A stretch of 64,000 nt of DNA, from assembly GCF_947492715.1 (NCBI RefSeq), contig NZ_CANLNS010000009.1, forward strand, positions 62,001-126,000, given 5' to 3'. A program made the position numbers and the translations under genes. This DNA comes from an uncultured Psychroserpens sp. Lineage in GTDB: Bacteria > Bacteroidota > Bacteroidia > Flavobacteriales > Flavobacteriaceae. This document shows positions 1 to 64,000 of this stretch, in pieces. Every line of letters begins with the position of its first letter. Within the stretch, counting starts at the first letter, position 1. The notes beneath the pieces are model-generated. The model did no database searches. It saw only the letters and a program-made list of their open reading frames with translations, and had not been told where the DNA came from.

Positions 1-246
1 CATATTGAGCATGGCGCCTATTTGGGCAGGTTCAAGGGCAAACATTGAGAAAAAAGCGCCTAGCATTTGAAATAGTGGTGCGCCAGGAGGATGACCTACT
101 TGCAATTTAGAAGAGGTAAGTATATATTCGCCGGCATCCCAAAAGCTCACGGTTGGCTCTATAGTTAAGGCATAGGTAATTAAAGCTACGGTAAAAGCTA
201 ACCATCCTAAAATGGTATTCCATTTCTTGAAGTTGAAATGTGTCAT
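1..246 (-). CDS. DUF2723 family membrane protein, N-terminal part
   Basis: The first 82 codons are visible; the rest lies beyond the window's left edge. The reading frame starts at the ATG complementary to 244-246 and stays open to base 1. It shows a first membrane helix (about residues 9-27, WLAFTVALITYAL) followed by the family-typical motifs FWDAGEYI (about residues 36-43) and VGHPPGAPLF. These mark the DUF2723/TMEM260-like family of large polytopic proteins related to protein O-mannosyltransferases (GT-C fold). The acidic residues in this first loop fit a GT-C active site. Substrate and acceptor are unknown here. The identity is well supported by motifs; a glycosyltransferase role is family-based inference. 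Confidence 0.85.
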   Translation of the reverse strand, partial: MTHFNFKKWNTILGWLAFTVALITYALTIEPTVSFWDAGEYILTSSKLQVGHPPGAPLFQMLGAFFSMFALEPAQIGAMLNM

Positions 247-348
247 AAAAATAGTCTATTTAATGCGAGCGAATTTACTAATAAATATGATAAACGCTAT
301 AGATTTTAAGTAAACGTTACCATTTTTTAATTATTTTATAAAAAATTA

Positions 349-379
349 TTTGTACAAATAAAACTTTGTAGTAAATTTG
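349..379 (+). promoter_or_regulatory. Bacteroidetes-type promoter of tRNA-Gln
   Basis: A TTTG (-33 box) at 349-352 and a TAAATTTG (-7 box) at 372-379 are separated by 19 bp. This matches the TTTG/TAnnTTTG promoter consensus of Bacteroidetes. The expected start point lies about 10 nt before the tRNA. Confidence 0.75.
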
Positions 380-396
380 CATCCTCTTTAAGAGAT

Positions 397-469
397 TGGC
401 CTATGGTGTAACTGGCAACACATTGGTTTTTGGTACCAAAGAGTCTAGGTTCGATCCCTAGTGGGCCAA
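397..469 (+). tRNA. tRNA-Gln (TTG anticodon)
   Basis: The cloverleaf is complete. The acceptor stem TGGCCTA pairs with TGGGCCA (one G-T). The anticodon stem TTGGT/ACCAA encloses a 7-nt loop with TTG at positions 34-36, and the T-arm has the usual GGTTCGATCC loop. The discriminator base is A469, followed by CA; the 3' CCA is not fully encoded. The anticodon reads CAA/CAG, so the charge is glutamine. It is a single tRNA with its own promoter and terminator. Confidence 0.96.
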
Positions 470-473
470 CAAA

Positions 474-507
474 AAAGTCTTCCTATAAATGGAAGACTTT
501 TTTTATT
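474..507. terminator. Bidirectional intrinsic terminator (tRNA-Gln / uspA)
   Basis: The stem AAGTCTTCC/GGAAGACTT has a 7-nt loop and a T-run after it on the plus strand. A matching A-run before it gives a U-tail on the minus strand. It lies between the convergent tRNA and the universal stress gene, so it can serve both. Confidence 0.85.
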
Positions 508-521
508 TAACGGTATAACGA

Positions 522-1346
522 TTAAATCTTAAAGGTAATTACTGGTCTTTTAGCATGGTTAACAAGGTCCTCACTAATACTTCCATTAAAGAAATGTGCA
601 ATTCCTTGTCGGCCATGAGTACTTATTCCTATCAAATCGGCATCAATTTGTTTTGAAAAGTTAAGTACACCCTTTTCCACAGATTCGTCATTATAAATAT
701 TTATAGTGTAGTTTTTGAAGCTGTAATCTTCAATAAAATTAATGATGCGGTCATTTGCTTTTTTTGTGGTTGTAAAATTACTAGCAGTATTTACCATTAA
801 TAAGTGAACTTGAGCCCCAAAAGCTGTTGCAAACTCTGTAGCTTGTCTATAGGTTTCTTTGTTATCGTTTTTAAAATCTGACGCAAACACAATATCATCA
901 ACACTAAAATCATCATGACTATTTTTTATAACTAAAACGGGTACATCAGAGTTTCGTACTGCTTTTTCGGCATTAGATCCAACAAACATCTCCTTAATAC
1001 CACTTGCGCCATGAGAACCCATAGTAATCATTGTAATACCATGTTCTTTGCAAATTTCAGAAATACCATTAAAAGAACCATCAGGCTTAACGATTTCATG
1101 CACAGTTAAATCATCGAGGTATTCACTATTCATGATGTCTTCAAATTTTTGATGAGCCATTTTCATAAAAAACATTACCTCAGGGACTTCTGCTTGCGTA
1201 CTCACGGCATCAATTTCCTGCATTGGAATCTCTAACATGTGTAATAAATAGATTTCACTACCATGTTTTTTTGCTATTTGAGAGGCAACTTTTAGAGCGT
1301 TTTCTGCTTCTTGTGAAAAATCTGTTGGAACTAGTATTTTTTTCAT
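522..1346 (-). CDS. Universal stress protein, two tandem Usp domains
   Basis: A cytoplasmic protein of 274 residues with two UspA folds in tandem (about 1-142 and 148-274). Each half ends with the nucleotide-binding signature G-x2-G-x9-G-S: GSHGASG...GSNAEKAV in the first and STHGRQG...GSISEDLV in the second, so both look ATP-binding competent. The N-terminus MKKILVPTDFS is the classic first strand of the fold. Family members are induced by stress and are thought to act as ATP-dependent signalling or chaperone-like proteins; the target here is unknown. The gene is divergent from rimP, and its 3' end faces the tRNA-Gln terminator. Confidence 0.93.
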   Translation of the reverse strand: MKKILVPTDFSQEAENALKVASQIAKKHGSEIYLLHMLEIPMQEIDAVSTQAEVPEVMFFMKMAHQKFEDIMNSEYLDDLTVHEIVKPDGSFNGISEICKEHGITMITMGSHGASGIKEMFVGSNAEKAVRNSDVPVLVIKNSHDDFSVDDIVFASDFKNDNKETYRQATEFATAFGAQVHLLMVNTASNFTTTKKANDRIINFIEDYSFKNYTINIYNDESVEKGVLNFSKQIDADLIGISTHGRQGIAHFFNGSISEDLVNHAKRPVITFKI

Positions 1347-1404
1347 TTTTGATGTGTTGATTTGTATTACATAAAATTAATAATAAAAATCGACATATCG
1401 GCAG

Positions 1405-1436
1405 TTGTAAAAATCAATAAAAATGTTGTATATTTG
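1405..1436 (+). promoter_or_regulatory. Promoter of the rimP-nusA-infB operon
   Basis: TTG at 1405-1407 and TATATTTG at 1429-1436 are separated by 21 bp, matching the Bacteroidetes consensus. The expected start is near 1443, giving a leader of about 57 nt before rimP. Confidence 0.75.
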
Positions 1437-1464
1437 CAGCGTTGTTTGAAGAAAAAAGAATAAT

Positions 1465-1490
1465 GAGCGGACGGGAAGTCCGCTCTTTTT
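1465..1490 (+). promoter_or_regulatory. Terminator-like hairpin in the rimP leader (attenuator candidate)
   Basis: A perfect 8-bp GC-rich stem, GAGCGGAC/GTCCGCTC, with a 5-nt loop is followed by five T residues. It ends 9 nt before the rimP start and lies downstream of the operon promoter. As drawn it is an intrinsic terminator inside the leader of the operon that encodes NusA. Attenuation is inferred; a structure shielding or presenting the start codon is the alternative. Confidence 0.6.
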
Positions 1491-1499
1491 ATACTAAAA

Positions 1500-1964
1500 A
1501 TGTTCAGAGAGACTGTAAAAAATTTATTAGACGAAGGATTAAAACAACGAGAAGACTTGTTTTTAATTGATTTTGATGTGTTAACAGATAACACTATTAA
1601 AATAGTAATTGACGGAGATAACGGGGTTTTAGTTGAAGATTGCATGTTTATAAGCCGCGCTATAGAGCATAACTTAGATCGTGAAGAACAGGATTTTTCG
1701 TTGGAGGTATTATCAGCAGGTGCAGCTGCACCATTTACTAATAAACGACAGTATAAAAAAAACCTAGGTAGAATGCTTAGCGTGAAAACAACAACGAACG
1801 AAACCATAGAAGGAAAACTTACTCAGGTTAATGAGGATAAGATTCTTTTAGAATGGAAGGCAAGAGAACCTAAGCCAGTTGGTAAAGGAAAAGTAACCGT
1901 AAAAAAACAAGCAGAGATTTCGTATGATACGATTTCAAAAGCTCAAGTTGTAATAAAATTTTAA
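1500..1964 (+). CDS. rimP: Ribosome maturation factor RimP
   Basis: RimP binds the 30S subunit during late assembly. The 154-residue product matches the family length. An N-terminal alpha/beta domain covers about 1-85 (hallmark DGDNGVLVEDCMFISRAIE and LEVLSAG), and an SH3-like C-terminal domain begins at about 86 (FTNKRQYKKNLGR, TTNETIEGKLTQV). The gene opens a three-gene operon, rimP-nusA-infB, an order widespread in bacteria; nusA starts 9 bp after its stop. The start at 1500 gives the usual MF-E-V-LL beginning and follows the leader hairpin at 1465-1490. Confidence 0.95.
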   Translation: MFRETVKNLLDEGLKQREDLFLIDFDVLTDNTIKIVIDGDNGVLVEDCMFISRAIEHNLDREEQDFSLEVLSAGAAAPFTNKRQYKKNLGRMLSVKTTTNETIEGKLTQVNEDKILLEWKAREPKPVGKGKVTVKKQAEISYDTISKAQVVIKF

Positions 1965-1973
1965 TTCATAGTT

Positions 1974-3206
1974 ATGGAAAATATTGCGTTAATTGATTCT
2001 TTTTCAGAATTTAAAGACGATAAATTAATAGATCGTGTAACGTTAATGGCGATTTTAGAAGATGTATTAAGAAATGCATTGAAAAAGAAATATGGTGATG
2101 ACGATAATTTTGATATTATTATTAATCCAGATAAAGGAGATTTAGAGATTTGGAGAAATAGAATTGTTGTTGCAGATGATGAAGTAGAAGAACCGAATCA
2201 AGAAATTGCATTGTCTGAAGCTCAAAAAATTGAACCTGATTTTGAAGTTGGAGAAGATGTAGCTGAAGAAGTGAAGCTCGTAGATTTAGGACGTCGCTCA
2301 ATTTTGGCATTACGTCAAAATTTGATTTCTAAAATTCACGAGCATGACAATACTAATATTTATAAGCAATTTAAAGAATTAGAAGGAGAGATTTACTCAG
2401 CAGAAGTTCATCATATTAGACATAGAGCAATCATCTTGTTAGATGATGAAGGTAACGAAATCATCCTTCCAAAGGATAAACAAATACCTTCAGACTTTTT
2501 CAGAAAAGGAGAGAATGTTAGAGGAATTATTGAAAGTGTTGAATTAAAAGGAAATAAGCCAGCAATTATCATGTCTAGAACAGCACCAGCGTTCTTAGAA
2601 AAATTGTTTGAGCAAGAAATCCCTGAAGTATTTGACGGATTAATCACTATTAAAAACGTAGTGCGAATTCCAGGAGAAAAAGCGAAAGTAGCTGTAGATT
2701 CTTATGATGATAGAATTGATCCTGTTGGAGCTTGTGTTGGAATGAAAGGATCTAGAATTCATGGTATTGTTCGTGAATTAGGGAATGAAAATATTGATGT
2801 TATTAATTATACAAATAACTTACAATTATTCATCACTAGAGCATTAAGCCCAGCAAGAGTAACTTCGATCAAACTTGATGAAGAAAACAAACGTGCAGAA
2901 GTGCTATTAAAACCAGAAGAGGTTTCAAAAGCTATTGGTAGAGGTGGTCACAATATTAGATTAGCTGGTAAATTAACTGGTTATGAGATAGATGTATTTA
3001 GAGAAGGTGCTGAAGAAGATGTAGAATTAACTGAGTTCTCAGATGAAATCGAAGGATGGATTATTGATGAATTTAGTAAAGTTGGTTTAGATACCGCAAA
3101 AAGTGTACTTGAACAAGATGTTGATGATTTAGTGAAGCGTACAGATTTAGAAGAAGAAACAATTTTAGATGTTATTAGAATTCTTAAAGAAGAATTCGAA
3201 GATTAA
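1974..3206 (+). CDS. nusA: Transcription termination/antitermination factor NusA
   Basis: A 410-residue RNA polymerase-binding factor that modulates pausing, termination and antitermination. The N-terminal polymerase-binding domain (about 1-125) includes a variable acidic insert. An S1 domain follows (about 130-205), then KH1 and KH2, with VGACVGMKGSRI and ISKAIGRGGHNIRLA-type GXXG loops (residues about 255-345). A short acidic helix-hairpin-helix-like tail (about 350-410) replaces the longer AR repeats of enterobacterial NusA. It lies between rimP and infB in the same operon and is probably subject to the same leader control, which could be autogenous. Confidence 0.96.
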   Translation: MENIALIDSFSEFKDDKLIDRVTLMAILEDVLRNALKKKYGDDDNFDIIINPDKGDLEIWRNRIVVADDEVEEPNQEIALSEAQKIEPDFEVGEDVAEEVKLVDLGRRSILALRQNLISKIHEHDNTNIYKQFKELEGEIYSAEVHHIRHRAIILLDDEGNEIILPKDKQIPSDFFRKGENVRGIIESVELKGNKPAIIMSRTAPAFLEKLFEQEIPEVFDGLITIKNVVRIPGEKAKVAVDSYDDRIDPVGACVGMKGSRIHGIVRELGNENIDVINYTNNLQLFITRALSPARVTSIKLDEENKRAEVLLKPEEVSKAIGRGGHNIRLAGKLTGYEIDVFREGAEEDVELTEFSDEIEGWIIDEFSKVGLDTAKSVLEQDVDDLVKRTDLEEETILDVIRILKEEFED

Positions 3207-3271
3207 TACCAAACTTATGCAATAAAAAGTTAATTTGGTAGAATATATTTTTAAGTTATATTACACAATTT

Positions 3272-6025
3272 ATGGCTCAAACGAGATTAAATAAAGTATT
3301 AAGGGAATTAAACATCTCTATAGATCGCGCAGTTGATTTTTTAGAATCAAAAGGTGTCGAGATAGAGAAGAGTCCTAATACAAAAATATCAGAGGAGGTT
3401 TATGTAATTCTTTCCAACGAATTTCAAACCGACGCTAGTAAAAAAGTAGCTTCTTTAGAAGTTAGCGAAGCGAAGCTAAAAGAAAAAGAAGAGTTGCGAG
3501 AGCAACGTGAGCGTGAATTGGAAGAGAAAGCTCAAAGAGAAGCCAAGAGTCGTGAAGTGGTTAAGGCCAAAGCAGAATTAAGTGGTCCTAAGCAAGTTGG
3601 AAAAATCGACTTAAACAAGAAAGAAAAGGAAGAGGCTAAAGAAGAAGCATCTATAAAAGAGGAAGCTCCTAAGGAAGAAGCCCCTAAAAAAGAAGAAGCC
3701 CCGAAGGAAGAAGCGCCTAAGAAGAAGGAAGTTGCGAAGGAAGAGGCACCAGTGAAAGCAGCGCCTAAAGCGGTTGAGAAACCAAAAGCCAAAGAAGCGC
3801 CTAAAAAAGAAGTTGAGGCCAAAACCGAAACGCCGGCGACTCCTGCCGAACCTGTAGAGGAAACGCTTAAAACACAGTATAAGAAACTTTCAGGGCCTAA
3901 AATTGCTGGAGATAAGATCGATTTATCTAAGTTTAATAAGCCTAAGAAAAAGAAAGAAGAAAAGAAATCTGATTCAGATTCTGATAATAAAAAGAAAAGA
4001 CGCCGTATTAGTAAAGGACCATCTGGTGGTGATAACAGACCTAATAACAGAGGCGGAAATCAAAGAGGTGGATACAAAGGTAAAAACCAAGGAAAACGTT
4101 CTGTTGTAAAAGAAGAGCCTAGTGCAGAAGAAGTACAGAAACAGGTACGTGAAACTTTAGAGAAACTTCAAGGAAAATCTAATAAAGGAAAAGGCGCTAA
4201 ATACCGTAGAGAAAAACGTGAGCAGCATAGAGAGCAAACGGAAAAAGATCTACAGGCAGAAGCGGCTGAAAGTAAAATACTAAAGGTAACAGAGTTTGTT
4301 ACTGCTAGTGAGGTTGCTACGATGATGAATGTCTCAGTGACAGAAATTATCTCAGCGTGTATGTCGCTTGGTATGATGGTAACCATGAACCAAAGATTAG
4401 ATGCTGAAACTTTATCTGTTGTAGCTGATGAATTTGGTTATGAAGTAGATTTCGTAACGGCGGATATTGAAGAGTCTATTGAAGAAATAGAAGATAAACC
4501 AGAAGATTTAGAAGCACGTGCTCCTATTGTAACCGTAATGGGTCACGTAGATCATGGTAAAACGTCATTACTGGATTACATTCGTAAAGAAAATGTAATT
4601 GCTGGTGAGTCTGGTGGAATTACACAACATATTGGAGCCTATGGTGTTCAGTTGGATAGCGGACAAAAAATTGCTTTCCTTGATACACCAGGTCACGAGG
4701 CCTTTACAGCGATGCGTGCTCGTGGTGCTCAAGTTACAGATATTGCAATTATTGTAGTGGCTGCGGATGATTCTATCATGCCACAAACCAAGGAAGCAAT
4801 TGCCCATGCACAAGCTGCTGAAGTGCCAATTGTTTTTGCAATAAATAAAATTGATAAGCCTGGTGCAAATCCTGAAAAAGTAAAAGAGGGATTAGCTCAA
4901 ATGAACTTATTAGTTGAAGACTGGGGAGGAAAAATCCAATCTCATGATATTTCGGCTAAAAATGGTACAGGAATTAAAGAGTTACTTGAAAAAGTGTTGC
5001 TTGAAGCCGAATTGTTAGAGCTTAAAGCGAATCCTAATAAAAATGCAACAGGTACTGTTGTAGAAGCGTTCTTAGATAAAGGTCGTGGATATGTATCTAC
5101 TATTTTAGTTCAAGCTGGAACTTTAAGTGTTGGAGATTATGTGCTTGCAGGGAAAAACAGTGGTAAAGTGAAAGCTATGCATGATGAGCGTGGTAACGAA
5201 GTTGCTGCTGCAGGACCATCAACACCAGTGTCAATTTTAGGTTTAGATGGAGCACCACAAGCGGGTGACAAGTTCAATGTCTTTGAAGATGAGCGTGAAG
5301 CGAAACAAATAGCGATTAAACGTACACAACTGCAACGTGAACAAACCGTAAGAACAACTAAGCATACAACATTAGATGAAATCGGTCGTCGTATTGCTCT
5401 TGGTAACTTTAAAGAACTTAATATTATATTGAAAGGTGATGTGGATGGATCGGTTGAAGCCTTAACAGATTCGTTCCAAAAGCTCTCTACTGAAGAAATT
5501 GAAGTTAAAATCATTCACAAAGGAGTTGGAGCTATTACCGAAAGTGACGTCTTGTTGGCAACAGCATCAGATGCCATTATTATTGGGTTCAATGTGCGTC
5601 CAATGGGTAATGCACGTCAAATAGCAGATAAGGAAGAAATCGATATCAGAACATATTCAATTATCTATGATGCAATCAATGATCTTAAAGATGCGATGGA
5701 AGGTATGTTATCTCCAGAGCTTAAAGAAGAGATTACTGGTACTGCTGAAATTAGAGAAACCTTTAAGATTTCGAAAATTGGTACTATTGCTGGATGTATG
5801 GTAACTAACGGAAAAATCTTTAGAAATTCTGGAATCCGTTTAATTAGAGATGGTGTTGTTATTCATACAGGTGAATTGGTATCGTTGAAACGTTTTAAAG
5901 ATGATGCTAAAGAAGTGTCTAAAGGCTATGATTGTGGTATGCAACTTAAAGGTTACAATGATATACAAGTGGATGATGTATTAGAAGCATTCCAAGAAGT
6001 TGAGGTGAAAAAGAAACTCAAGTAA
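3272..6025 (+). CDS. infB: Translation initiation factor IF-2
   Basis: A GTPase of 917 residues that delivers initiator tRNA and joins the subunits. The N-terminal IF2_N helix (about 1-55) is followed by a long Lys/Glu/Ala-rich low-complexity linker (about 60-330), including runs of EEAPK-like repeats and an Arg/Gly-rich stretch. A second IF2_N-like segment lies at about 340-400. The G domain begins near 420, with [19 protein letters not shown] (P-loop), DTPGHEAF (switch II) and NKIDKPGAN. Domains II, III and the fMet-tRNA-binding C-terminal domain complete the protein. The spacer of 65 bp from nusA holds no clear terminator, so it is likely the last operon gene before the hairpin at 6051. 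Confidence 0.97.
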
Positions 6026-6050
6026 TAAATACATAACAAATAGAGAATAA

Positions 6051-6080
6051 AAAAAGCGACTTAATTAAGTCGCTTTTTTT
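6051..6080. terminator. Bidirectional terminator after infB
   Basis: A palindromic stem, AAGCGACTT/AAGTCGCTT, has an AATT loop, a T-run downstream and an A-run upstream. It lies between infB and the convergent SPOR-domain gene and can terminate both. Confidence 0.88.
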
Positions 6081-6113
6081 ATATGCTTTATCGTGGTTTT
6101 CTAAGCCCTAGCT

Positions 6114-6494
6114 TTAATCTTCTTTTTTAGGTTCGAAAACCATAGCTTTTGAAAATTTCTTTTTAATTTTTAAGAGTGCAATATCTGCTTCTAGTCGCGT
6201 ATTAAAATTTCCAACCCAAACTTTATAATTAGGAGTTTCATAAACTAATTCTGATGGCCATTGCGAAAATGTGTTTCTAAATTTTTGGCGCAAAGCCATA
6301 GCCTCAGATCGCGATCCAAAATCTAATTGTATTTTATATAAATCGGCAGTTTTTACATCTTTCTTATATTCTAAGAGCTTCGTGATGTCACTGTCTTGGT
6401 CAATAGTAACCGTTCCATCTTGGGCAAAGGTCTGGTTTCCAATAGCCAAGAAAGCTAAAATTAAGACTGCTATTTTGAGATTATTTACTTTCAT
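6114..6494 (-). CDS. Periplasmic SPOR-domain protein
   Basis: 126 residues with an N-terminal signal peptide ending in IGNQTFAQ. The rest is essentially one SPOR domain (about residues 50-122): YKIQLDFGSRSEAMALRQKF, then YKVWVGNFNTRLEADIALLKIKK, the two-repeat pattern of the fold. SPOR domains bind denuded glycan strands of septal peptidoglycan, so a cell-division or envelope role is likely from the family. There is no membrane anchor apart from the cleavable signal. The gene is monocistronic and convergent with infB. Confidence 0.88.
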   Translation of the reverse strand: MKVNNLKIAVLILAFLAIGNQTFAQDGTVTIDQDSDITKLLEYKKDVKTADLYKIQLDFGSRSEAMALRQKFRNTFSQWPSELVYETPNYKVWVGNFNTRLEADIALLKIKKKFSKAMVFEPKKED

Positions 6495-6649
6495 AATTTT
6501 TGAAATTTAGTACAAAGAAAACGTTTTTTTTTGACTGTTGTTTCCAGAGTTAAAATTAATAACTAAATTGGCGGCTAAAATATTATTTAGAATCCTTATA
6601 AATTATCAATTAACAGTTCTGTAACATTTCCAAAATCGACTTTATATGT

Positions 6650-6657
6650 TATTTTTG
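6650..6657 (+). promoter_or_regulatory. -7 box of the act/cox operon
   Basis: TATTTTTG fits the TAnnTTTG consensus; no good -33 box is visible. The expected start near 6664 excludes the ATG at 6646 as the translation start of actA and supports 6694. Confidence 0.55.
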
Positions 6658-6693
6658 CATGAGATTTTACAAACGTTTTTTTCAATAGTAATA

Positions 6694-8052
6694 ATGAAAA
6701 AATCATACCAAAGTTTAGAAGATAATTCAACTAACAATATGATACAGGTGATTTACCGTCAACTAGCCTCAAAGATTCCTTATTTAGGACTGGTTATTTT
6801 ACTCACGTTTTCCACTTCACTTAATGCCCAAGAAGGCGACATTTCAAAAGGAAAAGCTTTATTTAATACCAATTGTGCTTCTTGTCACAACCTAGACCGT
6901 GTTATGACAGGTCCTGCGTTGAGAAATGTTCAGGCGCGTTTGGAAGAAGATCAAGGTTTAGATAGAGAGTGGTTAAATAAATGGATTAGAAATAGTGCCG
7001 ATTTAATTAGTTCTGGCGATGCTTATGCAAATAAGATTTACAATGAATACAGTCAGACGCCAATGAATGCGTTTGCTGCTTTATCAGATCAGGATATTAC
7101 AGATATTTTAGCTTTTACGGCTGTGGATCCTTGTGAACTAAATCCGCAATCTTCTCCTGATTGTCCAGGTTATGTTAAACCTGAAGGTGGAGAGGTTTCT
7201 CAAGCAGAAGGAATCTCAAACAAATTAATCTTAGGCGCTTTAGCTGTGTTATTTGCATTATTAGCAATGGCTTTAGTGTTAGTAAGACGTACATTAAATC
7301 GTTTTGCTGAAGAAAAAGGGATTGAAGCTGCTACTAAAGATAAGAGCCTTCCAATATGGAAAGCTTTTGTTCAAAATCAATTTTTAGTATTGGTGACTGC
7401 AATCTTCTTCTTATTAGCGAGTGCATATTTTGTTTATGGATATTTATCTCAAATAGGTGTAGATCAAGGTTACGAACCTGTACAACCAATACATTTCTCA
7501 CATAGAATTCACGCTGGTGAAAACGGTGTTGACTGTAAGTACTGTCACTCATCTTCTAGAGTAAGTAAAACATCTGGTATTCCTTCACTTAATATTTGTA
7601 TGAACTGTCACAAATCTGTATTTGAAGTATCTCCTGAGACGCAACAACAAGGTCTAGCAGAATTTAATAAAGATTACAATGCCGAAATCCAAAAGTTATA
7701 TGATGCTGTTGGATGGGATGGTCAAAACTACACAGGAGAATCTAAACCAGTAAGATGGGTTAGAATTCATAACCTTCCAGACTTTGCATATTTCAATCAC
7801 TCACAACACGTTACTGTTGCTGGTGTAGAATGTCAAACATGTCATGGTCCTGTAGAGGAAATGGAAGTTGTATATCAATATTCATCTTTAACGATGGGAT
7901 GGTGTATCAACTGTCATAGAGAAACAGATGTAAATGTAAAAGATAATGCGTATTACACTAAAATACATGAGCAATTATCTAAAAAATATGGTGTAGACAA
8001 ACTTACTGTCGCTCAAATGGGTGGACTAGAATGTGGTAAGTGTCACTATTAA
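6694..8052 (+). CDS. actA: Alternative Complex III subunit ActA, hexaheme cytochrome c
   Basis: The c-heme subunit of the quinol:cytochrome c oxidoreductase ACIII, 452 residues from the chosen start. A signal-like hydrophobic segment ends at SLNAQ (about 45). A monoheme cytochrome c domain (CASCH at about 61-65) is followed by a membrane helix (about 175-200), a short cytoplasmic stretch, a second helix (about 225-245) and a periplasmic domain with five more CxxCH motifs (CKYCH, CMNCH, CQTCH, CINCH, CGKCH). Six hemes are therefore predicted, against the five usually quoted for ActA. An in-frame ATG at 6646 overlaps the -7 box and was rejected; the ATG at 6739 is a second possible start. actB follows after 33 bp. 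Confidence 0.93.
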   Translation: MKKSYQSLEDNSTNNMIQVIYRQLASKIPYLGLVILLTFSTSLNAQEGDISKGKALFNTNCASCHNLDRVMTGPALRNVQARLEEDQGLDREWLNKWIRNSADLISSGDAYANKIYNEYSQTPMNAFAALSDQDITDILAFTAVDPCELNPQSSPDCPGYVKPEGGEVSQAEGISNKLILGALAVLFALLAMALVLVRRTLNRFAEEKGIEAATKDKSLPIWKAFVQNQFLVLVTAIFFLLASAYFVYGYLSQIGVDQGYEPVQPIHFSHRIHAGENGVDCKYCHSSSRVSKTSGIPSLNICMNCHKSVFEVSPETQQQGLAEFNKDYNAEIQKLYDAVGWDGQNYTGESKPVRWVRIHNLPDFAYFNHSQHVTVAGVECQTCHGPVEEMEVVYQYSSLTMGWCINCHRETDVNVKDNAYYTKIHEQLSKKYGVDKLTVAQMGGLECGKCHY

Positions 8053-8085
8053 TAAATTTAATAAGAAGTAATTCAATTATATAAT

Positions 8086-11000
8086 ATGTCATCAAACAAG
8101 AAATACTGGAAAAGTGTTGAAGAGCTAAAAGAGAATAGCTCTATTGTTGAGACGCTAAAACAAAATGAATTTGTTGAAGAGATTCCTACTGATGAATTTT
8201 TAGGAGATAAAGAAACATTAGAAGCCTCTTCTACTACGCGTCGTGACTTTTTGAAGTATGTAGGTTTTAGTACTGCTGCTGCATCTTTAGCAGCTTGTGA
8301 AGGACCTGTAATAAAATCAATTCCTTATGTAGTGCAACCAGAGTCTATTACTCCTGGTGTAGCTAACTACTATGCAACGACAATTGCAAACGGATTTGAT
8401 TTTGCTAGTGTTTTAGTAAAAACACGTGAAGGTCGTCCAATCAAAATTGAAAACAACAACTTAGCAAAAACAAATAATAGTGCTAATGCAAGAGTTAACG
8501 CTTCTGTTTTAGGACTATATGATAGTTTAAGAGTTAAAGGCCCAATGAAAGGTGGAAGCGCTATTTCTTGGGAAACCTTTGATGCTGAGACTAATCAAAG
8601 TCTAACAGACTTGATGAATGCTGGTAAGGAGATTGTAATACTAACACAAACGTATGCAAGTCCTTCAACGTCAAAATTAATTGCAGAATTTAAAGCGAAA
8701 TACGGAAATGTTCGTCACGTGGTTTATGATGCAGTTTCAGAATCTGCTGCGCTAGATGCATATCAAGCTCAGTATGGTACACGTGGAATGGCAAGCTACG
8801 ATTTCTCAAAAGCAACTACTATTGTTTCTGTTGGAGCCGATTTCTTATCAGATTGGCAAGGTGGAGGATTTGACGCTGGATATGCGCAAGGTCGCGTTCC
8901 TAAAGATGGAAAAATGTCACGCCACATTCAGTTTGAATCTAATATGTCACTTACTGGCGCGAACGCAGATAAACGTGTGCCATTAACACCAACTCAGCAA
9001 AAACTTGCTTTAGCTAAATTATATAGCGAAGTGGTTGGTGGAGCAGTATCTGTAGATTTACCAGAACATATAAATACAGCTGTTCAAAAGGCGGCTTCAG
9101 AATTAAAACTAGCTAGAGGTAATGGTGTTTTAGTAACAGGTATTCAAGACGTGAATGCGCAAACAGTTGCCATTGCCATCAATGAAGCCCTTGGAAGTAA
9201 AGCGTTTGATCCAGAGACTCCTATATTAACAAGACAAGGTAATAACGCATCTGTTTCTAAATTAGTAGCAGATATGAAAGCGGGTAATGTTGGAGGTATC
9301 ATCATGAGTGGTGTTAACCCAATGTACACTTTACCTAATGCTTCAGATTTTGCTGCAGGTTTAGCTGAGACAGACTTATCGATTTTGTTTTCGATGAAAG
9401 CAGATGAAACGGCTAAGGTTTCACAATATGTTGCTGCAGCACCTCACTATTTAGAATCTTGGGGAGATGTTGAGCTTAAAAAAGGACATTATAGTTTAAT
9501 GCAACCGACAATTCGTCCGTTGTTTGATACACGTCAATTCCAACAAGCGTTATTATTATGGACAGGTAGTGATAAAAGCTATCGCGAGTACATAAAAGAG
9601 GCTTGGGGAAGTAATATTTTAACAGGATCATCTTTTAATAAAGCATTACAAGATGGTGTTTATGTTGGCAGTATTGCTACAGAAACTGTAGATACAACTG
9701 CCGATGCTGATACATCTACCGATGATACATCTGCAGATGCAGAACCAACTGCTTCAGCTGTTTCAGCAGGAAGTGCGGCACGAGCTTTAGCATCTGCTAA
9801 GCCTAGTGCAGGTTTAGAGTTATCACTATATACTAAAGTGAGTATGGGTGATGGTCAGCAAGCTAATAACCCTTGGTTACAAGAATTACCAGATCCTTTA
9901 ACACGAACAACTTGGGATAACTACTTGACAATGTCTGCTAAGGATGCAGAGAAGTATCAAGTTAAAAACTGGCATGTTGCAAATGGAGGCTTAAACTCTA
10001 GTTTAGTAGAGTTAACTGTAAATGGAGTTCCTGTAACAGTACCTGTTATTATTCAACCTGGGCAAGCACAAGGTTCTATTGGTTTAGCCTTAGGTTATGG
10101 TCGTAAAGATGGTTTAAAAGCGGATATGCAAACTGGAAAGAATGCGTACCATTTCTATAAAGATTTTAATACAACTCAAACCGATGTCTCATTAAAAGAT
10201 ATTGGTGGCGAGCATGAATTTGCTTGTACACAGTTGCAAAATACATTAATGGGTCGTGGTGATCTTGTAAGAGAAACGACATTAGAGATTTTTAACTCTA
10301 AAGACAGAAATCATTGGAATGCTATTCCAACGGTATCTTTAAATCACGAACCTGTTGAAGTAACTTCTGAGAAAGTTGATTTATGGGATGAGTTTGATCG
10401 TTCAATTGGACATCACTTTAACTTATCAATCGACTTAAATGCCTGTACAGGTTGTGGCGCATGTGTTATTGCATGTCATGCTGAAAATAATGTTCCTGTA
10501 GTTGGTAAAGTGGAAGTTAGACGTAGCCGTGATATGCACTGGTTACGAATAGATAGATATTACTCATCTAATGACACGTTCGAAGAAGATCTTGTTGAAA
10601 AAGATGATGCTGATGGATTAGGATTAGGAAACTATCTATTTGGTGATGGTGAAGGCGACGGTTCTTTATCTACATTTGCTAGATTAGAAGATCCAGCTGA
10701 TAATCCTCAAGTAGTATTCCAACCAGTAATGTGCCAACATTGTAACCATGCACCTTGTGAAACTGTTTGTCCAGTAGCGGCAACATCACATGGTCGTCAA
10801 GGTCAAAATCATATGGCATATAACCGTTGTGTAGGTACACGTTATTGTGCAAATAACTGTCCGTATAAAGTACGTCGTTTTAACTGGTTCTTATACAACA
10901 ATAACGATGAGTTTGATTACTACATGAATGACGATTTAGGTCGTATGGTATTAAACCCAGATGTCGTTGTACGTTCTCGTGGTGTGATGGAAAAGTGTTC

Positions 11001-11256
11001 TATGTGTATTCAAATGACACAGAAAACAATTCTTGATGCTAAGCGTGACGGACGCCCAGTTAAAGATGGTGATTTCAAAACAGCGTGTTCTGCAGCTTGT
11101 AGCAGTGGAGCGATGGTGTTTGGAGATATCAACGATAAGCACAGTAAAGTTGCAAAACTAAAAGAAGATGATCGTATGTATCACTTATTAGAAAGTGTCG
11201 GTACTAAACCAAATGTTCAGTATCATACTAAAGTGAGAAATACAACAGAAGCATAA
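8086..11256 (+). CDS. actB: ACIII iron-sulfur subunit ActB (molybdopterin-like plus ferredoxin domains)
   Basis: 1056 residues. The N-terminus carries a twin-arginine signal about 50 residues in (TTRRDFLKYVGFST, then AAASLAAC). The first two thirds resemble molybdopterin oxidoreductases, which in ACIII bind no cofactor, interrupted by a Thr/Asp/Ala-rich insert at about 540-585. The C-terminal third holds the clusters: ACTGCGACVIAC, CQHCNHAPCETVCP, CVGTRYCANNCP, and CSMC with a distal CSAAC. This pattern fits three [4Fe-4S] and one [3Fe-4S] centre. Periplasmic location is expected from the Tat signal. It carries electrons from quinol oxidation towards ActA. It lies between actA and actC. Confidence 0.95.
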   Translation: MSSNKKYWKSVEELKENSSIVETLKQNEFVEEIPTDEFLGDKETLEASSTTRRDFLKYVGFSTAAASLAACEGPVIKSIPYVVQPESITPGVANYYATTIANGFDFASVLVKTREGRPIKIENNNLAKTNNSANARVNASVLGLYDSLRVKGPMKGGSAISWETFDAETNQSLTDLMNAGKEIVILTQTYASPSTSKLIAEFKAKYGNVRHVVYDAVSESAALDAYQAQYGTRGMASYDFSKATTIVSVGADFLSDWQGGGFDAGYAQGRVPKDGKMSRHIQFESNMSLTGANADKRVPLTPTQQKLALAKLYSEVVGGAVSVDLPEHINTAVQKAASELKLARGNGVLVTGIQDVNAQTVAIAINEALGSKAFDPETPILTRQGNNASVSKLVADMKAGNVGGIIMSGVNPMYTLPNASDFAAGLAETDLSILFSMKADETAKVSQYVAAAPHYLESWGDVELKKGHYSLMQPTIRPLFDTRQFQQALLLWTGSDKSYREYIKEAWGSNILTGSSFNKALQDGVYVGSIATETVDTTADADTSTDDTSADAEPTASAVSAGSAARALASAKPSAGLELSLYTKVSMGDGQQANNPWLQELPDPLTRTTWDNYLTMSAKDAEKYQVKNWHVANGGLNSSLVELTVNGVPVTVPVIIQPGQAQGSIGLALGYGRKDGLKADMQTGKNAYHFYKDFNTTQTDVSLKDIGGEHEFACTQLQNTLMGRGDLVRETTLEIFNSKDRNHWNAIPTVSLNHEPVEVTSEKVDLWDEFDRSIGHHFNLSIDLNACTGCGACVIACHAENNVPVVGKVEVRRSRDMHWLRIDRYYSSNDTFEEDLVEKDDADGLGLGNYLFGDGEGDGSLSTFARLEDPADNPQVVFQPVMCQHCNHAPCETVCPVAATSHGRQGQNHMAYNRCVGTRYCANNCPYKVRRFNWFLYNNNDEFDYYMNDDLGRMVLNPDVVVRSRGVMEKCSMCIQMTQKTILDAKRDGRPVKDGDFKTACSAACSSGAMVFGDINDKHSKVAKLKEDDRMYHLLESVGTKPNVQYHTKVRNTTEA

Positions 11257-11286
11257 AAATTAATTAAGAAACAATTATAATAGATT

Positions 11287-13023
11287 ATGGCGTCTCATTA
11301 CGAAGCACCTATTAGAAGACCCTTAGTTACAGGAGAAAAATCATATCACGATGTATCGGTAGATGTGGCAGCGCCTGTTGAAGGAAAAGCAAATAAATCT
11401 TGGTGGATTGTATTTTCAATAGCACTTGTCGCTTTCCTTTGGGGAATTGGGTGTATTATCTATACAATTTCTACAGGTATCGGAACTTGGGGTTTAAATA
11501 AAACCGTTGGCTGGGCTTGGGATATTACTAACTTCGTTTGGTGGGTTGGTATTGGTCACGCAGGAACATTAATTTCTGCAGTACTATTACTTTTCCGTCA
11601 GAAATGGAGAATGGCAATTAACCGTTCTGCAGAAGCAATGACAATTTTCTCGGTAGTCCAAGCAGGTTTATTCCCAATTATTCACATGGGTCGTCCATGG
11701 TTAGGATACTGGGTATTACCAATACCAAACCAATTTGGTTCGCTTTGGGTAAACTTTAACTCTCCATTACTTTGGGATGTATTTGCAATCTCGACGTATT
11801 TATCAGTTTCATTGGTATTCTGGTGGACTGGTTTATTACCTGATTTTGCGATGATTCGTGATAGAGCTGTAAAGCCTTTCCAAAAGAAAATTTATTCATT
11901 ATTGAGTTTTGGATGGTCAGGACGTGCTAAAGATTGGCAACGTTTTGAGGAAGTATCATTGGTACTTGCAGGTTTGGCAACACCATTAGTACTTTCTGTA
12001 CACACCATTGTATCGTTTGACTTTGCTACCTCGGTTATTCCTGGATGGCATACAACAATCTTCCCGCCTTACTTCGTTGCTGGAGCGATTTTCTCTGGTT
12101 TTGCGATGGTAAATACGCTCCTCATTATTATGAGAAAAGTATGTAGTCTTGAAGATTATATCACAGTACAACACATCGAGTTAATGAATATTGTCATAAT
12201 GATTACTGGTTCTATCGTTGGTGTAGCATATATTACTGAGTTATTTATTGCTTGGTATTCTGGAGTTGAATATGAACAATATGCATTCTTAAATAGAGCA
12301 ACAGGACCTTACGCTTGGGCGTATTGGATGATGATGTCATGTAATGTATTCTCTCCTCAGTTCATGTGGTTCAAAAAATTAAGAACAAGTATCATGTTCT
12401 CATTCTTTATTTCTATTGTTGTAAACGTAGGAATGTGGTTTGAACGTTTCGTAATTATTGTAACATCATTACATAGAGATTACTTACCTTCTTCATGGAC
12501 AATGTTCCAGCCAACCTTTGTTGATATTGGAATATTTATTGGAACGATCGGGTTCTTCTTTGTACTCTTCTTATTATATGCTAGAACATTCCCTGTAATT
12601 GCTCAGGCAGAAGTTAAGACGATTTTGAAGTCTTCTGGAGAACGTTATAAAAACATTAGAGAACGTGGAGACAGTTTAGTTGGAACTGGAGCAGATTCTA
12701 GAACTTCTAATGTTATTTCGAATGTTAATACTGAAGTGCCTAAAGCAGTTTCAGAAGAAGATAATTCGGCTAAAGTTAATGACTTATTAGGTAGTATAGG
12801 AGCGTTTGATTCTAATACACAAACAGCCGACGACTTGAAAAAGGTAAATGGTATTGGTCCTAAAATGGAAGAAGTACTTAATAGTATTGGTATCTATACA
12901 TTTTTACAAGTAAGTAAAATGACAAAAAGAGAATATGACTTACTAGATGCTATCACTGGTTCTTTCCCTGGAAGAGCAGAACGTGATGATTGGTCTGGTC
13001 AAGCTAAAAAATTAATAAACTAA
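11287..13023 (+). CDS. actC: ACIII quinol-binding subunit ActC (NrfD family) with C-terminal HhH-like tail
   Basis: An NrfD-type integral membrane protein. Residues about 35-445 give roughly ten transmembrane helices; conserved features include FVWWVGIGHAGTLISA and IHMGRPWLGYW. In ACIII this subunit contains the quinol site. The total length of 578 is long because a Ser/Asn/Asp-rich cytoplasmic linker is followed by a tail (about residues 515-578) reading DDLKKVNGIGPKMEEVLNSI and ending in DDWSGQAKKLIN. That tail has the GIGPK-hairpin of helix-hairpin-helix domains and is not needed for the NrfD fold. actD starts 9 bp after the stop. Confidence 0.94.
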   Translation: MASHYEAPIRRPLVTGEKSYHDVSVDVAAPVEGKANKSWWIVFSIALVAFLWGIGCIIYTISTGIGTWGLNKTVGWAWDITNFVWWVGIGHAGTLISAVLLLFRQKWRMAINRSAEAMTIFSVVQAGLFPIIHMGRPWLGYWVLPIPNQFGSLWVNFNSPLLWDVFAISTYLSVSLVFWWTGLLPDFAMIRDRAVKPFQKKIYSLLSFGWSGRAKDWQRFEEVSLVLAGLATPLVLSVHTIVSFDFATSVIPGWHTTIFPPYFVAGAIFSGFAMVNTLLIIMRKVCSLEDYITVQHIELMNIVIMITGSIVGVAYITELFIAWYSGVEYEQYAFLNRATGPYAWAYWMMMSCNVFSPQFMWFKKLRTSIMFSFFISIVVNVGMWFERFVIIVTSLHRDYLPSSWTMFQPTFVDIGIFIGTIGFFFVLFLLYARTFPVIAQAEVKTILKSSGERYKNIRERGDSLVGTGADSRTSNVISNVNTEVPKAVSEEDNSAKVNDLLGSIGAFDSNTQTADDLKKVNGIGPKMEEVLNSIGIYTFLQVSKMTKREYDLLDAITGSFPGRAERDDWSGQAKKLIN

Positions 13024-13032
13024 AAATAGTAC

Positions 13033-13563
13033 ATGGAAGCTTCAAAAGTAATTCACGCTATTTATACAGATGATGATGTTTTAATGGCAGCCGTTAAAAA
13101 GGTTAAGTCTGCACACCATCATATTGAAGAAATATATACACCTTTTCCAGTTCACGGATTGGACAAGGCTATGGGACTCGCTCCAACAAGAATAGCTATT
13201 GCATCATTTATGTATGGTTGTGTTGGTTTAACTGTGGCAATTGTTATGATGAATTTCATTATGATTCAAGATTGGCCTCAAAATATTGGTGGAAAACCAA
13301 GTTTTAGCTATATCGAAAACATGCCAGCATTTGTACCAATTATGTTTGAGTTAACTGTATTTTTTGCTGCCCACCTTATGGTTATCACCTTTTATTTAAG
13401 AAGTAGAATGTGGCCATTTAAGAAAGCTGAAAATCCAGACCCAAGAACAACAGATGATCATTTTTTAATGGAAATCGCAGTTCATGATAACGAACAAGAA
13501 CTCTCTAATTTATTGAAAGAAACTGGAGCAGTAGAAATTAATTTAATTGATAAAGCGCATTAA
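13033..13563 (+). CDS. actD: ACIII subunit ActD (DUF3341)
   Basis: 176 residues. The N-terminal cytoplasmic ferredoxin-like part contains IHAIYTDDDVLMAAVKKVK and the family motif HHIEEIYTPFPVHGLDKAMG. Two transmembrane helices follow (about 55-80 and 100-120), then a short cytoplasmic tail. ActD packs against the NrfD-like subunits of ACIII and has no cofactor. Its stop at 13563 is immediately followed by the actE reading frame. Confidence 0.93.
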   Translation: MEASKVIHAIYTDDDVLMAAVKKVKSAHHHIEEIYTPFPVHGLDKAMGLAPTRIAIASFMYGCVGLTVAIVMMNFIMIQDWPQNIGGKPSFSYIENMPAFVPIMFELTVFFAAHLMVITFYLRSRMWPFKKAENPDPRTTDDHFLMEIAVHDNEQELSNLLKETGAVEINLIDKAH

Positions 13564-13572
13564 TTGATAAAG

Positions 13573-14154
13573 ATGAAAAGCTTATTTAAAATAGTAGTAG
13601 TACTCATGGTATTTGCAAGTGTTGTTGCCTGTAAAAAGGATACAAGACCTAATTACCAGTTTATGCCAAATATGTATGAGCCTGTAGGTTATGAAACTTA
13701 CCAAGAGGCTAAAGTTATGGTTGATGGCAAAGAGATATTAAAGAATGATATGGAAGCGCTAATACCTGCTGAAGGTTCAATTCCAAGAGGAGGACATATG
13801 CCGTTTGAAATTGAAAACACCAACGAAGGTTATATCCTTGCAAAAGAAACATTGACGAGTCCTTTAGATTCTACTCAAATTGATAGTCCAAGAGCAGGAG
13901 AATTATATGATATCTACTGTGGAATTTGTCATGGTAAAAAAGGTAACGGACAAGGAAACTTAGTGAAGCGAGAAAAAATATTAGGGGTTCCTAGTTACGA
14001 TGATGCAGGAAGAGCAATTACCGCTGGTAGTATTTACCATACTATTTATTATGGGAAAAATACAATGGGTTCGTATGCTAACCAATTAAATGAAGAGGAA
14101 CGCTGGCAAGTTGTTGATTACGTATTGAAACTTAAAGCAGACTTAGAAAAATAA
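13573..14154 (+). CDS. actE: ACIII subunit ActE, monoheme cytochrome c lipoprotein
   Basis: 193 residues from the ATG at 13573. An upstream in-frame TTG at 13564 abuts the actD stop and is less likely. The start MKSLFKIVVVLMVFASVVAC is a textbook lipoprotein signal with Cys at about 20, so the protein should be acylated and periplasm-facing. One CxxCH heme site (CGICHGKKGNGQG) lies at about residue 117, and a distal Met in NTMGSYANQL (about 161) is the likely sixth ligand. It is the electron exit side of ACIII towards the oxidase. Confidence 0.94.
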   Translation: MKSLFKIVVVLMVFASVVACKKDTRPNYQFMPNMYEPVGYETYQEAKVMVDGKEILKNDMEALIPAEGSIPRGGHMPFEIENTNEGYILAKETLTSPLDSTQIDSPRAGELYDIYCGICHGKKGNGQGNLVKREKILGVPSYDDAGRAITAGSIYHTIYYGKNTMGSYANQLNEEERWQVVDYVLKLKADLEK

Positions 14155-14178
14155 GATAGATAAAGATTATATATAGAT

Positions 14179-15567
14179 ATGTATACATTTTCAAGTAAAT
14201 TAAAATCAGCTGCAATCGGCCTAATGATAATAGGTGCAATTGGCGTTGCTTATGGTTTTTTCACATCTAACAAAACTTTCGAACAAGTAGAAACTATGTT
14301 GGCTAATGAATCTCATCATGGCGGTGGTCATGGAGAAGATGCAGGTCACCATGAGGCAGCGGATAGCGATGCTCATGCTACAGAAGGATCACATGCTGTG
14401 TCTGAAGCAACAGAAGGAGGGCATGCTGAAGTTGACGAACACACAAAACATGTAAATCATGTGATGCACGGAATGCATAACAGACCTTGGTCTGCATTAT
14501 ATGTTGCTGCATTCTTTTTCTTTATGATTGCACTTGGTGTATTAGCATTTTATGCGGTTCAGTATGCAGCTCAAGCAGGTTGGTCTCCACTACTTTTAAG
14601 AGTCATGGAAGGAATAACTGCTTATATGTTACCAGGAGCATTAATTGTTTTATTGATTGCTTCTCTTTCTCATTTTATTGGACATGATGCTATATTTAAC
14701 TGGATGAATCCTGATATGGTCGATCCTGATAGTGATAAATTTGATAAACTAGTTCATGGTAAGAAAGGATGGTTGAACTATTGGGGATTCCTAATTAGAG
14801 GTTTAATCTTTGTTGGTGGTTGGTACTTATATAGACATTTCTCTCGTAAATTTTCAATTGCTCAAGATAAAGCAGATGATAATAAAAACTTTAAGAAAAC
14901 ATTCCGTATCTCTGCTGCATTTTTAGTGTTCTTCCTATACACAGAATCTATGATGTCATGGGATTGGATAATGAGTGTAGATCCTCACTGGTTCTCAACA
15001 TTATTTGGATGGTACGTACTTGCAGGAATGATGGTTTGTGGTATTACAGTAATCGCAATGATTACAATTTACTTGAAATCTAAAGGACTTTTACCAAAGG
15101 TTAATGATAGCCATATACATGATTTAGCTAAATTCATGTTTGCGTTTAGTATTTTCTGGACATATCTATGGTTCTCTCAATTTATGCTTATCTGGTATTC
15201 AAATATTCCAGAAGAGGTAACTTATTTTGTGACGAGGTTCCAAGACTACCAATTACCATTTATAGGTATGGTAGCAATGAACTTTGTATTCCCATTACTT
15301 GTATTAATGAATAGTGATTACAAACGTATTCCATGGTTTGTTATTATGGCAGGGATTGTAATCTTAGTTGGTCACTATATAGATATATTTAACATGATTA
15401 TGCCTGCTACAGTTGGAGATCAATGGTCTATCGGTATTCCAGAAATTAGTTCAATACTTCTTTTCGCTGGATTATTTATATTCATTGTGTTTACAGCATT
15501 GACCAAGGCGTCTTTAGAACCAAAACGAAATCCTTTCATTAAGGAAAGTGAACATTTCCATTATTAA
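14179..15567 (+). CDS. actF: ACIII subunit ActF (NrfD-like, second quinone-type subunit)
   Basis: 462 residues and about ten transmembrane helices. The N-terminal helix (about 8-28) is followed by a periplasmic or cytoplasmic loop, unusually rich in His, Gly and Glu (about 44-100, for example HHGGGHGEDAGHH), before the conserved membrane core starting NRPWSALYVAAFFFF. Motifs of the core include MSWDWIMSVDPHWFSTLFGW. ActF is the structural paralogue of ActC within ACIII. The His-rich loop could bind metal, but it varies between species and may be only a spacer. coxB follows after 27 bp. Confidence 0.93.
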   Translation: MYTFSSKLKSAAIGLMIIGAIGVAYGFFTSNKTFEQVETMLANESHHGGGHGEDAGHHEAADSDAHATEGSHAVSEATEGGHAEVDEHTKHVNHVMHGMHNRPWSALYVAAFFFFMIALGVLAFYAVQYAAQAGWSPLLLRVMEGITAYMLPGALIVLLIASLSHFIGHDAIFNWMNPDMVDPDSDKFDKLVHGKKGWLNYWGFLIRGLIFVGGWYLYRHFSRKFSIAQDKADDNKNFKKTFRISAAFLVFFLYTESMMSWDWIMSVDPHWFSTLFGWYVLAGMMVCGITVIAMITIYLKSKGLLPKVNDSHIHDLAKFMFAFSIFWTYLWFSQFMLIWYSNIPEEVTYFVTRFQDYQLPFIGMVAMNFVFPLLVLMNSDYKRIPWFVIMAGIVILVGHYIDIFNMIMPATVGDQWSIGIPEISSILLFAGLFIFIVFTALTKASLEPKRNPFIKESEHFHY

Positions 15568-15594
15568 TAAAATTTATAAAGAACAGAAACGACA

Positions 15595-16659
15595 ATGACT
15601 GCTTTTTTAACAATTATAATAGTACTTTTCATAGCTGTTGCCATTTGGCAAATGGTTAAGATATTTGATTTAGCTCAAGTAGGCACTTCAAATGATCAAG
15701 TAGCTACAGATAAAGACAATAGAATTAACGGGTATTTAATGATGGGATTTTTAATCTTCATCTATGCCATAACTATTGCTAGTTTTTGGTATTTGGGAGA
15801 CCAACCTTTAATGTCTAATGCTGCGTCAGAGCATGGTGTTCAAATTGACAATTTGATGATCATATCAATGGTTATCATTTTTATTGTTCAAACTTTTACT
15901 CAGTTTTTACTGCATTATTTTGCTTTTAAATATAAAGGAGAAAAAGGGCGTAAAGCCTTATTCTATGCCGATAATAATACATTAGAGGCTATCTGGACAT
16001 TTATTCCTGTTATTGTGTTAGCTGGTTTAATCATCTATGGTTTATTTACATGGACAAGCATTATGAATGTTGATGAAAGTGATGATCCATTAGTTGTTGA
16101 GTTGTATGCGCAGCAATTTAACTGGAAAGCGCGTTATGCAGGAGAAGATAATGTATTAGGAATGGCTAATGTAAGACTTATTGATAATAATCGTGCTAAT
16201 ATTTTAGGACTAGATGAGTCTGATCCAAATGGACAAGATGATGTGATTGTAACAGAATTACATTTACCTGTAGGACGACCTGTGTTATTTAAAATGCGTT
16301 CTCAGGATGTATTACACTCGGCTTATATGCCTCATTTTAGAGCCCAAATGAATTGCGTACCTGGTATGATTACACAATTTGGTTTTACACCAACAGTGAC
16401 TACTGCAGAGATGCGTAAGAATCCTGATATCGTTGAAAAAGTTGAAAACATTAACGCGATTAGAGCAAAGAATAGAGCAGCTATTGAGGCTGTAGGAACG
16501 CAGGATGTTATATATGAGTTCGACTACTTATTGCTATGTAATAAGATTTGTGGAAAATCACATTACAATATGCAAATGAAAATTATTGTAGAAACTCAAG
16601 AAGAGTATGACGCTTGGATGAAAGAGCAAAAAACATTCAAAAATTCCTTAACTAACTAA
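15595..16659 (+). CDS. coxB: Cytochrome c oxidase subunit II (CuA)
   Basis: 354 residues. An N-terminal helix (about 1-20) and two further helices (about 50-70 and 85-110) precede a helix near ALFYADNNTLEAIWTFIPVIV, the conserved subunit II membrane segment. The periplasmic cupredoxin domain follows. CuA ligands are visible: His in DVLHSAYMPHF (about 240) and the CNKICGKSHYNM cluster (about 320-331) with two Cys, His and Met. There is no fused cytochrome c domain, so electrons probably arrive from ACIII (ActA or ActE) directly, consistent with ACIII-oxidase supercomplexes known in Flavobacterium. Confidence 0.95.
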   Translation: MTAFLTIIIVLFIAVAIWQMVKIFDLAQVGTSNDQVATDKDNRINGYLMMGFLIFIYAITIASFWYLGDQPLMSNAASEHGVQIDNLMIISMVIIFIVQTFTQFLLHYFAFKYKGEKGRKALFYADNNTLEAIWTFIPVIVLAGLIIYGLFTWTSIMNVDESDDPLVVELYAQQFNWKARYAGEDNVLGMANVRLIDNNRANILGLDESDPNGQDDVIVTELHLPVGRPVLFKMRSQDVLHSAYMPHFRAQMNCVPGMITQFGFTPTVTTAEMRKNPDIVEKVENINAIRAKNRAAIEAVGTQDVIYEFDYLLLCNKICGKSHYNMQMKIIVETQEEYDAWMKEQKTFKNSLTN

Positions 16660-16682
16660 AAAGATTTAAAAGAAAATAGATT

Positions 16683-18473
16683 ATGTCAGCACACGCAGAT
16701 ACTCACGAACACGACGATCACGGACATCATCATAAAGAGACTTTTGTTACTAAATATATATTTAGTCAAGATCATAAAATGATTGCTAAGCAGTACCTTA
16801 TTACAGGTACTATTATGGGAGTTATTGGAGTTTTGATGTCAATAATGTTCCGTATGCAAATTGCATGGCCAGAGCAACCTAATGTATTGTTTGAAGCATT
16901 ACTAGGTAAATGGGCTCCTGGAGGTGTTATGGATGCAGATATTTATTTAGCATTAGTGACCATACATGGTACTATCATGGTATTCTTTGTATTAACTGCA
17001 GGGTTAAGTGGTACGTTTAGTAACCTCCTTATTCCATTGCAAATTGGAGCACGTGATATGGCTTCAGGATTCTTAAACATGATTTCATACTGGTTATTTT
17101 TCCTTTCTAGTGTGGTTATGGTTATCTCATTATTTGTAGAAGCAGGACCTGCAGCGGCTGGATGGACAATTTATCCTCCTCTAAGTGCATTACCAATGGC
17201 TCAAGGTGGATCTGGTGCAGGGATGACTTTATGGCTAGTTTCAATGGCAATATTTATTGCTTCGTCTTTGTTAGGATCGTTAAACTATATTGTAACGGTT
17301 ATCAATTTACGTACTAAAGGTATGTCTATGACAAGACTACCGTTAACAATTTGGGCATTCTTTGTAACTGCTATTATTGGTGTAGTATCGTTCCCTGTTT
17401 TATTATCAGCGGCTTTATTATTAATTATGGATAGAAGTTTTGGAACATCATTCTTCTTATCTGATATATTTATTCAAGGTGAAGTTTTACATTACCAAGG
17501 GGGTTCTCCGGTATTGTTTGAACACTTATTTTGGTTCTTGGGTCACCCAGAAGTATACATTGTATTATTACCAGCCTTAGGAATCACTTCCGAAATTATA
17601 GCAACAAACTCACGTAAGCCAATCTTTGGTTATCGCGCCATGGTTATGTCCATATTAGCCATTGCCTTTTTATCAACGATTGTTTGGGGTCACCATATGT
17701 TTATTTCAGGAATGAATCCATTCTTAGGTTCAGTATTTACATTTACAACCTTGTTAATTGCAATTCCTTCCGCAGTAAAAGCATTTAATTATATTACCAC
17801 GCTCTGGAAAGGTAACCTTCAAATGAATCCAGCTATGCTATTCTCTATCGGTTTAGTATCAACGTTCATAACAGGTGGTCTTACTGGTATTATTTTAGGT
17901 GATAGTGCATTAGATATAAATGTGCATGATACGTATTTTGTTGTGGCACACTTCCACTTAGTAATGGGTATCTCAGCACTTTATGGAATGTTTGCAGGAA
18001 TCTATCATTGGTTCCCTAAAATGTTTGGTAGAATGCTAAACAAAAATCTTGGATATTTACATTTCTGGGTAACTGCAATCTGTGCTTATGGGGTATTTTT
18101 TCCAATGCACTTTATAGGAATGGCAGGTTTACCAAGACGTTATTATACGAATTCTAATTTCCCATTATTTGATGATACTGCAAATGCGAATGTTGTGATT
18201 ACAATGTTTGCTATAGTAGGTGGAGTCTTCCAGTTAGTATTCTTATGGAATTTCTTCTACTCTATTTTCTACGGAAAGAAAGCAGTACAGAATCCATGGA
18301 GATCAAATACATTAGAATGGACAGCGCCAGTAGAGCATATGCACGGAAACTGGCCAGGTGAGATTCCTCATGTACATCGTTGGGCTTATGATTATAGTAA
18401 ACCAGGTCACGATGATGATTTCGTACCTCAAAATGTACCATTGTATGATGGCGAAGAAGAATTACAACATTAA
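16683..18473 (+). CDS. coxA: Cytochrome c oxidase subunit I
   Basis: The catalytic heme-copper subunit, 596 residues and about twelve helices. Ligand motifs seen: TIHGTIMVFF (low-spin heme His), WFLGHPEVYI (CuB His plus the cross-linked Tyr), WGHHMFISGMN (CuB His pair) and DTYFVVAHFHLVMG (high-spin and low-spin heme His). The GHPEVY sequence marks an A-type oxidase. A His-rich N-terminus (HADTHEHDDHGHHHKE) precedes the first helix. The gene ends the act/cox operon; subunits III and IV are encoded elsewhere in the window (52481-54598). Confidence 0.97.
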   Translation: MSAHADTHEHDDHGHHHKETFVTKYIFSQDHKMIAKQYLITGTIMGVIGVLMSIMFRMQIAWPEQPNVLFEALLGKWAPGGVMDADIYLALVTIHGTIMVFFVLTAGLSGTFSNLLIPLQIGARDMASGFLNMISYWLFFLSSVVMVISLFVEAGPAAAGWTIYPPLSALPMAQGGSGAGMTLWLVSMAIFIASSLLGSLNYIVTVINLRTKGMSMTRLPLTIWAFFVTAIIGVVSFPVLLSAALLLIMDRSFGTSFFLSDIFIQGEVLHYQGGSPVLFEHLFWFLGHPEVYIVLLPALGITSEIIATNSRKPIFGYRAMVMSILAIAFLSTIVWGHHMFISGMNPFLGSVFTFTTLLIAIPSAVKAFNYITTLWKGNLQMNPAMLFSIGLVSTFITGGLTGIILGDSALDINVHDTYFVVAHFHLVMGISALYGMFAGIYHWFPKMFGRMLNKNLGYLHFWVTAICAYGVFFPMHFIGMAGLPRRYYTNSNFPLFDDTANANVVITMFAIVGGVFQLVFLWNFFYSIFYGKKAVQNPWRSNTLEWTAPVEHMHGNWPGEIPHVHRWAYDYSKPGHDDDFVPQNVPLYDGEEELQH

Positions 18474-18510
18474 TTAAAGACCTTTTAAGTAAGGTATATT
18501 ATAAATAAAC

Positions 18511-18546
18511 AAAGACCTTTAGTGTACATACATTAAAGGTCTTTTT
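18511..18546 (+). terminator. Terminator of the act/cox operon
   Basis: The 11-bp stem AAAGACCTTTA/TAAAGGTCTTT has a 12-nt loop and a short T-run. It follows coxA by 37 bp. Confidence 0.85.
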
Positions 18547-18560
18547 CATTATATTTGAGT

Positions 18561-19019
18561 ATGCCTAGGTTTAAATTTTGTGTTTTTCTTTTTGTATTCT
18601 GTTTATCATGTCAAAACAAGATTAAGCATAGCGAAGACAACAGAATCATTTATGAATTAAAAGAAGAGTATTCGGAATATTTTATTAATTATTTCGAAAC
18701 CGCATACAAGAATACGAATGACGAAAGGTATAATCTTAAAAAGCAATTTGTTGAGATTAATGGAATAAAACAAGACTTTACCATTCACTTTGACATTTGC
18801 GATGAGTATAACAAATATGAACGCTATGTGCGATTAACGAATAGATTTCTAAAACTTTCAGATGATTATCTTATTCCAATAGTTCCTGGCGAGGATGATG
18901 CGTTCTCAATAAAAGAAAATAAAACTGAAAGCAATGTCATAAAATCAAGAGTTGGTTCGAGCGCTATATCTTTTATTGTAATTGAAGGGAGTTCAATTCA
19001 AAAACTATCCATAATGTAA
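18561..19019 (+). CDS. Small predicted lipoprotein of unknown function
   Basis: 152 residues from the ATG at 18561. The N-terminus MPRFKFCVFLFVFCLSC is a short lipoprotein signal with lipobox Cys at about 17. The rest is charged and contains no domain I recognise; a Tyr/Asn/Glu-rich middle and a hydrophobic C-terminal strand (SAISFIVIEGSS) are visible. A TATATTTG box at 18550-18557 lies only 4 bp upstream, too close for a normal leader, so the promoter could be elsewhere or the start could be later. It sits alone between the act/cox operon and ruvB and may be a strain-specific gene. Confidence 0.6.
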   Translation: MPRFKFCVFLFVFCLSCQNKIKHSEDNRIIYELKEEYSEYFINYFETAYKNTNDERYNLKKQFVEINGIKQDFTIHFDICDEYNKYERYVRLTNRFLKLSDDYLIPIVPGEDDAFSIKENKTESNVIKSRVGSSAISFIVIEGSSIQKLSIM

Positions 19020-19084
19020 TTTGTTATTATTAAATTTGATTTGATAATCCTTAAAAGGGATGTCCTTACTAGCAAGCTGTAAAC

Positions 19085-20107
19085 ATGAATGAAAACTTAG
19101 ATCCAACAAACGATAATTTTTCTCCAGAAGAACTAGATGTAGAAAAAAAATTAAGACCCTTATCATTTGATGATTTTACAGGTCAAGATCAGGTTTTAGA
19201 AAATCTTCAAATTTTTGTTCAAGCAGCTAATGGTCGAGACGAAGCCCTAGATCATACTTTGTTTCATGGCCCTCCTGGTCTTGGTAAAACAACTTTAGCA
19301 CATATCTTGGCAAGCGAACTTAATGTTGGTATCAAAGTAACCTCTGGCCCTGTTTTAGATAAACCAGGAGACCTCGCAGGCTTACTTACTAACCTTGATG
19401 ATCGCGATGTCTTGTTTATTGATGAAATACATCGTTTAAGCCCAATTGTTGAAGAGTATTTATATTCTGCAATGGAAGATTATAAAATTGATATTATGAT
19501 CGAGTCTGGACCAAATGCTAGGACGGTTCAGATCAATTTAAATCCGTTTACTCTCGTTGGAGCTACAACGCGATCGGGACTATTAACTTCTCCAATGCGA
19601 GCACGTTTCGGAATTCAAAGTAGACTTCAATATTATAACACAGAATTATTGACAACAATTGTTCAGCGTAGTGCTTCTATTTTAAATGTGCCTATCTCAA
19701 TGGAAGCTGCAGTTGAAATTGCTGGACGAAGCAGAGGAACGCCAAGAATTGCAAATGCTTTATTAAGAAGAGTACGCGACTTTGCCCAAATAAAAGGAAA
19801 TGGAAGTATCGATATTAAAATTGCAAAATTTGCTCTAGAGGCACTTAATGTAGATGCACATGGTTTAGATGAAATGGACAATAAAATTTTGGAAACAATT
19901 ATCGATAAGTTTAAAGGAGGTCCTGTGGGGATTACAACCTTAGCAACCGCTGTAAGTGAGAGCGCCGAAACTATTGAAGAGGTATATGAGCCTTTTTTAA
20001 TTCAACAAGGGTTTATTATGCGAACACCTCGAGGACGAGAAGTAACCGAGCTTGCGTATAAGCATCTGGGTAAGATTAAAGGGCCAATTCAAGGAGGGTT
20101 ATTCTAA
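19085..20107 (+). CDS. ruvB: Holliday junction branch migration helicase RuvB
   Basis: An AAA+ motor of 340 residues that drives branch migration with RuvA. Seen: [12 protein letters not shown] at the N-terminus, Walker [10 protein letters not shown] (about 60), Walker [10 protein letters not shown] (about 116), sensor 1 in [11 protein letters not shown] with the arginine-finger region MRARFG, and the winged-helix C-terminus ending [20 protein letters not shown]. The length is normal. ruvA is about 18 kb downstream (37751), so the pair is split, as is usual in this phylum. Confidence 0.97.
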
Positions 20108-20153
20108 ATACCTTATAGTGGAGTAGTAAAGCATATTTTTAAATCTGTAAATT

Positions 20154-21437
20154 ATGAGTAAAAAAATAGGATTAAAAGAAGCCATGTCTATCGGAATAGG
20201 TGGTATGGTTGGCGGTGGAATTTTTGCCGTGCTTGGCCTTGCTGCTGCACTCGCTAAAGGAGGAACTCCTGTCTCATTTTTAATTGCTGGTTTAATTGCG
20301 CTAATTACATCATATAGCTATGTGAAATTATCCTTGAAATACCCAGACAGGGGAGGTACAGTTAAATTTGTAAACCAAGGTTTTGGTATTGGGTTATTTA
20401 GTGGAGGAATTAATAATTTACTTTGGTTTAGCTACATTATTATGTTGGCATTATATGCTTCGGCCTTTGGGTCTTATGCTCCAAACTTATTACAACTTAC
20501 GGGAGACAAGGTCGTTGATTCACACATATATGCTACGGCCATTGTACTCATAGCTGCATTTATCAACTATTACAGTATTGTTGTTGTTGGAAAAATAGAG
20601 TCTTATGCTGTTGTCATAAAATTAATTATTTTACTGTCTTTTGTTGGCTTTGGACTCTACGGCTTATTTGGAAACCCACATTTAGAACAATTGTCTCCAG
20701 AACATTGGGAATCACCTTTTAAATTACTCACAGCCGGAATGGTAATTTTTGTCGCTTATGAAGGTTTTGAATTAATTGCAAATGCTGCACCAGATATAGA
20801 AAACCCTAAAAAGAACATACCAAGAGCATATTTTTGGTCTGTTATTTTTGTAATATTCTTGTATATAATTATTGCAGCAATAACCGTTGGATCTTTAGCG
20901 TTTAGTGAAATTGCTACAGCACAAGATTACGTCTTGGCCGAAGCGGCAAAACCTATGCTAGGTAAAGTAGGTTTTACGATTATTACAATTGCAGCATTGA
21001 TTTCTACATTTTCGGCAATCAACGCATCATTATATGGTGGAAGTAAGGTTAATTACGAAATTGCAGAAGATGACGAATTACCAAAACAGTTTACGTGCCA
21101 ACTTTGGAATCAACCAATTGGGTTATTAGTAACAACTATAGCTACAATAATTCTGGTAAATACCTTAAAACTTGAAAGTATTTCAACGGCTGGAAGCGTC
21201 GGGTTTCTGCTTATTTTCTCAATTGTGAATTTTACAGGATTTAAGTTATCAAAAGAAATAAATGGAAAAAAGAGCATTCCTATAATTGGTGCTGTCTTAT
21301 GTTTTTTAGCTATGATAGCTTTATTAGTTCAGCACTATTCTGTAAGTAAAGTTGACGTTTTTATTGCTTTAGGAATAATCGCATTTAGTTTTTTAGTTGA
21401 ATTTATTTATAAAAAGACAGAACGAAAGAAAGGATAG
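20154..21437 (+). CDS. APC superfamily amino acid permease
   Basis: 427 residues with about twelve hydrophobic segments. The first reads IGIGGMVGGGIFAVLGLAA, the glycine-rich unwound helix 1 of APC/LeuT-fold permeases; FVAYEGFELIANAAPDIENP in helix 6 is the other substrate-site signature. The likely role is proton-coupled uptake or exchange of an amino acid; the substrate cannot be told from the sequence. It starts a run of three membrane protein genes: mscS-like starts 6 bp later. Confidence 0.87.
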   Translation: MSKKIGLKEAMSIGIGGMVGGGIFAVLGLAAALAKGGTPVSFLIAGLIALITSYSYVKLSLKYPDRGGTVKFVNQGFGIGLFSGGINNLLWFSYIIMLALYASAFGSYAPNLLQLTGDKVVDSHIYATAIVLIAAFINYYSIVVVGKIESYAVVIKLIILLSFVGFGLYGLFGNPHLEQLSPEHWESPFKLLTAGMVIFVAYEGFELIANAAPDIENPKKNIPRAYFWSVIFVIFLYIIIAAITVGSLAFSEIATAQDYVLAEAAKPMLGKVGFTIITIAALISTFSAINASLYGGSKVNYEIAEDDELPKQFTCQLWNQPIGLLVTTIATIILVNTLKLESISTAGSVGFLLIFSIVNFTGFKLSKEINGKKSIPIIGAVLCFLAMIALLVQHYSVSKVDVFIALGIIAFSFLVEFIYKKTERKKG

Positions 21438-21443
21438 TGCATT

Positions 21444-22343
21444 ATGGATGATATTAAAAATATTAATCAATTACTAGATAAATGGGGAGATTCGTTTGTA
21501 GGCTATTTACCTAAAGTTGCCTTGGCGATATTAATTGTTGTTGTTTTTTATTTTATCGCCAAAGGCTTTAAAATATTAGGATTGCGGTTTTATTCTAGAG
21601 TATTTAAAAAACAGTCGGATGTTGCGAAACTTATTTCTGTAATTATCTACTTTTTCTTTTTACTATCAGGGATGTTTATAGCACTCGAAGTCCTAGGTCT
21701 TGAAAGTGTTTTAACAAAATTATTGGCTGGTGCAGGTATTGTTGGTATTGTAGCAGGTTTTGCGTTTAAAGATATTGCGTCCAATGCATTTGCTGGGTTT
21801 TTACTTAACATGCAAAGACCATTTAAAAAAGGAGATTGGGTCGATATAGATGGCACTTTTGGTACGATAGAAGATATTGGTGGGATTACTACATCTATTA
21901 AAACCATTTCAGGTCAAGAAGTTTTTGTGCCTAATCAGCTCATTTATAATAATACATTTACAAACTACTCGACCTTTGGTAAGCGCCGAGTTATTTTTAA
22001 AAGTGGCGTCTCTTATGGTGATGATTTAGATTTAGTAAGGCGCGCTTCTTTGGAAGAAGTAGATAAGATTAATGCTGTTTTGAAAAATGAAGTGATCGAT
22101 TTCTATTTCACTGAAATAGGAAGTTATTCTTATAATTTTGAGCTTCGTTTTTGGATTAAGTTTACCCATCAAAAAGATTATTTAAGCGCCATGAATGAGA
22201 TTGTTATGAGAATTAAAAAACGTTTCGAAGAAGAAGACATCTCGTTGGCTTATGCTGTAACAACCCTCGACTTTGGAGTAAAAGGAGGGGTTAATATCTT
22301 TGATAAACCGATTCACTTTGAAGCTAATAAAAATAACGTCTAA
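21444..22343 (+). CDS. MscS-family mechanosensitive channel
   Basis: 299 residues. Three helices lie in the first 115 residues; the third reads VLTKLLAGAGIVGIVAGFAFKD, the Gly/Ala-rich pore helix. The cytoplasmic beta domain follows (NAFAGFLLNMQRPFKKGDWV, then the GTIEDIGGITTSIKT and VPNQLIYNN motifs) and an alpha/beta C-terminus. It opens under membrane tension to release solutes in hypo-osmotic shock. Its stop codon is directly followed by the ATG of the yihY-like gene, so the two are co-translated. Confidence 0.92.
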   Translation: MDDIKNINQLLDKWGDSFVGYLPKVALAILIVVVFYFIAKGFKILGLRFYSRVFKKQSDVAKLISVIIYFFFLLSGMFIALEVLGLESVLTKLLAGAGIVGIVAGFAFKDIASNAFAGFLLNMQRPFKKGDWVDIDGTFGTIEDIGGITTSIKTISGQEVFVPNQLIYNNTFTNYSTFGKRRVIFKSGVSYGDDLDLVRRASLEEVDKINAVLKNEVIDFYFTEIGSYSYNFELRFWIKFTHQKDYLSAMNEIVMRIKKRFEEEDISLAYAVTTLDFGVKGGVNIFDKPIHFEANKNNV

Positions 22344-23216
22344 ATGATAAAGTTTCTAAAAGAGGTTTTTAATCATTTCTTTAATAGTAATACGTTTCAA
22401 AAAGGTGCGGCTTTAGCCTACTATGCCGTGTTTTCAATATTTCCAATAATCATAATTGTTGTATCAATAATGGGTATTGTATTTGGAAAGCAGGCTGTGT
22501 CTGGAGAAGTATTTACCCAACTCAAAGATACATTAGGGAGTACAGCAGCATTACAAATTCAAGATATAATAAAGCATCAACATATTAATAATAACTCTAT
22601 TCTAACGAGTATTTTAGGTGTTGTAACCCTAGTTTTAAGTGCTTCAGGAATATTTAGTCAAATTCATAATGCGTTTAATAATATCTGGAATATTAAGGCT
22701 AAGCCTAAAAATAGTATTCTCAGATATTTCACGAAGCACATGTATTCGTTTATACTCTTAATGGTTTTGTTTTTTATTTTGATTGTAAGCACATTTGCCA
22801 ATGCTTACTTAGTAGAATACATGTCGTTTTTAAGTAAAGAGTATAAGTTGTATATCTTCTATGAACATGTATCGTCGTTTCTAATTATTTCGATACTTTT
22901 TGCCATTATGTTTAAGTTTTTAGGTGATGCAAAAGTCCATTGGAAACCAGCCCTTATTAGTGGCGTTTTTACTGGACTTCTATTTGTCCTTGGGAAGTTG
23001 GGAATTACGGCATATCTAGGCAAAAGCCATTTGTCTTCTACATTTGGCTCGGCAAGTATATTGGCCTTAATTATGCTTTGGGTCTATTATACGTCACAAA
23101 TTATTTTTTTAGGAGCCTCATTTTTAAAAATATTGAGTCAAAAGTTACATTTAGATATAAAACCTAACGCCAATGCAGTAGCTTTTGTTAGGCAAGAAAT
23201 TGAAAACGAAAAATAG
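22344..23216 (+). CDS. YihY/BrkB family inner membrane protein
   Basis: 290 residues and about six helices. The conserved start is GAALAYYAVFSIFPIIIIVVS, and a C-terminal FGSASILALIMLWVYYTSQI with the LGA-F motif follows, typical of the YihY (once called RNase BN) family. The family's function is still unclear; a transport or envelope role is suspected. Because it abuts the MscS gene with no gap and lies beside an APC permease, an osmotic or transport role is a reasonable inference. Confidence 0.88.
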   Translation: MIKFLKEVFNHFFNSNTFQKGAALAYYAVFSIFPIIIIVVSIMGIVFGKQAVSGEVFTQLKDTLGSTAALQIQDIIKHQHINNNSILTSILGVVTLVLSASGIFSQIHNAFNNIWNIKAKPKNSILRYFTKHMYSFILLMVLFFILIVSTFANAYLVEYMSFLSKEYKLYIFYEHVSSFLIISILFAIMFKFLGDAKVHWKPALISGVFTGLLFVLGKLGITAYLGKSHLSSTFGSASILALIMLWVYYTSQIIFLGASFLKILSQKLHLDIKPNANAVAFVRQEIENEK

Positions 23217-23255
23217 CGATTAATAATAAGCCAATTTTATTTTGGTCAATCTTTT

Positions 23256-24593
23256 ATGATGTCAGATAAACGAGAAATACTAACAGTACCTTTAATACGA
23301 TTCTTAAAGCATTCGTTTGATATTTTAAAAAACCCTCTACCATTTCATCATCATAACTTTGTCAGCTTAGGAGATGTATTTCGCTTAAAAATAGGACTTA
23401 ATACAAGTGTTTATTTTTGTAGAGATGCAGGTCTTGCCGAGTACGTGCTTCAAAAGAATCAACGTAACTACGTTAAGTCTAAAATCCAAACTGAAGATTT
23501 AGTCAAATACGTTGGCAAAGGCCTATTAACCTCTGAAGGAGATCATTGGCGCAAGCAAAGAAAACTTATTCAACCTGCCTTTCATAAAAAGCAGTTAGAG
23601 AATTTATTACAGTCTATACACAGTGCCATTTTATTAGAATATAGGCGTATTGAAGCGAACAGTACGATTGATATATTTCCTATTTTAAATGATTTAGCTT
23701 TCCAAACGGTTGTCAAATCTCTATTTAGTAGCGCTGTGAGTCAAGAGGACATCAATCGCCTGCAGTACATTACGGAAACGGCTCAAAGAATGCTGGTAAA
23801 AGAATTAAGACAACCCTATTTAGGTTGGTGGTTTAAAACCAGTGGTGAAATTAAAAAGCACATTAATTTAACGCGCGAAGCTCGTGATATTTTGAAACGT
23901 ATTGTTAATGAAAGACGTTTATCTGATACTAAAGAAAATGATCTGCTAGACATGCTTCTTGATGCTAAATATGAAGATGGAGCATCTATGAGTGAAGAGC
24001 AACTTATTGATGAGATTTTAATTTTATTTACGGCAGGACACGAAACGACATCTAACGCACTTACCTTCACATGTCAGCTTTTAGCATTGCATCCAGAATG
24101 GCAAGACAGGATTTTTAATGAACTTGTTGAAATACAAGAAGAATCCAGTGATTTAATGACTATCATTAGTAGGTCCAAACAATGCCAACAGGTTTTAGAG
24201 GAAGCCATGAGATTATATCCTCCTGCCTATTTTATTGATCGCGTAAACATTGCGAAAGACGAATACAACGGAATGCACTTTAAAGCGGGATCGAGTTTGC
24301 TGTTCTCGGTTTACGAAATACATCGTCATCCTAAATTATGGGAACAACCAAATGAGTTCTTGCCAGAAAGATTTGCCGAAGGAGGACGAAAATTCTCATC
24401 GCAATACTTCCCTTTTGGAGCAGGACCAAGAAAATGTATTGGTAACAATTTTGCCATGTTTGAAATGATTATGGCAATTTCAGAATTAGTAAAAACGTTT
24501 AAAATATACCCAGATTTTGACACTATAGATATAACACCATTAATTACGCTAAAACCTAAAAATGCTATTTTGCGTTTTGAAAAGCGAGCTTAA
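23256..24593 (+). CDS. Cytochrome P450
   Basis: 445 residues. Family signatures are all intact: I-helix oxygen-binding [10 protein letters not shown] (about 258), K-helix EEAMR (ExxR, about 318), the PERF meander (about 370) and the heme thiolate loop [19 protein letters not shown] (Cys about 391). It looks like a soluble bacterial class P450 of the CYP102/CYP4-like type with no fused reductase. A redox partner is not encoded nearby. The substrate is unknown; fatty acids are common for such enzymes. Start: MMSDKRE at 23256 or M2. The last base of its TAA stop is the A of the queG ATG. Confidence 0.93.
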
Positions 24594-25519
24594 TGACGTC
24601 TAATGCATCCACATATAGCCAATTTATAAAGGCAGAAGCTAAACGCTTAGGGTTTTTATCTTGCGGGATAAGTAAAGCAGGGTTTTTAGAAGCAGAAGCA
24701 CCTCGTTTAGAGAAATGGCTTAAGTCTAACGCTCATGGTGAAATGCATTATATGGAAAACCACTTTGATAAACGTCTTGACCCTACGAAATTGGTAGAAG
24801 GATCAAAAAGTGTGGTCTCTTTATTGTTAAATTATTTTCCTTCGGAAACGCAAACCTCAGAAAGTTATAAGTTATCTAAGTACGCTTATGGAACCGATTA
24901 TCATTTTGTAATTAAAGCGAAATTAAAAGAACTATTACAGTCTATCCAGGATGAAATAGGACAAGTTCATGGTCGGGCTTTTGTAGACTCGGCACCTGTG
25001 TTAGATAAGGCATGGGCGGCAAAATCGGGTTTGGGATGGATTGGAAAGCATAGTAATTTATTGACCCAACAAGTAGGGTCGTTCTATTTTATTGCGGAGC
25101 TGATAATTGACTTAGAATTAGAGTACGATTCTATTGTTTCAGATCATTGTGGTACATGTACCGCATGTATAGATGCATGTCCAACACAAGCCATCACAGA
25201 GCCATATGTAGTAGATGGGAGCAAATGTATTTCCTATTTCACGATCGAATTAAAGGATAATATACCTTCAGAATTTAAAGAACAATTTGATGATTGGATG
25301 TTTGGTTGCGATGTTTGTCAAGATGTTTGTCCGTGGAATCGTTTTTCAAAAGCACACGACGAACCATTGTTTAATCCTCATCCCGAATTATTAACAATGA
25401 CTAAAAAAGATTGGGAAGAAATTACTAAGGACACGTTTAATAAAGTCTTCAAAAAATCTGCCGTAAAACGAACTAAATTTGATGGATTACAAAGGAATAT
25501 TAGCTTTATAAGAAAGTAA
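24593..25519 (+). CDS. queG: Epoxyqueuosine reductase QueG
   Basis: 308 residues; catalyses the last step of queuosine synthesis in tRNA, reducing epoxyqueuosine with a cobalamin and two [4Fe-4S] clusters. Cluster motifs: [16 protein letters not shown] (about 183-198) and [11 protein letters not shown] (about 241-251), with the partner Cys in [10 protein letters not shown]. The N-terminal cobalamin-binding domain contains [20 protein letters not shown] and [20 protein letters not shown], where the Asp is the proposed catalytic acid. The overlap with the P450 stop suggests co-transcription by chance rather than shared function. Confidence 0.96.
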
Positions 25520-25566
25520 TTTGTTTGTTTAAATAGTGGTATCTTAAACATCTTAAAAAGGGAAAA

Positions 25567-27408
25567 ATGCTAAAACAATTTTATGTCATTCTTATCTTGT
25601 TATTGGTTGGTTGCGGCAAAGAAAACACACAGGAACAACTTAAAGCTGATATTACTAAAATAAACAGGCTGCATAAGCTATCGGCCGAAGAAACTAGCGA
25701 TTCTACACTTTTATACTTAAAAGAAGCAGAACAGATTATTAGTAATACTACTGAAATTCCAGACACAATTCATATTGAGAACAGCTTTTTAAAAGGGTAT
25801 TATTATAAACGCATAAATACTATAGATTCGGCATCTTATTATTTTCACAGAACTATTGATTTGATTAAAGGTCCAAACACAAGAGACAGGAATTTAGTAT
25901 ACTTTAGGGTGGCATGGGAAACAGATGAAAATAGTAATAAAATGGCCAATGCTGTAAGCATAGCACATAAATTTATAGAAATTTCAGATGAAGATAAGCA
26001 TGCAAAAGGCTTGACATATGCCTATAATTTTCTAGAGCGTATTAATTTTGATCTTGGCAATCACGAAAAATCATTGTTTTATAATGCCAAAACATTGGAA
26101 GCTGCTAAAAAATCTTCCGACACGTCAATGTTTGTTATAACTCTAAATTCTAGGGCAGAAAAACTGTATGGATTAGGCAAGAAAGAAGAGGCTTATAAAC
26201 TTCAAGACAGTGCAGATCAATTTAAAAACGTTCCTAAAGATGTTAGGAGACAAGTATATCGAAATTACGGCGTACTGTATTTTTATGATAAAGACTACAA
26301 AAAGGCTATAGAAAAATATTTACCTGCCTTAGCACTTTCAAAAGAAATAGAAGGGAATAAAAATTATAACTTAATAGAGTCCTACAATAATATTTCTGAG
26401 GCATATATTAAACTTGGAGAATTTAATTTAGCTAAGGCTTATTTAGATTCTACGCAGCACATAATTCGCCCCGATTCATTTCAGGAGTATGTGAATTTCT
26501 ATAAGGAATTAAGATTTTTGTTGAATTTTAAAACGAGTAAGAATATAGAAGAGATTAGTCTTGAGTATAATAAATTGGTCGATGATTATGAAAGACAACA
26601 TGAAGAAAAAATAAATGAAGAACTTGTAGCGTTAAAATTAGCTAATGAAAAAGAACAGGAAGCATTAACGCAAAAGAAAGAGGCAGAGATTACTAACGTT
26701 AAACTAATGTCTTTGTTAGGGTTTTCTGTACTAGTATTAATTATAGGATACTTGTATTATAGACAGCGACGATTTAAATTTGAAAAACAAGATATGCAAA
26801 TGCAACAGCGTTTGTTACGATCTCAAATGAGCCCTCATTTTATGTTTAATACCTTGTCTGCAATTCAAAATCAAATTAGAGATAATCAAAAAGATGCAAC
26901 GGATTATCTAATTAAGTTTTCGAGGTTATTGAGGTTAATATTAGAAAATTCAATAAATAACTATGTCGAAGTAGATAGTGAATTAGAGTCACTTCGGAAA
27001 TATATAGATTTACAACTGTTACGATTTCCTAACCAGTTTGAATACACAATTACGCTAGAGAATTTTGAGGAAGATGAAGGGGTTTGTATTCCTCCTATGT
27101 TGCTTCAACCTTTTGTTGAAAATAGTATAGAGCATGGCTTTTTAGGAATTGATTACAAAGGGCAAATAGATATTACATTGGCATTACAAGACAAATACAT
27201 AGCTTGTACAATAGAGGATAACGGAATTGGGTTAAAAACATTAAACAAGGATTATCAAAAATCTGTTTCGACACAATTAATTTCAAAATTCGTTTATAAA
27301 GTAACAAAACAAAGCGTAATTACTTTAGATAAAAAAACAAAGGATTTATCCAATTCAGGGGTTATAGTTAAATTTTTAATTCCATATAAATTTTCAGAAC
27401 ATGATTAA
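25567..27408 (+). CDS. LytS-like sensor histidine kinase with lipoprotein-like N-terminus and TPR region
   Basis: 613 residues. The start MLKQFYVILILLLVGCGKEN has the form of a lipoprotein signal (Cys about 16). Residues about 60-330 are helical repeats of tetratricopeptide type (for example YKKAIEKYLPALALSKEIEG), followed by a coiled coil (about 335-375). A single membrane helix lies at about 380-397, and the cytoplasmic kinase begins with the LytS-type phosphoacceptor SQMSPHFMFNTLSAIQNQI (His about 424). The ATP-binding domain shows PPMLLQPFVENSIEHGF (N box) and IEDNGIGL (G1). The sensor region would thus be periplasmic. The gene overlaps the LytTR regulator by 8 bp, so the two form a two-component system. 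Confidence 0.92.
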   Translation: MLKQFYVILILLLVGCGKENTQEQLKADITKINRLHKLSAEETSDSTLLYLKEAEQIISNTTEIPDTIHIENSFLKGYYYKRINTIDSASYYFHRTIDLIKGPNTRDRNLVYFRVAWETDENSNKMANAVSIAHKFIEISDEDKHAKGLTYAYNFLERINFDLGNHEKSLFYNAKTLEAAKKSSDTSMFVITLNSRAEKLYGLGKKEEAYKLQDSADQFKNVPKDVRRQVYRNYGVLYFYDKDYKKAIEKYLPALALSKEIEGNKNYNLIESYNNISEAYIKLGEFNLAKAYLDSTQHIIRPDSFQEYVNFYKELRFLLNFKTSKNIEEISLEYNKLVDDYERQHEEKINEELVALKLANEKEQEALTQKKEAEITNVKLMSLLGFSVLVLIIGYLYYRQRRFKFEKQDMQMQQRLLRSQMSPHFMFNTLSAIQNQIRDNQKDATDYLIKFSRLLRLILENSINNYVEVDSELESLRKYIDLQLLRFPNQFEYTITLENFEEDEGVCIPPMLLQPFVENSIEHGFLGIDYKGQIDITLALQDKYIACTIEDNGIGLKTLNKDYQKSVSTQLISKFVYKVTKQSVITLDKKTKDLSNSGVIVKFLIPYKFSEHD

Positions 27409-28138
27409 AGCAATATTAGTAGATGATGAGGCTTATATTAGACAAAATGTTAGTAGCAAACTAGAGGCATACTTTAATAATGACATAGAAGTTGTAGGCG
27501 AGGCCGAAAGCGTAAAAGAAGCTGTGGCGTTAATTAAAGAAAAAAAACCTAATCTGCTTTTTTTGGATGTTCAGTTAAAAGACGGAACCAGTTTCGATAT
27601 TCTTAACAAAATTGAAGATAAAAATTTTGATATCATATTTATAACTGGCTTTGATAATCATGCTATAAAAGCCATAAAGGTTGGTGCCCTAGACTATATT
27701 TTGAAACCTATAGATGATGAAGAATTTAAAGCAGCCGTACTTAAGGCGATTCAAAATGTTAAGGAAGAAAATGATATCGATAAATTAGTTGAAATATCTA
27801 GTGAATATTTTCTTGGCGTTAAGAAAAAAAGAATCATTTTAAAAACGATGGAAAACGTTTATGCGGTCTATGAAGACGATATTTTATACTGCAAATCTGA
27901 AGGAAATTATACAACATTTTACACCAAACAATCTGAACGAATATTAGTATCTAAGTCGATAAAAAAGGTAGTAGAATTATTATCTGAAGACGTTTTTATT
28001 AGATGTCATCAATCGTATTTGGTTAATAAAAAACATGTTGTTAGGTACAATAAACAAGGTGTGTTGGTCATCATAAATGAAGTTAAAGTACCTGTTTCAA
28101 GCAGAAGAAAAGACTATGTTATAGAGAAGATATTTTGA
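27401..28138 (+). CDS. LytTR-family response regulator
   Basis: 245 residues. A receiver domain (about 1-122) has the acidic pair DDE at residues 8-10, the phosphoacceptor Asp in NLLFLDVQLKDG (about 56), and Lys in YILKPIDDEEF. A LytTR DNA-binding domain (about 140-245) follows: ILYCKSEGNYTTFYT, FIRCHQSYLVNKKHVV and VPVSSRRKDYV are its standard strands. LytTR proteins bind two direct repeats spaced about 21 bp, centre to centre. Such repeats begin 3 bp after this gene's stop (28142) and recur at 29094, which suggests the regulon includes the next two transcription units. It is translationally coupled to the kinase. Confidence 0.95.
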   Translation: MIKAILVDDEAYIRQNVSSKLEAYFNNDIEVVGEAESVKEAVALIKEKKPNLLFLDVQLKDGTSFDILNKIEDKNFDIIFITGFDNHAIKAIKVGALDYILKPIDDEEFKAAVLKAIQNVKEENDIDKLVEISSEYFLGVKKKRIILKTMENVYAVYEDDILYCKSEGNYTTFYTKQSERILVSKSIKKVVELLSEDVFIRCHQSYLVNKKHVVRYNKQGVLVIINEVKVPVSSRRKDYVIEKIF

Positions 28139-28141
28139 TTT

Positions 28142-28196
28142 ACGAATTTGAAATTTAAACCAACGCATTTGAATTTATGACGCACGAATATGAAAC
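28142..28196 (+). promoter_or_regulatory. Three 21-bp-phased direct repeats, predicted LytTR binding sites
   Basis: ACGAATTTGAAAT (28142), ACGCATTTGAATT (28163) and ACGAATATGAAAC (28184) start exactly 21 bp apart. They lie between the LytTR regulator and the lipoprotein gene. A TAAATTGG, one base off the -7 consensus, sits at 28223-28230, 27 bp after the last repeat. Spacing and position fit a LytTR activator site; binding is inferred. Confidence 0.75.
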
Positions 28197-28250
28197 CCCC
28201 AATTTTAAAAACGATTATTCATTAAATTGGGTAAAAAAATCAGTTGTCTT

Positions 28251-29024
28251 ATGAAAAATTTCCATAAACTAGCTTTTGTATTGCTAGTAATAATCAATGC
28301 TCAGTCTTGTGAAAAAGAAAATGTAAGTGACGAAACGAACGGTCAAAACATACAAGAGACAGAAATGTATGCTAGAGGCAAAGCACAATCTCAGGCTCAA
28401 ATTAGCGCTGCCGAAGCACTAGAAAACAATATGCAATGGGTTGCCTTTATGACTGCTCAAATATTAATTAAGGAAGTCGATGGTGCAAATCAATTTGTGA
28501 ATCTATATAATTCAGGTATGCTTAACAATGACCACGCAATTGTTAAGTTATCAGATTTATTAAACATTCAGCAAACAAACCAATCGTTTCGGGATGCCTT
28601 TGAACATGAGTTCAATATTTTTAATGGTTATGCGCATAATCCATGTGAGAATCAAGGAAAACCAAAATTGCGGCCAACGCCTCCGCCTTGCGATCCAATG
28701 CCATGCGCTTTGCCAAATCAAACATTTGATGCTTACGTAGATTATCTAATAGAGGAGCATTGCTTAGAGATATATGTAACGGCAGGTCTCGACTTATCTC
28801 AAAATATTTTGTCTTCTGCTCATCCAATGAATACGACGCATATGAATATAGGATTTGAGCATTTTGATTCTAATGAATGTAATGTCAATCAAATTTCAAT
28901 ACATGGTAGTGCGATAGGTAATATTTATGACAATTTAATTGTTGTAAGACCTTATAGAGCGGCAGATGAATGTGATTATGATGAATTTTCTGAAATTGTA
29001 GACTTTACACTGTTTCCTATATAA
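28251..29024 (+). CDS. Predicted secreted lipoprotein of unknown function
   Basis: 257 residues from the ATG at 28251; an in-frame TTG at 28227 overlaps the proposed -7 box and was rejected. The signal MKNFHKLAFVLLVIINAQSC ends in a lipobox with Cys at about 20. A Gln/Ala-rich helical region follows (QSQAQISAAEALENNMQW), then a Pro/Cys-rich linker (about 145-160, RPTPPPCDPMPC) and a C-terminal domain with further Cys and His (HPMNTTHMNIGFEHF). I recognise no family. The predicted LytTR sites in front and the terminator behind make it a single-gene unit of the same regulon. A role in sensing, immunity or adhesion cannot be chosen from the sequence. Confidence 0.75.
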   Translation: MKNFHKLAFVLLVIINAQSCEKENVSDETNGQNIQETEMYARGKAQSQAQISAAEALENNMQWVAFMTAQILIKEVDGANQFVNLYNSGMLNNDHAIVKLSDLLNIQQTNQSFRDAFEHEFNIFNGYAHNPCENQGKPKLRPTPPPCDPMPCALPNQTFDAYVDYLIEEHCLEIYVTAGLDLSQNILSSAHPMNTTHMNIGFEHFDSNECNVNQISIHGSAIGNIYDNLIVVRPYRAADECDYDEFSEIVDFTLFPI

Positions 29025-29045
29025 TTTTAAAATACCTCTTGATAC

Positions 29046-29072
29046 AAACCTCTTAATTTAAGAGGTTTTTTT
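29046..29072 (+). terminator. Terminator after the lipoprotein gene
   Basis: The 9-bp stem AAACCTCTT/AAGAGGTTT has an AATTT loop and continues into a T-run ending at 29072. Confidence 0.88.
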
Positions 29073-29093
29073 AGTTCATATTGGCGTTGTATT

Positions 29094-29127
29094 ACGAATA
29101 TGAAATAATTACTAGCGCTTTTGAATT
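29094..29127 (+). promoter_or_regulatory. Two 21-bp-phased direct repeats, predicted LytTR binding sites
   Basis: ACGAATATGAAAT (29094) and GCGCTTTTGAATT (29115) start 21 bp apart and match the repeats at 28142-28196. They lie between the terminator at 29072 and the VKOR-fusion gene at 29195. No good -7 box follows; a T-run ending in TTTG at 29153 is the nearest candidate. Confidence 0.68.
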
Positions 29128-29194
29128 AGCTATAGTAAACTAATTTTTTTTTGATGAATTTCAGCATAACAAATGAAAAACCGCTCGTATTGTT

Positions 29195-30823
29195 ATGCAA
29201 AATCACTTATATGAAATTCTGAAAAAACTCCTTGTAAACAATAATATTAAAATCAATAATGAGGAGCTAAAACTGCAATTGTCAAGTCATCCGTCTTATC
29301 CGAGTTTACATGCACTCACAGGCGTTTTAGATCATTTTAATATACCAAATTTAGCATTACAGCTAGCTGTCAACAATGACATATTCGAACAACTGCCAAT
29401 AAGTTTTATTGCTAATGTTTCTATAGACAAAGGAGATCACCTAGCTTTAATCGAGAAGAAGAAAAATAGGATTAAAATTTTAACTGACACCAATAAAAAT
29501 AGATTCGTTACAAAAGAAGAATTTTTGGAGCAATGGAATGGAATAATAGTAGCTATCGAGAAAGATGAAACTGTAAAGGAAGCTATTAACAATCCAATAA
29601 CAAAAGTCACTAAACAGATATTGATAGTTTTAGGAATTCTTTTCACAGGATATTTAATGTATTCATACAATATCCTTTTTGCTCAAGTGCATTTTCTTTT
29701 AAGTGGTCTTGGTCTTATGGTAAGTGTATTTGTGTTAAAACACGAGTTAGGCACGCAATCAAGTACAGCAAACAGTTTTTGCAACTTATCTCAAAAAACA
29801 AGTTGTGACGCCGTATTAAATTCGAAAGGAGCTACTATTTTGGGTGCAATCAAATTAAATGACATTAGCATCGTGGTGTTTTCGTGTTATAGTTTATGTT
29901 GGTTTTTACTATTTGTTAGTAAAAACCCTAATTTCTCAATAATGTCAATAGTTACGCTATTGGCATTTCCTTTTGTATTATACTCGATATACTATCAATA
30001 TAACGTTGTTAAGAAATGGTGCCCGTTGTGTCTTGTAATTGCATCTGTATTCATGTTTCAAATAGGGGCGTTATTTTTTACCAAAGCCTATGTAGAGTTA
30101 ATAGCATTTGACGTCCAGAGTACATTGTTGTTTTTTATAGCATTAATTACAGTAATTGGCTTTTGGAGCTTTTTCAAACCTTTATTAAAGAAAAAGACAT
30201 CTTTAGAGAAAACAGAAATCGAGCATCATAAATTCAAGCGTAATTTTTCTTTATTTAATGTACTTCTTAATGAAGGAGATACTTTGGGAAATTTTACGCC
30301 AATAGAAGGAGAGCTGTCCTTTGGAAACCCAAAGGCCTCAATACATTTAGTATTAGTTACAAGCCCATTATGTTATTACTGTAAAAAAGCTCATAACGAT
30401 ATTGAACAGTTAATACATAAAGTTGGAAATAAAATAAATCTAACAATACGGTTTAATTCAGATGTCACTAATCAAAACAGTCAACTATATAAGATTGCGT
30501 CAAGACTCCTTGAAGTGTATAATTCAGAAGGAGAAACAGAAACTTTAAAGGTTTTGGCAGACGTCTATAGTGATGATGTTAACCTTGAAAATTGGTTATG
30601 GAATCAACCTCAAAACGTGTCGACAGATTATGATTCTATTTTAGAAAAACAAAGTAATTGGTGTGAAGCTAATGCTGTCAATTTTACTCCTGCTTTATAT
30701 ATAAATAACAAGCTATTCCCTTATGAGTACGACAGATTAGACCTTGTCTATTTTATAGATGATTTAATACAATTTCAAAACGCATCTTCAATACTATCAA
30801 ATACTAAGGCAATAGCGTCTTAA
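29195..30823 (+). CDS. C39-like domain/VKOR/DsbA-like thioredoxin fusion (disulfide-forming enzyme)
   Basis: 542 residues in three parts. Residues 1-125 look like a C39 peptidase fold (SHPSYPSLHAL, GDHLALI with His 82, TDTNKNR with Asp 98), but there is no Cys before residue 196, so no peptidase nucleophile. A VKOR domain with about six helices follows (140-330): loop pair C196/C204 in FCNLSQKTSCDAVLNS and active-site WCPLC (276, 279). A thioredoxin-like domain (about 365-530) has CYYC (393-396) and the cis-Pro motif FTPALY. VKOR plus DsbA-like makes a self-contained oxidant of secreted thiols. The gene precedes three cysteine-rich peptide genes, so these are the likely clients; that link, and the C39-like part as a leader-binding module, are inferences. 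Confidence 0.88.
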   Translation: MQNHLYEILKKLLVNNNIKINNEELKLQLSSHPSYPSLHALTGVLDHFNIPNLALQLAVNNDIFEQLPISFIANVSIDKGDHLALIEKKKNRIKILTDTNKNRFVTKEEFLEQWNGIIVAIEKDETVKEAINNPITKVTKQILIVLGILFTGYLMYSYNILFAQVHFLLSGLGLMVSVFVLKHELGTQSSTANSFCNLSQKTSCDAVLNSKGATILGAIKLNDISIVVFSCYSLCWFLLFVSKNPNFSIMSIVTLLAFPFVLYSIYYQYNVVKKWCPLCLVIASVFMFQIGALFFTKAYVELIAFDVQSTLLFFIALITVIGFWSFFKPLLKKKTSLEKTEIEHHKFKRNFSLFNVLLNEGDTLGNFTPIEGELSFGNPKASIHLVLVTSPLCYYCKKAHNDIEQLIHKVGNKINLTIRFNSDVTNQNSQLYKIASRLLEVYNSEGETETLKVLADVYSDDVNLENWLWNQPQNVSTDYDSILEKQSNWCEANAVNFTPALYINNKLFPYEYDRLDLVYFIDDLIQFQNASSILSNTKAIAS

Positions 30824-30844
30824 AAATATTCTCTCGCGAAGAAT

Positions 30845-30865
30845 AGACTCAAGCAGTGAGTGTCT
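30845..30865 (+). promoter_or_regulatory. 21-nt inverted repeat upstream of peptide gene 1
   Basis: AGACTCAAGCAG...GTGTCT, ending 40 nt before the peptide 1 ATG. The arms AGAC/GTCT match the same element before peptides 2 and 3, and the flanking TTTAAATGTTTaC is also shared. Function is unknown: operator, promoter element or RNA hairpin. Confidence 0.6.
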
Positions 30866-30905
30866 TTAAATGTTTACTGTAATTATAATCTTTAAAATTT
30901 TAATT

Positions 30906-31100
30906 ATGAAAAAATTATTAAATCTTGAAGGAGCTCATCAATTAGATAAAAATGAGCAATTGCAAATTAAGGGTGGTTACGATTACATTCCTTGTTCAGG
31001 AACGACTTGTAGCGGCTGTCCAACAGAACGGTTCTGTAATGGAAACCATTGTGTGCCATGTAAGTATGACACCAAGAACAGACCTTGTTGTAATCCTTAA
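30906..31100 (+). CDS. Double-glycine leader peptide 1, predicted mature part with 8 cysteines
   Basis: 64 residues. The start at 30906 is set by alignment with peptides 2 and 3 (all begin MK(K/N)LL); an upstream in-frame ATG at 30870 would add a hydrophobic, unshared extension and is rejected. The leader (1-24) contains NLEGAHQLDKNEQLQIKGG, the LxxxE...IxGG pattern recognised by C39 peptidases. Cleavage after GG24 would release 40 residues holding eight Cys, including CPTERFCNGNHCVPC and a final CC pair. The core resembles no named bacteriocin I know. Many Cys and no lanthionine or radical-SAM enzyme nearby point to disulfides. It lies 82 bp after the VKOR-fusion gene. Confidence 0.85.
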   Translation: MKKLLNLEGAHQLDKNEQLQIKGGYDYIPCSGTTCSGCPTERFCNGNHCVPCKYDTKNRPCCNP

Positions 31101-31111
31101 TTAGAGCAAGC

Positions 31112-31152
31112 CATTATCCTCAAATAGAATTAATTTTTATTTGGGGATAATG
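31112..31152 (+). other. Long stem-loop between peptide genes 1 and 2
   Basis: CATTATCCTCAAAT (31112-31125) pairs with ATTTGGGGATAATG (31139-31152), 14 bp with one G-T. There is no T-run after it, so it is more likely an mRNA-stabilising, processing or weak terminator structure than a strong terminator. Confidence 0.6.
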
Positions 31153-31168
31153 TGTTAACTCATGAAGT

Positions 31169-31189
31169 AGACATAATCAGTGAGTGTCT
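31169..31189 (+). promoter_or_regulatory. 21-nt inverted repeat upstream of peptide gene 2
   Basis: AGACATAATCAG...TGTCT, ending 35 nt before the peptide 2 ATG, followed by the shared TTTAAATGTTT. It is the closest relative of the element at 30845. Confidence 0.6.
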
Positions 31190-31224
31190 TTAAATGTTTC
31201 ACTATAATTCTTAAATATTTAATT

Positions 31225-31395
31225 ATGAAAAATTTATTAAACATAGATGGTGCTCAAAAATTGAGCAAAACAGAACAAGAATCAATAAACGGTGGAGGAT
31301 TTGATATTATTTACCAAAGATGTGGTCCATTTGGAGAATGTCCAGGAGACTACTTTTGCAAAAATGGACTTTGTGTAGATTATCATATCTTATAA
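31225..31395 (+). CDS. Double-glycine leader peptide 2, predicted mature part with 4 cysteines
   Basis: 56 residues. The leader (1-24) reads MKNLLNIDGAQKL...INGG with the conserved E-x-I-x-GG end. The predicted 32-residue mature part has Cys in QRC, GECP, YFC and GLCV. The central CPGDYFCKNGLCV matches peptide 1's CPTERFCNGNHCV, so the two share a disulfide motif of the CP-x3-FC-x4-CV type. A GTG at 31180 in the same frame would add an unconserved N-terminal extension and is rejected. A strong terminator follows. Confidence 0.85.
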   Translation: MKNLLNIDGAQKLSKTEQESINGGGFDIIYQRCGPFGECPGDYFCKNGLCVDYHIL

Positions 31396-31406
31396 GATTC
31401 ATCATT

Positions 31407-31443
31407 GGTCAGGATTATTGTTAAGTAATCCTGGCCTTTTTTT
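31407..31443 (+). terminator. Terminator after peptide gene 2
   Basis: The 11-bp stem GGTCAGGATTA/TAATCCTGGCC, with one wobble pair and an 8-nt loop, is followed by seven T residues. Confidence 0.9.
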
Positions 31444-31498
31444 AGTCTTTATTATTCGCTTTTAATTGAATTATAAATCTAGTACCAATAGAATAAAT

Positions 31499-33682
31499 TT
31501 GAAAAAGTTCCCAACATATAGACAAACAGAAGCTAAAGATTGTGGTCCAACATGTATTAAAATAATTGCTAAACATTATGGTAAAACAATCAATACACAA
31601 CAATTAAGACAGCTAAGTGAAACTACCAGAGAAGGAAGTAGTTTGTTAGGCTTAAGTGAAGCTGCCGAATCTATTGGTTTTCGTTCATTGGGAGTTAAAT
31701 TGTCATTTAATAAATTAAAGGAAGCACCACTACCTTGTATTGTGCATTGGAATAAAAAACATTATGTTGTTATATATCGAGTAAAAAAAGACAAAATTCA
31801 TATCTCCGATCCGGCTCAAGGCTTACTAACCTACACAAAAAAAGAGTTTATTAAATTTTGGATTGGTAACAATGCCAACGATATAACAGAAGAAGGCATA
31901 GCCTTAATGCTTGATCCAACACCTCAGTTTTATAAATCTGAATTTGATGATGATGAAAAATTTGGCTTTAACTTCATTTTTAAGTACCTCTTTCGGTACA
32001 AAAAGTTCATTATTCAATTAATTATTGGGCTATTGGCTGGGAGCTTATTACAATTAATTCTTCCGTTTTTAACCCAAAGTATTGTAGATATAGGCATTAA
32101 TAATCGAGATTTAAATTTCATTTATCTCATACTTTTTGCCCAAATAGCACTCTTTATTGGTAAAGCTAGTTTAGAAATTATAAGAAGTTGGATTCTACTT
32201 CATCTAAGTACACGTATTAATATTTCATTGATTTCAGACTTTTTTATCAAGCTTATGAAGTTACCTATTTCATATTTTGATGTACGAATGACTGGAGATT
32301 TGCTACAAAGAATAAATGATCACAAACGTATTGAACGTATACTTACCACCTCCTCTTTAACCATGCTTTTTTCATTTTTTAATCTCATAATATTTGGTCT
32401 TGTTTTAGGCTATTACAGCCTTCAAATATTTGCTGTATTTATTATCGGAAGTGTGTTTTACTTCGGATGGGTTTTGTTCTTTTTTAAAAAGAGAGCGGTT
32501 TTAGATTATAAGAGATTTTCAGAAATAAGTGATGAGCAAAGTAAAGTGATTGAGTTAATTGGCGGAATGCAAGAAATTAAATTGCATAACGCCGAAAGAC
32601 GTATGCGATGGAATTGGGAATATGTCCAAGCCCGTTTATTTAAAATCGCTTCAAAGAGTTTAGCCCTAGAACAAACACAGAGTGTGGGCTCAAACTTTAT
32701 CAATGAAATTAAAAACATGTCTATTACTGTACTGTCTGCAAAACTAGTTATCGATGGAGATATTACCTTAGGTATGATGTTAGCAATTAGTTATATCGTA
32801 GGTCAGTTAAATGGGCCTATTGCTCAACTCATTGATTTCATGAGAGATATTCAGGATGCAAAAATATCTATTGATCGATTAGGAGAAATACACAATATGG
32901 AAGAAGAGGAAAACGATGAAGAAAAGATAAATTCAATTCCTGTAAATGCAACTATAACATTACATGAAATTTCATTTAGATACACAGGAGCCTTAGAACC
33001 TGTACTAAAAAATTTATCGCTTACAATACCTGCTAATAAAACAACAGCTATTGTTGGGGTAAGTGGTTCTGGAAAAACAACACTTATGAAAATGTTGTTG
33101 CGTTTTTACCAACCAGATCAAGGAGAAATCAACGTTGATAAATTTAACTTAAATACAGTATCTCAACAAACTTGGAGAGCGCATTGTGGCGTAGTAATGC
33201 AAGAAGGCTATGTGTTTAATGATACGATTGCTAATAACATTGCTGTAGGGCAAGATCATATTGATAAAGACAAGTTAGCACACGCTATTGATGTTGCTAA
33301 CATCTCAGATTATATAGACAGCTTGCCTTTAGGTTACAATACTAAAATTGGAGCAGAAGGATCTGGTCTTAGCACAGGACAAAAACAACGGTTGTTTATT
33401 GCTCGGGCGGTTTATAAAGACCCAAAGTTCTTGTTTTTTGATGAAGCCACTTCGGCCTTAGACGCTAATAATGAAAAAGTAATCATGAAAAAATTAGACA
33501 CATTTTTTAAAGATAAAACGGCTGTGGTTATTGCGCATAGATTGAGTACTGTGAAAAATGCACATCAAATTGTCGTACTGAATAATGGTAACATTTCAGA
33601 AATAGGAACCCATAAAGAATTAATCGCCTTAAAAGGAGGGTATTACAATTTGGTGAAAAACCAATTAGAACTAGGGCAGTAA
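31499..33682 (+). CDS. C39 peptidase-ABC exporter for double-glycine peptides
   Basis: 727 residues from a TTG at 31499, which gives MKKFPTYRQTEAKDCGPTC; another TTG lies at 31466 and no ATG precedes the catalytic Cys. The C39 domain (about 1-130) is complete: DCGPTC nucleophile, HWNKKHYVVIY His and ISDPAQG Asp. Six membrane helices (about 165-440) and the ATPase (about 485-727) follow, with Walker A GVSGSGKTT, signature LSTGQKQR, Walker B LFFDEATSALD and H-loop VIAHRLST. It should cut leaders after GG and export the mature peptides across the inner membrane. The catalytic C39 contrasts with the Cys-less one at 29195. Two leader-peptide genes lie before it and one after. Confidence 0.93.
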   Translation: MKKFPTYRQTEAKDCGPTCIKIIAKHYGKTINTQQLRQLSETTREGSSLLGLSEAAESIGFRSLGVKLSFNKLKEAPLPCIVHWNKKHYVVIYRVKKDKIHISDPAQGLLTYTKKEFIKFWIGNNANDITEEGIALMLDPTPQFYKSEFDDDEKFGFNFIFKYLFRYKKFIIQLIIGLLAGSLLQLILPFLTQSIVDIGINNRDLNFIYLILFAQIALFIGKASLEIIRSWILLHLSTRINISLISDFFIKLMKLPISYFDVRMTGDLLQRINDHKRIERILTTSSLTMLFSFFNLIIFGLVLGYYSLQIFAVFIIGSVFYFGWVLFFFKKRAVLDYKRFSEISDEQSKVIELIGGMQEIKLHNAERRMRWNWEYVQARLFKIASKSLALEQTQSVGSNFINEIKNMSITVLSAKLVIDGDITLGMMLAISYIVGQLNGPIAQLIDFMRDIQDAKISIDRLGEIHNMEEEENDEEKINSIPVNATITLHEISFRYTGALEPVLKNLSLTIPANKTTAIVGVSGSGKTTLMKMLLRFYQPDQGEINVDKFNLNTVSQQTWRAHCGVVMQEGYVFNDTIANNIAVGQDHIDKDKLAHAIDVANISDYIDSLPLGYNTKIGAEGSGLSTGQKQRLFIARAVYKDPKFLFFDEATSALDANNEKVIMKKLDTFFKDKTAVVIAHRLSTVKNAHQIVVLNNGNISEIGTHKELIALKGGYYNLVKNQLELGQ

Positions 33683-33701
33683 AGATATTTTAGCGAGAGA
33701 T

Positions 33702-33722
33702 AGACATAAACTGTAAATGTCT
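33702..33722 (+). promoter_or_regulatory. 21-nt inverted repeat upstream of peptide gene 3
   Basis: AGACATAAACTGTAAATGTCT: the arms AGACAT/ATGTCT are perfect. It ends 40 nt before the peptide 3 ATG, the same distance as for peptide 1. Confidence 0.6.
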
Positions 33723-33762
33723 TAAAATGGTTACAGACAATTAATATTAAAATTTTTTAATT

Positions 33763-33927
33763 ATGAAAAATCTTTTAAAACTGGGAACAGTTATAACAAA
33801 AATAGAGCAAATGCAAATTCATGGAGGCGGGTTAGGTTTCTGCTGTGAATGGTGCTCTGACGGATCATGTAATGGATGGGTTGGAGACCCAAGAACACCA
33901 TGCCCATTTGCTGCATCATGTAGCTAA
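33763..33927 (+). CDS. Double-glycine leader peptide 3, predicted mature part with 6 cysteines
   Basis: 54 residues, short enough to be missed by usual gene calling. The leader MKNLLKLGTVITKIEQMQ ends IHGG (22 residues), keeping the E-x3-I-x-GG spacing. The predicted 32-residue mature part begins GLGFCCEWCSDGSCNG and has six Cys, including a CC pair, with two Trp. Its start region (TTAATTATGAAAAA) and the upstream 21-nt element match those of peptides 1 and 2. The core is not visibly similar to theirs. It lies between the exporter and adaptor genes and is followed by a hairpin with four T residues. Confidence 0.82.
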   Translation: MKNLLKLGTVITKIEQMQIHGGGLGFCCEWCSDGSCNGWVGDPRTPCPFAASCS

Positions 33928-33938
33928 ATTATAACAAA

Positions 33939-33972
33939 CATAAGGGCATTTGCATTAATGCTCTTATGTTTT
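33939..33972 (+). terminator. Terminator-like hairpin after peptide gene 3
   Basis: The 11-bp stem CATAAGGGCAT/ATGCTCTTATG (one G-T) has an 8-nt loop and a TTTT tail. It is probably leaky, as the HlyD gene starts 13 bp later without an obvious promoter. Confidence 0.7.
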
Positions 33973-33985
33973 AAATCATATACGT

Positions 33986-35272
33986 ATGCCAGACAATAAT
34001 ATAGAACTTCGCAGCGAACAAGTTCAAGACATTCTAGATGCCATACCTAATTGGATGATTCTTTGGGGAAACACATTAATCATGTTACTTATAATTATGC
34101 TTTTGTGTATATCTTGGTTCGTGAAATACCCTGATATCATAAATGCAAATGCAGTAGTTACCACAGAAATCCCATCTCAAAAAATATATGGAAAGGTAAC
34201 AGGAAAACTAAATGCATTATTGGTTTCTGATAATCAAGAGGTTGGAAAATCTCAACCTTTAGCTATTATAGAAAACTCGGCAAATTATCAAGACGTATTC
34301 ATGCTTAAAGAAGTTTTAGATACAATAACTATCAATAAAAAAACGGTCAACTTTCCTATTGATAGCATGCCAATATTGTTTTTAGGTGACATTGATACCC
34401 AATATGCACTATTTGAAAATAGTTATATTCAATATAAACTGAATAAGGAGTTACAGCCGTTTTCAAATGAAGCACTTGCCAATCAATATTCGATTTCAGA
34501 ATTAAACCAAAGATTTCAAAGTTTAAATGCTCAAAAACGCATTAATAAAAAGGAACTTGAATTTAAAAATAAAGAGTTACAACGTCATAAGTCGTTGTTT
34601 GATAAAGGTGTTATTTCTGCACAAAGCTATGAAAGTAAGCAGCTTGAGTATGCGCAAACAGAACGAAACTATAAAAATTTTGAAACTTCAATTTCTCAAA
34701 TAAAAGAGAGAATTAGTAATGCTCACAAAACATCTAAAGGTTCCAAAATTAATCAGATTAAGGAAGAAATGGGACTGCTAAAAAACGTCATTCAATCATT
34801 TAATCAGTTAAAAAATGCAATTAAAGCCTGGGAGCAAATGTATGTACTTCAATCTGCCATTAATGGACAAGTATCATTTTTAAATTATTATAATACAAAC
34901 CAAACAGTGAATCAAGGTGATTTGGTGTTTACAATTATCCCCAATGAAAGTTCAACATTCATAGCTAAATTAAAAACACCTGCTCAAAATTCGGGTAAGA
35001 TAAAAATAGATCAAACAGTAAACGTCAAAGTGGATAACTTTCCAAAATCGGAGTTTGGAGTTTTAAATGGTAAGGTCATGTACATTTCGGCAATTCCTGA
35101 TAAAGATGGATTGTATCTAGTCAATGTAAAATTGCCTAAAGAACTTGTAACATCTTACAATAAAAAAATAGAATTTAAACAAGAGATGTTGGGTTCTGCT
35201 GAAATTATAACAGAAGACCTGCGTTTAATTGAACGGTTCTTTTATCAACTAAGAGAAGTTTTAGGTAGTTAG
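33986..35272 (+). CDS. HlyD-family adaptor of the peptide exporter
   Basis: 428 residues. A cytoplasmic N-terminus (1-28), one membrane helix (about 30-50, GNTLIMLLIIMLLCISWFV) and a periplasmic adaptor follow: first lipoyl half VTTEIPSQKIYGKVTGKLNA, a long coiled coil (about 175-270, with LFDKGVISAQSYESKQLEYA) and the second lipoyl/beta-barrel part (MYVLQSAINGQVSFLN, VFTIIPNESS). It should link the C39-ABC exporter to an outer membrane channel; no TolC gene is adjacent, so a housekeeping one may be shared (a TolC gene lies at 61631). It ends the accessory island. Confidence 0.9.
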   Translation: MPDNNIELRSEQVQDILDAIPNWMILWGNTLIMLLIIMLLCISWFVKYPDIINANAVVTTEIPSQKIYGKVTGKLNALLVSDNQEVGKSQPLAIIENSANYQDVFMLKEVLDTITINKKTVNFPIDSMPILFLGDIDTQYALFENSYIQYKLNKELQPFSNEALANQYSISELNQRFQSLNAQKRINKKELEFKNKELQRHKSLFDKGVISAQSYESKQLEYAQTERNYKNFETSISQIKERISNAHKTSKGSKINQIKEEMGLLKNVIQSFNQLKNAIKAWEQMYVLQSAINGQVSFLNYYNTNQTVNQGDLVFTIIPNESSTFIAKLKTPAQNSGKIKIDQTVNVKVDNFPKSEFGVLNGKVMYISAIPDKDGLYLVNVKLPKELVTSYNKKIEFKQEMLGSAEIITEDLRLIERFFYQLREVLGS

Positions 35273-35330
35273 TGCACGAAAGTGTCTTTATATCTCTCTT
35301 GCTTTTATATTTCATTTCTCATAAAACACT

Positions 35331-35338
35331 TACATTTG
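35331..35338 (+). promoter_or_regulatory. -7 box of the malic enzyme gene
   Basis: TACATTTG matches TAnnTTTG exactly; the -33 region is poor. The expected start is about 45 nt before the ATG at 35389. Confidence 0.6.
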
Positions 35339-35388
35339 TAATTCGGTTTGTCCGAAGCGATAATTATTGATTAATTCACATAACATAT

Positions 35389-37668
35389 ATGAGCAAGCAA
35401 AGTAAACGTAGAGAAGCCTTAGTTTATCATGCAAAACCAACCCCTGGAAAGATTCAGGTTGTTCCAACCAAAAAATACGCCACCCAAAGAGATTTATCTT
35501 TGGCTTATTCTCCAGGAGTTGCAGAGCCTTGTCTAGAAATAGAAAAAGATAAAAATAATGCCTATAAATATACTGCCAAAGGAAATTTGGTTGCCGTAAT
35601 TTCTAACGGAACTGCAGTTTTAGGCTTAGGGAATATTGGTCCGGAAGCATCTAAACCCGTTATGGAAGGTAAAGGTTTACTCTTTAAAATCTTTGCAGAT
35701 ATTGATGTGTTTGACATCGAAGTTGACACTGAAAATATTGACGAATTCGTAGAAACGGTAAAACATATTGCACCAACATTTGGGGGAATTAACCTTGAGG
35801 ACATTAAAGCACCAGAAGCCTTTGAAATAGAACGTAGGTTAAAAGAAGAACTGGATATTCCAGTAATGCATGACGATCAACATGGAACAGCTATTATTTC
35901 TGCGGCAGCTTTACTAAACGCTTTAGAATTAGCGGAAAAAAGTATTCAAGATGTGAAAATTGTTATAAGTGGCGCTGGAGCGGCTGCTATTTCGTGTTCT
36001 AGATTATATCAAGCCTGTGGAGCAAAGCGCGAAAACATGGTGATGTTAGATAGTAAAGGCGTGATTAGAGATGATCGAGAAAACCTTACAAAGGAAAAAG
36101 CCGAATTTGCTACACATCGGAAAATAGATACACTAGACGAGGCCATGAAAGATGCCGATGTTTTTATAGGCTTATCAAAAGCTGATATAGTATCGCAAGA
36201 CATGTTGAAAATGATGGCTCAAAACCCTGTGGTTTTTGCCATGGCTAATCCAGATCCCGAAATAAAGTATCAATTAGCAATAGATACTCGCGACGACATT
36301 ATTATGGCTACAGGTAGAAGTGATCATCCAAATCAAGTAAATAATGTACTTGGGTTTCCTTTTATTTTTAGAGGCGCATTAGATGTGCGTGCTACCAAAA
36401 TTAATGAAGCAATGAAAATGGCAGCAGTATATGCCTTAGCTAAACTGGCTAAAGAACCTGTGCCAGAACAAGTAAATATTGCCTACGGTGAAACCCGTTT
36501 AACTTTTGGAAAAGATTATATCATTCCTAAGCCTTTCGACCCAAGATTAATTGCTGAAGTACCGCCTGCCGTTGCAAAAGCAGCGATGGAAAGCGGAGTG
36601 GCCCAAGAGCCAATTGAAGATTGGGAAAAATATAAGGATGAACTTTTAGAACGATTAGGTTCAGATAATAAAATTGTTAGGCTCCTATTAAATAGAGCAA
36701 AACTAAACCCTAAGCGTGTTGTTTTTGCCGAAGCAGATCAGTTAGATGTATTGAAAGCGGCTCAAATTGTTTATGATGAAGGTATTGCCATACCAATATT
36801 ATTGGGAAGAAGGGATAAGATTCTTATGCTCATGGAAGAGATTGAATTTGAAGGCGATTTAGAGATTATTGATCCAAAATCTGATGAAGAAGAAGCACGC
36901 AAAAATGAATATGCTAAAGTATATTGGGAGCAACGTAAACGTAAAGGTGTGACCTTGTTTTCTGCTGAAAAATTAATGCGTGAGCGTAATTATTTTGCAG
37001 CAATGATGGTTAACGAAGGTGATGCCGATGCTTTAATATCAGGTTACTCTAGAAGTTATCCATCTGTTGTAAAGCCTATGTTAGAGCTTATTGGTTTGGC
37101 ATCTGGATCTACCAGAATAGCAACTACTAACGTGATGATGACTCAACGTGGCCCGATGTTTTTAAGTGATACATCCATTAACATCAACCCATCAGCGAAT
37201 GACCTTACAAGAATTGCTCAAATGACAGCTGGTGTTGTTAAAATGTTTGGTATGGAGCCCGTAATGGCAATGATTTCATATTCAAACTTTGGTTCTTCTA
37301 AAAACCAAACAGCTACTAAGGTTAGGGAAGCCGTAGAATATCTGCATAAGAGGCATCCAAACTTGGTTGTAGATGGTGAATTACAAACTGATTTTGCACT
37401 TAATAAAGAAATGCTTCAAGATATATTTCCGTTTTCAAAGCTAGCTGGGAAAAAAGTAAATACACTTATTTTTCCAAATTTAGAGTCGGCAAATATTACC
37501 TATAAATTACTTAAAGAACTCAATAAAGCAGACTCTATCGGTCCAATTATGATGGGCATGAAAAAACCAGCCCATATCCTACAATTGGATGCTAGTGTAG
37601 ACGAAATAGTCAATATGACTGCTATTGCTGTTATTGATGCACAACAAAAAAGTAAAAAAAGAAGCTAA
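35389..37668 (+). CDS. maeB: NADP-dependent malic enzyme with phosphotransacetylase-like domain
   Basis: 759 residues, the MaeB architecture. The malic enzyme half (about 1-425) has LAYSPGVAEPC, the Lys/Asp metal region MHDDQHGTAIISAAALLNAL and the nucleotide-binding ISGAGAAAISCSRLY. The C-terminal half (about 430-755) is a PTA_PTB domain (LLLNRAKLNPKRVVFAEADQ, ALISGYSRSYP), which in MaeB is regulatory rather than catalytic. It decarboxylates malate to pyruvate with formation of NADPH in the cytoplasm. It has its own promoter and precedes ruvA by 82 bp. Confidence 0.95.
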   Translation: MSKQSKRREALVYHAKPTPGKIQVVPTKKYATQRDLSLAYSPGVAEPCLEIEKDKNNAYKYTAKGNLVAVISNGTAVLGLGNIGPEASKPVMEGKGLLFKIFADIDVFDIEVDTENIDEFVETVKHIAPTFGGINLEDIKAPEAFEIERRLKEELDIPVMHDDQHGTAIISAAALLNALELAEKSIQDVKIVISGAGAAAISCSRLYQACGAKRENMVMLDSKGVIRDDRENLTKEKAEFATHRKIDTLDEAMKDADVFIGLSKADIVSQDMLKMMAQNPVVFAMANPDPEIKYQLAIDTRDDIIMATGRSDHPNQVNNVLGFPFIFRGALDVRATKINEAMKMAAVYALAKLAKEPVPEQVNIAYGETRLTFGKDYIIPKPFDPRLIAEVPPAVAKAAMESGVAQEPIEDWEKYKDELLERLGSDNKIVRLLLNRAKLNPKRVVFAEADQLDVLKAAQIVYDEGIAIPILLGRRDKILMLMEEIEFEGDLEIIDPKSDEEEARKNEYAKVYWEQRKRKGVTLFSAEKLMRERNYFAAMMVNEGDADALISGYSRSYPSVVKPMLELIGLASGSTRIATTNVMMTQRGPMFLSDTSININPSANDLTRIAQMTAGVVKMFGMEPVMAMISYSNFGSSKNQTATKVREAVEYLHKRHPNLVVDGELQTDFALNKEMLQDIFPFSKLAGKKVNTLIFPNLESANITYKLLKELNKADSIGPIMMGMKKPAHILQLDASVDEIVNMTAIAVIDAQQKSKKRS

Positions 37669-37698
37669 TAATCATAGCGTTTTAGCCAAATAATCACC

Positions 37699-37728
37699 TT
37701 TGAAATGTAAATAATTTTATTACATTTG
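37699..37728 (+). promoter_or_regulatory. Promoter of ruvA-sprA
   Basis: TTTG at 37699-37702 and TACATTTG at 37721-37728, 18 bp apart, match the Bacteroidetes consensus. The start point would be about 15 nt before the ruvA ATG. Confidence 0.75.
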
Positions 37729-37750
37729 AGTTTTTAACGAAAGCGAGTAA

Positions 37751-38332
37751 ATGATAACACACATTCAAGGTAAATTGGTGGAGAAAAATCCAACAGATGT
37801 CGTTATAGATTGCAATGGTGTTGGTTACCTTTTAAATATATCATTACACACGTTTTCTCAAATTCCAGATAGGGAAGCGCTTAAACTATATGCACATTTA
37901 ATTGTTAGAGAAGATTCTCATACGTTATATGGTTTTTCTTCTGTTGCAGAGCGCGAAATTTTCAAGCTTTTAATTTCGGTAAGCGGTATTGGAGCCAACA
38001 CAGCTAGAACTATGTTGTCGTCATTATCCCCGCAACAGGTAAAAGAAGGTATTGCTCATGGTGACGTGGCCCTAATACAATCTATTAAAGGTATAGGTGC
38101 CAAGACAGCAGCCCGTGTAATACTAGATTTAAAGGATAAAGTGCTAAAAGTTTACGATATTGACGAAGTTTCTGTTAATAAAAACAATACCAACAAAGAT
38201 GAAGCGTTATCAGCTTTAGAAGTTTTAGGATTTGCTAAAAAGCAGTCCGAACGTGTCGTGGATAAAATTGTGTCTCTTCAACCAGATGCAAGTGTTGAAA
38301 CTATTATTAAAGAAGCTTTAAAAAATTTATAA
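37751..38332 (+). CDS. ruvA: Holliday junction-binding protein RuvA
   Basis: 193 residues; a tetramer that binds the four-way junction and loads RuvB. The OB fold (about 1-62, MITHIQGKLVEKNPTDVVID) precedes two helix-hairpin-helix motifs, SVSGIGANTARTML and SIKGIGAKTAARVILDLKDK, and a flexible linker leads to the RuvB-interacting domain III (about 150-193). The sprA reading frame starts 3 bp after the stop, a pairing conserved in the family Flavobacteriaceae. Confidence 0.96.
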   Translation: MITHIQGKLVEKNPTDVVIDCNGVGYLLNISLHTFSQIPDREALKLYAHLIVREDSHTLYGFSSVAEREIFKLLISVSGIGANTARTMLSSLSPQQVKEGIAHGDVALIQSIKGIGAKTAARVILDLKDKVLKVYDIDEVSVNKNNTNKDEALSALEVLGFAKKQSERVVDKIVSLQPDASVETIIKEALKNL

Positions 38333-38335
38333 AAT

Positions 38336-41300
38336 TTGATTACAACTAACTTTACTATATCAAAATCATCGCGTTACCTTTTGTTTGCTCTAGCATGTAT
38401 GTTGGTTAGCAATTTTGGCTATTCACAGACAACACCAGCAACTCAAGATTCGACAAAAACAGGTTTCTCTCTTGGCGTTTTAAAATTTCCTAATCCACAA
38501 AGTATTGTTTCTAAATACACTTATGACCCAATAACAGATAGGTACATTTATACTGAAAAAGTTGGAAGTTTTAATATTAATTATCCAATCATTCTTACAC
38601 CAGCCGAGTTTCAAAAACTGGTGTTAATGGAACAACAACGGTTATACTATAAACAAAAAATTGACGCTAAGGAAGGAAAGAAAGAAGGAGCCGAAGATCA
38701 ACAAAAAAACTTAATACCAGAATTATACGTTAACTCAAGTTTCTTTGAATCTATTTTTGGAGGAAATACTATAGAAGTAATTCCACAAGGTTCTGCCGAG
38801 GTTGATTTAGGTGTGTTATTTACAAAACAAGATAATCCAACATTCTCACCAAGAAATAGAAGTAATTTTACCTTTGATTTTGATCAACGTATTAGCTTAA
38901 GTTTATTAGGAAAAGTAGGTACACGTTTACAAGTAACTGTAAATTACGACACAGAGTCTACTTTTGATTTTCAGCAACTTACTAAGTTAGAATATACACC
39001 TACAGAAGACGATATTGTTAGAAAGATAGAAGTTGGTAATGTGAGCATGCCAATTAATAGCTCATTAATTACAGGTGCTCAAAGTTTATTTGGAGTAAAA
39101 ACCGAATTACAATTTGGAAAAACGAGAGTGACAGCTATTTTTTCTGAACAAAAATCGCAATCGCAATCGGTTGTTGCTCAAGGAGGAGGGACAGTAGAAG
39201 AGTTTGAGTTTTTTGCTAGAGATTATGACGAAAACAGGCACTATTTCTTAGCACAATACTTTAGAAATTCTTATGACGATGCTATTCGTCGCTACCCGTT
39301 TATCAATAATAATATTCAAATTACCAGAATTGAGGTTTGGGTAACGAATAGAAGTAACCAAACAGAAAACGTAAGAAATATTGTAGCGCTACAAGATATT
39401 GGTGAATTTGAAACCATAGGACTTAACGGAGGAGTGCCTCCTGGTGGTTTTTTGAACCCTGGAGGTTCGCAATTTCCAGATAACGGAAACAATGCTTTCG
39501 ATCCAACTAATATTGGTGGAGCTGGTTCGTTCTTATCGCCAAGTGTTAGAGATATCACTACTGCAGAGCAAGGGATTTTAACACCAGCCAATGAAGGGTT
39601 TGATTTTGGTAAATTAGAAAATGCAAGAAAATTAGAGCAAGGGAGAGACTATACACTTAACACACAATTGGGATATATTTCATTAAATCAGAGATTATTA
39701 AATGATGAAATTGTAGCAGTAGCATTCCAATATACTATTGGAGGTGAAGTGTTTCAAGTTGGTGAATTTGCCAACGATGGTGTGAATTCTACAGCAACTG
39801 CCGACGATCAAGATGGTGATGGCATTCCTAATGTTGCCGATGTTGATCAAGATGGTGATGGTACGGCCGATAATGGTGTAGATACCGATGGCGATGGTAT
39901 TAACGATGCAACAGATTCTGATGTCGATGGTGATGGGCTTATAGATAATGGACCAGATACCAATGCAGATGGAATTAATGATAGTTTTGTAATTGCGGTT
40001 GGATCTACGCAAAGTTTAATTGTTAAAATGCTTAAGAGTCCAATCACAGATGTGAATCAACCTATATGGGATTTAATGATGAAGAACATCTATGATACTG
40101 GTGCATTTCAGCTAGATCAAGAAGATTTTAGATTAAATATATTCTATACAGAAGCATCACCACTTAATTATATTGCTCCTGTTGAAGGGACGTCATTCCC
40201 TATTTTTGATAACAACACACCATTTGATAATACTGATGATGGTGAAATAATTGACACACCTTTAATTAGATTATTTCATTTAGACCAATTAAATTTCAAC
40301 AGAGATCCACAAATAAATGGTGATGGATTTTTTGACTTTGTTCCAGGACTTACCGTGTTAACCGAAAACGGCAAAATTATCTTTACCAAAGTAGAGCCTT
40401 TTGGTCGCTACCTTTTTGATATTCTTGATGATGATGGTAACCCCAATAACAATGAGGTGGATTATGAACAAGACACGTATGCCAATCTCAATCAAGAAAA
40501 GTATGTTTATGATATTCTATATAAACAAACAAAAACAGCGGCTTTAGATGAAGCTGAAAAAAATAAGTTCCAAATTAAAGGTCGTTTTAAATCTTCTGGA
40601 GGCGATGGGATTCCTTTAGGTGCTTTCAATGTGCCAAGAGGATCTGTTATTGTTACCGCTGGAGGTAGAACGCTTGTTGAAGGACAAGACTATACTGTAA
40701 ACTATCAAATAGGTCGTGTTTACATCATTGATGAAGCCTTAAAATCGTCTAATATTCCTATTAATGTTTCCGTAGAAAATAACGCTGTATTTGGACAGCA
40801 AACAAGACGTTTTACAGGGGTTAACGTAGAGCATCAATTTAATGAAAATTTTGTGCTAGGTGCAACCTTATTAAACCTTAATGAACGTCCTATCACACAG
40901 AAAGCAAATTATAACACAGAGCCAATTAACAACACTATTTTTGGATTCAACGGAAACTACTCTACAGAAGTACCGTTCTTTACAAGATTGGTGAACAAGT
41001 TGCCTAATATTGATACAGATGCGCCTTCAAATCTTTCGGTAAGAGGTGAATTTGCCTATTTGGCGCCAGGCGCTCCAAAAGGCACCGATTTTAATAGTGA
41101 AGCTACGGCGTATGTAGATGATTTTGAAGGAACACAAGGCGCTATCGATTTATTATCACCACAATCTTGGTTCTTATCTAGTAGACCTCGTACAGTTAAC
41201 GGTGTGCCAGAAAATGACGCGATAAATAACCCAGGAATTGAAAATGGATATGGAAGAGCATTCTTAAACTGGTATACAATCGACCCAATTTTCTATAGCA

Positions 41301-44300
41301 ACCAAAGACCAGATGATATTAGTGACGATGATGTTTCTGATTTATATACAAGGCGTGTTTTTATAGATGAAGTTTTTCCTGAAATTGATATTGCTCAAGG
41401 GCAAAGTACTGTGATTAACACCTTAGATTTGGTGTATTACCCAACAGAAAGAGGGCCATATAATTTTGATCCTGGTGCTGTAAATGACAATTTAGATCCT
41501 GCAACTAGTTGGGCAGGGATTACAAGACAGATAACCTCTACAGATTTTGAACAAGCCAACGTTGAGTATATAGAATTTTGGTTACAAGACCCTTTCCTTA
41601 ATGCACCACCAGCGAGTGGTTTGTCAGGAAAGTTATTTGTCAATCTTGGTAATATTTCAGAAGATATATTAAAAGATGGGAAAAAGCAATATGAAAACGG
41701 ATTGCCAGAAAATGGAGATATAACACCATTATTACCTCAAACCGCATATGAAAGCGTAGTACCACGAAACCAATCTTTAATTTATACATTTTCTACAGGT
41801 GGAGAACAACGTACTAATCAAGATGTAGGTTATGATGGTTATGACGATACAGAAGAAGCATTACAATTTACTAATGGTGCATTGTTTGGACCGGATCCGG
41901 CAAAAGATAACTATACATATTATCTAAATACTACAGGAAATATCTTTGAACGTTACAAGCAATATAACGGTCAGCAAGGGAACTCCCCAGATGTGTTTAC
42001 AGATACAAATAGAGGGTCAACGCCTCAACCAGATGTTGAAGATATCAATAGGGATAATACAATGAATACAATTGATAGTTACTATCAATATGAAATTGAG
42101 ATTAATCAAAATACACTCGATATTAATAACCCTCAAATAAACGATGTAAAAGATAGAGATGTAACTTTGCCAAACGGACAAACAGCATCAGTGCGATGGT
42201 ATCAATTTAGAGTTCCAATAGGAGAAAGCCCATTTAGAACGGCTGTAGGAGGTATATCAGATATTAGATCTGTACGTTTTGCGCGTTTGTTTTTAGAAGA
42301 TTTTACAGAGACTACAGTATTACGTTTTGCAACTTTAGACCTCGTTAGAAGTGATTGGAGACGTTACACATTAACCTTAGATGATGAGCCAAATAATGAT
42401 AATGACAACACAGAGTTTACTGTTGGTGTTGTTGGGCTTCAAGAGAATGATGGTAATTATGTATTACCTCCAGGTGTTGTTTTAGAACAGTTGAATAACA
42501 ACAACAACATTATTAGACAAAATGAACAGTCATTACAAGTTGAGGTTTGTGATTTAGAACCAGAAGATTCTAGAGGAGTCTTTAAAAATATAAATGTAGA
42601 CATGCGCCAGTATAATAAACTGCGAATGTTTATTCATGCTGAAGAAGGAGATACAGGAACACTTAATGATGGCGACCTTGTTGGGTTTATTAGAATGGGT
42701 AATGATTTTACCCAGAATTTCTATCAAATAGAAGTTCCTTTACAAGTGTCTTCAGGAATGTCTACTCCAGAAAGTATCTGGCCAGAAGTTAATGAGATTA
42801 ATGTAGAATTGGATGTTTTAGAACAAATGAAATCTCTCGGGATTGCCAACGGAACATTGGCTAATATCGATCCTACATTCTACGATTTGGTAAATGGAGA
42901 ACTTACCCAAGTGGCCGAGTTCGACCCATACACTATTGGTCAGCAAAGAGTCGCTATAAAAGGTAATCCTAACTTTGGGGACGTTCGTGTACTTATGGTT
43001 GGTGTAAAAAACTCTGGTCAAAGTGGTACAGATGCGTGCGGAGAAATTTGGTTTAATGAATTGCGTTTAGCCGATTTAGATAATGAAGGTGGATGGGCTG
43101 CAGTTGGAGCCTTGGATGCTAACTTTGCAGATTTTGCAAATATAAGTGCAACAGGACGAAAAAGTACAATTGGCTTTGGCTCAGTAGAACAAAGACCAAA
43201 TGAAAGAAGCCGTGAAGATGTTGAGCAGTATGATATTGTTACCAATTTAAACCTTGGACAACTATTACCTAAAAAATGGGGCATTCAGTTGCCATTTAAT
43301 TATGCGGTTGGAGAACAAATTATAACGCCAGAATATGACGAATTCTATAGAGATATTAAACTGCAAACACAATTAGATAATACAACCAATAGAGATTCAA
43401 TTTTAAATGTTAATGAGAATTATACCAAGCGAAAAAGTATCAATTTTATTGGTGTTAGAAAAAATAGAACTACAGATAAGAAACCGAGATTTTATGATGT
43501 AGAAAACTTAACATTTAATTATTCCTATAACAAAGAAGAGCGACGAGACTTTGAAATTGAAAATTCTCTAAGTCAAAATGTAAGAGCTGGTGTAAATTAT
43601 AACTACACTTTTGAGCCAAAAAGTATAGAACCTTTTAAAAAGAATGATTCGCTGTTTACAGGAAAATATTGGAAAATATTAAAGGACTTTAATTTTAACC
43701 CAATTCCTACCAGTTTTTCTGTCAATACAGATATTATTAGGCAGTTTAATAAGCAGAAATTTAGAGAAGTTGACTTAACTGGAGATAATATTGGTTTACA
43801 AGAACTGTTTAGACGAAATTATAATTTCAACACGCAATATGCCATTAATTATAATTTAACAAGAGCCTTGAGTTTAAACTTTACAGCCGCTAATACTAAC
43901 ATTGTAAGAAATTATTTTGTTGGAGGTATTATAAATGGCAGACAAGACCCAAGCCTAGACGTTTGGGATGGCTTCTTTGATCTTGGTGATCCTAATATTC
44001 AAAACCAACAATTACAGGTTAATTACGAATTGCCGTTAAATAAGATTCCTACGTTGAGTTTTATCCGCGCTACGTATTCTTATACTGGAGATTTCCAATG
44101 GCAAAAAGGATCTGATTTGAATAGTAATTTACCAATTCAAAATGAAGACGGAACATTTACAACCTATAACTTGGGTAATTCAATCCAAAATGCCAACACA
44201 CATAATATTAACTCAACATTTAATCTAGAGACATTATATAAACATGTTGGGTTAACCAAAAAGAAAACCAGAACATCAAGATCTAGAGCAGCTACTCCAG

Positions 44301-45775
44301 GAGCCTTAACTAAGGATGGTAATGCTACAACTGCAAATAATGCAACTCAGCAGTCAAAGAAAGGCGCAGGTTCTAAAATATTAGATGGTGCCATTGATTT
44401 ATTAACTGCAGTAAAACGTGTTCAAATAAATTACACCGAAAACAATGGGTCTTATCTTCCTGGTTATCTCAGAACACCTGGTTTCATAGGAACATTTAAA
44501 CCTACATTAGGTTATACTTTTGGAAGTCAACGTGATATTAGAGATTTAGCGGCACGTAATGGATGGCTTACAGTATTCCCTGATTTTAATCAACAATATA
44601 GTGAAACCAGAAATCGTATTTTAGATATTTCAGCAGATGTAGAATTAATCAAAGACTTAAATATCGACCTTACAGGAGGACGCGTATACTCTGAAAACAC
44701 AACACAAAATTTCAATACGACAGATACAAATGGTGATGGTTTTAGTAATACCTACAATAGGTTGATTACAAACTCCTTCGGAAACTTTAATATTTCAACA
44801 GCTTTAATAAAGACAGCATTTAGTAAAAGTGATGAAAATCAATCTGCCGCTTTTGAAGATTTTAGAAATAATAGATTAACAGTTGCTAGACGATTGGCAA
44901 GAAATTTCTACGGCAACAATAACTTCGGTGTTGATGGTGAAGGTTATCCTCTTGGATTCGGAAAAAACAGTCAAGCCGTATTATTGCCTGCATTTTTAGC
45001 AGCCTATAAAGGAACAAATCCAGATAAGATTAGTTTATCGGCGTTTAGAGATATACCAATTCCAAATTGGCAATTAAAGTATACAGGTTTCATGAAAATG
45101 AAATGGTTTAAAAAGAATTTTAAGCGTTTCTCTATCACTCATGGTTATCGCTCTAGCTATACAATTAATCAGTTTAGAACAAACTTAGATTTAGATCCTA
45201 CATTGTTACAACCAGGTGTACCTTATGAAAATCAAAACCAGGATGTTTTAGATCAATCAGGTAACTTCAAAAACGGAACAATCTATAGTAATATTAACTT
45301 AGAAGAGCAATTTAGCCCATTGTTTAGATTAGATTTTGAAATGAAAAACTCGATTAAAATCTTAGCCGAGATGAAAAAAGATAGAATCTTATCGTTGAGT
45401 TTTGATAATAATCTACTTACCGAAATTCAAGGTAATGAATACATTTTAGGATTAGGATATCGTATAAAAGATCTTCGTATACGATCTAAGTTAGCAGGTC
45501 CGAGACAAGTGATTAAGAGTGATCTTAATATGAAAGCAGATATTTCAGTAAGAAATAATAAAACGATCATTAGGTATTTGGATATTGAGAATAATCAAAT
45601 TACTCAAGGTCAAACAATTTGGGGACTTAAGTATACCGCAGATTATGCGTTTACTAAAAACCTCACAGCTATTTTCTACTTCGATTATACATTTTCAGAA
45701 TATGAAATCTCTACGGCATTTCCACAAACAACCATTAGATCTGGATTTACCTTACGATACAATTTTGGAAATTAA
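38336..45775 (+). CDS. sprA: Type IX secretion translocon protein SprA
   Basis: 2479 residues, the size of the giant outer membrane channel of the type IX secretion system that exports gliding adhesins and CTD-tagged proteins. The start is a TTG at 38336, 3 bp after ruvA; no ATG lies before the signal peptide (about 10-31, SSRYLLFALACMLVSNFGYSQ-like). Residues about 490-551 contain a run of DQDGDGIPN, DTDGDGIND and DVDGDGLIDN units, as in thrombospondin type 3 calcium-binding repeats. Most of the remainder is strand-rich barrel sequence with the SprA_N-type repeats; it ends TTIRSGFTLRYNFGN, an outer membrane C-terminal strand. It is the final gene of the ruvA unit. Confidence 0.95.
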   Translation: MITTNFTISKSSRYLLFALACMLVSNFGYSQTTPATQDSTKTGFSLGVLKFPNPQSIVSKYTYDPITDRYIYTEKVGSFNINYPIILTPAEFQKLVLMEQQRLYYKQKIDAKEGKKEGAEDQQKNLIPELYVNSSFFESIFGGNTIEVIPQGSAEVDLGVLFTKQDNPTFSPRNRSNFTFDFDQRISLSLLGKVGTRLQVTVNYDTESTFDFQQLTKLEYTPTEDDIVRKIEVGNVSMPINSSLITGAQSLFGVKTELQFGKTRVTAIFSEQKSQSQSVVAQGGGTVEEFEFFARDYDENRHYFLAQYFRNSYDDAIRRYPFINNNIQITRIEVWVTNRSNQTENVRNIVALQDIGEFETIGLNGGVPPGGFLNPGGSQFPDNGNNAFDPTNIGGAGSFLSPSVRDITTAEQGILTPANEGFDFGKLENARKLEQGRDYTLNTQLGYISLNQRLLNDEIVAVAFQYTIGGEVFQVGEFANDGVNSTATADDQDGDGIPNVADVDQDGDGTADNGVDTDGDGINDATDSDVDGDGLIDNGPDTNADGINDSFVIAVGSTQSLIVKMLKSPITDVNQPIWDLMMKNIYDTGAFQLDQEDFRLNIFYTEASPLNYIAPVEGTSFPIFDNNTPFDNTDDGEIIDTPLIRLFHLDQLNFNRDPQINGDGFFDFVPGLTVLTENGKIIFTKVEPFGRYLFDILDDDGNPNNNEVDYEQDTYANLNQEKYVYDILYKQTKTAALDEAEKNKFQIKGRFKSSGGDGIPLGAFNVPRGSVIVTAGGRTLVEGQDYTVNYQIGRVYIIDEALKSSNIPINVSVENNAVFGQQTRRFTGVNVEHQFNENFVLGATLLNLNERPITQKANYNTEPINNTIFGFNGNYSTEVPFFTRLVNKLPNIDTDAPSNLSVRGEFAYLAPGAPKGTDFNSEATAYVDDFEGTQGAIDLLSPQSWFLSSRPRTVNGVPENDAINNPGIENGYGRAFLNWYTIDPIFYSNQRPDDISDDDVSDLYTRRVFIDEVFPEIDIAQGQSTVINTLDLVYYPTERGPYNFDPGAVNDNLDPATSWAGITRQITSTDFEQANVEYIEFWLQDPFLNAPPASGLSGKLFVNLGNISEDILKDGKKQYENGLPENGDITPLLPQTAYESVVPRNQSLIYTFSTGGEQRTNQDVGYDGYDDTEEALQFTNGALFGPDPAKDNYTYYLNTTGNIFERYKQYNGQQGNSPDVFTDTNRGSTPQPDVEDINRDNTMNTIDSYYQYEIEINQNTLDINNPQINDVKDRDVTLPNGQTASVRWYQFRVPIGESPFRTAVGGISDIRSVRFARLFLEDFTETTVLRFATLDLVRSDWRRYTLTLDDEPNNDNDNTEFTVGVVGLQENDGNYVLPPGVVLEQLNNNNNIIRQNEQSLQVEVCDLEPEDSRGVFKNINVDMRQYNKLRMFIHAEEGDTGTLNDGDLVGFIRMGNDFTQNFYQIEVPLQVSSGMSTPESIWPEVNEINVELDVLEQMKSLGIANGTLANIDPTFYDLVNGELTQVAEFDPYTIGQQRVAIKGNPNFGDVRVLMVGVKNSGQSGTDACGEIWFNELRLADLDNEGGWAAVGALDANFADFANISATGRKSTIGFGSVEQRPNERSREDVEQYDIVTNLNLGQLLPKKWGIQLPFNYAVGEQIITPEYDEFYRDIKLQTQLDNTTNRDSILNVNENYTKRKSINFIGVRKNRTTDKKPRFYDVENLTFNYSYNKEERRDFEIENSLSQNVRAGVNYNYTFEPKSIEPFKKNDSLFTGKYWKILKDFNFNPIPTSFSVNTDIIRQFNKQKFREVDLTGDNIGLQELFRRNYNFNTQYAINYNLTRALSLNFTAANTNIVRNYFVGGIINGRQDPSLDVWDGFFDLGDPNIQNQQLQVNYELPLNKIPTLSFIRATYSYTGDFQWQKGSDLNSNLPIQNEDGTFTTYNLGNSIQNANTHNINSTFNLETLYKHVGLTKKKTRTSRSRAATPGALTKDGNATTANNATQQSKKGAGSKILDGAIDLLTAVKRVQINYTENNGSYLPGYLRTPGFIGTFKPTLGYTFGSQRDIRDLAARNGWLTVFPDFNQQYSETRNRILDISADVELIKDLNIDLTGGRVYSENTTQNFNTTDTNGDGFSNTYNRLITNSFGNFNISTALIKTAFSKSDENQSAAFEDFRNNRLTVARRLARNFYGNNNFGVDGEGYPLGFGKNSQAVLLPAFLAAYKGTNPDKISLSAFRDIPIPNWQLKYTGFMKMKWFKKNFKRFSITHGYRSSYTINQFRTNLDLDPTLLQPGVPYENQNQDVLDQSGNFKNGTIYSNINLEEQFSPLFRLDFEMKNSIKILAEMKKDRILSLSFDNNLLTEIQGNEYILGLGYRIKDLRIRSKLAGPRQVIKSDLNMKADISVRNNKTIIRYLDIENNQITQGQTIWGLKYTADYAFTKNLTAIFYFDYTFSEYEISTAFPQTTIRSGFTLRYNFGN

Positions 45776-45799
45776 GTAGTAATTAAAGTCTAAAAAAAT

Positions 45800-45807
45800 T
45801 ACATTTG
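45800..45807 (+). promoter_or_regulatory. -7 box of the gcvH gene
   Basis: TACATTTG matches TAnnTTTG; no clear -33 box. It places the start about 22 nt before the gcvH ATG. Confidence 0.55.
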
Positions 45808-45835
45808 TAGTCATACATTAATTTCAATTTATAAG

Positions 45836-46216
45836 ATGAATATACCATCAGATTTAAAATACACCAAAGACCACGAGTGGGTTAAAATAGAAGGTGATAC
45901 AGCTACAGTTGGCATTACAGATTTTGCTCAAGGCGAACTTGGAGATATTGTTTATGTTGAAGTAGAAACAGTTGACGAAACATTAGAGATCGAAGAAATT
46001 TTTGGTACTGTTGAAGCTGTTAAAACAGTTTCAGATTTGTTTTTACCATTATCGGGTGAAATTACAGAATTTAACGAAACTCTTGAAGATGAACCTGAAA
46101 AAGTGAATTCTGACCCCTATGGAGATGGTTGGATGATAAAAATTAAGTTTTCTGATGCCTCTCAAATAGATAACTTGTTATCAGCCGATGATTACAAAGC
46201 TATTGTTGGCGCTTAA
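45836..46216 (+). CDS. gcvH: Glycine cleavage system H protein
   Basis: 126 residues; carries the lipoyl group that shuttles the aminomethyl moiety between P, T and L proteins. [20 protein letters not shown] is the standard beginning, and the lipoylated Lys lies in [13 protein letters not shown] (about 63). The length is normal. The other glycine cleavage genes are not nearby. Its 3' end overlaps the VanZ-like gene by 29 bp. Confidence 0.96.
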
Positions 46217-46571
46217 AAAATGGGCATTGCCTGTTGTCATTTTATATGCACTGGCATTAACAATAGGTAGTTTAGCAACTATTGGAGATTTCCCAAGTTT
46301 AGGCTCTTCTTTTGATGATAAAATTTATCACTTTTTAGCCTATTTTGTATTTGCGTTGCTGGTTTTTAATTATTGCAATACAAAGCAAATGCGTAATGCA
46401 ATAGTAATATCTGCAATTGTTGTAATCCTTTATGGCATTATTATTGAGGTTTTACAAAACCTAATAACATCTTACAGAACATTGGATGTTTATGACGCAC
46501 TTGCAAATAGTCTAGGAGTCTTATTTGCAACTGTTGTGTTGAAATTTAGAAATAAACTAAAGTTAAAATGA
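46188..46571 (+). CDS. VanZ-family membrane protein
   Basis: 127 residues with four membrane helices (about 10-28, 45-60, 68-86 and 98-118). The VanZ signature is present: [20 protein letters not shown] and [29 protein letters not shown]. The family includes a teicoplanin-resistance protein, but in Bacteroidetes it is a small conserved protein of unknown role beside gcvH. The start at 46188 overlaps gcvH; a later start (for example TTG near 46203) is possible. Confidence 0.85.
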
Positions 46572-46580
46572 AATAATAGC

Positions 46581-46612
46581 TTGCTTTTTTAACAAATAAT
46601 TGGTTAATTTAG
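46581..46612 (+). promoter_or_regulatory. Possible promoter of the first TonB-like gene
   Basis: TTG at 46581-46583 and TAATTTAG at 46605-46612 are 21 bp apart; the -7 box has one mismatch. It supports a start at 46636 rather than the in-frame TTG at 46600. Confidence 0.45.
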
Positions 46613-46635
46613 CATTCTTAAAACCTTTTAAGCAC

Positions 46636-47361
46636 ATGGAACCTAAAAAGAATATAAAATCAGATGTAAGCAGAAATAGCTCGCTTTATTTTGCAGTAGG
46701 TATGGTATTGATGCTAGCTTTAACGTATATGACTATCAATTATAAGTCTTACGAAAAAGAAGCCATCGATATAGGACAACTAGATTTGGATGCTCTTGAA
46801 GATGAAGAAATTCCAATTACAAACCAAGAAATTATTCCACCACCTCCACCGCCTCCACCACCAGTGGTACCTGAGGAAATAGAGATTGTGGAAGATGAAA
46901 AAGAAATTGAAGAAACCGTAATTGAATCTACAGAAACAGATCAAGAAGAAGAAATTGTTGAAGTTGAAGAAGTAGAAGTAGAAGAGGTTGAAGAAGATAT
47001 TGAAGTTCCTTTTGCAGTAATTGAAAACGTACCTGTATTTCCAGGTTGCGAAAAAGAAAAAGGTAACAATGCGAAAAAGCAGTGTATGTCTGACAAGATT
47101 AGCAAGTTTGTAAATAAGAAATTTAACACAGACTTAGCTAGTGATCTAGGATTATCTGGAAGACAGCGTATCAATGTGATTTTCAAAATAGATAAAACAG
47201 GAAACATAATTGGTGTTCAGGCCAGAGCTCCGCATCCAGGTCTTGAAAAAGAGGCTAAGCGTGTCATTGGACTTTTACCTAAAATGAAACCTGGTAAGCA
47301 AAGAGGTAAGGCGGTTACAGTACCTTACTCTTTACCAATCCTATTCCAAGTGCAAGACTAG
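46636..47361 (+). CDS. TonB-like energy transducer 1
   Basis: 241 residues. A cytoplasmic N-terminus with RNSSLYFAVG leads to a membrane helix (about 16-35), followed by a Pro-rich stretch of eight consecutive Pro (about 75) and an acidic Glu/Val linker (about 90-130). A TonB C-terminal domain (about 140-241) starts VFPGCEKEKGNNAKKQC. The PGCE...C cysteine pair is typical of Bacteroidetes TonB paralogues. It would couple inner membrane energy (ExbBD) to outer membrane receptors. The next gene is a paralogue and the third carries a related domain. Confidence 0.88.
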   Translation: MEPKKNIKSDVSRNSSLYFAVGMVLMLALTYMTINYKSYEKEAIDIGQLDLDALEDEEIPITNQEIIPPPPPPPPPVVPEEIEIVEDEKEIEETVIESTETDQEEEIVEVEEVEVEEVEEDIEVPFAVIENVPVFPGCEKEKGNNAKKQCMSDKISKFVNKKFNTDLASDLGLSGRQRINVIFKIDKTGNIIGVQARAPHPGLEKEAKRVIGLLPKMKPGKQRGKAVTVPYSLPILFQVQD

Positions 47362-47390
47362 ATATTATAAGATATATCATAAAATTTCAA

Positions 47391-47421
47391 AATCCCATCT
47401 AATTAATTAGATGGGATTTTT
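47391..47421 (+). terminator. Terminator after TonB-like gene 1
   Basis: A perfect 28-nt palindrome (AATCCCATCTAATT and its reverse complement) ends in a short T-run. Confidence 0.85.
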
Positions 47422-47477
47422 ACTTTGGTATGCTTATTGTGTTTTTATCATAATATTAACATTATAAATTAAGTATT

Positions 47478-48278
47478 ATGAAAGATTTTGACAAATCGCA
47501 CAACATTGCTGGTCAGAGCAATAAAACAGTGCAAAAACCACACAAGCACGATGCAAATTTACAAAAAAACTCGTCGCTTTATTTTCAAATTGGTTTGATT
47601 CTTTGCCTCTTAGGGACCTATGCCATGTTTGAAATGCAATTTGAACACAAGGCTACAACCGATGGAATTGTTTATTTAGAGCCTGATGAGGACATGTATT
47701 TTACCACCCAAGTTATTCCAGAACCAGATACGCCAAAACAAGATCCTGCTAAACAGCAGAAAAAGAAAATTATATTAACACAACCGCCAAAAGTTGTAGA
47801 CCATACTGATTCAACACCAGAAACTCCAGAATTTTTAACAGCTCCAGATCCAACTCCTGGACCAATAGTTGACCCTGATAGCGTTGTTGATCCAGGGGAA
47901 GTAGATACTATTCCAGAGGTTTTCACATTGGTAGGTGTGGAAGTTGTACCTATTTACCCAGGTTGCGAAAAAAAGAAAACCAATAAGGAACGCGTAAAAT
48001 GTATGTCGGATAAGTTAGGACGATTGGTGCAAAAGAAATTCAATACAGATTTGGCTGCAGAACATGGCTTAAGTGGTGTTCAAAAAATTCAAGTACAGTT
48101 TAAAATAGGTCCTAATGGAAATATTACCGAAGTACTTACAAGAGCACCTCACCCAAGCTTAGAAAAAGAGGCAGAACGATTAACCAAAAAGATTCCGCAA
48201 ATGAAACCAGGATTGCAAAGAGATAAGCCTGTTTCAGTAATATACAACCTTCCAATTGTATTTAAGGTAGATAATTAA
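47478..48278 (+). CDS. TonB-like energy transducer 2
   Basis: 266 residues, a paralogue of the gene before it. Membrane helix (about 33-52) after KNSSLYFQIG, a Pro/Asp/Thr-rich periplasmic linker (about 80-145, DPTPGPIVDPDSVVDPG) instead of the Pro-octet, and a C-terminal domain with IYPGCEKKKTNKERVKCMS and APHPSLEKEAERL. The shared C-terminal segments (KFNTDLA, RAPHP) show recent duplication. It has its own terminator, so it is separately transcribed. Confidence 0.87.
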   Translation: MKDFDKSHNIAGQSNKTVQKPHKHDANLQKNSSLYFQIGLILCLLGTYAMFEMQFEHKATTDGIVYLEPDEDMYFTTQVIPEPDTPKQDPAKQQKKKIILTQPPKVVDHTDSTPETPEFLTAPDPTPGPIVDPDSVVDPGEVDTIPEVFTLVGVEVVPIYPGCEKKKTNKERVKCMSDKLGRLVQKKFNTDLAAEHGLSGVQKIQVQFKIGPNGNITEVLTRAPHPSLEKEAERLTKKIPQMKPGLQRDKPVSVIYNLPIVFKVDN

Positions 48279-48298
48279 TATCACTTTAGTTGCAAAAT

Positions 48299-48338
48299 AA
48301 AAAAGACAGCCTAAAACCATCTAGACTGTCTTTTTTTT
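48299..48338 (+). terminator. Terminator after TonB-like gene 2
   Basis: AAAAGACAG pairs with CTGTCTTTT around a 16-nt loop; eight T residues follow. Confidence 0.85.
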
Positions 48339-48343
48339 ATTGC

Positions 48344-48371
48344 TTGCTTTTTGAAAAAAATAGTATCTTTC
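48344..48371 (+). promoter_or_regulatory. Possible promoter of remB
   Basis: TTG at 48344-48346 and TATCTTTC at 48364-48371, 17 bp apart; the last base of the -7 box differs from consensus. Confidence 0.4.
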
Positions 48372-48397
48372 GACAACTAATGTGATGCGCTCGCTCT

Positions 48398-50509
48398 ATG
48401 AAGAATAGCTTCTTATTCATTGTTTTATTTTCTTTTGGTTTATTAACTGCACAAAATGTATCAACTTTTGAGAAATCACCTATTTATCCAGGCTGCGAAT
48501 CACAACCCATAGAAGCATTAAAAGCCTGTTTTAATACTAAATTGAATACAGAGATTTACACCTCATTTAAGATGCCCCAAATAGTTTCTGATGACAACTA
48601 TACAGGTGAGGTTAATGTGCTTTTTGAAGTTGATAAAGAAGGACAGATTACCATACTTTATGTGGATGCCGTTTATAAAGAACTAATGGATGAAACCAAA
48701 CGCATTTTTGAAGCCTTACCAAAAGTAACACCAGGAACCTATAATGGTAGACCTACGTTTTTTCAATATTCACTCAGTATTAAAATCCCGTTAGAAGACC
48801 CTTCAGAAATTAAAACTCAAGAAGAAGACACCTCAAGTCTAGACATTAGAAAGGTAGAAAATCTCAATGCTGATGTGAGTAATGAATTTGATAATGTAAA
48901 TGACAGCATCGTTAAGTATGAAAAATTAGAATATAGTAGCCAGTTAAATATTCCTTTTACACATAATTATTATGCACGTTTTGATCAACAAATGAACGGA
49001 TTGGGAACTAATAGTCATACAGCCTCAAAACCTTTTATTTATGAAGATGTGGCCAAATATTATGACTTTAAAGCCGAAAAAGAAGCGCTAGTTAAAGGGA
49101 GTGATGCGTGGTGGAGCAGAAAGTTGTGGAATGAGCATTTAGTACAGGTACAAGGTAAGGATTATTGGTTTACAGTTGATCCTGTATTTGATTTGCAACT
49201 GGGAAAAGACACTGAAGCCGATTTTAGTACAACCTATAACAATACAAGAGGGATATTTATTCAAGGTGGACTTGGGAAAAAATTTAATTTTTCGGCATCT
49301 ATTTATGAGAGTCAAGGTCGTTTTGCTCAATATTTTAACGAATATGCAAATGCACTTACAGCGGCTGGTGGAGAACCAATTGTTCCCGGAAGAGGTTTAG
49401 CAAAAATATTTAAAGATGATGGTTTTGATTACCCTGTAGCAGAAGCATATTTGTCTTATACACCTGCTAGTTTTATAAATATTCAATTTGGACACGGTAA
49501 GAATTTTATTGGAGATGGCTATAGATCACTATTACAAAGTGACGCCACCAGTCCATATCCATTTTTGAAATTAAACACTAAGTTTTGGAAAATAAAATAT
49601 ACCAATACTTGGATGTGGCTTAGAGATGTTAGAGCAGAAGTAAGGGAAGATGGCGCTTTTTTAACAAAATATATGGCCAATCACTATTTAAGTTGGAATG
49701 TTTCAAAACGTTTAAATATTGGCTTATTTGAATCTGTACTTTGGAGCAATGACAATAATAGAGGTTTCGATATTAATTATTTAAACCCAGTTATTTTTTA
49801 TCGAGCAATAGAATTTTCTACTGGTCAAGATGCAGGAAACGCTATATTGGGAGCTTCGGTAAAATATAAATGGAATAATAAAGTAAATCTTTACGGACAA
49901 TTTATTCTTGATGAGTTTTCAATAAGTGATATTACAGGAGGTGAAAAAAGTTGGAAAAATAAATTTGGCTATCAACTAGGTATTAAATATTTCAATGCCT
50001 TCAAGGTTGATAATTTATTACTTCAGTTAGAATACAATAGAGTGAGACCTTATACATATTCTCACAATTCTATTGTATTAAATTATGCCCATAACAATCA
50101 ACCTATGGCTCATCTTTGGGGAGCAAATTTTAGTGAAGCTATTGCCATTGGACGCTATCATTATAAACGTTGGTTTGCAGATGCTAAATTTATCTTCGGA
50201 AAACGTGGTTTTGATTTCAATGATGGCAATGATGATTTCAACTATGGAAGTAATATCTACAGAAGTGAAATTGATAGAAATGCAGATACTGGAATTACTG
50301 TAGGACAGGGGAATACTACAACAGTTTTTCAGGCCGATTTAGGCGGAGGGTATGTTGTTAACCCAGTTACGAACCTCAGATTATTTACCAATATTACCTT
50401 CAGAAATTATAATCCGGAAGCCAATACCGCTGCAGCATTAAATACAGATACCGTTTGGTTCACTGTTGGGTTAAGAACCGATTTATTTAATTGGTATAAT
50501 GATTTTTAA
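48398..50509 (+). CDS. remB: RemB-like outer membrane protein with N-terminal TonB-CTD-like domain
   Basis: 703 residues. Signal peptide 1-19 (LLTAQ), then a TonB C-terminal-like domain (about 25-130) with IYPGCESQPIEALKAC and GEVNVLFEVDKEGQITI, parallel to the two preceding genes. After a charged linker, residues about 190-703 form a Wzi-like outer membrane beta barrel (FIQGGLGKKFNFSASIYESQ, INIQFGHGKNFIGDGYRSLL). In Flavobacterium johnsoniae the gliding gene remB lies just downstream of sprA with gcvH-type genes between, as here, and that synteny is the basis of the name. RemB is a mobile surface protein of the gliding machinery. The product is supported; function is by analogy. Confidence 0.78.
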   Translation: MKNSFLFIVLFSFGLLTAQNVSTFEKSPIYPGCESQPIEALKACFNTKLNTEIYTSFKMPQIVSDDNYTGEVNVLFEVDKEGQITILYVDAVYKELMDETKRIFEALPKVTPGTYNGRPTFFQYSLSIKIPLEDPSEIKTQEEDTSSLDIRKVENLNADVSNEFDNVNDSIVKYEKLEYSSQLNIPFTHNYYARFDQQMNGLGTNSHTASKPFIYEDVAKYYDFKAEKEALVKGSDAWWSRKLWNEHLVQVQGKDYWFTVDPVFDLQLGKDTEADFSTTYNNTRGIFIQGGLGKKFNFSASIYESQGRFAQYFNEYANALTAAGGEPIVPGRGLAKIFKDDGFDYPVAEAYLSYTPASFINIQFGHGKNFIGDGYRSLLQSDATSPYPFLKLNTKFWKIKYTNTWMWLRDVRAEVREDGAFLTKYMANHYLSWNVSKRLNIGLFESVLWSNDNNRGFDINYLNPVIFYRAIEFSTGQDAGNAILGASVKYKWNNKVNLYGQFILDEFSISDITGGEKSWKNKFGYQLGIKYFNAFKVDNLLLQLEYNRVRPYTYSHNSIVLNYAHNNQPMAHLWGANFSEAIAIGRYHYKRWFADAKFIFGKRGFDFNDGNDDFNYGSNIYRSEIDRNADTGITVGQGNTTTVFQADLGGGYVVNPVTNLRLFTNITFRNYNPEANTAAALNTDTVWFTVGLRTDLFNWYNDF

Positions 50510-50514
50510 GACGT

Positions 50515-51399
50515 TTAGTTCTTCAGACTTCTGTAAAATGTACGACGTATCGTTTCAGAGTTAATATAACCCGTTCCATAGTTTAAGTCATCATACTTTT
50601 TTGTAACACTTGCATTTTTTGCTACTTCGTCCTCAGTTTTACCAGCCTTTATTTCTTTAAGCACAGCTGTTCTTAAATCTTCCAGCATGCTCAAAAACGA
50701 TTGATACTCGTCTTTAGTTGATAGTGTACCATGACCTGGAATAACTTTGGTGTCGTCGTCAATAAGCTTTAAGCCCAATTTGGCAGCTTCAATATAGCCA
50801 TTAACACTTCCTCCAGATTTTAAATCGATATAAGGATAGCGTCCTTTAAAATAAGTGTCTCCTGTATGCAGCACATTACTTTTTGTAAAATACAATAAGG
50901 CATCACCATCTGTATGCGCATTATCAACGTGAAAAACACCAATTTTTTCACCATTGGCATGAATACTCATCTTGTCATTAAAAGTAATTACGGGCAATGC
51001 AGCCTTAGGTTGAGAAGACCCATCGCGCTTTGGGGTTGTCTCTAAACGTTCTCTTACATTATCGTGAGCAATAATTGTAGCACCCAATTTTTGCATATTC
51101 TCATTTCCACCTGTATGGTCGCCATGATAATGGGTATTTACTAAAAAGTTAATGGGTTTATCACTAAGTGCTTTAATAGCTGTATGTATTTTTTCGGTGA
51201 GAGGTGCAAATTGATCATCAATAACAAACACACCATCATCGCCTAGAGAAATACCAATATTTCCGCCGGCACCTATAAGCATATAAACATGGTCAGAAAC
51301 CTTTACTGTTTCTATTTTAACATTGTCAAAGCGTTGTGCATAGATGGCATTTCCAAAGAAAAAGGAAGCCAAAAGGATAAGAGTAGAGATACGTTTCAT
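50515..51399 (-). CDS. Secreted metallo-beta-lactamase-fold hydrolase
   Basis: 294 residues with a signal peptide (1-21, FFGNAIYAQ). The zinc motif HYHGDHTGG (about residues 106-114), the following His in DNAHTDGDALLYF (about 180) and GHGTLS (about 223) complete the metal site. The sequence is close to the quinoprotein-relay/MBL group rather than a B1 carbapenemase; the common partner is unknown. It is convergent with remB, with 5 bp between the stops and no clear terminator. No resistance function is implied. Confidence 0.88.
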   Translation of the reverse strand: MKRISTLILLASFFFGNAIYAQRFDNVKIETVKVSDHVYMLIGAGGNIGISLGDDGVFVIDDQFAPLTEKIHTAIKALSDKPINFLVNTHYHGDHTGGNENMQKLGATIIAHDNVRERLETTPKRDGSSQPKAALPVITFNDKMSIHANGEKIGVFHVDNAHTDGDALLYFTKSNVLHTGDTYFKGRYPYIDLKSGGSVNGYIEAAKLGLKLIDDDTKVIPGHGTLSTKDEYQSFLSMLEDLRTAVLKEIKAGKTEDEVAKNASVTKKYDDLNYGTGYINSETIRRTFYRSLKN

Positions 51400-51531
51400 A
51401 GTGTAAAGATTTTAATCTAAAGTCTCCTAAAGATACGGAAACTTACAATCATTAAATTCAGATTTAAAACTTAGCGTTATTTTAGTACTGAAAGTATTAT
51501 ACGTCTATGTTGATTTTAATTATGTTTAGAA

Positions 51532-51562
51532 TTGCCCAAAAGCTTTTTTCAGAGTATCTTTG
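51532..51562 (+). promoter_or_regulatory. Promoter of the ctaB/cytochrome oxidase assembly operon
   Basis: TTG at 51532-51534 and TATCTTTG at 51555-51562, separated by 20 bp. The expected start is near 51569. It lies inside an open frame that could otherwise be taken as the ctaB start. Confidence 0.72.
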
Positions 51563-51585
51563 CAAACGCAATAAAAGGACGAGTA

Positions 51586-52479
51586 TTGAGTACTACAAAA
51601 TCATCTGTTAAACAGGCTTCAATAATTTCAGATTTTAAAGAAATCACTAAGATAAGACTTTCTGTAAGTGTTGTATTTTCTGCACTCGCTGGATATTTAC
51701 TTGGTGCAATAGAAGTAGACCTTTACACACTGGTATTACTTGCCTTTGGAGGCTATTTTATGGTAGGAGCATCTAATGCCTTTAATCAAATTATTGAAAA
51801 AGATTTAGATGCCTTGATGGATCGCACTAAAAACAGACCTATTCCGGCAGGTCGAATGAGTGTACGTTCGGCATTTATTATTGCTAGCTTATTCACGATT
51901 CTTGGGATTGTTGTGTTGTATATAATTAATGAAAGAACGGCTATGTATGGAGCTATTTCAATCTTTTTATATACTTGTGTATATACACCATTAAAAACAA
52001 GAACGCCCTTAGCCGTATTTGTTGGCGCTATTCCTGGAGCTATTCCATTTATGCTAGGTTGGGTCGCAGCAAGAAATGATTTTGGAATCGAACCGGGAAC
52101 ATTATTTGCGTTGCAGTTTTTTTGGCAATTTCCTCACTTTTGGGCTATTGGCTGGTTTTTATTTGAAGATTATAAGAAAGGTGGATTTTATATGCTACCC
52201 ACAGGAAAAAGAGATAAAGGTACCGCTGTACAAACTATTATGTATACGATTTGGACCATATTAGTATCTATTGTCCCTGTATTTGGTGTAACTGGAGATT
52301 TGAGATTATCAATCGTTGCGGCGATAATTGTTTTTGCTCTTGGGCTATTTATGTTGTACTATGCTTTCGAATTATTTAAAAAACGAACCTCTAAGGCGGC
52401 AAGACAACTAATGCTGGCAAGCGTCTCGTATATCACCTTATTGCAAATTGTATATGTTGCAGATAAATTTATAAGATAA
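51586..52479 (+). CDS. ctaB: Protoheme IX farnesyltransferase (heme o synthase)
   Basis: 297 residues from a TTG at 51586, preceded by AAAGGA 6 nt upstream. The upstream in-frame start at 51532 coincides with the promoter's -33 box, so transcripts would lack it. About eight helices; the prenyl-binding motif NQIIEKDLDALMDRTKNRP is at about 78-96, and LAVFVGAIPGAIPFMLGW and FFWQFPHFWAIG are conserved loops. It makes heme o from protoheme, the first step to heme a. It heads an operon for oxidase subunits and copper insertion. Confidence 0.93.
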   Translation: MSTTKSSVKQASIISDFKEITKIRLSVSVVFSALAGYLLGAIEVDLYTLVLLAFGGYFMVGASNAFNQIIEKDLDALMDRTKNRPIPAGRMSVRSAFIIASLFTILGIVVLYIINERTAMYGAISIFLYTCVYTPLKTRTPLAVFVGAIPGAIPFMLGWVAARNDFGIEPGTLFALQFFWQFPHFWAIGWFLFEDYKKGGFYMLPTGKRDKGTAVQTIMYTIWTILVSIVPVFGVTGDLRLSIVAAIIVFALGLFMLYYAFELFKKRTSKAARQLMLASVSYITLLQIVYVADKFIR

Positions 52480-52480
52480 A

Positions 52481-53062
52481 ATGGATTTAACAGAAGGAAC
52501 TATAGAAGAAAAGACTAATAGAGCTAAACGCATGATGCTTTGGTTTGGAATAGGCTCACTAATTATGTCATTTGCTGGTTTAACGAGTGCCGTTTTGGTG
52601 AGCAGAAAAAGAGAAGATTGGCTTCATGACTTTACAATGCCAAAATCCTTTTTGATTAGTTGTGCATTAATTGTTATTAGTAGCATAACTTTTATTGCGG
52701 CTAAAAAAGCCTTAAAAAACAACAATAGAAGCCTTACAACAATTATGTTGTTACTTACTTTCGGACTTGGAGTTGGATTTATAATAAGTCAGTTTCAAGG
52801 CTTCGAAGAAATCGTAAATTCAGGTTATCATTTTACAGGAAAGACGTCTAATGTGACCATGAGTTTTATTTACATCATTGCAGCGGTACATATTTTACAT
52901 GTTGTTGCTGGATTGATTTCAATAATCGTCGTAATTTATAATCATTTTAAACAAAAATATTCAGCGACACATATGCTAGGTATGGAGCTCTCTGCTACCT
53001 TTTGGCATTTTGTAGATATACTGTGGCTATTCTTGTTTTTATTTTTAACATATTTGGTTTAA
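52481..53062 (+). CDS. Cytochrome c oxidase subunit III, short form
   Basis: 193 residues, five helices, consistent with a COX3-like protein (MMLWFGIGSLIMSFAGLTSA at the start and ATFWHFVDILWLFLFLFL at the end). The conserved C-terminal WHFVDxxW of subunit III is present. It begins one base after the ctaB stop. A second, longer subunit III follows at 53192, a tandem arrangement common in this family. Confidence 0.9.
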   Translation: MDLTEGTIEEKTNRAKRMMLWFGIGSLIMSFAGLTSAVLVSRKREDWLHDFTMPKSFLISCALIVISSITFIAAKKALKNNNRSLTTIMLLLTFGLGVGFIISQFQGFEEIVNSGYHFTGKTSNVTMSFIYIIAAVHILHVVAGLISIIVVIYNHFKQKYSATHMLGMELSATFWHFVDILWLFLFLFLTYLV

Positions 53063-53164
53063 TTTTTTAATCATTTTTATAAGCTTAAACAAGTGATTTT
53101 GACTAGTAAGGATGTATGTTTTTAAATTTTAGAAACGGATGTTTTTTTAGATAGATAAAATGAT

Positions 53165-53172
53165 TATTTTTG
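53165..53172 (+). promoter_or_regulatory. Possible internal -7 box before the second subunit III gene
   Basis: TATTTTTG fits TAnnTTTG; it lies 20 bp before the ATG at 53192 within a 130-bp gap. No -33 box is visible, so this is only a candidate internal promoter. Confidence 0.4.
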
Positions 53173-53191
53173 TGCAACTTTTAACAACTAA

Positions 53192-54199
53192 ATGCTTTAT
53201 ATGGATACTACAGTAGGAAATACTGGAACAGAAGGCAAAACTTGGGGCGGAGGAAATAAACCTCTAAAGGCAAGTTATGGTAAAATGATGATGTGGTTTT
53301 TTATCGTGTCTGATGCGTTAACGTTTTCTGGATTTTTAGCAGCTTACGGATTTTCAAGATTTAAATTTATTGGTTCATGGCCAATAGCAGATGAGGTGTT
53401 TACTCACGTTCCGTTTTTTCATGGGAATTACCCAATGATTTATGTGGCTTTTATGACATTTATCTTAATTATGTCATCTGTAACAATGGTATTAGCTGTA
53501 GATGCTGGACATCACATGAACAAGGCTAAAGTAACATTGTATATGTTCTTAACCATTATTGGAGGTCTTATTTTCGTTGGATCTCAAGCATGGGAATGGG
53601 GAACATTTATTAAAGGTGATTATGGTGCTGTACAAACCAAAGGAGGAAATATTTTACAATTTGGTGAGTATGTAACTGTTGAAGGTGAACAAAAATTTAA
53701 GCGCGTTGCTCTTGGTGACTTCGCAGTAGCAGAAGAAAAGTATAGGTCAGAGCACAACCGTAAAAACGGACTCTGGTTTGTTCAAGAAGGAACATTACCA
53801 ACATTTACAGTTGGAGAAATTTATAAAGGACTAGAGTCGCACCCGAACGTTTTAGTTAGGACGCAAACCATTAATGAAGAGGGCGAAAAAACCGTATTGA
53901 GTAGGGAAGAATCTCTTATGCAAATAAAGAATAATGGTAAACTTGTTGTAGAAGGAGCTAACCTTCATGTTAATGAGTACGGAACATCATTATTTGCCGA
54001 TTTCTTTTTCTTTATTACAGGTTTTCACGGTTTCCACGTATTCTCGGGAGTTGTGATAAATATTATCATCTTTTTTAATGTGATTTTAGGTACTTACGAA
54101 CGAAGAGGAAGTTATGAAATGGTTGAAAAAGTTGGTCTCTACTGGCACTTTGTCGATTTAGTATGGGTATTTGTATTTACATTCTTCTACCTAGTTTAA
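53192..54199 (+). CDS. Cytochrome c oxidase subunit III, long form with loop insertion
   Basis: 335 residues. The core resembles subunit III (MMMWFFIVSDALTFSGFLAAY, and the last helices with GLYWHFVDLVWVFVFTFFYL). The two halves are separated by a soluble insertion of about 110 residues (about 135-250, charged, with YVTVEGEQKFKR), which is typical of the Bacteroidetes long form. The Glu in SQAWEWGTF is near its membrane site. Start 53192, or the ATG at 53201 giving MDTTVGNTGTEG. It works with subunits I, II and IV of the aa3-type oxidase. Confidence 0.9.
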   Translation: MLYMDTTVGNTGTEGKTWGGGNKPLKASYGKMMMWFFIVSDALTFSGFLAAYGFSRFKFIGSWPIADEVFTHVPFFHGNYPMIYVAFMTFILIMSSVTMVLAVDAGHHMNKAKVTLYMFLTIIGGLIFVGSQAWEWGTFIKGDYGAVQTKGGNILQFGEYVTVEGEQKFKRVALGDFAVAEEKYRSEHNRKNGLWFVQEGTLPTFTVGEIYKGLESHPNVLVRTQTINEEGEKTVLSREESLMQIKNNGKLVVEGANLHVNEYGTSLFADFFFFITGFHGFHVFSGVVINIIIFFNVILGTYERRGSYEMVEKVGLYWHFVDLVWVFVFTFFYLV

Positions 54200-54217
54200 T
54201 TACAATAAAAATTTAAA

Positions 54218-54598
54218 ATGGCACACGAACATAAATTAGCAATTTTTCAAGGTTTAGTTAAGTTTAAATCCAATACTCAAAAGATTTGGGGCGTATTAAT
54301 ATTCTTAACAATTATTACGGCTATAGAAGTTGTTTTAGGTATTTATAAACCAGAATCTTTGATGACCAAGGTTATTGGGATGAAACTTCTAAATTGGATC
54401 TTCATTATTTTAACCATTGTAAAAGCCTATTATATTACATGGGATTTTATGCACATGAGAGATGAAACAAAGGCATTAAGACGAATGGTAGTATGGACTG
54501 CTGTGTTTTTAATATGCTATTTAGTATTTATCCTTTTGCAAGAAGGAGGTTATGTTGAAGGTGTCTGGGAAACCGGATATACAAAAAAAGATTTTTAA
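54218..54598 (+). CDS. Cytochrome c oxidase subunit IV
   Basis: 126 residues with three helices, the prokaryotic COX4 (caa3_CtaG/COX4_pro) size. Motif HKLAIFQGLVKFKSNTQKIW is an amphipathic N-terminus, and WDFMHMRDETKALRRMVVWT is the conserved central loop. It is the small accessory subunit and completes the oxidase set. The hairpin at 54626 follows. Confidence 0.88.
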   Translation: MAHEHKLAIFQGLVKFKSNTQKIWGVLIFLTIITAIEVVLGIYKPESLMTKVIGMKLLNWIFIILTIVKAYYITWDFMHMRDETKALRRMVVWTAVFLICYLVFILLQEGGYVEGVWETGYTKKDF

Positions 54599-54625
54599 CA
54601 CCTTATGGGTAATATAAAATAAAGT

Positions 54626-54654
54626 AAAGACGGTTTTTTTAAACCGTCTTTTTT
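54626..54654 (+). terminator. Terminator after subunit IV
   Basis: AAAGACGGTTT/AAACCGTCTTT with a TTTT loop and a T-tail. A TATTTTTG at 54654-54661 overlaps its end and could start a new transcript for the next genes. Confidence 0.85.
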
Positions 54655-54756
54655 ATTTTTGCACAACCAAATGTGTTTGAAAGAAAACAGATTATAATTT
54701 GTGTTTTTTGACTGTGCGAACCGCATTTAATAATAAAAATTAGTACCATTTGTTAT

Positions 54757-55473
54757 ATGGAAACAAACAAGATAAGACGGAATGTAATACTAGGAATACT
54801 GTTTTTTTTACCCGTTGGTTTTTTATTAATGCTGTATCCTTCCACTCATAATTATGATCCGTTAGAAATTGTAGATGAAGATGTGTCTGATTTACAATTG
54901 TTCTCATCTAACACTGAAGATGATGTTTTACTCGAAGACCATATTACTATTCTAGGTTTCTTTGGAAATGATCCTGTTAAAAATGTCATTGCGGCTTCTA
55001 ATTTGAAAGAGTTAGTCTACGATAAGTTTAAAGGGTTTAAAAAATTTCAAATTGTTATCGTATTACCTAAAGGAACTGAAGCACAAGCAAAAGCCTTACA
55101 AAAGGAAATTAATAATTATGATGACATGCGATTTTGGCATTATGTGTTTGGACAACCAAACGATATAAAAACCCTATTTAATAGTCTTAAAACAGAAGAG
55201 AGCCTAGACGATAAACTCTTTACAGATCATGTCTTTATTGTAGATAAAGATGTAAAACAAAGAGGAAGACTAGACGATAGAGAAGAAAGAGAAATAAAAA
55301 AGGAAATACCTGCTTACCCATTATATTCTTACGACTGTATAGAAGTAGCTGAAGTTAAAAATAAAATGAGTGATGACCTAAGAATCTTGTTTACCGAATA
55401 TCGTCAAAAACGAAAGGGTAAATTTGATTCATCGGCAAGACGAAAAGAAGATATAAAAACAGACAAAAAATAA
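54757..55473 (+). CDS. Membrane-anchored SCO-like protein without copper-binding cysteines
   Basis: 238 residues. A single N-terminal helix (about 9-25) anchors a soluble domain. Its order of segments follows the SCO protein next to it: HITILGFFGNDP (where SCO has FFFTTCPTIC), FKKFQIVIVLPKGTEAQ, FWHYVFGQPNDIKTLFNSL and DHVFIVDKDVKQRGRLDDR (where SCO has GNFALIDKNGYMRSRQDN). The CxxxC is absent; the only Cys is near residue 195. The fold is inferred by eye alignment. A thioredoxin-like or SCO-derived accessory of oxidase assembly is likely. A charged Lys/Arg-rich tail ends the protein. Confidence 0.65.
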   Translation: METNKIRRNVILGILFFLPVGFLLMLYPSTHNYDPLEIVDEDVSDLQLFSSNTEDDVLLEDHITILGFFGNDPVKNVIAASNLKELVYDKFKGFKKFQIVIVLPKGTEAQAKALQKEINNYDDMRFWHYVFGQPNDIKTLFNSLKTEESLDDKLFTDHVFIVDKDVKQRGRLDDREEREIKKEIPAYPLYSYDCIEVAEVKNKMSDDLRILFTEYRQKRKGKFDSSARRKEDIKTDKK

Positions 55474-55482
55474 CATTGGTAT

Positions 55483-56238
55483 ATGAGCTCTAAAAAAACA
55501 AATTACTCGTTCATTGGTATTGCCTTTATATTATTGGTTTTCGGAATTATATTTATTCCTAAAATCGTAAATCGAATAAAAGGTGGAGATGTTACTAGAA
55601 CAGAGAGCAGAACAAAAGATGTGTCCAAAGATGCTAAGGGTTTTGTTTCAGATTTGATGTTCCTGGAAATTAACGGAGAACCGAAAAAGGTACCCGCCTT
55701 TTCGTTTGTTAACCAAAATGGTAAAACCGTTACAAATAAAGATTACGAAGGTAAGGTTTATGTTGTTGAGTTTTTCTTTACAACCTGTCCTACTATATGT
55801 CCTAGAATGAATAGAAACCTAGTTGAGATACAAAACACGTTTTCAGATTTTGAAAATTTTGGCGTAGCTTCATTTACCATAAACCCTGAGTTTGATACAC
55901 AAGAGGTATTAAAATCATATGCTGATAACTACGGAGTTACCAACCCAAATTGGCACTTAATGACAGGAGAACAACAGGCTATATATGATTTGGCAAATGT
56001 AGGTTTCAATATTTACGCTGGCGAGAATCCAAATGTAGAAGGTGGATTTGAGCACTCTGGAAATTTTGCTCTAATTGATAAAAATGGGTATATGCGTTCT
56101 AGACAAGATAATTTTGGAAACCCTAAAATTTTCTATAAAGGTATTATTAGTGAAGAAGAAAAAGAAGATGACGATGGAGAAACAGAAGAAATAAGCATGC
56201 TTAAAGCTGATATTGCTAAATTATTAAAAGAAGATTGA
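55483..56238 (+). CDS. SCO family protein (copper insertion)
   Basis: 251 residues, one N-terminal helix (about 8-26) and a periplasmic thioredoxin-like domain. Copper ligands: CPTIC (Cys about 105 and 109) and the later His in GGFEHSGNFALID (about 193). SCO1/SenC proteins deliver copper to the CuA site of oxidase subunit II. It is 9 bp after the SCO-like gene and 4 bp before the DUF420 gene, in the oxidase assembly operon. Confidence 0.94.
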   Translation: MSSKKTNYSFIGIAFILLVFGIIFIPKIVNRIKGGDVTRTESRTKDVSKDAKGFVSDLMFLEINGEPKKVPAFSFVNQNGKTVTNKDYEGKVYVVEFFFTTCPTICPRMNRNLVEIQNTFSDFENFGVASFTINPEFDTQEVLKSYADNYGVTNPNWHLMTGEQQAIYDLANVGFNIYAGENPNVEGGFEHSGNFALIDKNGYMRSRQDNFGNPKIFYKGIISEEEKEDDDGETEEISMLKADIAKLLKED

Positions 56239-56242
56239 AGCT

Positions 56243-56791
56243 ATGAGTACTAATGAAAACCTTTCTAACGAAAAGAAATATAATAAGTGGATTCTTATTT
56301 TGTCAATTGCTATTCCATTGGTAGTGGCAGGCTTATTTGGTGTTAATTTACGTAAACTTGGATTTGACGTTGAACCACTAAGTTTTTTGCCTCCAATTTA
56401 TGCAGCCGTAAATGCTGTTACGGCTTTAGTACTAAGTTTGGCACTATGGGCGATTAAAAGTGGAAAACGGAAATTACACGAAAGTTTAATGAAATTTGCA
56501 ATATTGTTGTCTGTGGCATTTTTAGCCATGTATGTTGCTTATCATATGACGAGTGATTCTACCAAATTTGGGGGAGAAGGTGCTATTAGGTATGTATATT
56601 ATGTTATTTTAATAACACATATTATCTTGTCAATTGTAGTGATTCCATTTGTGCTTATAACCTATGTAAGAGCAATTACAAGTAATTTTGAACGCCATAA
56701 AAAAATTGCTCGAATCACATTTCCTATTTGGTTGTATGTAGCTGTATCTGGAGTTATAGTATATATTATGATTTCACCCTATTATGCCTAA
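56243..56791 (+). CDS. DUF420 family membrane protein
   Basis: 182 residues with five helices (about 13-33, 45-67, 78-96, 110-133 and 150-174). His residues in AMYVAYHMTSDSTKFGGEG and VILITHIILSIVVIPF are conserved in DUF420, which is related to CtaG-like and oxidase-associated membrane proteins. It may help metal or heme delivery to the oxidase; this is based on context. Confidence 0.85.
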   Translation: MSTNENLSNEKKYNKWILILSIAIPLVVAGLFGVNLRKLGFDVEPLSFLPPIYAAVNAVTALVLSLALWAIKSGKRKLHESLMKFAILLSVAFLAMYVAYHMTSDSTKFGGEGAIRYVYYVILITHIILSIVVIPFVLITYVRAITSNFERHKKIARITFPIWLYVAVSGVIVYIMISPYYA

Positions 56792-56794
56792 GTT

Positions 56795-57022
56795 ATGAAA
56801 CGACACTATGTTCTTATGCTTTTTGCATTCCTTTTTTCGGGATATTTAAATGCACAATGTGCTATGTGCCGCGCTGTTTTAGAGAGTGAGGAAGGTCAAA
56901 CCACTGCAGAAGGTGTCAATGATGGTATCATGTATTTAATGGCTATTCCATACCTGTTAATGGCAGGTATAGGCTTTTTAATATATTGGAACTTTTTCCG
57001 AAGAAAAAAAGAAACAGAATAA
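56795..57022 (+). CDS. Small membrane protein with a CxxC motif
   Basis: 75 residues. Signal peptide MKRHYVLMLFAFLFSGYLNAQ, then CAMCRAVLESEEG with a CxxC directly at the mature N-terminus, a short loop, and one membrane helix (about 47-67) before a basic RRKKE end. The C-terminus should be cytoplasmic. No domain name is known to me. Its place at the end of the SCO/DUF420 run suggests a metal or thiol role in oxidase assembly. It starts 3 bp after DUF420. Confidence 0.78.
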   Translation: MKRHYVLMLFAFLFSGYLNAQCAMCRAVLESEEGQTTAEGVNDGIMYLMAIPYLLMAGIGFLIYWNFFRRKKETE

Positions 57023-57127
57023 AATACCTGTTTTACTGTAACATTTTTAAGGCTTAGTCGTCTTTTATATATCAATCAAAATATATTTCTTAACAAATAC
57101 TTAGCATAAACCCTATCGGGATTTACT

Positions 57128-57135
57128 TAGTTTTG
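57128..57135 (+). promoter_or_regulatory. -7 box of the efflux operon
   Basis: TAGTTTTG matches TAnnTTTG, 21 bp before the ATG at 57157, in the 134-bp gap after the oxidase operon. No -33 box is obvious. I see nothing else in that gap. Confidence 0.5.
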
Positions 57136-57156
57136 TGAGAATTAACCATCCATGCT

Positions 57157-57858
57157 ATGATTCAAATCAAAGATTTGCACAAATCTTACCATATGGGGAG
57201 TAATTCACTCCACGTTTTAAAAGGCATTAACTTTGATGTTAAAGAAGGTGAACTTGTATCCATTATGGGCTCGTCGGGATCTGGAAAATCTACATTGCTT
57301 AATATTTTAGGAATGCTAGATGAAGCAGATCAAGGGCAATACATTCTTGACAATGTCCCTATTAAAGATCTAAACGAAAAAGTAGCGGCTAAATATAGAA
57401 ATGAATTTCTTGGATTCATTTTTCAATCCTTTAACCTTATCACCTATAAAAGTGCACTAGATAATGTGTCTATGCCATTGTATTATAAAGGTATTAAGCG
57501 TAAAGAACGCACAGAACGTGCAATGCATTATCTTGAAAAAGTTGGACTAGCAGATTGGTCTCATCATTTACCTAGTGAATTATCTGGTGGACAAAAACAA
57601 CGTGTGGCAATTGCTAGAGCATTGGCTAGTGACCCAAAAGTACTTATGGCCGATGAACCTACTGGTGCATTAGATACTAAAACGTCATATGAAGTTATGG
57701 AATTAATTCAAGGCATTAATGATGAAGGAAAAACCATTTTAGTGGTAACACATGAACACGATATTGCTCAAATGACAAAGCGTATTGTTAATCTTAAAGA
57801 TGGGTTAATTATAGATGATAAAGAAATAAAACAAGTAAGAGCGTCACAACATGTTTGA
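57157..57858 (+). CDS. MacB/LolD-type ABC transporter ATP-binding protein
   Basis: 233 residues. Walker A GSSGSGKST (about 38), Q-loop IFQSFNL, signature LSGGQKQR (about 143), Walker B VLMADEPTGALD and H-loop VTHEHD. The short form belongs with separate permeases (LolD/FtsE/MacB group). It energises the mechanotransmission-type exporter formed with the next two genes; the first permease starts 8 bp before its end. It is the first of six genes of one locus. Confidence 0.95.
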   Translation: MIQIKDLHKSYHMGSNSLHVLKGINFDVKEGELVSIMGSSGSGKSTLLNILGMLDEADQGQYILDNVPIKDLNEKVAAKYRNEFLGFIFQSFNLITYKSALDNVSMPLYYKGIKRKERTERAMHYLEKVGLADWSHHLPSELSGGQKQRVAIARALASDPKVLMADEPTGALDTKTSYEVMELIQGINDEGKTILVVTHEHDIAQMTKRIVNLKDGLIIDDKEIKQVRASQHV

Positions 57859-59095
57859 TATAGAACGTTGGCAAGAAATATTTGAAACGTTGAGCAAGAA
57901 TAAATTGCGAACGTTTTTAACAGGACTTTCAGTAGCTTCTGGAATATTTATATTGGTTGTACTCCTTGGTTTTAGTAAAGGTATCGAAAATGGTGTGAAA
58001 TCACAATTTGAACGTGATGCCACTAATTTGATTACGGTTTGGACTGGAGTGACTACAAAAGGTTACAAAGGCTTAAATCCAGGACGTTATATTCAAATGA
58101 AAAATGACAATTTCGATATAATTTCTCAAAAATATGAGGATCATATTGAATACGAAACGTCTTTGTATCCTATTTGGGGAGCTCAGGTTGCTTATAAAAA
58201 TGAAACAGGGAATTATCGCGTGAGAGGAGCAATGCCTGATCATCAGTTTATCGAAAATGCCGACATGGAATCAGGACGATTTGTAAACCCTTCAGATATT
58301 GAAGATAACAGAAAGGTAGCCGTGTTGGGGCGTCGATTAAAACAAGATTTGTTTAAAGATGAAGATCCAATTGATAAGAACATCCAAATTTTTGGAATGA
58401 ACTTTAAGGTTATAGGCGTATTTATTGATCCAGGAGGAGATCGGGAAGAACAACAAATTTATATCCCATTATCTACCGCACAACAGGTGTTTAATGCAGG
58501 TGATAATATTAGAAATATGTTATTTACGGTAAAAATGTCTGATAGCTTTGATGAAGCCGTAGAACTTTCTAATGGAATGGCCAATGCCATTGAGAACGAA
58601 TTGAAGTTAATGCACACTGTATCTCCTGAAGACACTAGCGCTATTAGAGTGTTTAATACATTGGAGGAAGCTAAACAAATTTATGGACTAATAGGAACAA
58701 TTCAAGCCGTTTTCTGGTTTATTGGTATTGGTACGATAGTAGCAGGAATAGTGGGCGTAGGCAATATTATGCTCATAATCGTTAAAGAACGTACTAAAGA
58801 GATTGGTATTAGAAAAGCATTAGGAGCATTGCCAATGTCTATTGTCGGAATGATTTTGCAAGAGGCTATTTTTGTAACCTTGATAGCAGGATTGTTTGGT
58901 TTAATTGCAGGATTGGCTCTAGTAGAAATTGCAGGACCATATATAGAAATGGATTTTATAAAGCATCCTAATGTTAATTTTAATATTGCCTTAACTACCG
59001 TGTTTTTATTAGTTTTTGCAGGAGCCATTGCTGGATTTATTCCGGCATATCGCGCAGCAAAAATTAAACCTATTGTAGCACTAAGAGACGAATAA
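57851..59095 (+). CDS. MacB/FtsX-type ABC permease 1
   Basis: 414 residues. First helix (about 20-42), a periplasmic MacB_PCD domain (about 45-250) and three further helices of the FtsX domain (about 285-305, 335-360, 375-400). The conserved IMLIIVKERTKEIGIRKALGA loop couples to the ATPase. Together with permease 2 it likely forms a heterodimer. It overlaps the ATPase gene by 8 bp. Confidence 0.92.
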   Translation: MFDIERWQEIFETLSKNKLRTFLTGLSVASGIFILVVLLGFSKGIENGVKSQFERDATNLITVWTGVTTKGYKGLNPGRYIQMKNDNFDIISQKYEDHIEYETSLYPIWGAQVAYKNETGNYRVRGAMPDHQFIENADMESGRFVNPSDIEDNRKVAVLGRRLKQDLFKDEDPIDKNIQIFGMNFKVIGVFIDPGGDREEQQIYIPLSTAQQVFNAGDNIRNMLFTVKMSDSFDEAVELSNGMANAIENELKLMHTVSPEDTSAIRVFNTLEEAKQIYGLIGTIQAVFWFIGIGTIVAGIVGVGNIMLIIVKERTKEIGIRKALGALPMSIVGMILQEAIFVTLIAGLFGLIAGLALVEIAGPYIEMDFIKHPNVNFNIALTTVFLLVFAGAIAGFIPAYRAAKIKPIVALRDE

Positions 59096-59096
59096 T

Positions 59097-60356
59097 ATGT
59101 TTAGTAGAGATCGCTGGGACGAAATATTAGAAGCATTAAACGCAAACAAAGTTAGAACATTTCTAACCGCATTTGGTGTTTTTTGGGGAATTGCAATTCT
59201 CGTGTTATTGTTGGCTTTAACTAACGGTCTTAAAAATGGAGCAACGGCAGGTTTTAGTGATTTTGCTACAAATTCCATGTTTATGTGGACTCAAGGAACT
59301 TCAAAACCATACAAAGGTTTACCTAAAGGCCGATTCTTTAATTATAAAATTGGAGATGTGGCCGCAATCAAAGAGCAAATACCGAATATAAAATATGTGT
59401 CACCACGAAATCAATTGGGAGGCTTTAGAGGGAATAATAATGTAATTAGAGGAACAAAGACAGGTGCTTTTGAAATCTATGGCGATTATCCAGAGTATAT
59501 AAAACAACAACCTATGGATATTATCCAAGGTCGTTTCATTAGTTATTCTGATATTGAATCCAAACGTAAGATATGCGTTATTGGAACTGGAGTTGTGAAA
59601 GGACTATATGACAAGAATGAAGAAACTTTAGGATCTTATATCAAGATTAATGGTGTCAATTTTTTGGTTGTTGGTACCTTTAAAATGAGTAATAGTCAAG
59701 GTAATAATGAAGAGGAAGCTAGTACAATTTATATCCCATTTACCACATTTGGTCAAGCCTTTAATAGGGGCGAAAGTGTAGGTTGGATGGCGATAACAGC
59801 AGAAGATGATGTCCCAGTAACCTCAATCAAAGAGCAGGTTTTTGAGTTAATGAAGTTTAGACATAAAGTACATCCTGAAGATGATCGCGCTATTGGTCAT
59901 TTCGACTTATCTGAACGATTTGCTAGAATCACAGGCTTATTTACAATTTTTACACTTGTAGGATATTTTGTTGGAGCTTTAGTATTAATGTCTGGAATTA
60001 TTGGAATTAATAATATCATGCTTATCGTTGTAAAAGAACGTACAAAAGAAATTGGTGTTAGACGCGCATTAGGAGCTACACCATGGATGGTTAAGGGACA
60101 AATATTACAAGAAAGTTTGGTGTTGACTATTTTATCAGGAATGGTTGGTGTATCCTTTGCCGCTTTGGTAATTTGGGTGATGAACACTATTTTAGATAGT
60201 GTTGGGCCAGTTGAAAATTTTGCAAATCCAAGCGTTAGTATGCAAGTTGTATTTACAGCCTTAATCATATTAGTGGTTTCAGGTTTACTGGCTGGTTTGA
60301 TTCCTGCAAATAGAGCGACAAAAATGAAGCCTGTAGACGCATTAAGAATAGAATAA
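59097..60356 (+). CDS. MacB/FtsX-type ABC permease 2
   Basis: 419 residues, a paralogue of permease 1 with the same layout: helix at about 20-40 (KVRTFLTAFGVFWGIAILVL), periplasmic domain, and an FtsX core with IMLIVVKERTKEIGVRRALGA. One base separates the genes. Duplicated permeases with one ATPase are frequent in Bacteroidetes efflux loci. Confidence 0.92.
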   Translation: MFSRDRWDEILEALNANKVRTFLTAFGVFWGIAILVLLLALTNGLKNGATAGFSDFATNSMFMWTQGTSKPYKGLPKGRFFNYKIGDVAAIKEQIPNIKYVSPRNQLGGFRGNNNVIRGTKTGAFEIYGDYPEYIKQQPMDIIQGRFISYSDIESKRKICVIGTGVVKGLYDKNEETLGSYIKINGVNFLVVGTFKMSNSQGNNEEEASTIYIPFTTFGQAFNRGESVGWMAITAEDDVPVTSIKEQVFELMKFRHKVHPEDDRAIGHFDLSERFARITGLFTIFTLVGYFVGALVLMSGIIGINNIMLIVVKERTKEIGVRRALGATPWMVKGQILQESLVLTILSGMVGVSFAALVIWVMNTILDSVGPVENFANPSVSMQVVFTALIILVVSGLLAGLIPANRATKMKPVDALRIE

Positions 60357-60418
60357 AATTATATAATCATCAACTTATGGCCTTATGTGTCGTAATCATA
60401 AAACAATAACTATCAGTC

Positions 60419-61579
60419 ATGAAAAGAACTAGAACCATAATTATATTAGTATTAATTGTTGTCATATTTGGAGGCGCATTGTATTATTTATGGATGAAAA
60501 ACCAAGAAGATCCTGTGACGTATACGTCAGAAGCTCCATCAGAACAAACAATTGTTGTTAAAACTGTTGCAACGGGAAGTATTGTTCCTAAAGAAGAAAT
60601 ATTAATTAAACCAAACATCTCTGGGGTTGTTGAGGAAGTTTTTGTTGAAGCAGGCGAGTATGTGAAACAAGGCGATTTAATTGCCCAAATTAGAGTTATC
60701 CCGAATGTCTCGAATTTAACAAGCGCGAAAAATAATATTGCTTCAAATAGAAATGCTTTGCAAACGGCCGAAATTAACTATAAAACTCAAAAGACCATTT
60801 ATGACAGACAAAAGGAGCTGTTTGAAAAAGGGGTTATTGCAGCGAATGAATTTGACCAAGTTAACAATACATATTTGCAAGCTAAACAACGTGTGGAGCA
60901 AGCTAGAATTGATGTGAATCAATCACGACAAAATTATGATATTATCAAGACGGGAACAACCTCTGGCTTAGGTAATGTTGCTCAAACTCAGGTAAGAGCA
61001 ACCGTGTCTGGAATGGTGTTAGATGTTCCAGTAAAAGCAGGAAATCAAGTTATTGAAGCTAATAACTTTAACGAAGGTACTTCTATCGCATCATTGGCCG
61101 ATGTAAGGCAAATGATTTTTGAAGGTAAAGTTGATGAGAGTGAAGTTGGAAAAATAAAAGAAGGTCTACCATTAGAAATTACTGTTGGTGCAATTGAAGA
61201 CGAGAAGTTTGATGCAGTATTAGATTATATCGCACCTAAAGGTGTTGCAGAGAATGGGGCTATACAATTTGAAATTAAAGGCTCATTAAAGAGTATAGAT
61301 TCTACATTTATTAGAGCAGGTTTAAGTGCGAACGCTTCTATTATTTTAGAAAAGGCTGAGAAAGTATTAGCGGTTAAAGAAGCATTGATTCAATATGATA
61401 AAGACACTAAAAAGCCTTTTGTTGAAATCGAAATAGGAAACCAACAATACGAAAGAAAAGATGTCGAATTAGGTATAAGTGATGGTATTTATGTGGAGAT
61501 AAAAAGTGGAATATCTCAAGACGATAAAATAAAGGTTTGGAACCAAGTACAAGGCTTACCTCAATTTGCCCAACAATAA
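60419..61579 (+). CDS. MacA-like periplasmic adaptor 1
   Basis: 386 residues. Membrane helix at 7-26, lipoyl half (KPNISGVVEEVFVEAGEYVKQGDLIAQ), a hairpin coiled coil (about 95-190, with LFEKGVIAANEFDQV), second lipoyl half (RATVSGMVLDVPVKAGNQV) and beta-barrel/MP domains. It bridges the MacB-like pump to the TolC protein that follows. The gene starts 62 bp after permease 2. Confidence 0.92.
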   Translation: MKRTRTIIILVLIVVIFGGALYYLWMKNQEDPVTYTSEAPSEQTIVVKTVATGSIVPKEEILIKPNISGVVEEVFVEAGEYVKQGDLIAQIRVIPNVSNLTSAKNNIASNRNALQTAEINYKTQKTIYDRQKELFEKGVIAANEFDQVNNTYLQAKQRVEQARIDVNQSRQNYDIIKTGTTSGLGNVAQTQVRATVSGMVLDVPVKAGNQVIEANNFNEGTSIASLADVRQMIFEGKVDESEVGKIKEGLPLEITVGAIEDEKFDAVLDYIAPKGVAENGAIQFEIKGSLKSIDSTFIRAGLSANASIILEKAEKVLAVKEALIQYDKDTKKPFVEIEIGNQQYERKDVELGISDGIYVEIKSGISQDDKIKVWNQVQGLPQFAQQ

Positions 61580-61630
61580 TTTTAACATTTAATGTAACAC
61601 TTTAATATTTATAGAGACATATAGATAATT

Positions 61631-63073
61631 ATGAAAAAAATAGTCAGCATATTTATTGTTTTAATAACAATTAGCCTTCAGGCTCAAACGAAAAAATGGA
61701 CCTTAATTGAATGCGTTGAACATGCGTTGGTAAATAATATTTCGGTTAAACAAAGTGAATTAGATTTAGAATCTGCAGACATTGAAATGCTCACAGCGAA
61801 AGGAAACTTTTTACCAAGTATAAATGCTGGAGCTGGCGTATCAGAAAATACAGGACTTAGTTTTAACCCTGTAACAAACAATGCCCAAACAACTACATTT
61901 TTATCAGCAAATGGAAGTATTAATTTAGGATATACCATATTTGATGGCCTTAGAAATATAAGAGCCGTACAGCGTGCCGAAATATCAAAATTGGCTAGTC
62001 AATATCGCTTAGATAAAATGAAGGATGATATTTCCCTTTTTGTAGCCAATGGTTATCTTCAAGTTATATTAAATAAGGCTAATTTGGAAGTTCTGAAATC
62101 TCAAAACGAAGTCACAAATGAGCAAATCGAAAGAACAGAACAACTCGTAGAAGCTGGTTCATTACCTCGTGGTGATTTATTAGAGATCCAAGCTACAGAT
62201 GCTAGCGAAAAACAGTCTATTATTAATGCTGAAAACAGTGTTAAAATATCACTTATAAGTTTAGCACAACTATTATTAGTAAAAGACTACGAGAACTTCG
62301 ATATTGAAGATGGAGGATATGATATTATAGATGCAGGCATCTCAAATAAAGATGTGTCTGAAATTTTAGCACAAGCCAAAGAAACACGATCAGAAATAAA
62401 AATAGCTGAGCAAAATGTTGCCTTAGCTGAAAAGGATTTGCAGATCGCTAAAGGCGCTAACCTGCCAACTGTTTCTGCGTTTTTTGGTTATAATACACGT
62501 TATGCTAATACGACTTCTTTTACGCAAATTGTAGATCCTGATAACCCGACTACCACGCAACAAATTGGTGTCGTACAGGCTACAGGTCAATCTGTAGTAT
62601 CGGAGTTTCCGAATACAATAGTTCAGGAAGTATCGGCAGATCCGTTCGTAGACCAACTTTATCAAAATGATGGTATTGGCTATGGTCTCAATTTAAATAT
62701 TCCAATTTTCAATGGATTTGCTACAAAGGCTAATGTGAAAAGAAATAAAATTAATTTAGAACGTACTAAATTTCAATTAGAACAAGCCGAATTAGATTTA
62801 GAATCTACAGTATATCAAGCCTATGTTGATGCTAAGGGATCTTTAAAATCTTATGAGGCTGCACAATCGGCATTAGAGTCGCAACAATTGGCGTATGACT
62901 ATGCTAAAGAACGTTATGACGTAGGATTAACCAATGCATTTGATTTTAGTCAGTCTAAACTAAGATATGATAATGCAAGAATTGAATTGAATCGTGCAAA
63001 ATATGATTATATATTTAAGTTAAAGGTTCTCGAATTATATTTCGGAATTCCTGCAACAGAATTAAAGTTTTAA
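61631..63073 (+). CDS. TolC-family outer membrane efflux protein
   Basis: 480 residues with a signal peptide (1-19, ITISLQAQ). Two OEP repeats of long helices and strands: first LIECVEHALVNNISVKQSEL to about 240, second from about 245 with ARSEI-like helices, ending in KYDYIFKLKVLELYFG. It supplies the outer membrane channel for the pump and could also serve the peptide exporter, which lacks its own. Confidence 0.93.
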   Translation: MKKIVSIFIVLITISLQAQTKKWTLIECVEHALVNNISVKQSELDLESADIEMLTAKGNFLPSINAGAGVSENTGLSFNPVTNNAQTTTFLSANGSINLGYTIFDGLRNIRAVQRAEISKLASQYRLDKMKDDISLFVANGYLQVILNKANLEVLKSQNEVTNEQIERTEQLVEAGSLPRGDLLEIQATDASEKQSIINAENSVKISLISLAQLLLVKDYENFDIEDGGYDIIDAGISNKDVSEILAQAKETRSEIKIAEQNVALAEKDLQIAKGANLPTVSAFFGYNTRYANTTSFTQIVDPDNPTTTQQIGVVQATGQSVVSEFPNTIVQEVSADPFVDQLYQNDGIGYGLNLNIPIFNGFATKANVKRNKINLERTKFQLEQAELDLESTVYQAYVDAKGSLKSYEAAQSALESQQLAYDYAKERYDVGLTNAFDFSQSKLRYDNARIELNRAKYDYIFKLKVLELYFGIPATELKF

Positions 63074-63077
63074 AACC

Positions 63078-64000
63078 ATGACCAAAAAGACAAAAATTAT
63101 TATCGGTGTTCTTGTACTGCTTATTATTTTATTAATGGCAGCAGCAAAAATGGGAGCGTTTGGTAAAAAAGGTAATTTTAAAGAAGTTAGTGTTAAAAAA
63201 GTAGCTCTTGTAGATATTGTAGAAACTGTTTCGGCCACTGGAAAAATACAGCCTGAAGTTGAAGTTAAAATTTCAAGTGAGGTTTCAGGTGAAATTTTGG
63301 ATTTACCATTTAAAGAGGGACAACAAGTTAAAAAGGGAGATCTTTTGGTTCGTGTAAACCCAGATTTAATTCAATCTGCAGTAAGTAGATCACAAGCCTC
63401 GTATCAAAATGTAAGATCTGGATTAGATCAGGCAGAAGCATCACTTAGGGAAGCGAAAGCAAATTATGATAGAAATAAAGCACTTTTTGATAGAGGTGTT
63501 ATTTCAAAAGCTGATTGGGATAGATCAGTGGCTGCTTTTGAAACTGCTCAGGCTGCAAGAGGTTCTGCATATTATAACGTGCAAAGTGCTGCTGCCTCTG
63601 TAAACGAAGCAAAAGACAATTTAAGTAGAACAACAATTTACGCGCCAATGAGTGGTACAATTTCTTTGCTTAATGTAGAATTAGGTGAACGTGTTGTAGG
63701 AACTCAGCAAATGGCTGGTACCGAAATTTTAAGGGTTGCTAACCTTAATAATATGGAGGTTGAAGTTGATGTAAACGAGAATGATATTGTAAAAGTTCAA
63801 ATTGGTGACTCTACAATTGTTGAGGTGGATGCTTATTTAAAGAAAGAGTTCAAAGGAATCGTTACTGAAATAGCAAACTCTGCTGCAGGAACCTTAACAG
63901 CAGATCAAGTCACTAACTTTAGAGTGAAAGTTCGAATTTTGGAAGAATCATATCAAGATTTAATTGAAGGAAAACCTGAAAATTATTCACCGTTTAGACC
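63078..64000 (+). CDS. MacA-like periplasmic adaptor 2, cut by the window end
   Basis: About 307 residues are visible. A membrane helix (about 6-24), a lipoyl half (VKISSEVSGEILDLPFKEGQ), a coiled hairpin (about 105-190, LFDRGVISKADWDRS), then TIYAPMSGTISLLNVELGER and the beta-barrel part. It is a second adaptor in the same locus, 4 bp after TolC, so the locus has one adaptor on either side of the channel gene. The C-terminus lies beyond base 64000. Confidence 0.9.
   Translation, partial: MTKKTKIIIGVLVLLIILLMAAAKMGAFGKKGNFKEVSVKKVALVDIVETVSATGKIQPEVEVKISSEVSGEILDLPFKEGQQVKKGDLLVRVNPDLIQSAVSRSQASYQNVRSGLDQAEASLREAKANYDRNKALFDRGVISKADWDRSVAAFETAQAARGSAYYNVQSAAASVNEAKDNLSRTTIYAPMSGTISLLNVELGERVVGTQQMAGTEILRVANLNNMEVEVDVNENDIVKVQIGDSTIVEVDAYLKKEFKGIVTEIANSAAGTLTADQVTNFRVKVRILEESYQDLIEGKPENYSPFR

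Follow-up and report, generated by a model that had tools for sequence, protein, structure and literature searches.

Organization of the locus

The window, the whole 64,000-nucleotide stretch of DNA analyzed here, comes from an uncultured Psychroserpens sp. (contig NZ_CANLNS010000009.1). It contains one run of genes for a sensor kinase and response regulator, a small lipoprotein, a fusion protein with C39-like, VKOR and DsbA-like domains, three double-glycine (GG) leader peptides, a C39-ABC exporter (PCAT) and an HlyD-type adaptor (Table 1). An initial annotation of this DNA had described a single run of about 6 kb; the run is real, and its extent was put too short, since it reaches from about 25567 to 35272 and includes the lipoprotein gene. 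The parts then named, the fusion, the three peptides, the C39-ABC exporter and the HlyD protein, are all present. No lanthionine or radical-SAM enzyme was named among the nine proteins scanned at the locus, as had been stated. The source genome has three copies of the fusion module.

Table 1. Features of the gene run, in window coordinates.
Feature	Position	Strand	Basis
TPR sensor histidine kinase	25567..27408	+	Pfam His_kinase 69.7 bits, TPR_12 44.8 bits
LytTR response regulator	27401..28138	+	Pfam Response_reg 71.4 bits, LytTR 66.3 bits
Three tandem LytTR-type boxes, 21 bp spacing	28141..28196 (28141, 28162, 28183)	+	before lipoprotein gene
Small lipoprotein	28251..29024	+	lipoprotein-like N-terminus judged by eye
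Terminator-like hairpin, stem CCTCTTAA/TTAAGAGG then T-run	29049..29072	+	between lipoprotein and fusion transcripts
Two tandem LytTR-type boxes	29093..29127 (29093, 29114)	+	before fusion gene; pair score 32.8
C39-like / VKOR / DsbA-like fusion, predicted to be a leader-guided thiol oxidase of inverted orientation	29195..30823	+	Pfam, model, fold, charge
GG-leader peptide 1, 8-Cys core	30906..31100	+	translation; leader model 26.9 bits, genome search 32.9 bits
GG-leader peptide 2, 4-Cys core	31225..31395	+	translation; leader model 34.6 bits, genome search 37.3 bits
C39-ABC exporter (PCAT), start codon uncertain	31466..33682	+	Pfam domains
GG-leader peptide 3, 6-Cys core	33763..33927	+	translation; leader model 33.5 bits, genome search 38.6 bits
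HlyD-type membrane fusion protein	33986..35272	+	Pfam HlyD_3 55.1 bits, cut-off 22.2

The exporter contains the Pfam domains Peptidase_C39 (129.3 bits), ABC_tran (107.5 bits) and ABC_membrane (105.4 bits). The HlyD-type protein scores 113.8 bits against TIGR01843, under that model's cut-off of 208.65. With the GG-leader peptides these two proteins make up an export set of the class II microcin type. Read from the inner ATG, the three leaders are 22-24 amino acids long and free of cysteine; the 8, 4 and 6 cysteines of the peptides all follow the GG.

Control by the LytTR pair, which had been proposed earlier for this gene set, is supported by conserved tandem boxes. The locus combines a LytTR regulator with direct-repeat boxes spaced by roughly two turns of the helix, the arrangement of a LytTR regulon. 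A matrix built from five other loci gave 34.3 and 32.0 for the box pairs of the upstream group; the best pair outside the two groups reached 13.9, and the maximum over 30 shuffled windows was 20.3. Boxes were found in all eight further loci with a kinase-regulator pair, those of locus L084 adjoining the pair and not the matched fusion. Among the 11 CHAT-type loci examined, no box pair scored above 17.3. Of the 71 loci for which 5 kb or more of upstream sequence was available, 11 have homologues of both kinase and regulator ahead of the fusion. The intergenic segment 29025-29090, which spans the hairpin, folds at -12.3 kcal/mol (z -2.17). At other loci, too, lipoprotein homologues separate the regulator gene from the fusion gene, and the lipoprotein is an unproven candidate for an immunity or sensor role.

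The fusion protein

The fusion has three Pfam domains: Peptidase_C39 at residues 11-125 (32.7 bits, cut-off 22), VKOR at 167-289 (54.3 bits, cut-off 27.5) and Thioredoxin_4 at 372-515 (32.2 bits, cut-off 23.2). Six redox cysteines are kept in all 82 fusions, among them the VKOR loop pair and the CxxC of TM4 (C196, C204, C276, C279), although for C276 and C279 the conservation partly reflects how the loci were chosen, one of the two peptide patterns used for this containing the TM4 CxxC. The window's fusion had been called cysteine-free. This is true only of its C39-like domain, a domain that lacks cysteine in 54 of the 82 family members.

An AlphaFold2 model of the fusion (pLDDT 87.5) has an extra helix at 134-157 ahead of the VKOR core. 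The fold of the core resembles Synechococcus VKOR 4nv2 (Z 13.3, rmsd 2.8, 134 residues aligned) in an alignment that begins at residue 160 of the fusion, which places the extra helix outside the VKOR core. By sequence search against solved structures, the VKOR part alone gave chance matches only. The DsbA-like domain has a fold match with Z 17.4. The N-terminal domain resembles PCAT1 8vp5 (Z 14.4, rmsd 2.9, 121 residues aligned) and 6mpz, a double-glycine protease with bound leader (Z 13.9). A profile comparison of this domain with the C39 domain of PCATs gave a moderate result (probability 69, E 4.4e-5), and the fold comparison is clearer.

Residue 1 of the model aligns with residue 18 of PCAT1, the catalytic cysteine of which is Cys21. 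Columns 1-12 of the window protein hold a single cysteine across the 82 fusions, in L084. The histidine at column 82, present in the window protein, is kept in just 8 of 82. An active C39 peptidase is ruled out, the catalytic cysteine being absent and the histidine not conserved. Since that cysteine has been lost, the domain should bind and not cut, and, as the modelled fold suggests, should be a leader binder. A conserved SHPSYPS stretch was considered as the former catalytic site and ruled out, because the lost cysteine maps to the very N-terminus.

Orientation of the VKOR core

The distribution of charge around the membrane helices predicts that the VKOR core is inverted, so that active site and DsbA-like domain both face the cytoplasm. 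All 76 analyzed fusions carry more lysine and arginine on the active-site side, so that none has the charge orientation of the usual periplasmic VKOR; among 25 ordinary VKORs, 23 carry more of these residues on the opposite side and two are tied. When loop 3-4 was excluded the separation was complete, with 76/76 fusions inverted and 25/25 ordinary VKORs in the usual orientation. By three other charge measures, 2 or 3 of the 76 fusions and 2/25 ordinary VKORs were opposed. The inverted pattern also appears in 16 of 16 analyzed divergent fusion ORFs. The script could analyze 76 of 82 fusions and 16 of 19 divergent ORFs; the positive-inside rule is a statistical one, and because each sequence set contains relatives, these counts are not independent.

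Distribution of the module and its peptides

Strong fusion matches occur in 43 of 392 sampled genomes across Bacteroidota. The initial annotation had called for a search of this phylum for VKOR fusions near GG-leader genes. Peptides with the same leader accompany the fusion at 77 of 80 further loci and at all three of the source genome's own copies, which trained the leader model; of the three loci that yielded no peptide, two are cut by a contig end. The neighborhood is conserved, and its recurrence argues against a chance meeting of fusion and peptides. Nearly all peptides (423 of 424) are encoded on the strand of the fusion, 412 of them downstream of it, and a single locus may have up to 22. 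Of the 66 loci for which 8 kb or more of downstream sequence was available, 47 have a PCAT with the fusion (45 found by script, plus L045 and L081, in which the PCAT overlaps the end of the fusion). The genomes containing L012 and L013 have their PCATs elsewhere, at a distance of some 9 kb from a LanC gene, and these two PCATs may for that reason belong to lanthipeptide loci.

Among 37 relatives, the leader model gave 15 matches in four genomes, all lying no more than 5 kb from a fusion, and zero matches in the 29 fusion-free genomes. This absence is weak evidence, because the model also misses four relatives with divergent fusions.

The precursors have a common leader and highly variable cysteine-rich cores. 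Within loci, identity is 68% for leaders and 25% for cores, compared with 23% for shuffled cores. The cores form 183 clusters with diverse spacings. An even number of cysteines (at least 2) is found in 364 of 413 distinct cores and an odd number (at least 3) in 47; by cluster the figures are 167 and 15. In the source genome, VKOR and Thioredoxin_4 matches are confined to the three fusions, and no DsbB match was found. The locus association, the excess of even cysteine numbers and this confinement of the two domains to the fusions give good support to the earlier suggestion that the oxidase serves the peptides.

Proposed mechanism and alternatives

We consider it probable that the locus encodes a leader-guided system for disulfide formation in small peptides and for their export. 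As judged from the boxes, the LytTR pair would turn on two transcripts, one for the lipoprotein and one for the fusion, peptides, PCAT and HlyD protein. The dead C39-like domain may then hold the leader in the cytoplasm, as its fold, the loss of its catalytic cysteine and the common leader suggest. The extra first helix is predicted from charge to turn the VKOR core round, which would place both the active site and the DsbA-like domain on the cytoplasmic side. The six conserved cysteines, and what is known of the families, suggest that the DsbA-like domain would oxidize, and perhaps shuffle, the core cysteines, and that electrons would pass through the VKOR core to quinone. By family knowledge, the PCAT would cleave after the GG and export the oxidized peptide with HlyD and a TolC-type pore. 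We lean toward regarding the fusion itself as a naturally inverted bacterial VKOR-DsbA enzyme, in which a dead peptidase domain recognizes the leader and disulfides are formed in the cytoplasm. Because the cytoplasm is reducing, such an oxidase must outpace thioredoxin. The peptides are probably bacteriocins, by analogy and from the diversity of their cores.

A VKOR in the usual orientation, with the C39-like and DsbA-like domains in the periplasm, would oxidize the peptides after cutting and export by the PCAT. Among the rival explanations, this is the one closest to the picture in the initial annotation. The VKOR and DsbA relatives matched by the fusion act outside the cytoplasm, and the titles of some say periplasmic. 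The opposite charge pattern of the fusions makes this arrangement rather unlikely. It would further need the translocation of a folded N-domain of about 125 residues that starts at model residue 2, with no signal peptide apparent by eye, and it would put a leader-binding fold where the leader never arrives. The dedicated oxidase first proposed for the peptides is thus retained, and its site is moved: given the inverted charges, oxidation is more likely to be cytoplasmic and to precede export.

A cytoplasmic site is compatible with either redox direction, and the fusion might keep cysteines reduced or isomerize bonds, for example so that precursors stay exportable. Thr-Pro, as in DsbC and DsbG, stands at the predicted cis-proline in 82/82 fusions. 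VKOR enzymes, however, are generally understood to hand electrons to quinone, in the oxidizing direction, and the commonest motif, in 45 of 82 fusions, is the oxidase-like CGHC; we regard a reductase or isomerase as very unlikely. Small cysteine-rich cores with even cysteine numbers would also fit peptides that bind metal ions and are protected or loaded by the fusion, an explanation that is scarcely credible, since an oxidase would abolish the metal-binding thiols and the cores fall into so many clusters of diverse spacing.

It is also improbable that the peptides are lanthipeptides, or signals, and not disulfide bacteriocins. A class I lanthipeptide leader model gives weak matches (E <=0.1) to nine of 39 leaders, and at one of 80 loci, L014, the fusion has a LanC homologue 3.5 kb upstream. 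None was found in the other 79, and a search with the LanC proteins of the source genome found none in the window or the paralogous clusters L004 and L005. The source genome has its two LanC genes on contig C1, apart from the clusters on C6 and C9. Of 20 fusion genomes, 12 are without a LanC match. The lanthipeptide reading is not favored for a cluster that lacks a modification enzyme. A kinase adjoining the peptide genes suggests signaling, but the number of peptides that one locus can encode suits weapons better than one signal.

Relation to known systems

Class II microcins of the microcin V type, from Gram-negative bacteria, share with the leader-guided system proposed here a C39-ABC exporter and an HlyD-type adaptor for GG-leader peptides. 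Their disulfides depend on the general Dsb pathway of the host, whereas here a dedicated fused oxidase lies inside the cluster. For the inverted orientation there are precedents: Hibender is said to have described, in 2017, an inverted VKOR of Aeropyrum pernix, and engineered inverted VKOR/DsbB are named in PMC5471842. These share the orientation for making disulfides in the cytoplasm. They are archaeal or engineered, whereas the enzyme described here would be a bacterial fusion with a domain of the leader-binding type in a peptide cluster.

The bacteroidetocins (class IIf bacteriocins) are the closest known system. As presented in the main text of PMC6671954, these are Bacteroidota GG-leader peptides (with four cysteines in A and B) whose clusters encode a C39-ABC exporter and a dedicated thiol oxidoreductase beside the peptide. 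Deletion of the oxidoreductase attenuated toxin activity, and reduction altered gel migration (PMC6671954). Their five-TM protein and thiol oxidoreductase are separate genes, in contrast to the single fused gene here; their leaders have 15-16 amino acids and also end in GG; and the four-gene set sufficient for activity in E. coli is without HlyD, which the window has (PMC6671954). The comparison of the window with the bacteroidetocins covered gene layout and leader length, and the window differs in both. The staphylococcal bacteriocin TMcin also has its own DsbA-like enzyme, TmcD, required for its disulfide, and differs in being a membrane-embedded peptide with an S2P-type protease, according to the main text of PMC13252029. 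The word VKOR is absent from the main text of both papers.

Among openly licensed PMC papers, none contained both whole words C39 and VKOR, and no description was found of the fusion with GG peptides or of this set of cysteine-rich peptides in Bacteroidota. A paper on VKOR phylogeny (PMC4555120) has no mention of C39 or Bacteroidetes, and the main text of a study mining Bacteroidales RiPPs (PMC10352776) mentions neither VKOR nor disulfide. The initial annotation knew of no described system of exactly this make-up. That appears to hold for the fused enzyme and not for the general idea, which the bacteroidetocins anticipate as described in the text of PMC6671954. The new element looks to be the fused, leader-binding-type, inverted enzyme.

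Implications

The findings point to a large set of cysteine-rich peptides in Bacteroidota. If the proposed mechanism is true, disulfide bonding here follows RiPP logic, with leader-guided modification ahead of export, and the fusion would be a bacterial case of a naturally inverted VKOR. One attached leader would then offer genetically encoded production of many disulfide-rich peptides inside bacteria, and the peptide arsenal would amount to hundreds of diverse cores across Bacteroidota.

Organization of the Cluster

The genome carrying the window is 4.2 Mb in size, and the window lies on its contig C9. All the genes that the initial annotation had described as a run devoted to disulfide-rich double-glycine (GG) peptides were found at their positions. 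The start of that run had been set too far downstream, for the kinase, the LytTR regulator and the lipoprotein also belong to it. The predicted mature parts of the three GG peptides contain 8, 4 and 6 Cys. The lipoprotein, which may have a role in immunity, has extra Cys beyond its presumed lipid-attachment Cys; these are conserved only partly among homologues.

Features of the cluster and of related loci (window positions unless a locus or contig is named)
Feature	Position	Remark
TPR histidine kinase	25567-27408
LytTR regulator	27401-28138
Three tandem LytTR-type boxes	28141, 28162, 28183	spacing 21 bp
Lipoprotein	28251-29024
Two tandem LytTR-type boxes	29093, 29114	spacing 21 bp
C39-like/VKOR/DsbA-like fusion	29195-30823
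SHPSYPSLHA stretch	29285-29314	fusion residues 31-40
Two GG-peptide genes		after fusion
C39 peptidase-containing ABC exporter (PCAT)		after the two peptide genes
Third GG-peptide gene		after PCAT
HlyD adaptor	end 35272	last in order
Paralogous cluster, own genome	L004:2286-7297
Paralogous cluster, own genome	L005:157-4245
Two LanC genes with C39-ABC between	G000:C1:783031-789760	own genome
LanC homologue	L014:5271-6473	3.5 kb upstream of fusion

The Fusion Enzyme

An AlphaFold2 model of the fusion, built from 82 sequences (mean pLDDT 87.5, pTM 0.62), comprises, by our own division, a C39-like N-domain, six membrane-type helix regions and a DsbA-like domain. Structure comparison matched residues 1-123 with PCAT1 18-141 (Z 14.4, rmsd 2.9, 121 aligned), residues 160-301 with Synechococcus VKOR 17-154 (Z 13.3, rmsd 2.8, 134 aligned), and residues 362-528 with ScsC (5id4, Z 17.4). 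The N-domain also resembles a leader-complexed double-glycine protease, 6mpz (Z 13.9). The C39 active-site Cys, which we take to be Cys21 in PCAT1, has been lost, the fusion beginning about three residues before that position, and the C39 His is retained in only 8 of 82 family members, the window protein included. Since the Cys is absent and the His unconserved, this domain should bind rather than cut, and the modeled fold suggests that its ligand is the leader. Pro33, Pro36, Ser37 and Leu38 are invariant, within a near-invariant SHPSYPS stretch. The longer near-invariant SHPSYPSLHA in this dead C39-like domain is possibly the leader-binding site.

Six redox Cys (196, 204, 276, 279, 393 and 396) are present in 82/82 full-length fusions, though one of the search patterns partly selected for C276 and C279. 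The commonest DsbA-like motif is CGHC (45/82), the window protein having CYYC, and the predicted cis-Pro is preceded by Thr in all 82.

Predicted Orientation and Site of Oxidation

A helix at residues 134-157 (TM0), seen both in the model and in hydropathy, precedes the VKOR core and lies outside the Synechococcus VKOR match. Loop Lys and Arg residues were counted separately for the active-site side and the opposite side, in the 76 of 82 fusions analysable by script and in 25 ordinary VKORs of Bacteroidota (from 29 loci, after removal of 4 of C39 type). The active-site side was the richer in 76/76 fusions, whereas the other side was the richer in 23/25 ordinary VKORs, with 2 ties. When loop 3-4, where one lysine is invariant, was omitted, the division became 76/76 and 25/25. 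By three other charge measures 74, 70 and 73 of the 76 fusions were inverted, 2, 2 and 3 opposed, and the remainder ties; ordinary VKORs behaved as usual in 23/25, with 2 opposed. The same inverted pattern was seen in all 16 divergent fusion ORFs analysed (of 19). A Fisher comparison of fusions and ordinary VKORs overstates the strength of this difference because both sets contain related sequences.

On the simplest reading of this charge pattern, the N-domain, the redox site and the DsbA-like domain would all be cytoplasmic, and the leader-binding-type domain would thus share a compartment with the uncut leader. Oxidation would then occur in the cytoplasm, before export. There is reportedly a precedent for natural VKOR inversion in Aeropyrum pernix. 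Engineered, inverted VKOR and DsbB are also named as tools for forming cytoplasmic disulfides (PMC5471842). In the window's own genome there was no match to DsbB, and matches to VKOR and Thioredoxin_4 were confined to its three fusions, which supports a dedicated enzyme.

Recurrence With Peptides and Exporter

The own genome has two further copies of the module, both on contig C6, each with a lipoprotein, a TPR-CHAT (caspase-like) protein (176 and 175 bits for CHAT), the fusion, a PCAT, GG peptides (2 and 4) and HlyD. The TPR-CHAT protein is 920 aa long, and these clusters also hold a TPR gene and a divergent gene resembling those for sigma factors (Sigma70_r2 23.4 bits, slightly below the cut-off of 24); no kinase-LytTR pair was found near either.

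The fusion was matched in 60 of 392 Bacteroidota genomes drawn, strongly in 43 (E ≤ 1e-26; own genome counted) and weakly in 17, where the match covers the VKOR or thioredoxin part only. Fusion copies that are fragmented or have internal stops in several genomes (G245, G134, G241, G300, G321) suggest that some clusters are decaying.

Scanning genome contigs with two peptide patterns gave 143 stretches that encode a relative of the fusion, of which the best 80 were retained (L006-L085) and thus represent nearer relatives. A model of the leader, trained without the cores on the nine examples from the window's genome, found 424 peptides across 83 fusion loci (these 80 and the three own copies used in training). 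At least one such peptide accompanies the fusion in 77 of these best 80 of 143. None was found in L016, L040 and L045, the contig ending soon after the fusion in L016 and L040. All but one of the peptides (423/424) are on the same strand as the fusion, 412 downstream and 11 upstream.

Among 37 related genomes, 8 have the fusion (own counted), and the leader model found matches in 4 of these; all 15 hits lie within 5 kb of a fusion, in keeping with a pairing of leader and fusion. The absence of leader-model matches from the 29 fusion-free genomes is weak evidence, since the model also missed the remaining four fusion genomes, which have divergent fusions, and is thus not sensitive. Direct reading of 18 divergent loci revealed small ORFs of GG type carrying 4 Cys or more in 16, a weak GG candidate with 3 Cys in L127, and none in L126; PCAT was present in 15 and HlyD in 13.

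Where 8 kb or more of downstream sequence was available (66 loci), a PCAT follows the fusion in 47 (45 by script, plus L045 and L081, where the PCAT gene overlaps the fusion gene). Genomes of 17 of the 19 loci without an adjacent PCAT were searched; 16 have a full-length PCAT elsewhere (57-81% identity to the window PCAT), so that these loci could use one in trans, and none was found elsewhere in the L083 genome. The distant PCAT in the L012 and L013 genomes, however, has a LanC gene about 9 kb away and may act on lanthipeptides. The C39-ABC between the two LanC genes of the own genome is about 49% identical to the window's; given their location on another contig, a separate lanthipeptide locus is likely. 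The LanC homologue in L014 is the only one among the 80 loci.

Regulation

A matrix for LytTR-type boxes, derived from five other loci (25 sites), located tandem boxes before the lipoprotein and before the fusion. Their pairs score 34.3, 32.8 and 32.0, compared with no more than 13.9 for any other pair in the window and 20.3 for the highest in 30 Markov-shuffled windows. Boxes also occur in 8/8 further kinase-regulator loci (best pair 22.1-31.5). The two best pairs in L019 and L022 both precede the lipoprotein gene. In L084 the boxes adjoin a set of kinase, regulator and lipoprotein genes that lies several kb downstream of the matched fusion, and the cluster to which that fusion itself belongs is of the CHAT type. 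No pair scored above 17.3 in the 11 loci of CHAT type that were tested. These results support the LytTR control originally proposed, with the regulator encoded in the window presumably binding the boxes. A terminator-like hairpin precedes the second box set in the window, so that the lipoprotein gene and the fusion operon seem to be transcribed separately but under shared control. Control by LytTR is one arrangement among several: where 5 kb or more of upstream sequence was available (71 loci), the kinase-regulator pair occurs in 11, a CHAT gene in 16 and neither in 44.

The Peptides

Bacteroidetocin clusters encode a GG peptide and a PCAT together with a thiol oxidoreductase and a five-TM protein, and deletion of the oxidoreductase or the TM protein attenuated activity (PMC6671954). 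The logic is common to both, but gene set and leader length differ, and the window cluster is therefore not classed as a bacteroidetocin system. The leader type is already annotated in part, since 16 of 39 sampled leaders match the NCBIfam model "leader_Chryseo, bacteriocin-like protein" at E ≤ 0.1. The peptides probably contain disulfides and presumably act as bacteriocins.

The number of Cys is even (at least 2) in 364 of 413 distinct cores, the parts after GG, and odd (at least 3) in 47; of the other two cores, one lacks Cys and one contains just one. Grouped by sequence, the cores form 183 clusters, 167 with even Cys, 15 with odd and 1 with a single Cys. Odd-Cys families occur in L011, L012, L013 and related loci, among them one cluster of 17 members with 7 Cys and another of 10 members with 5; such cores may form dimers or retain a free thiol. 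Mean identity within a locus is 68% for leaders and 25% for cores (381 pairs), with 23% for shuffled cores. One shared leader on many dissimilar cores is what an enzyme that reads the leader would require.
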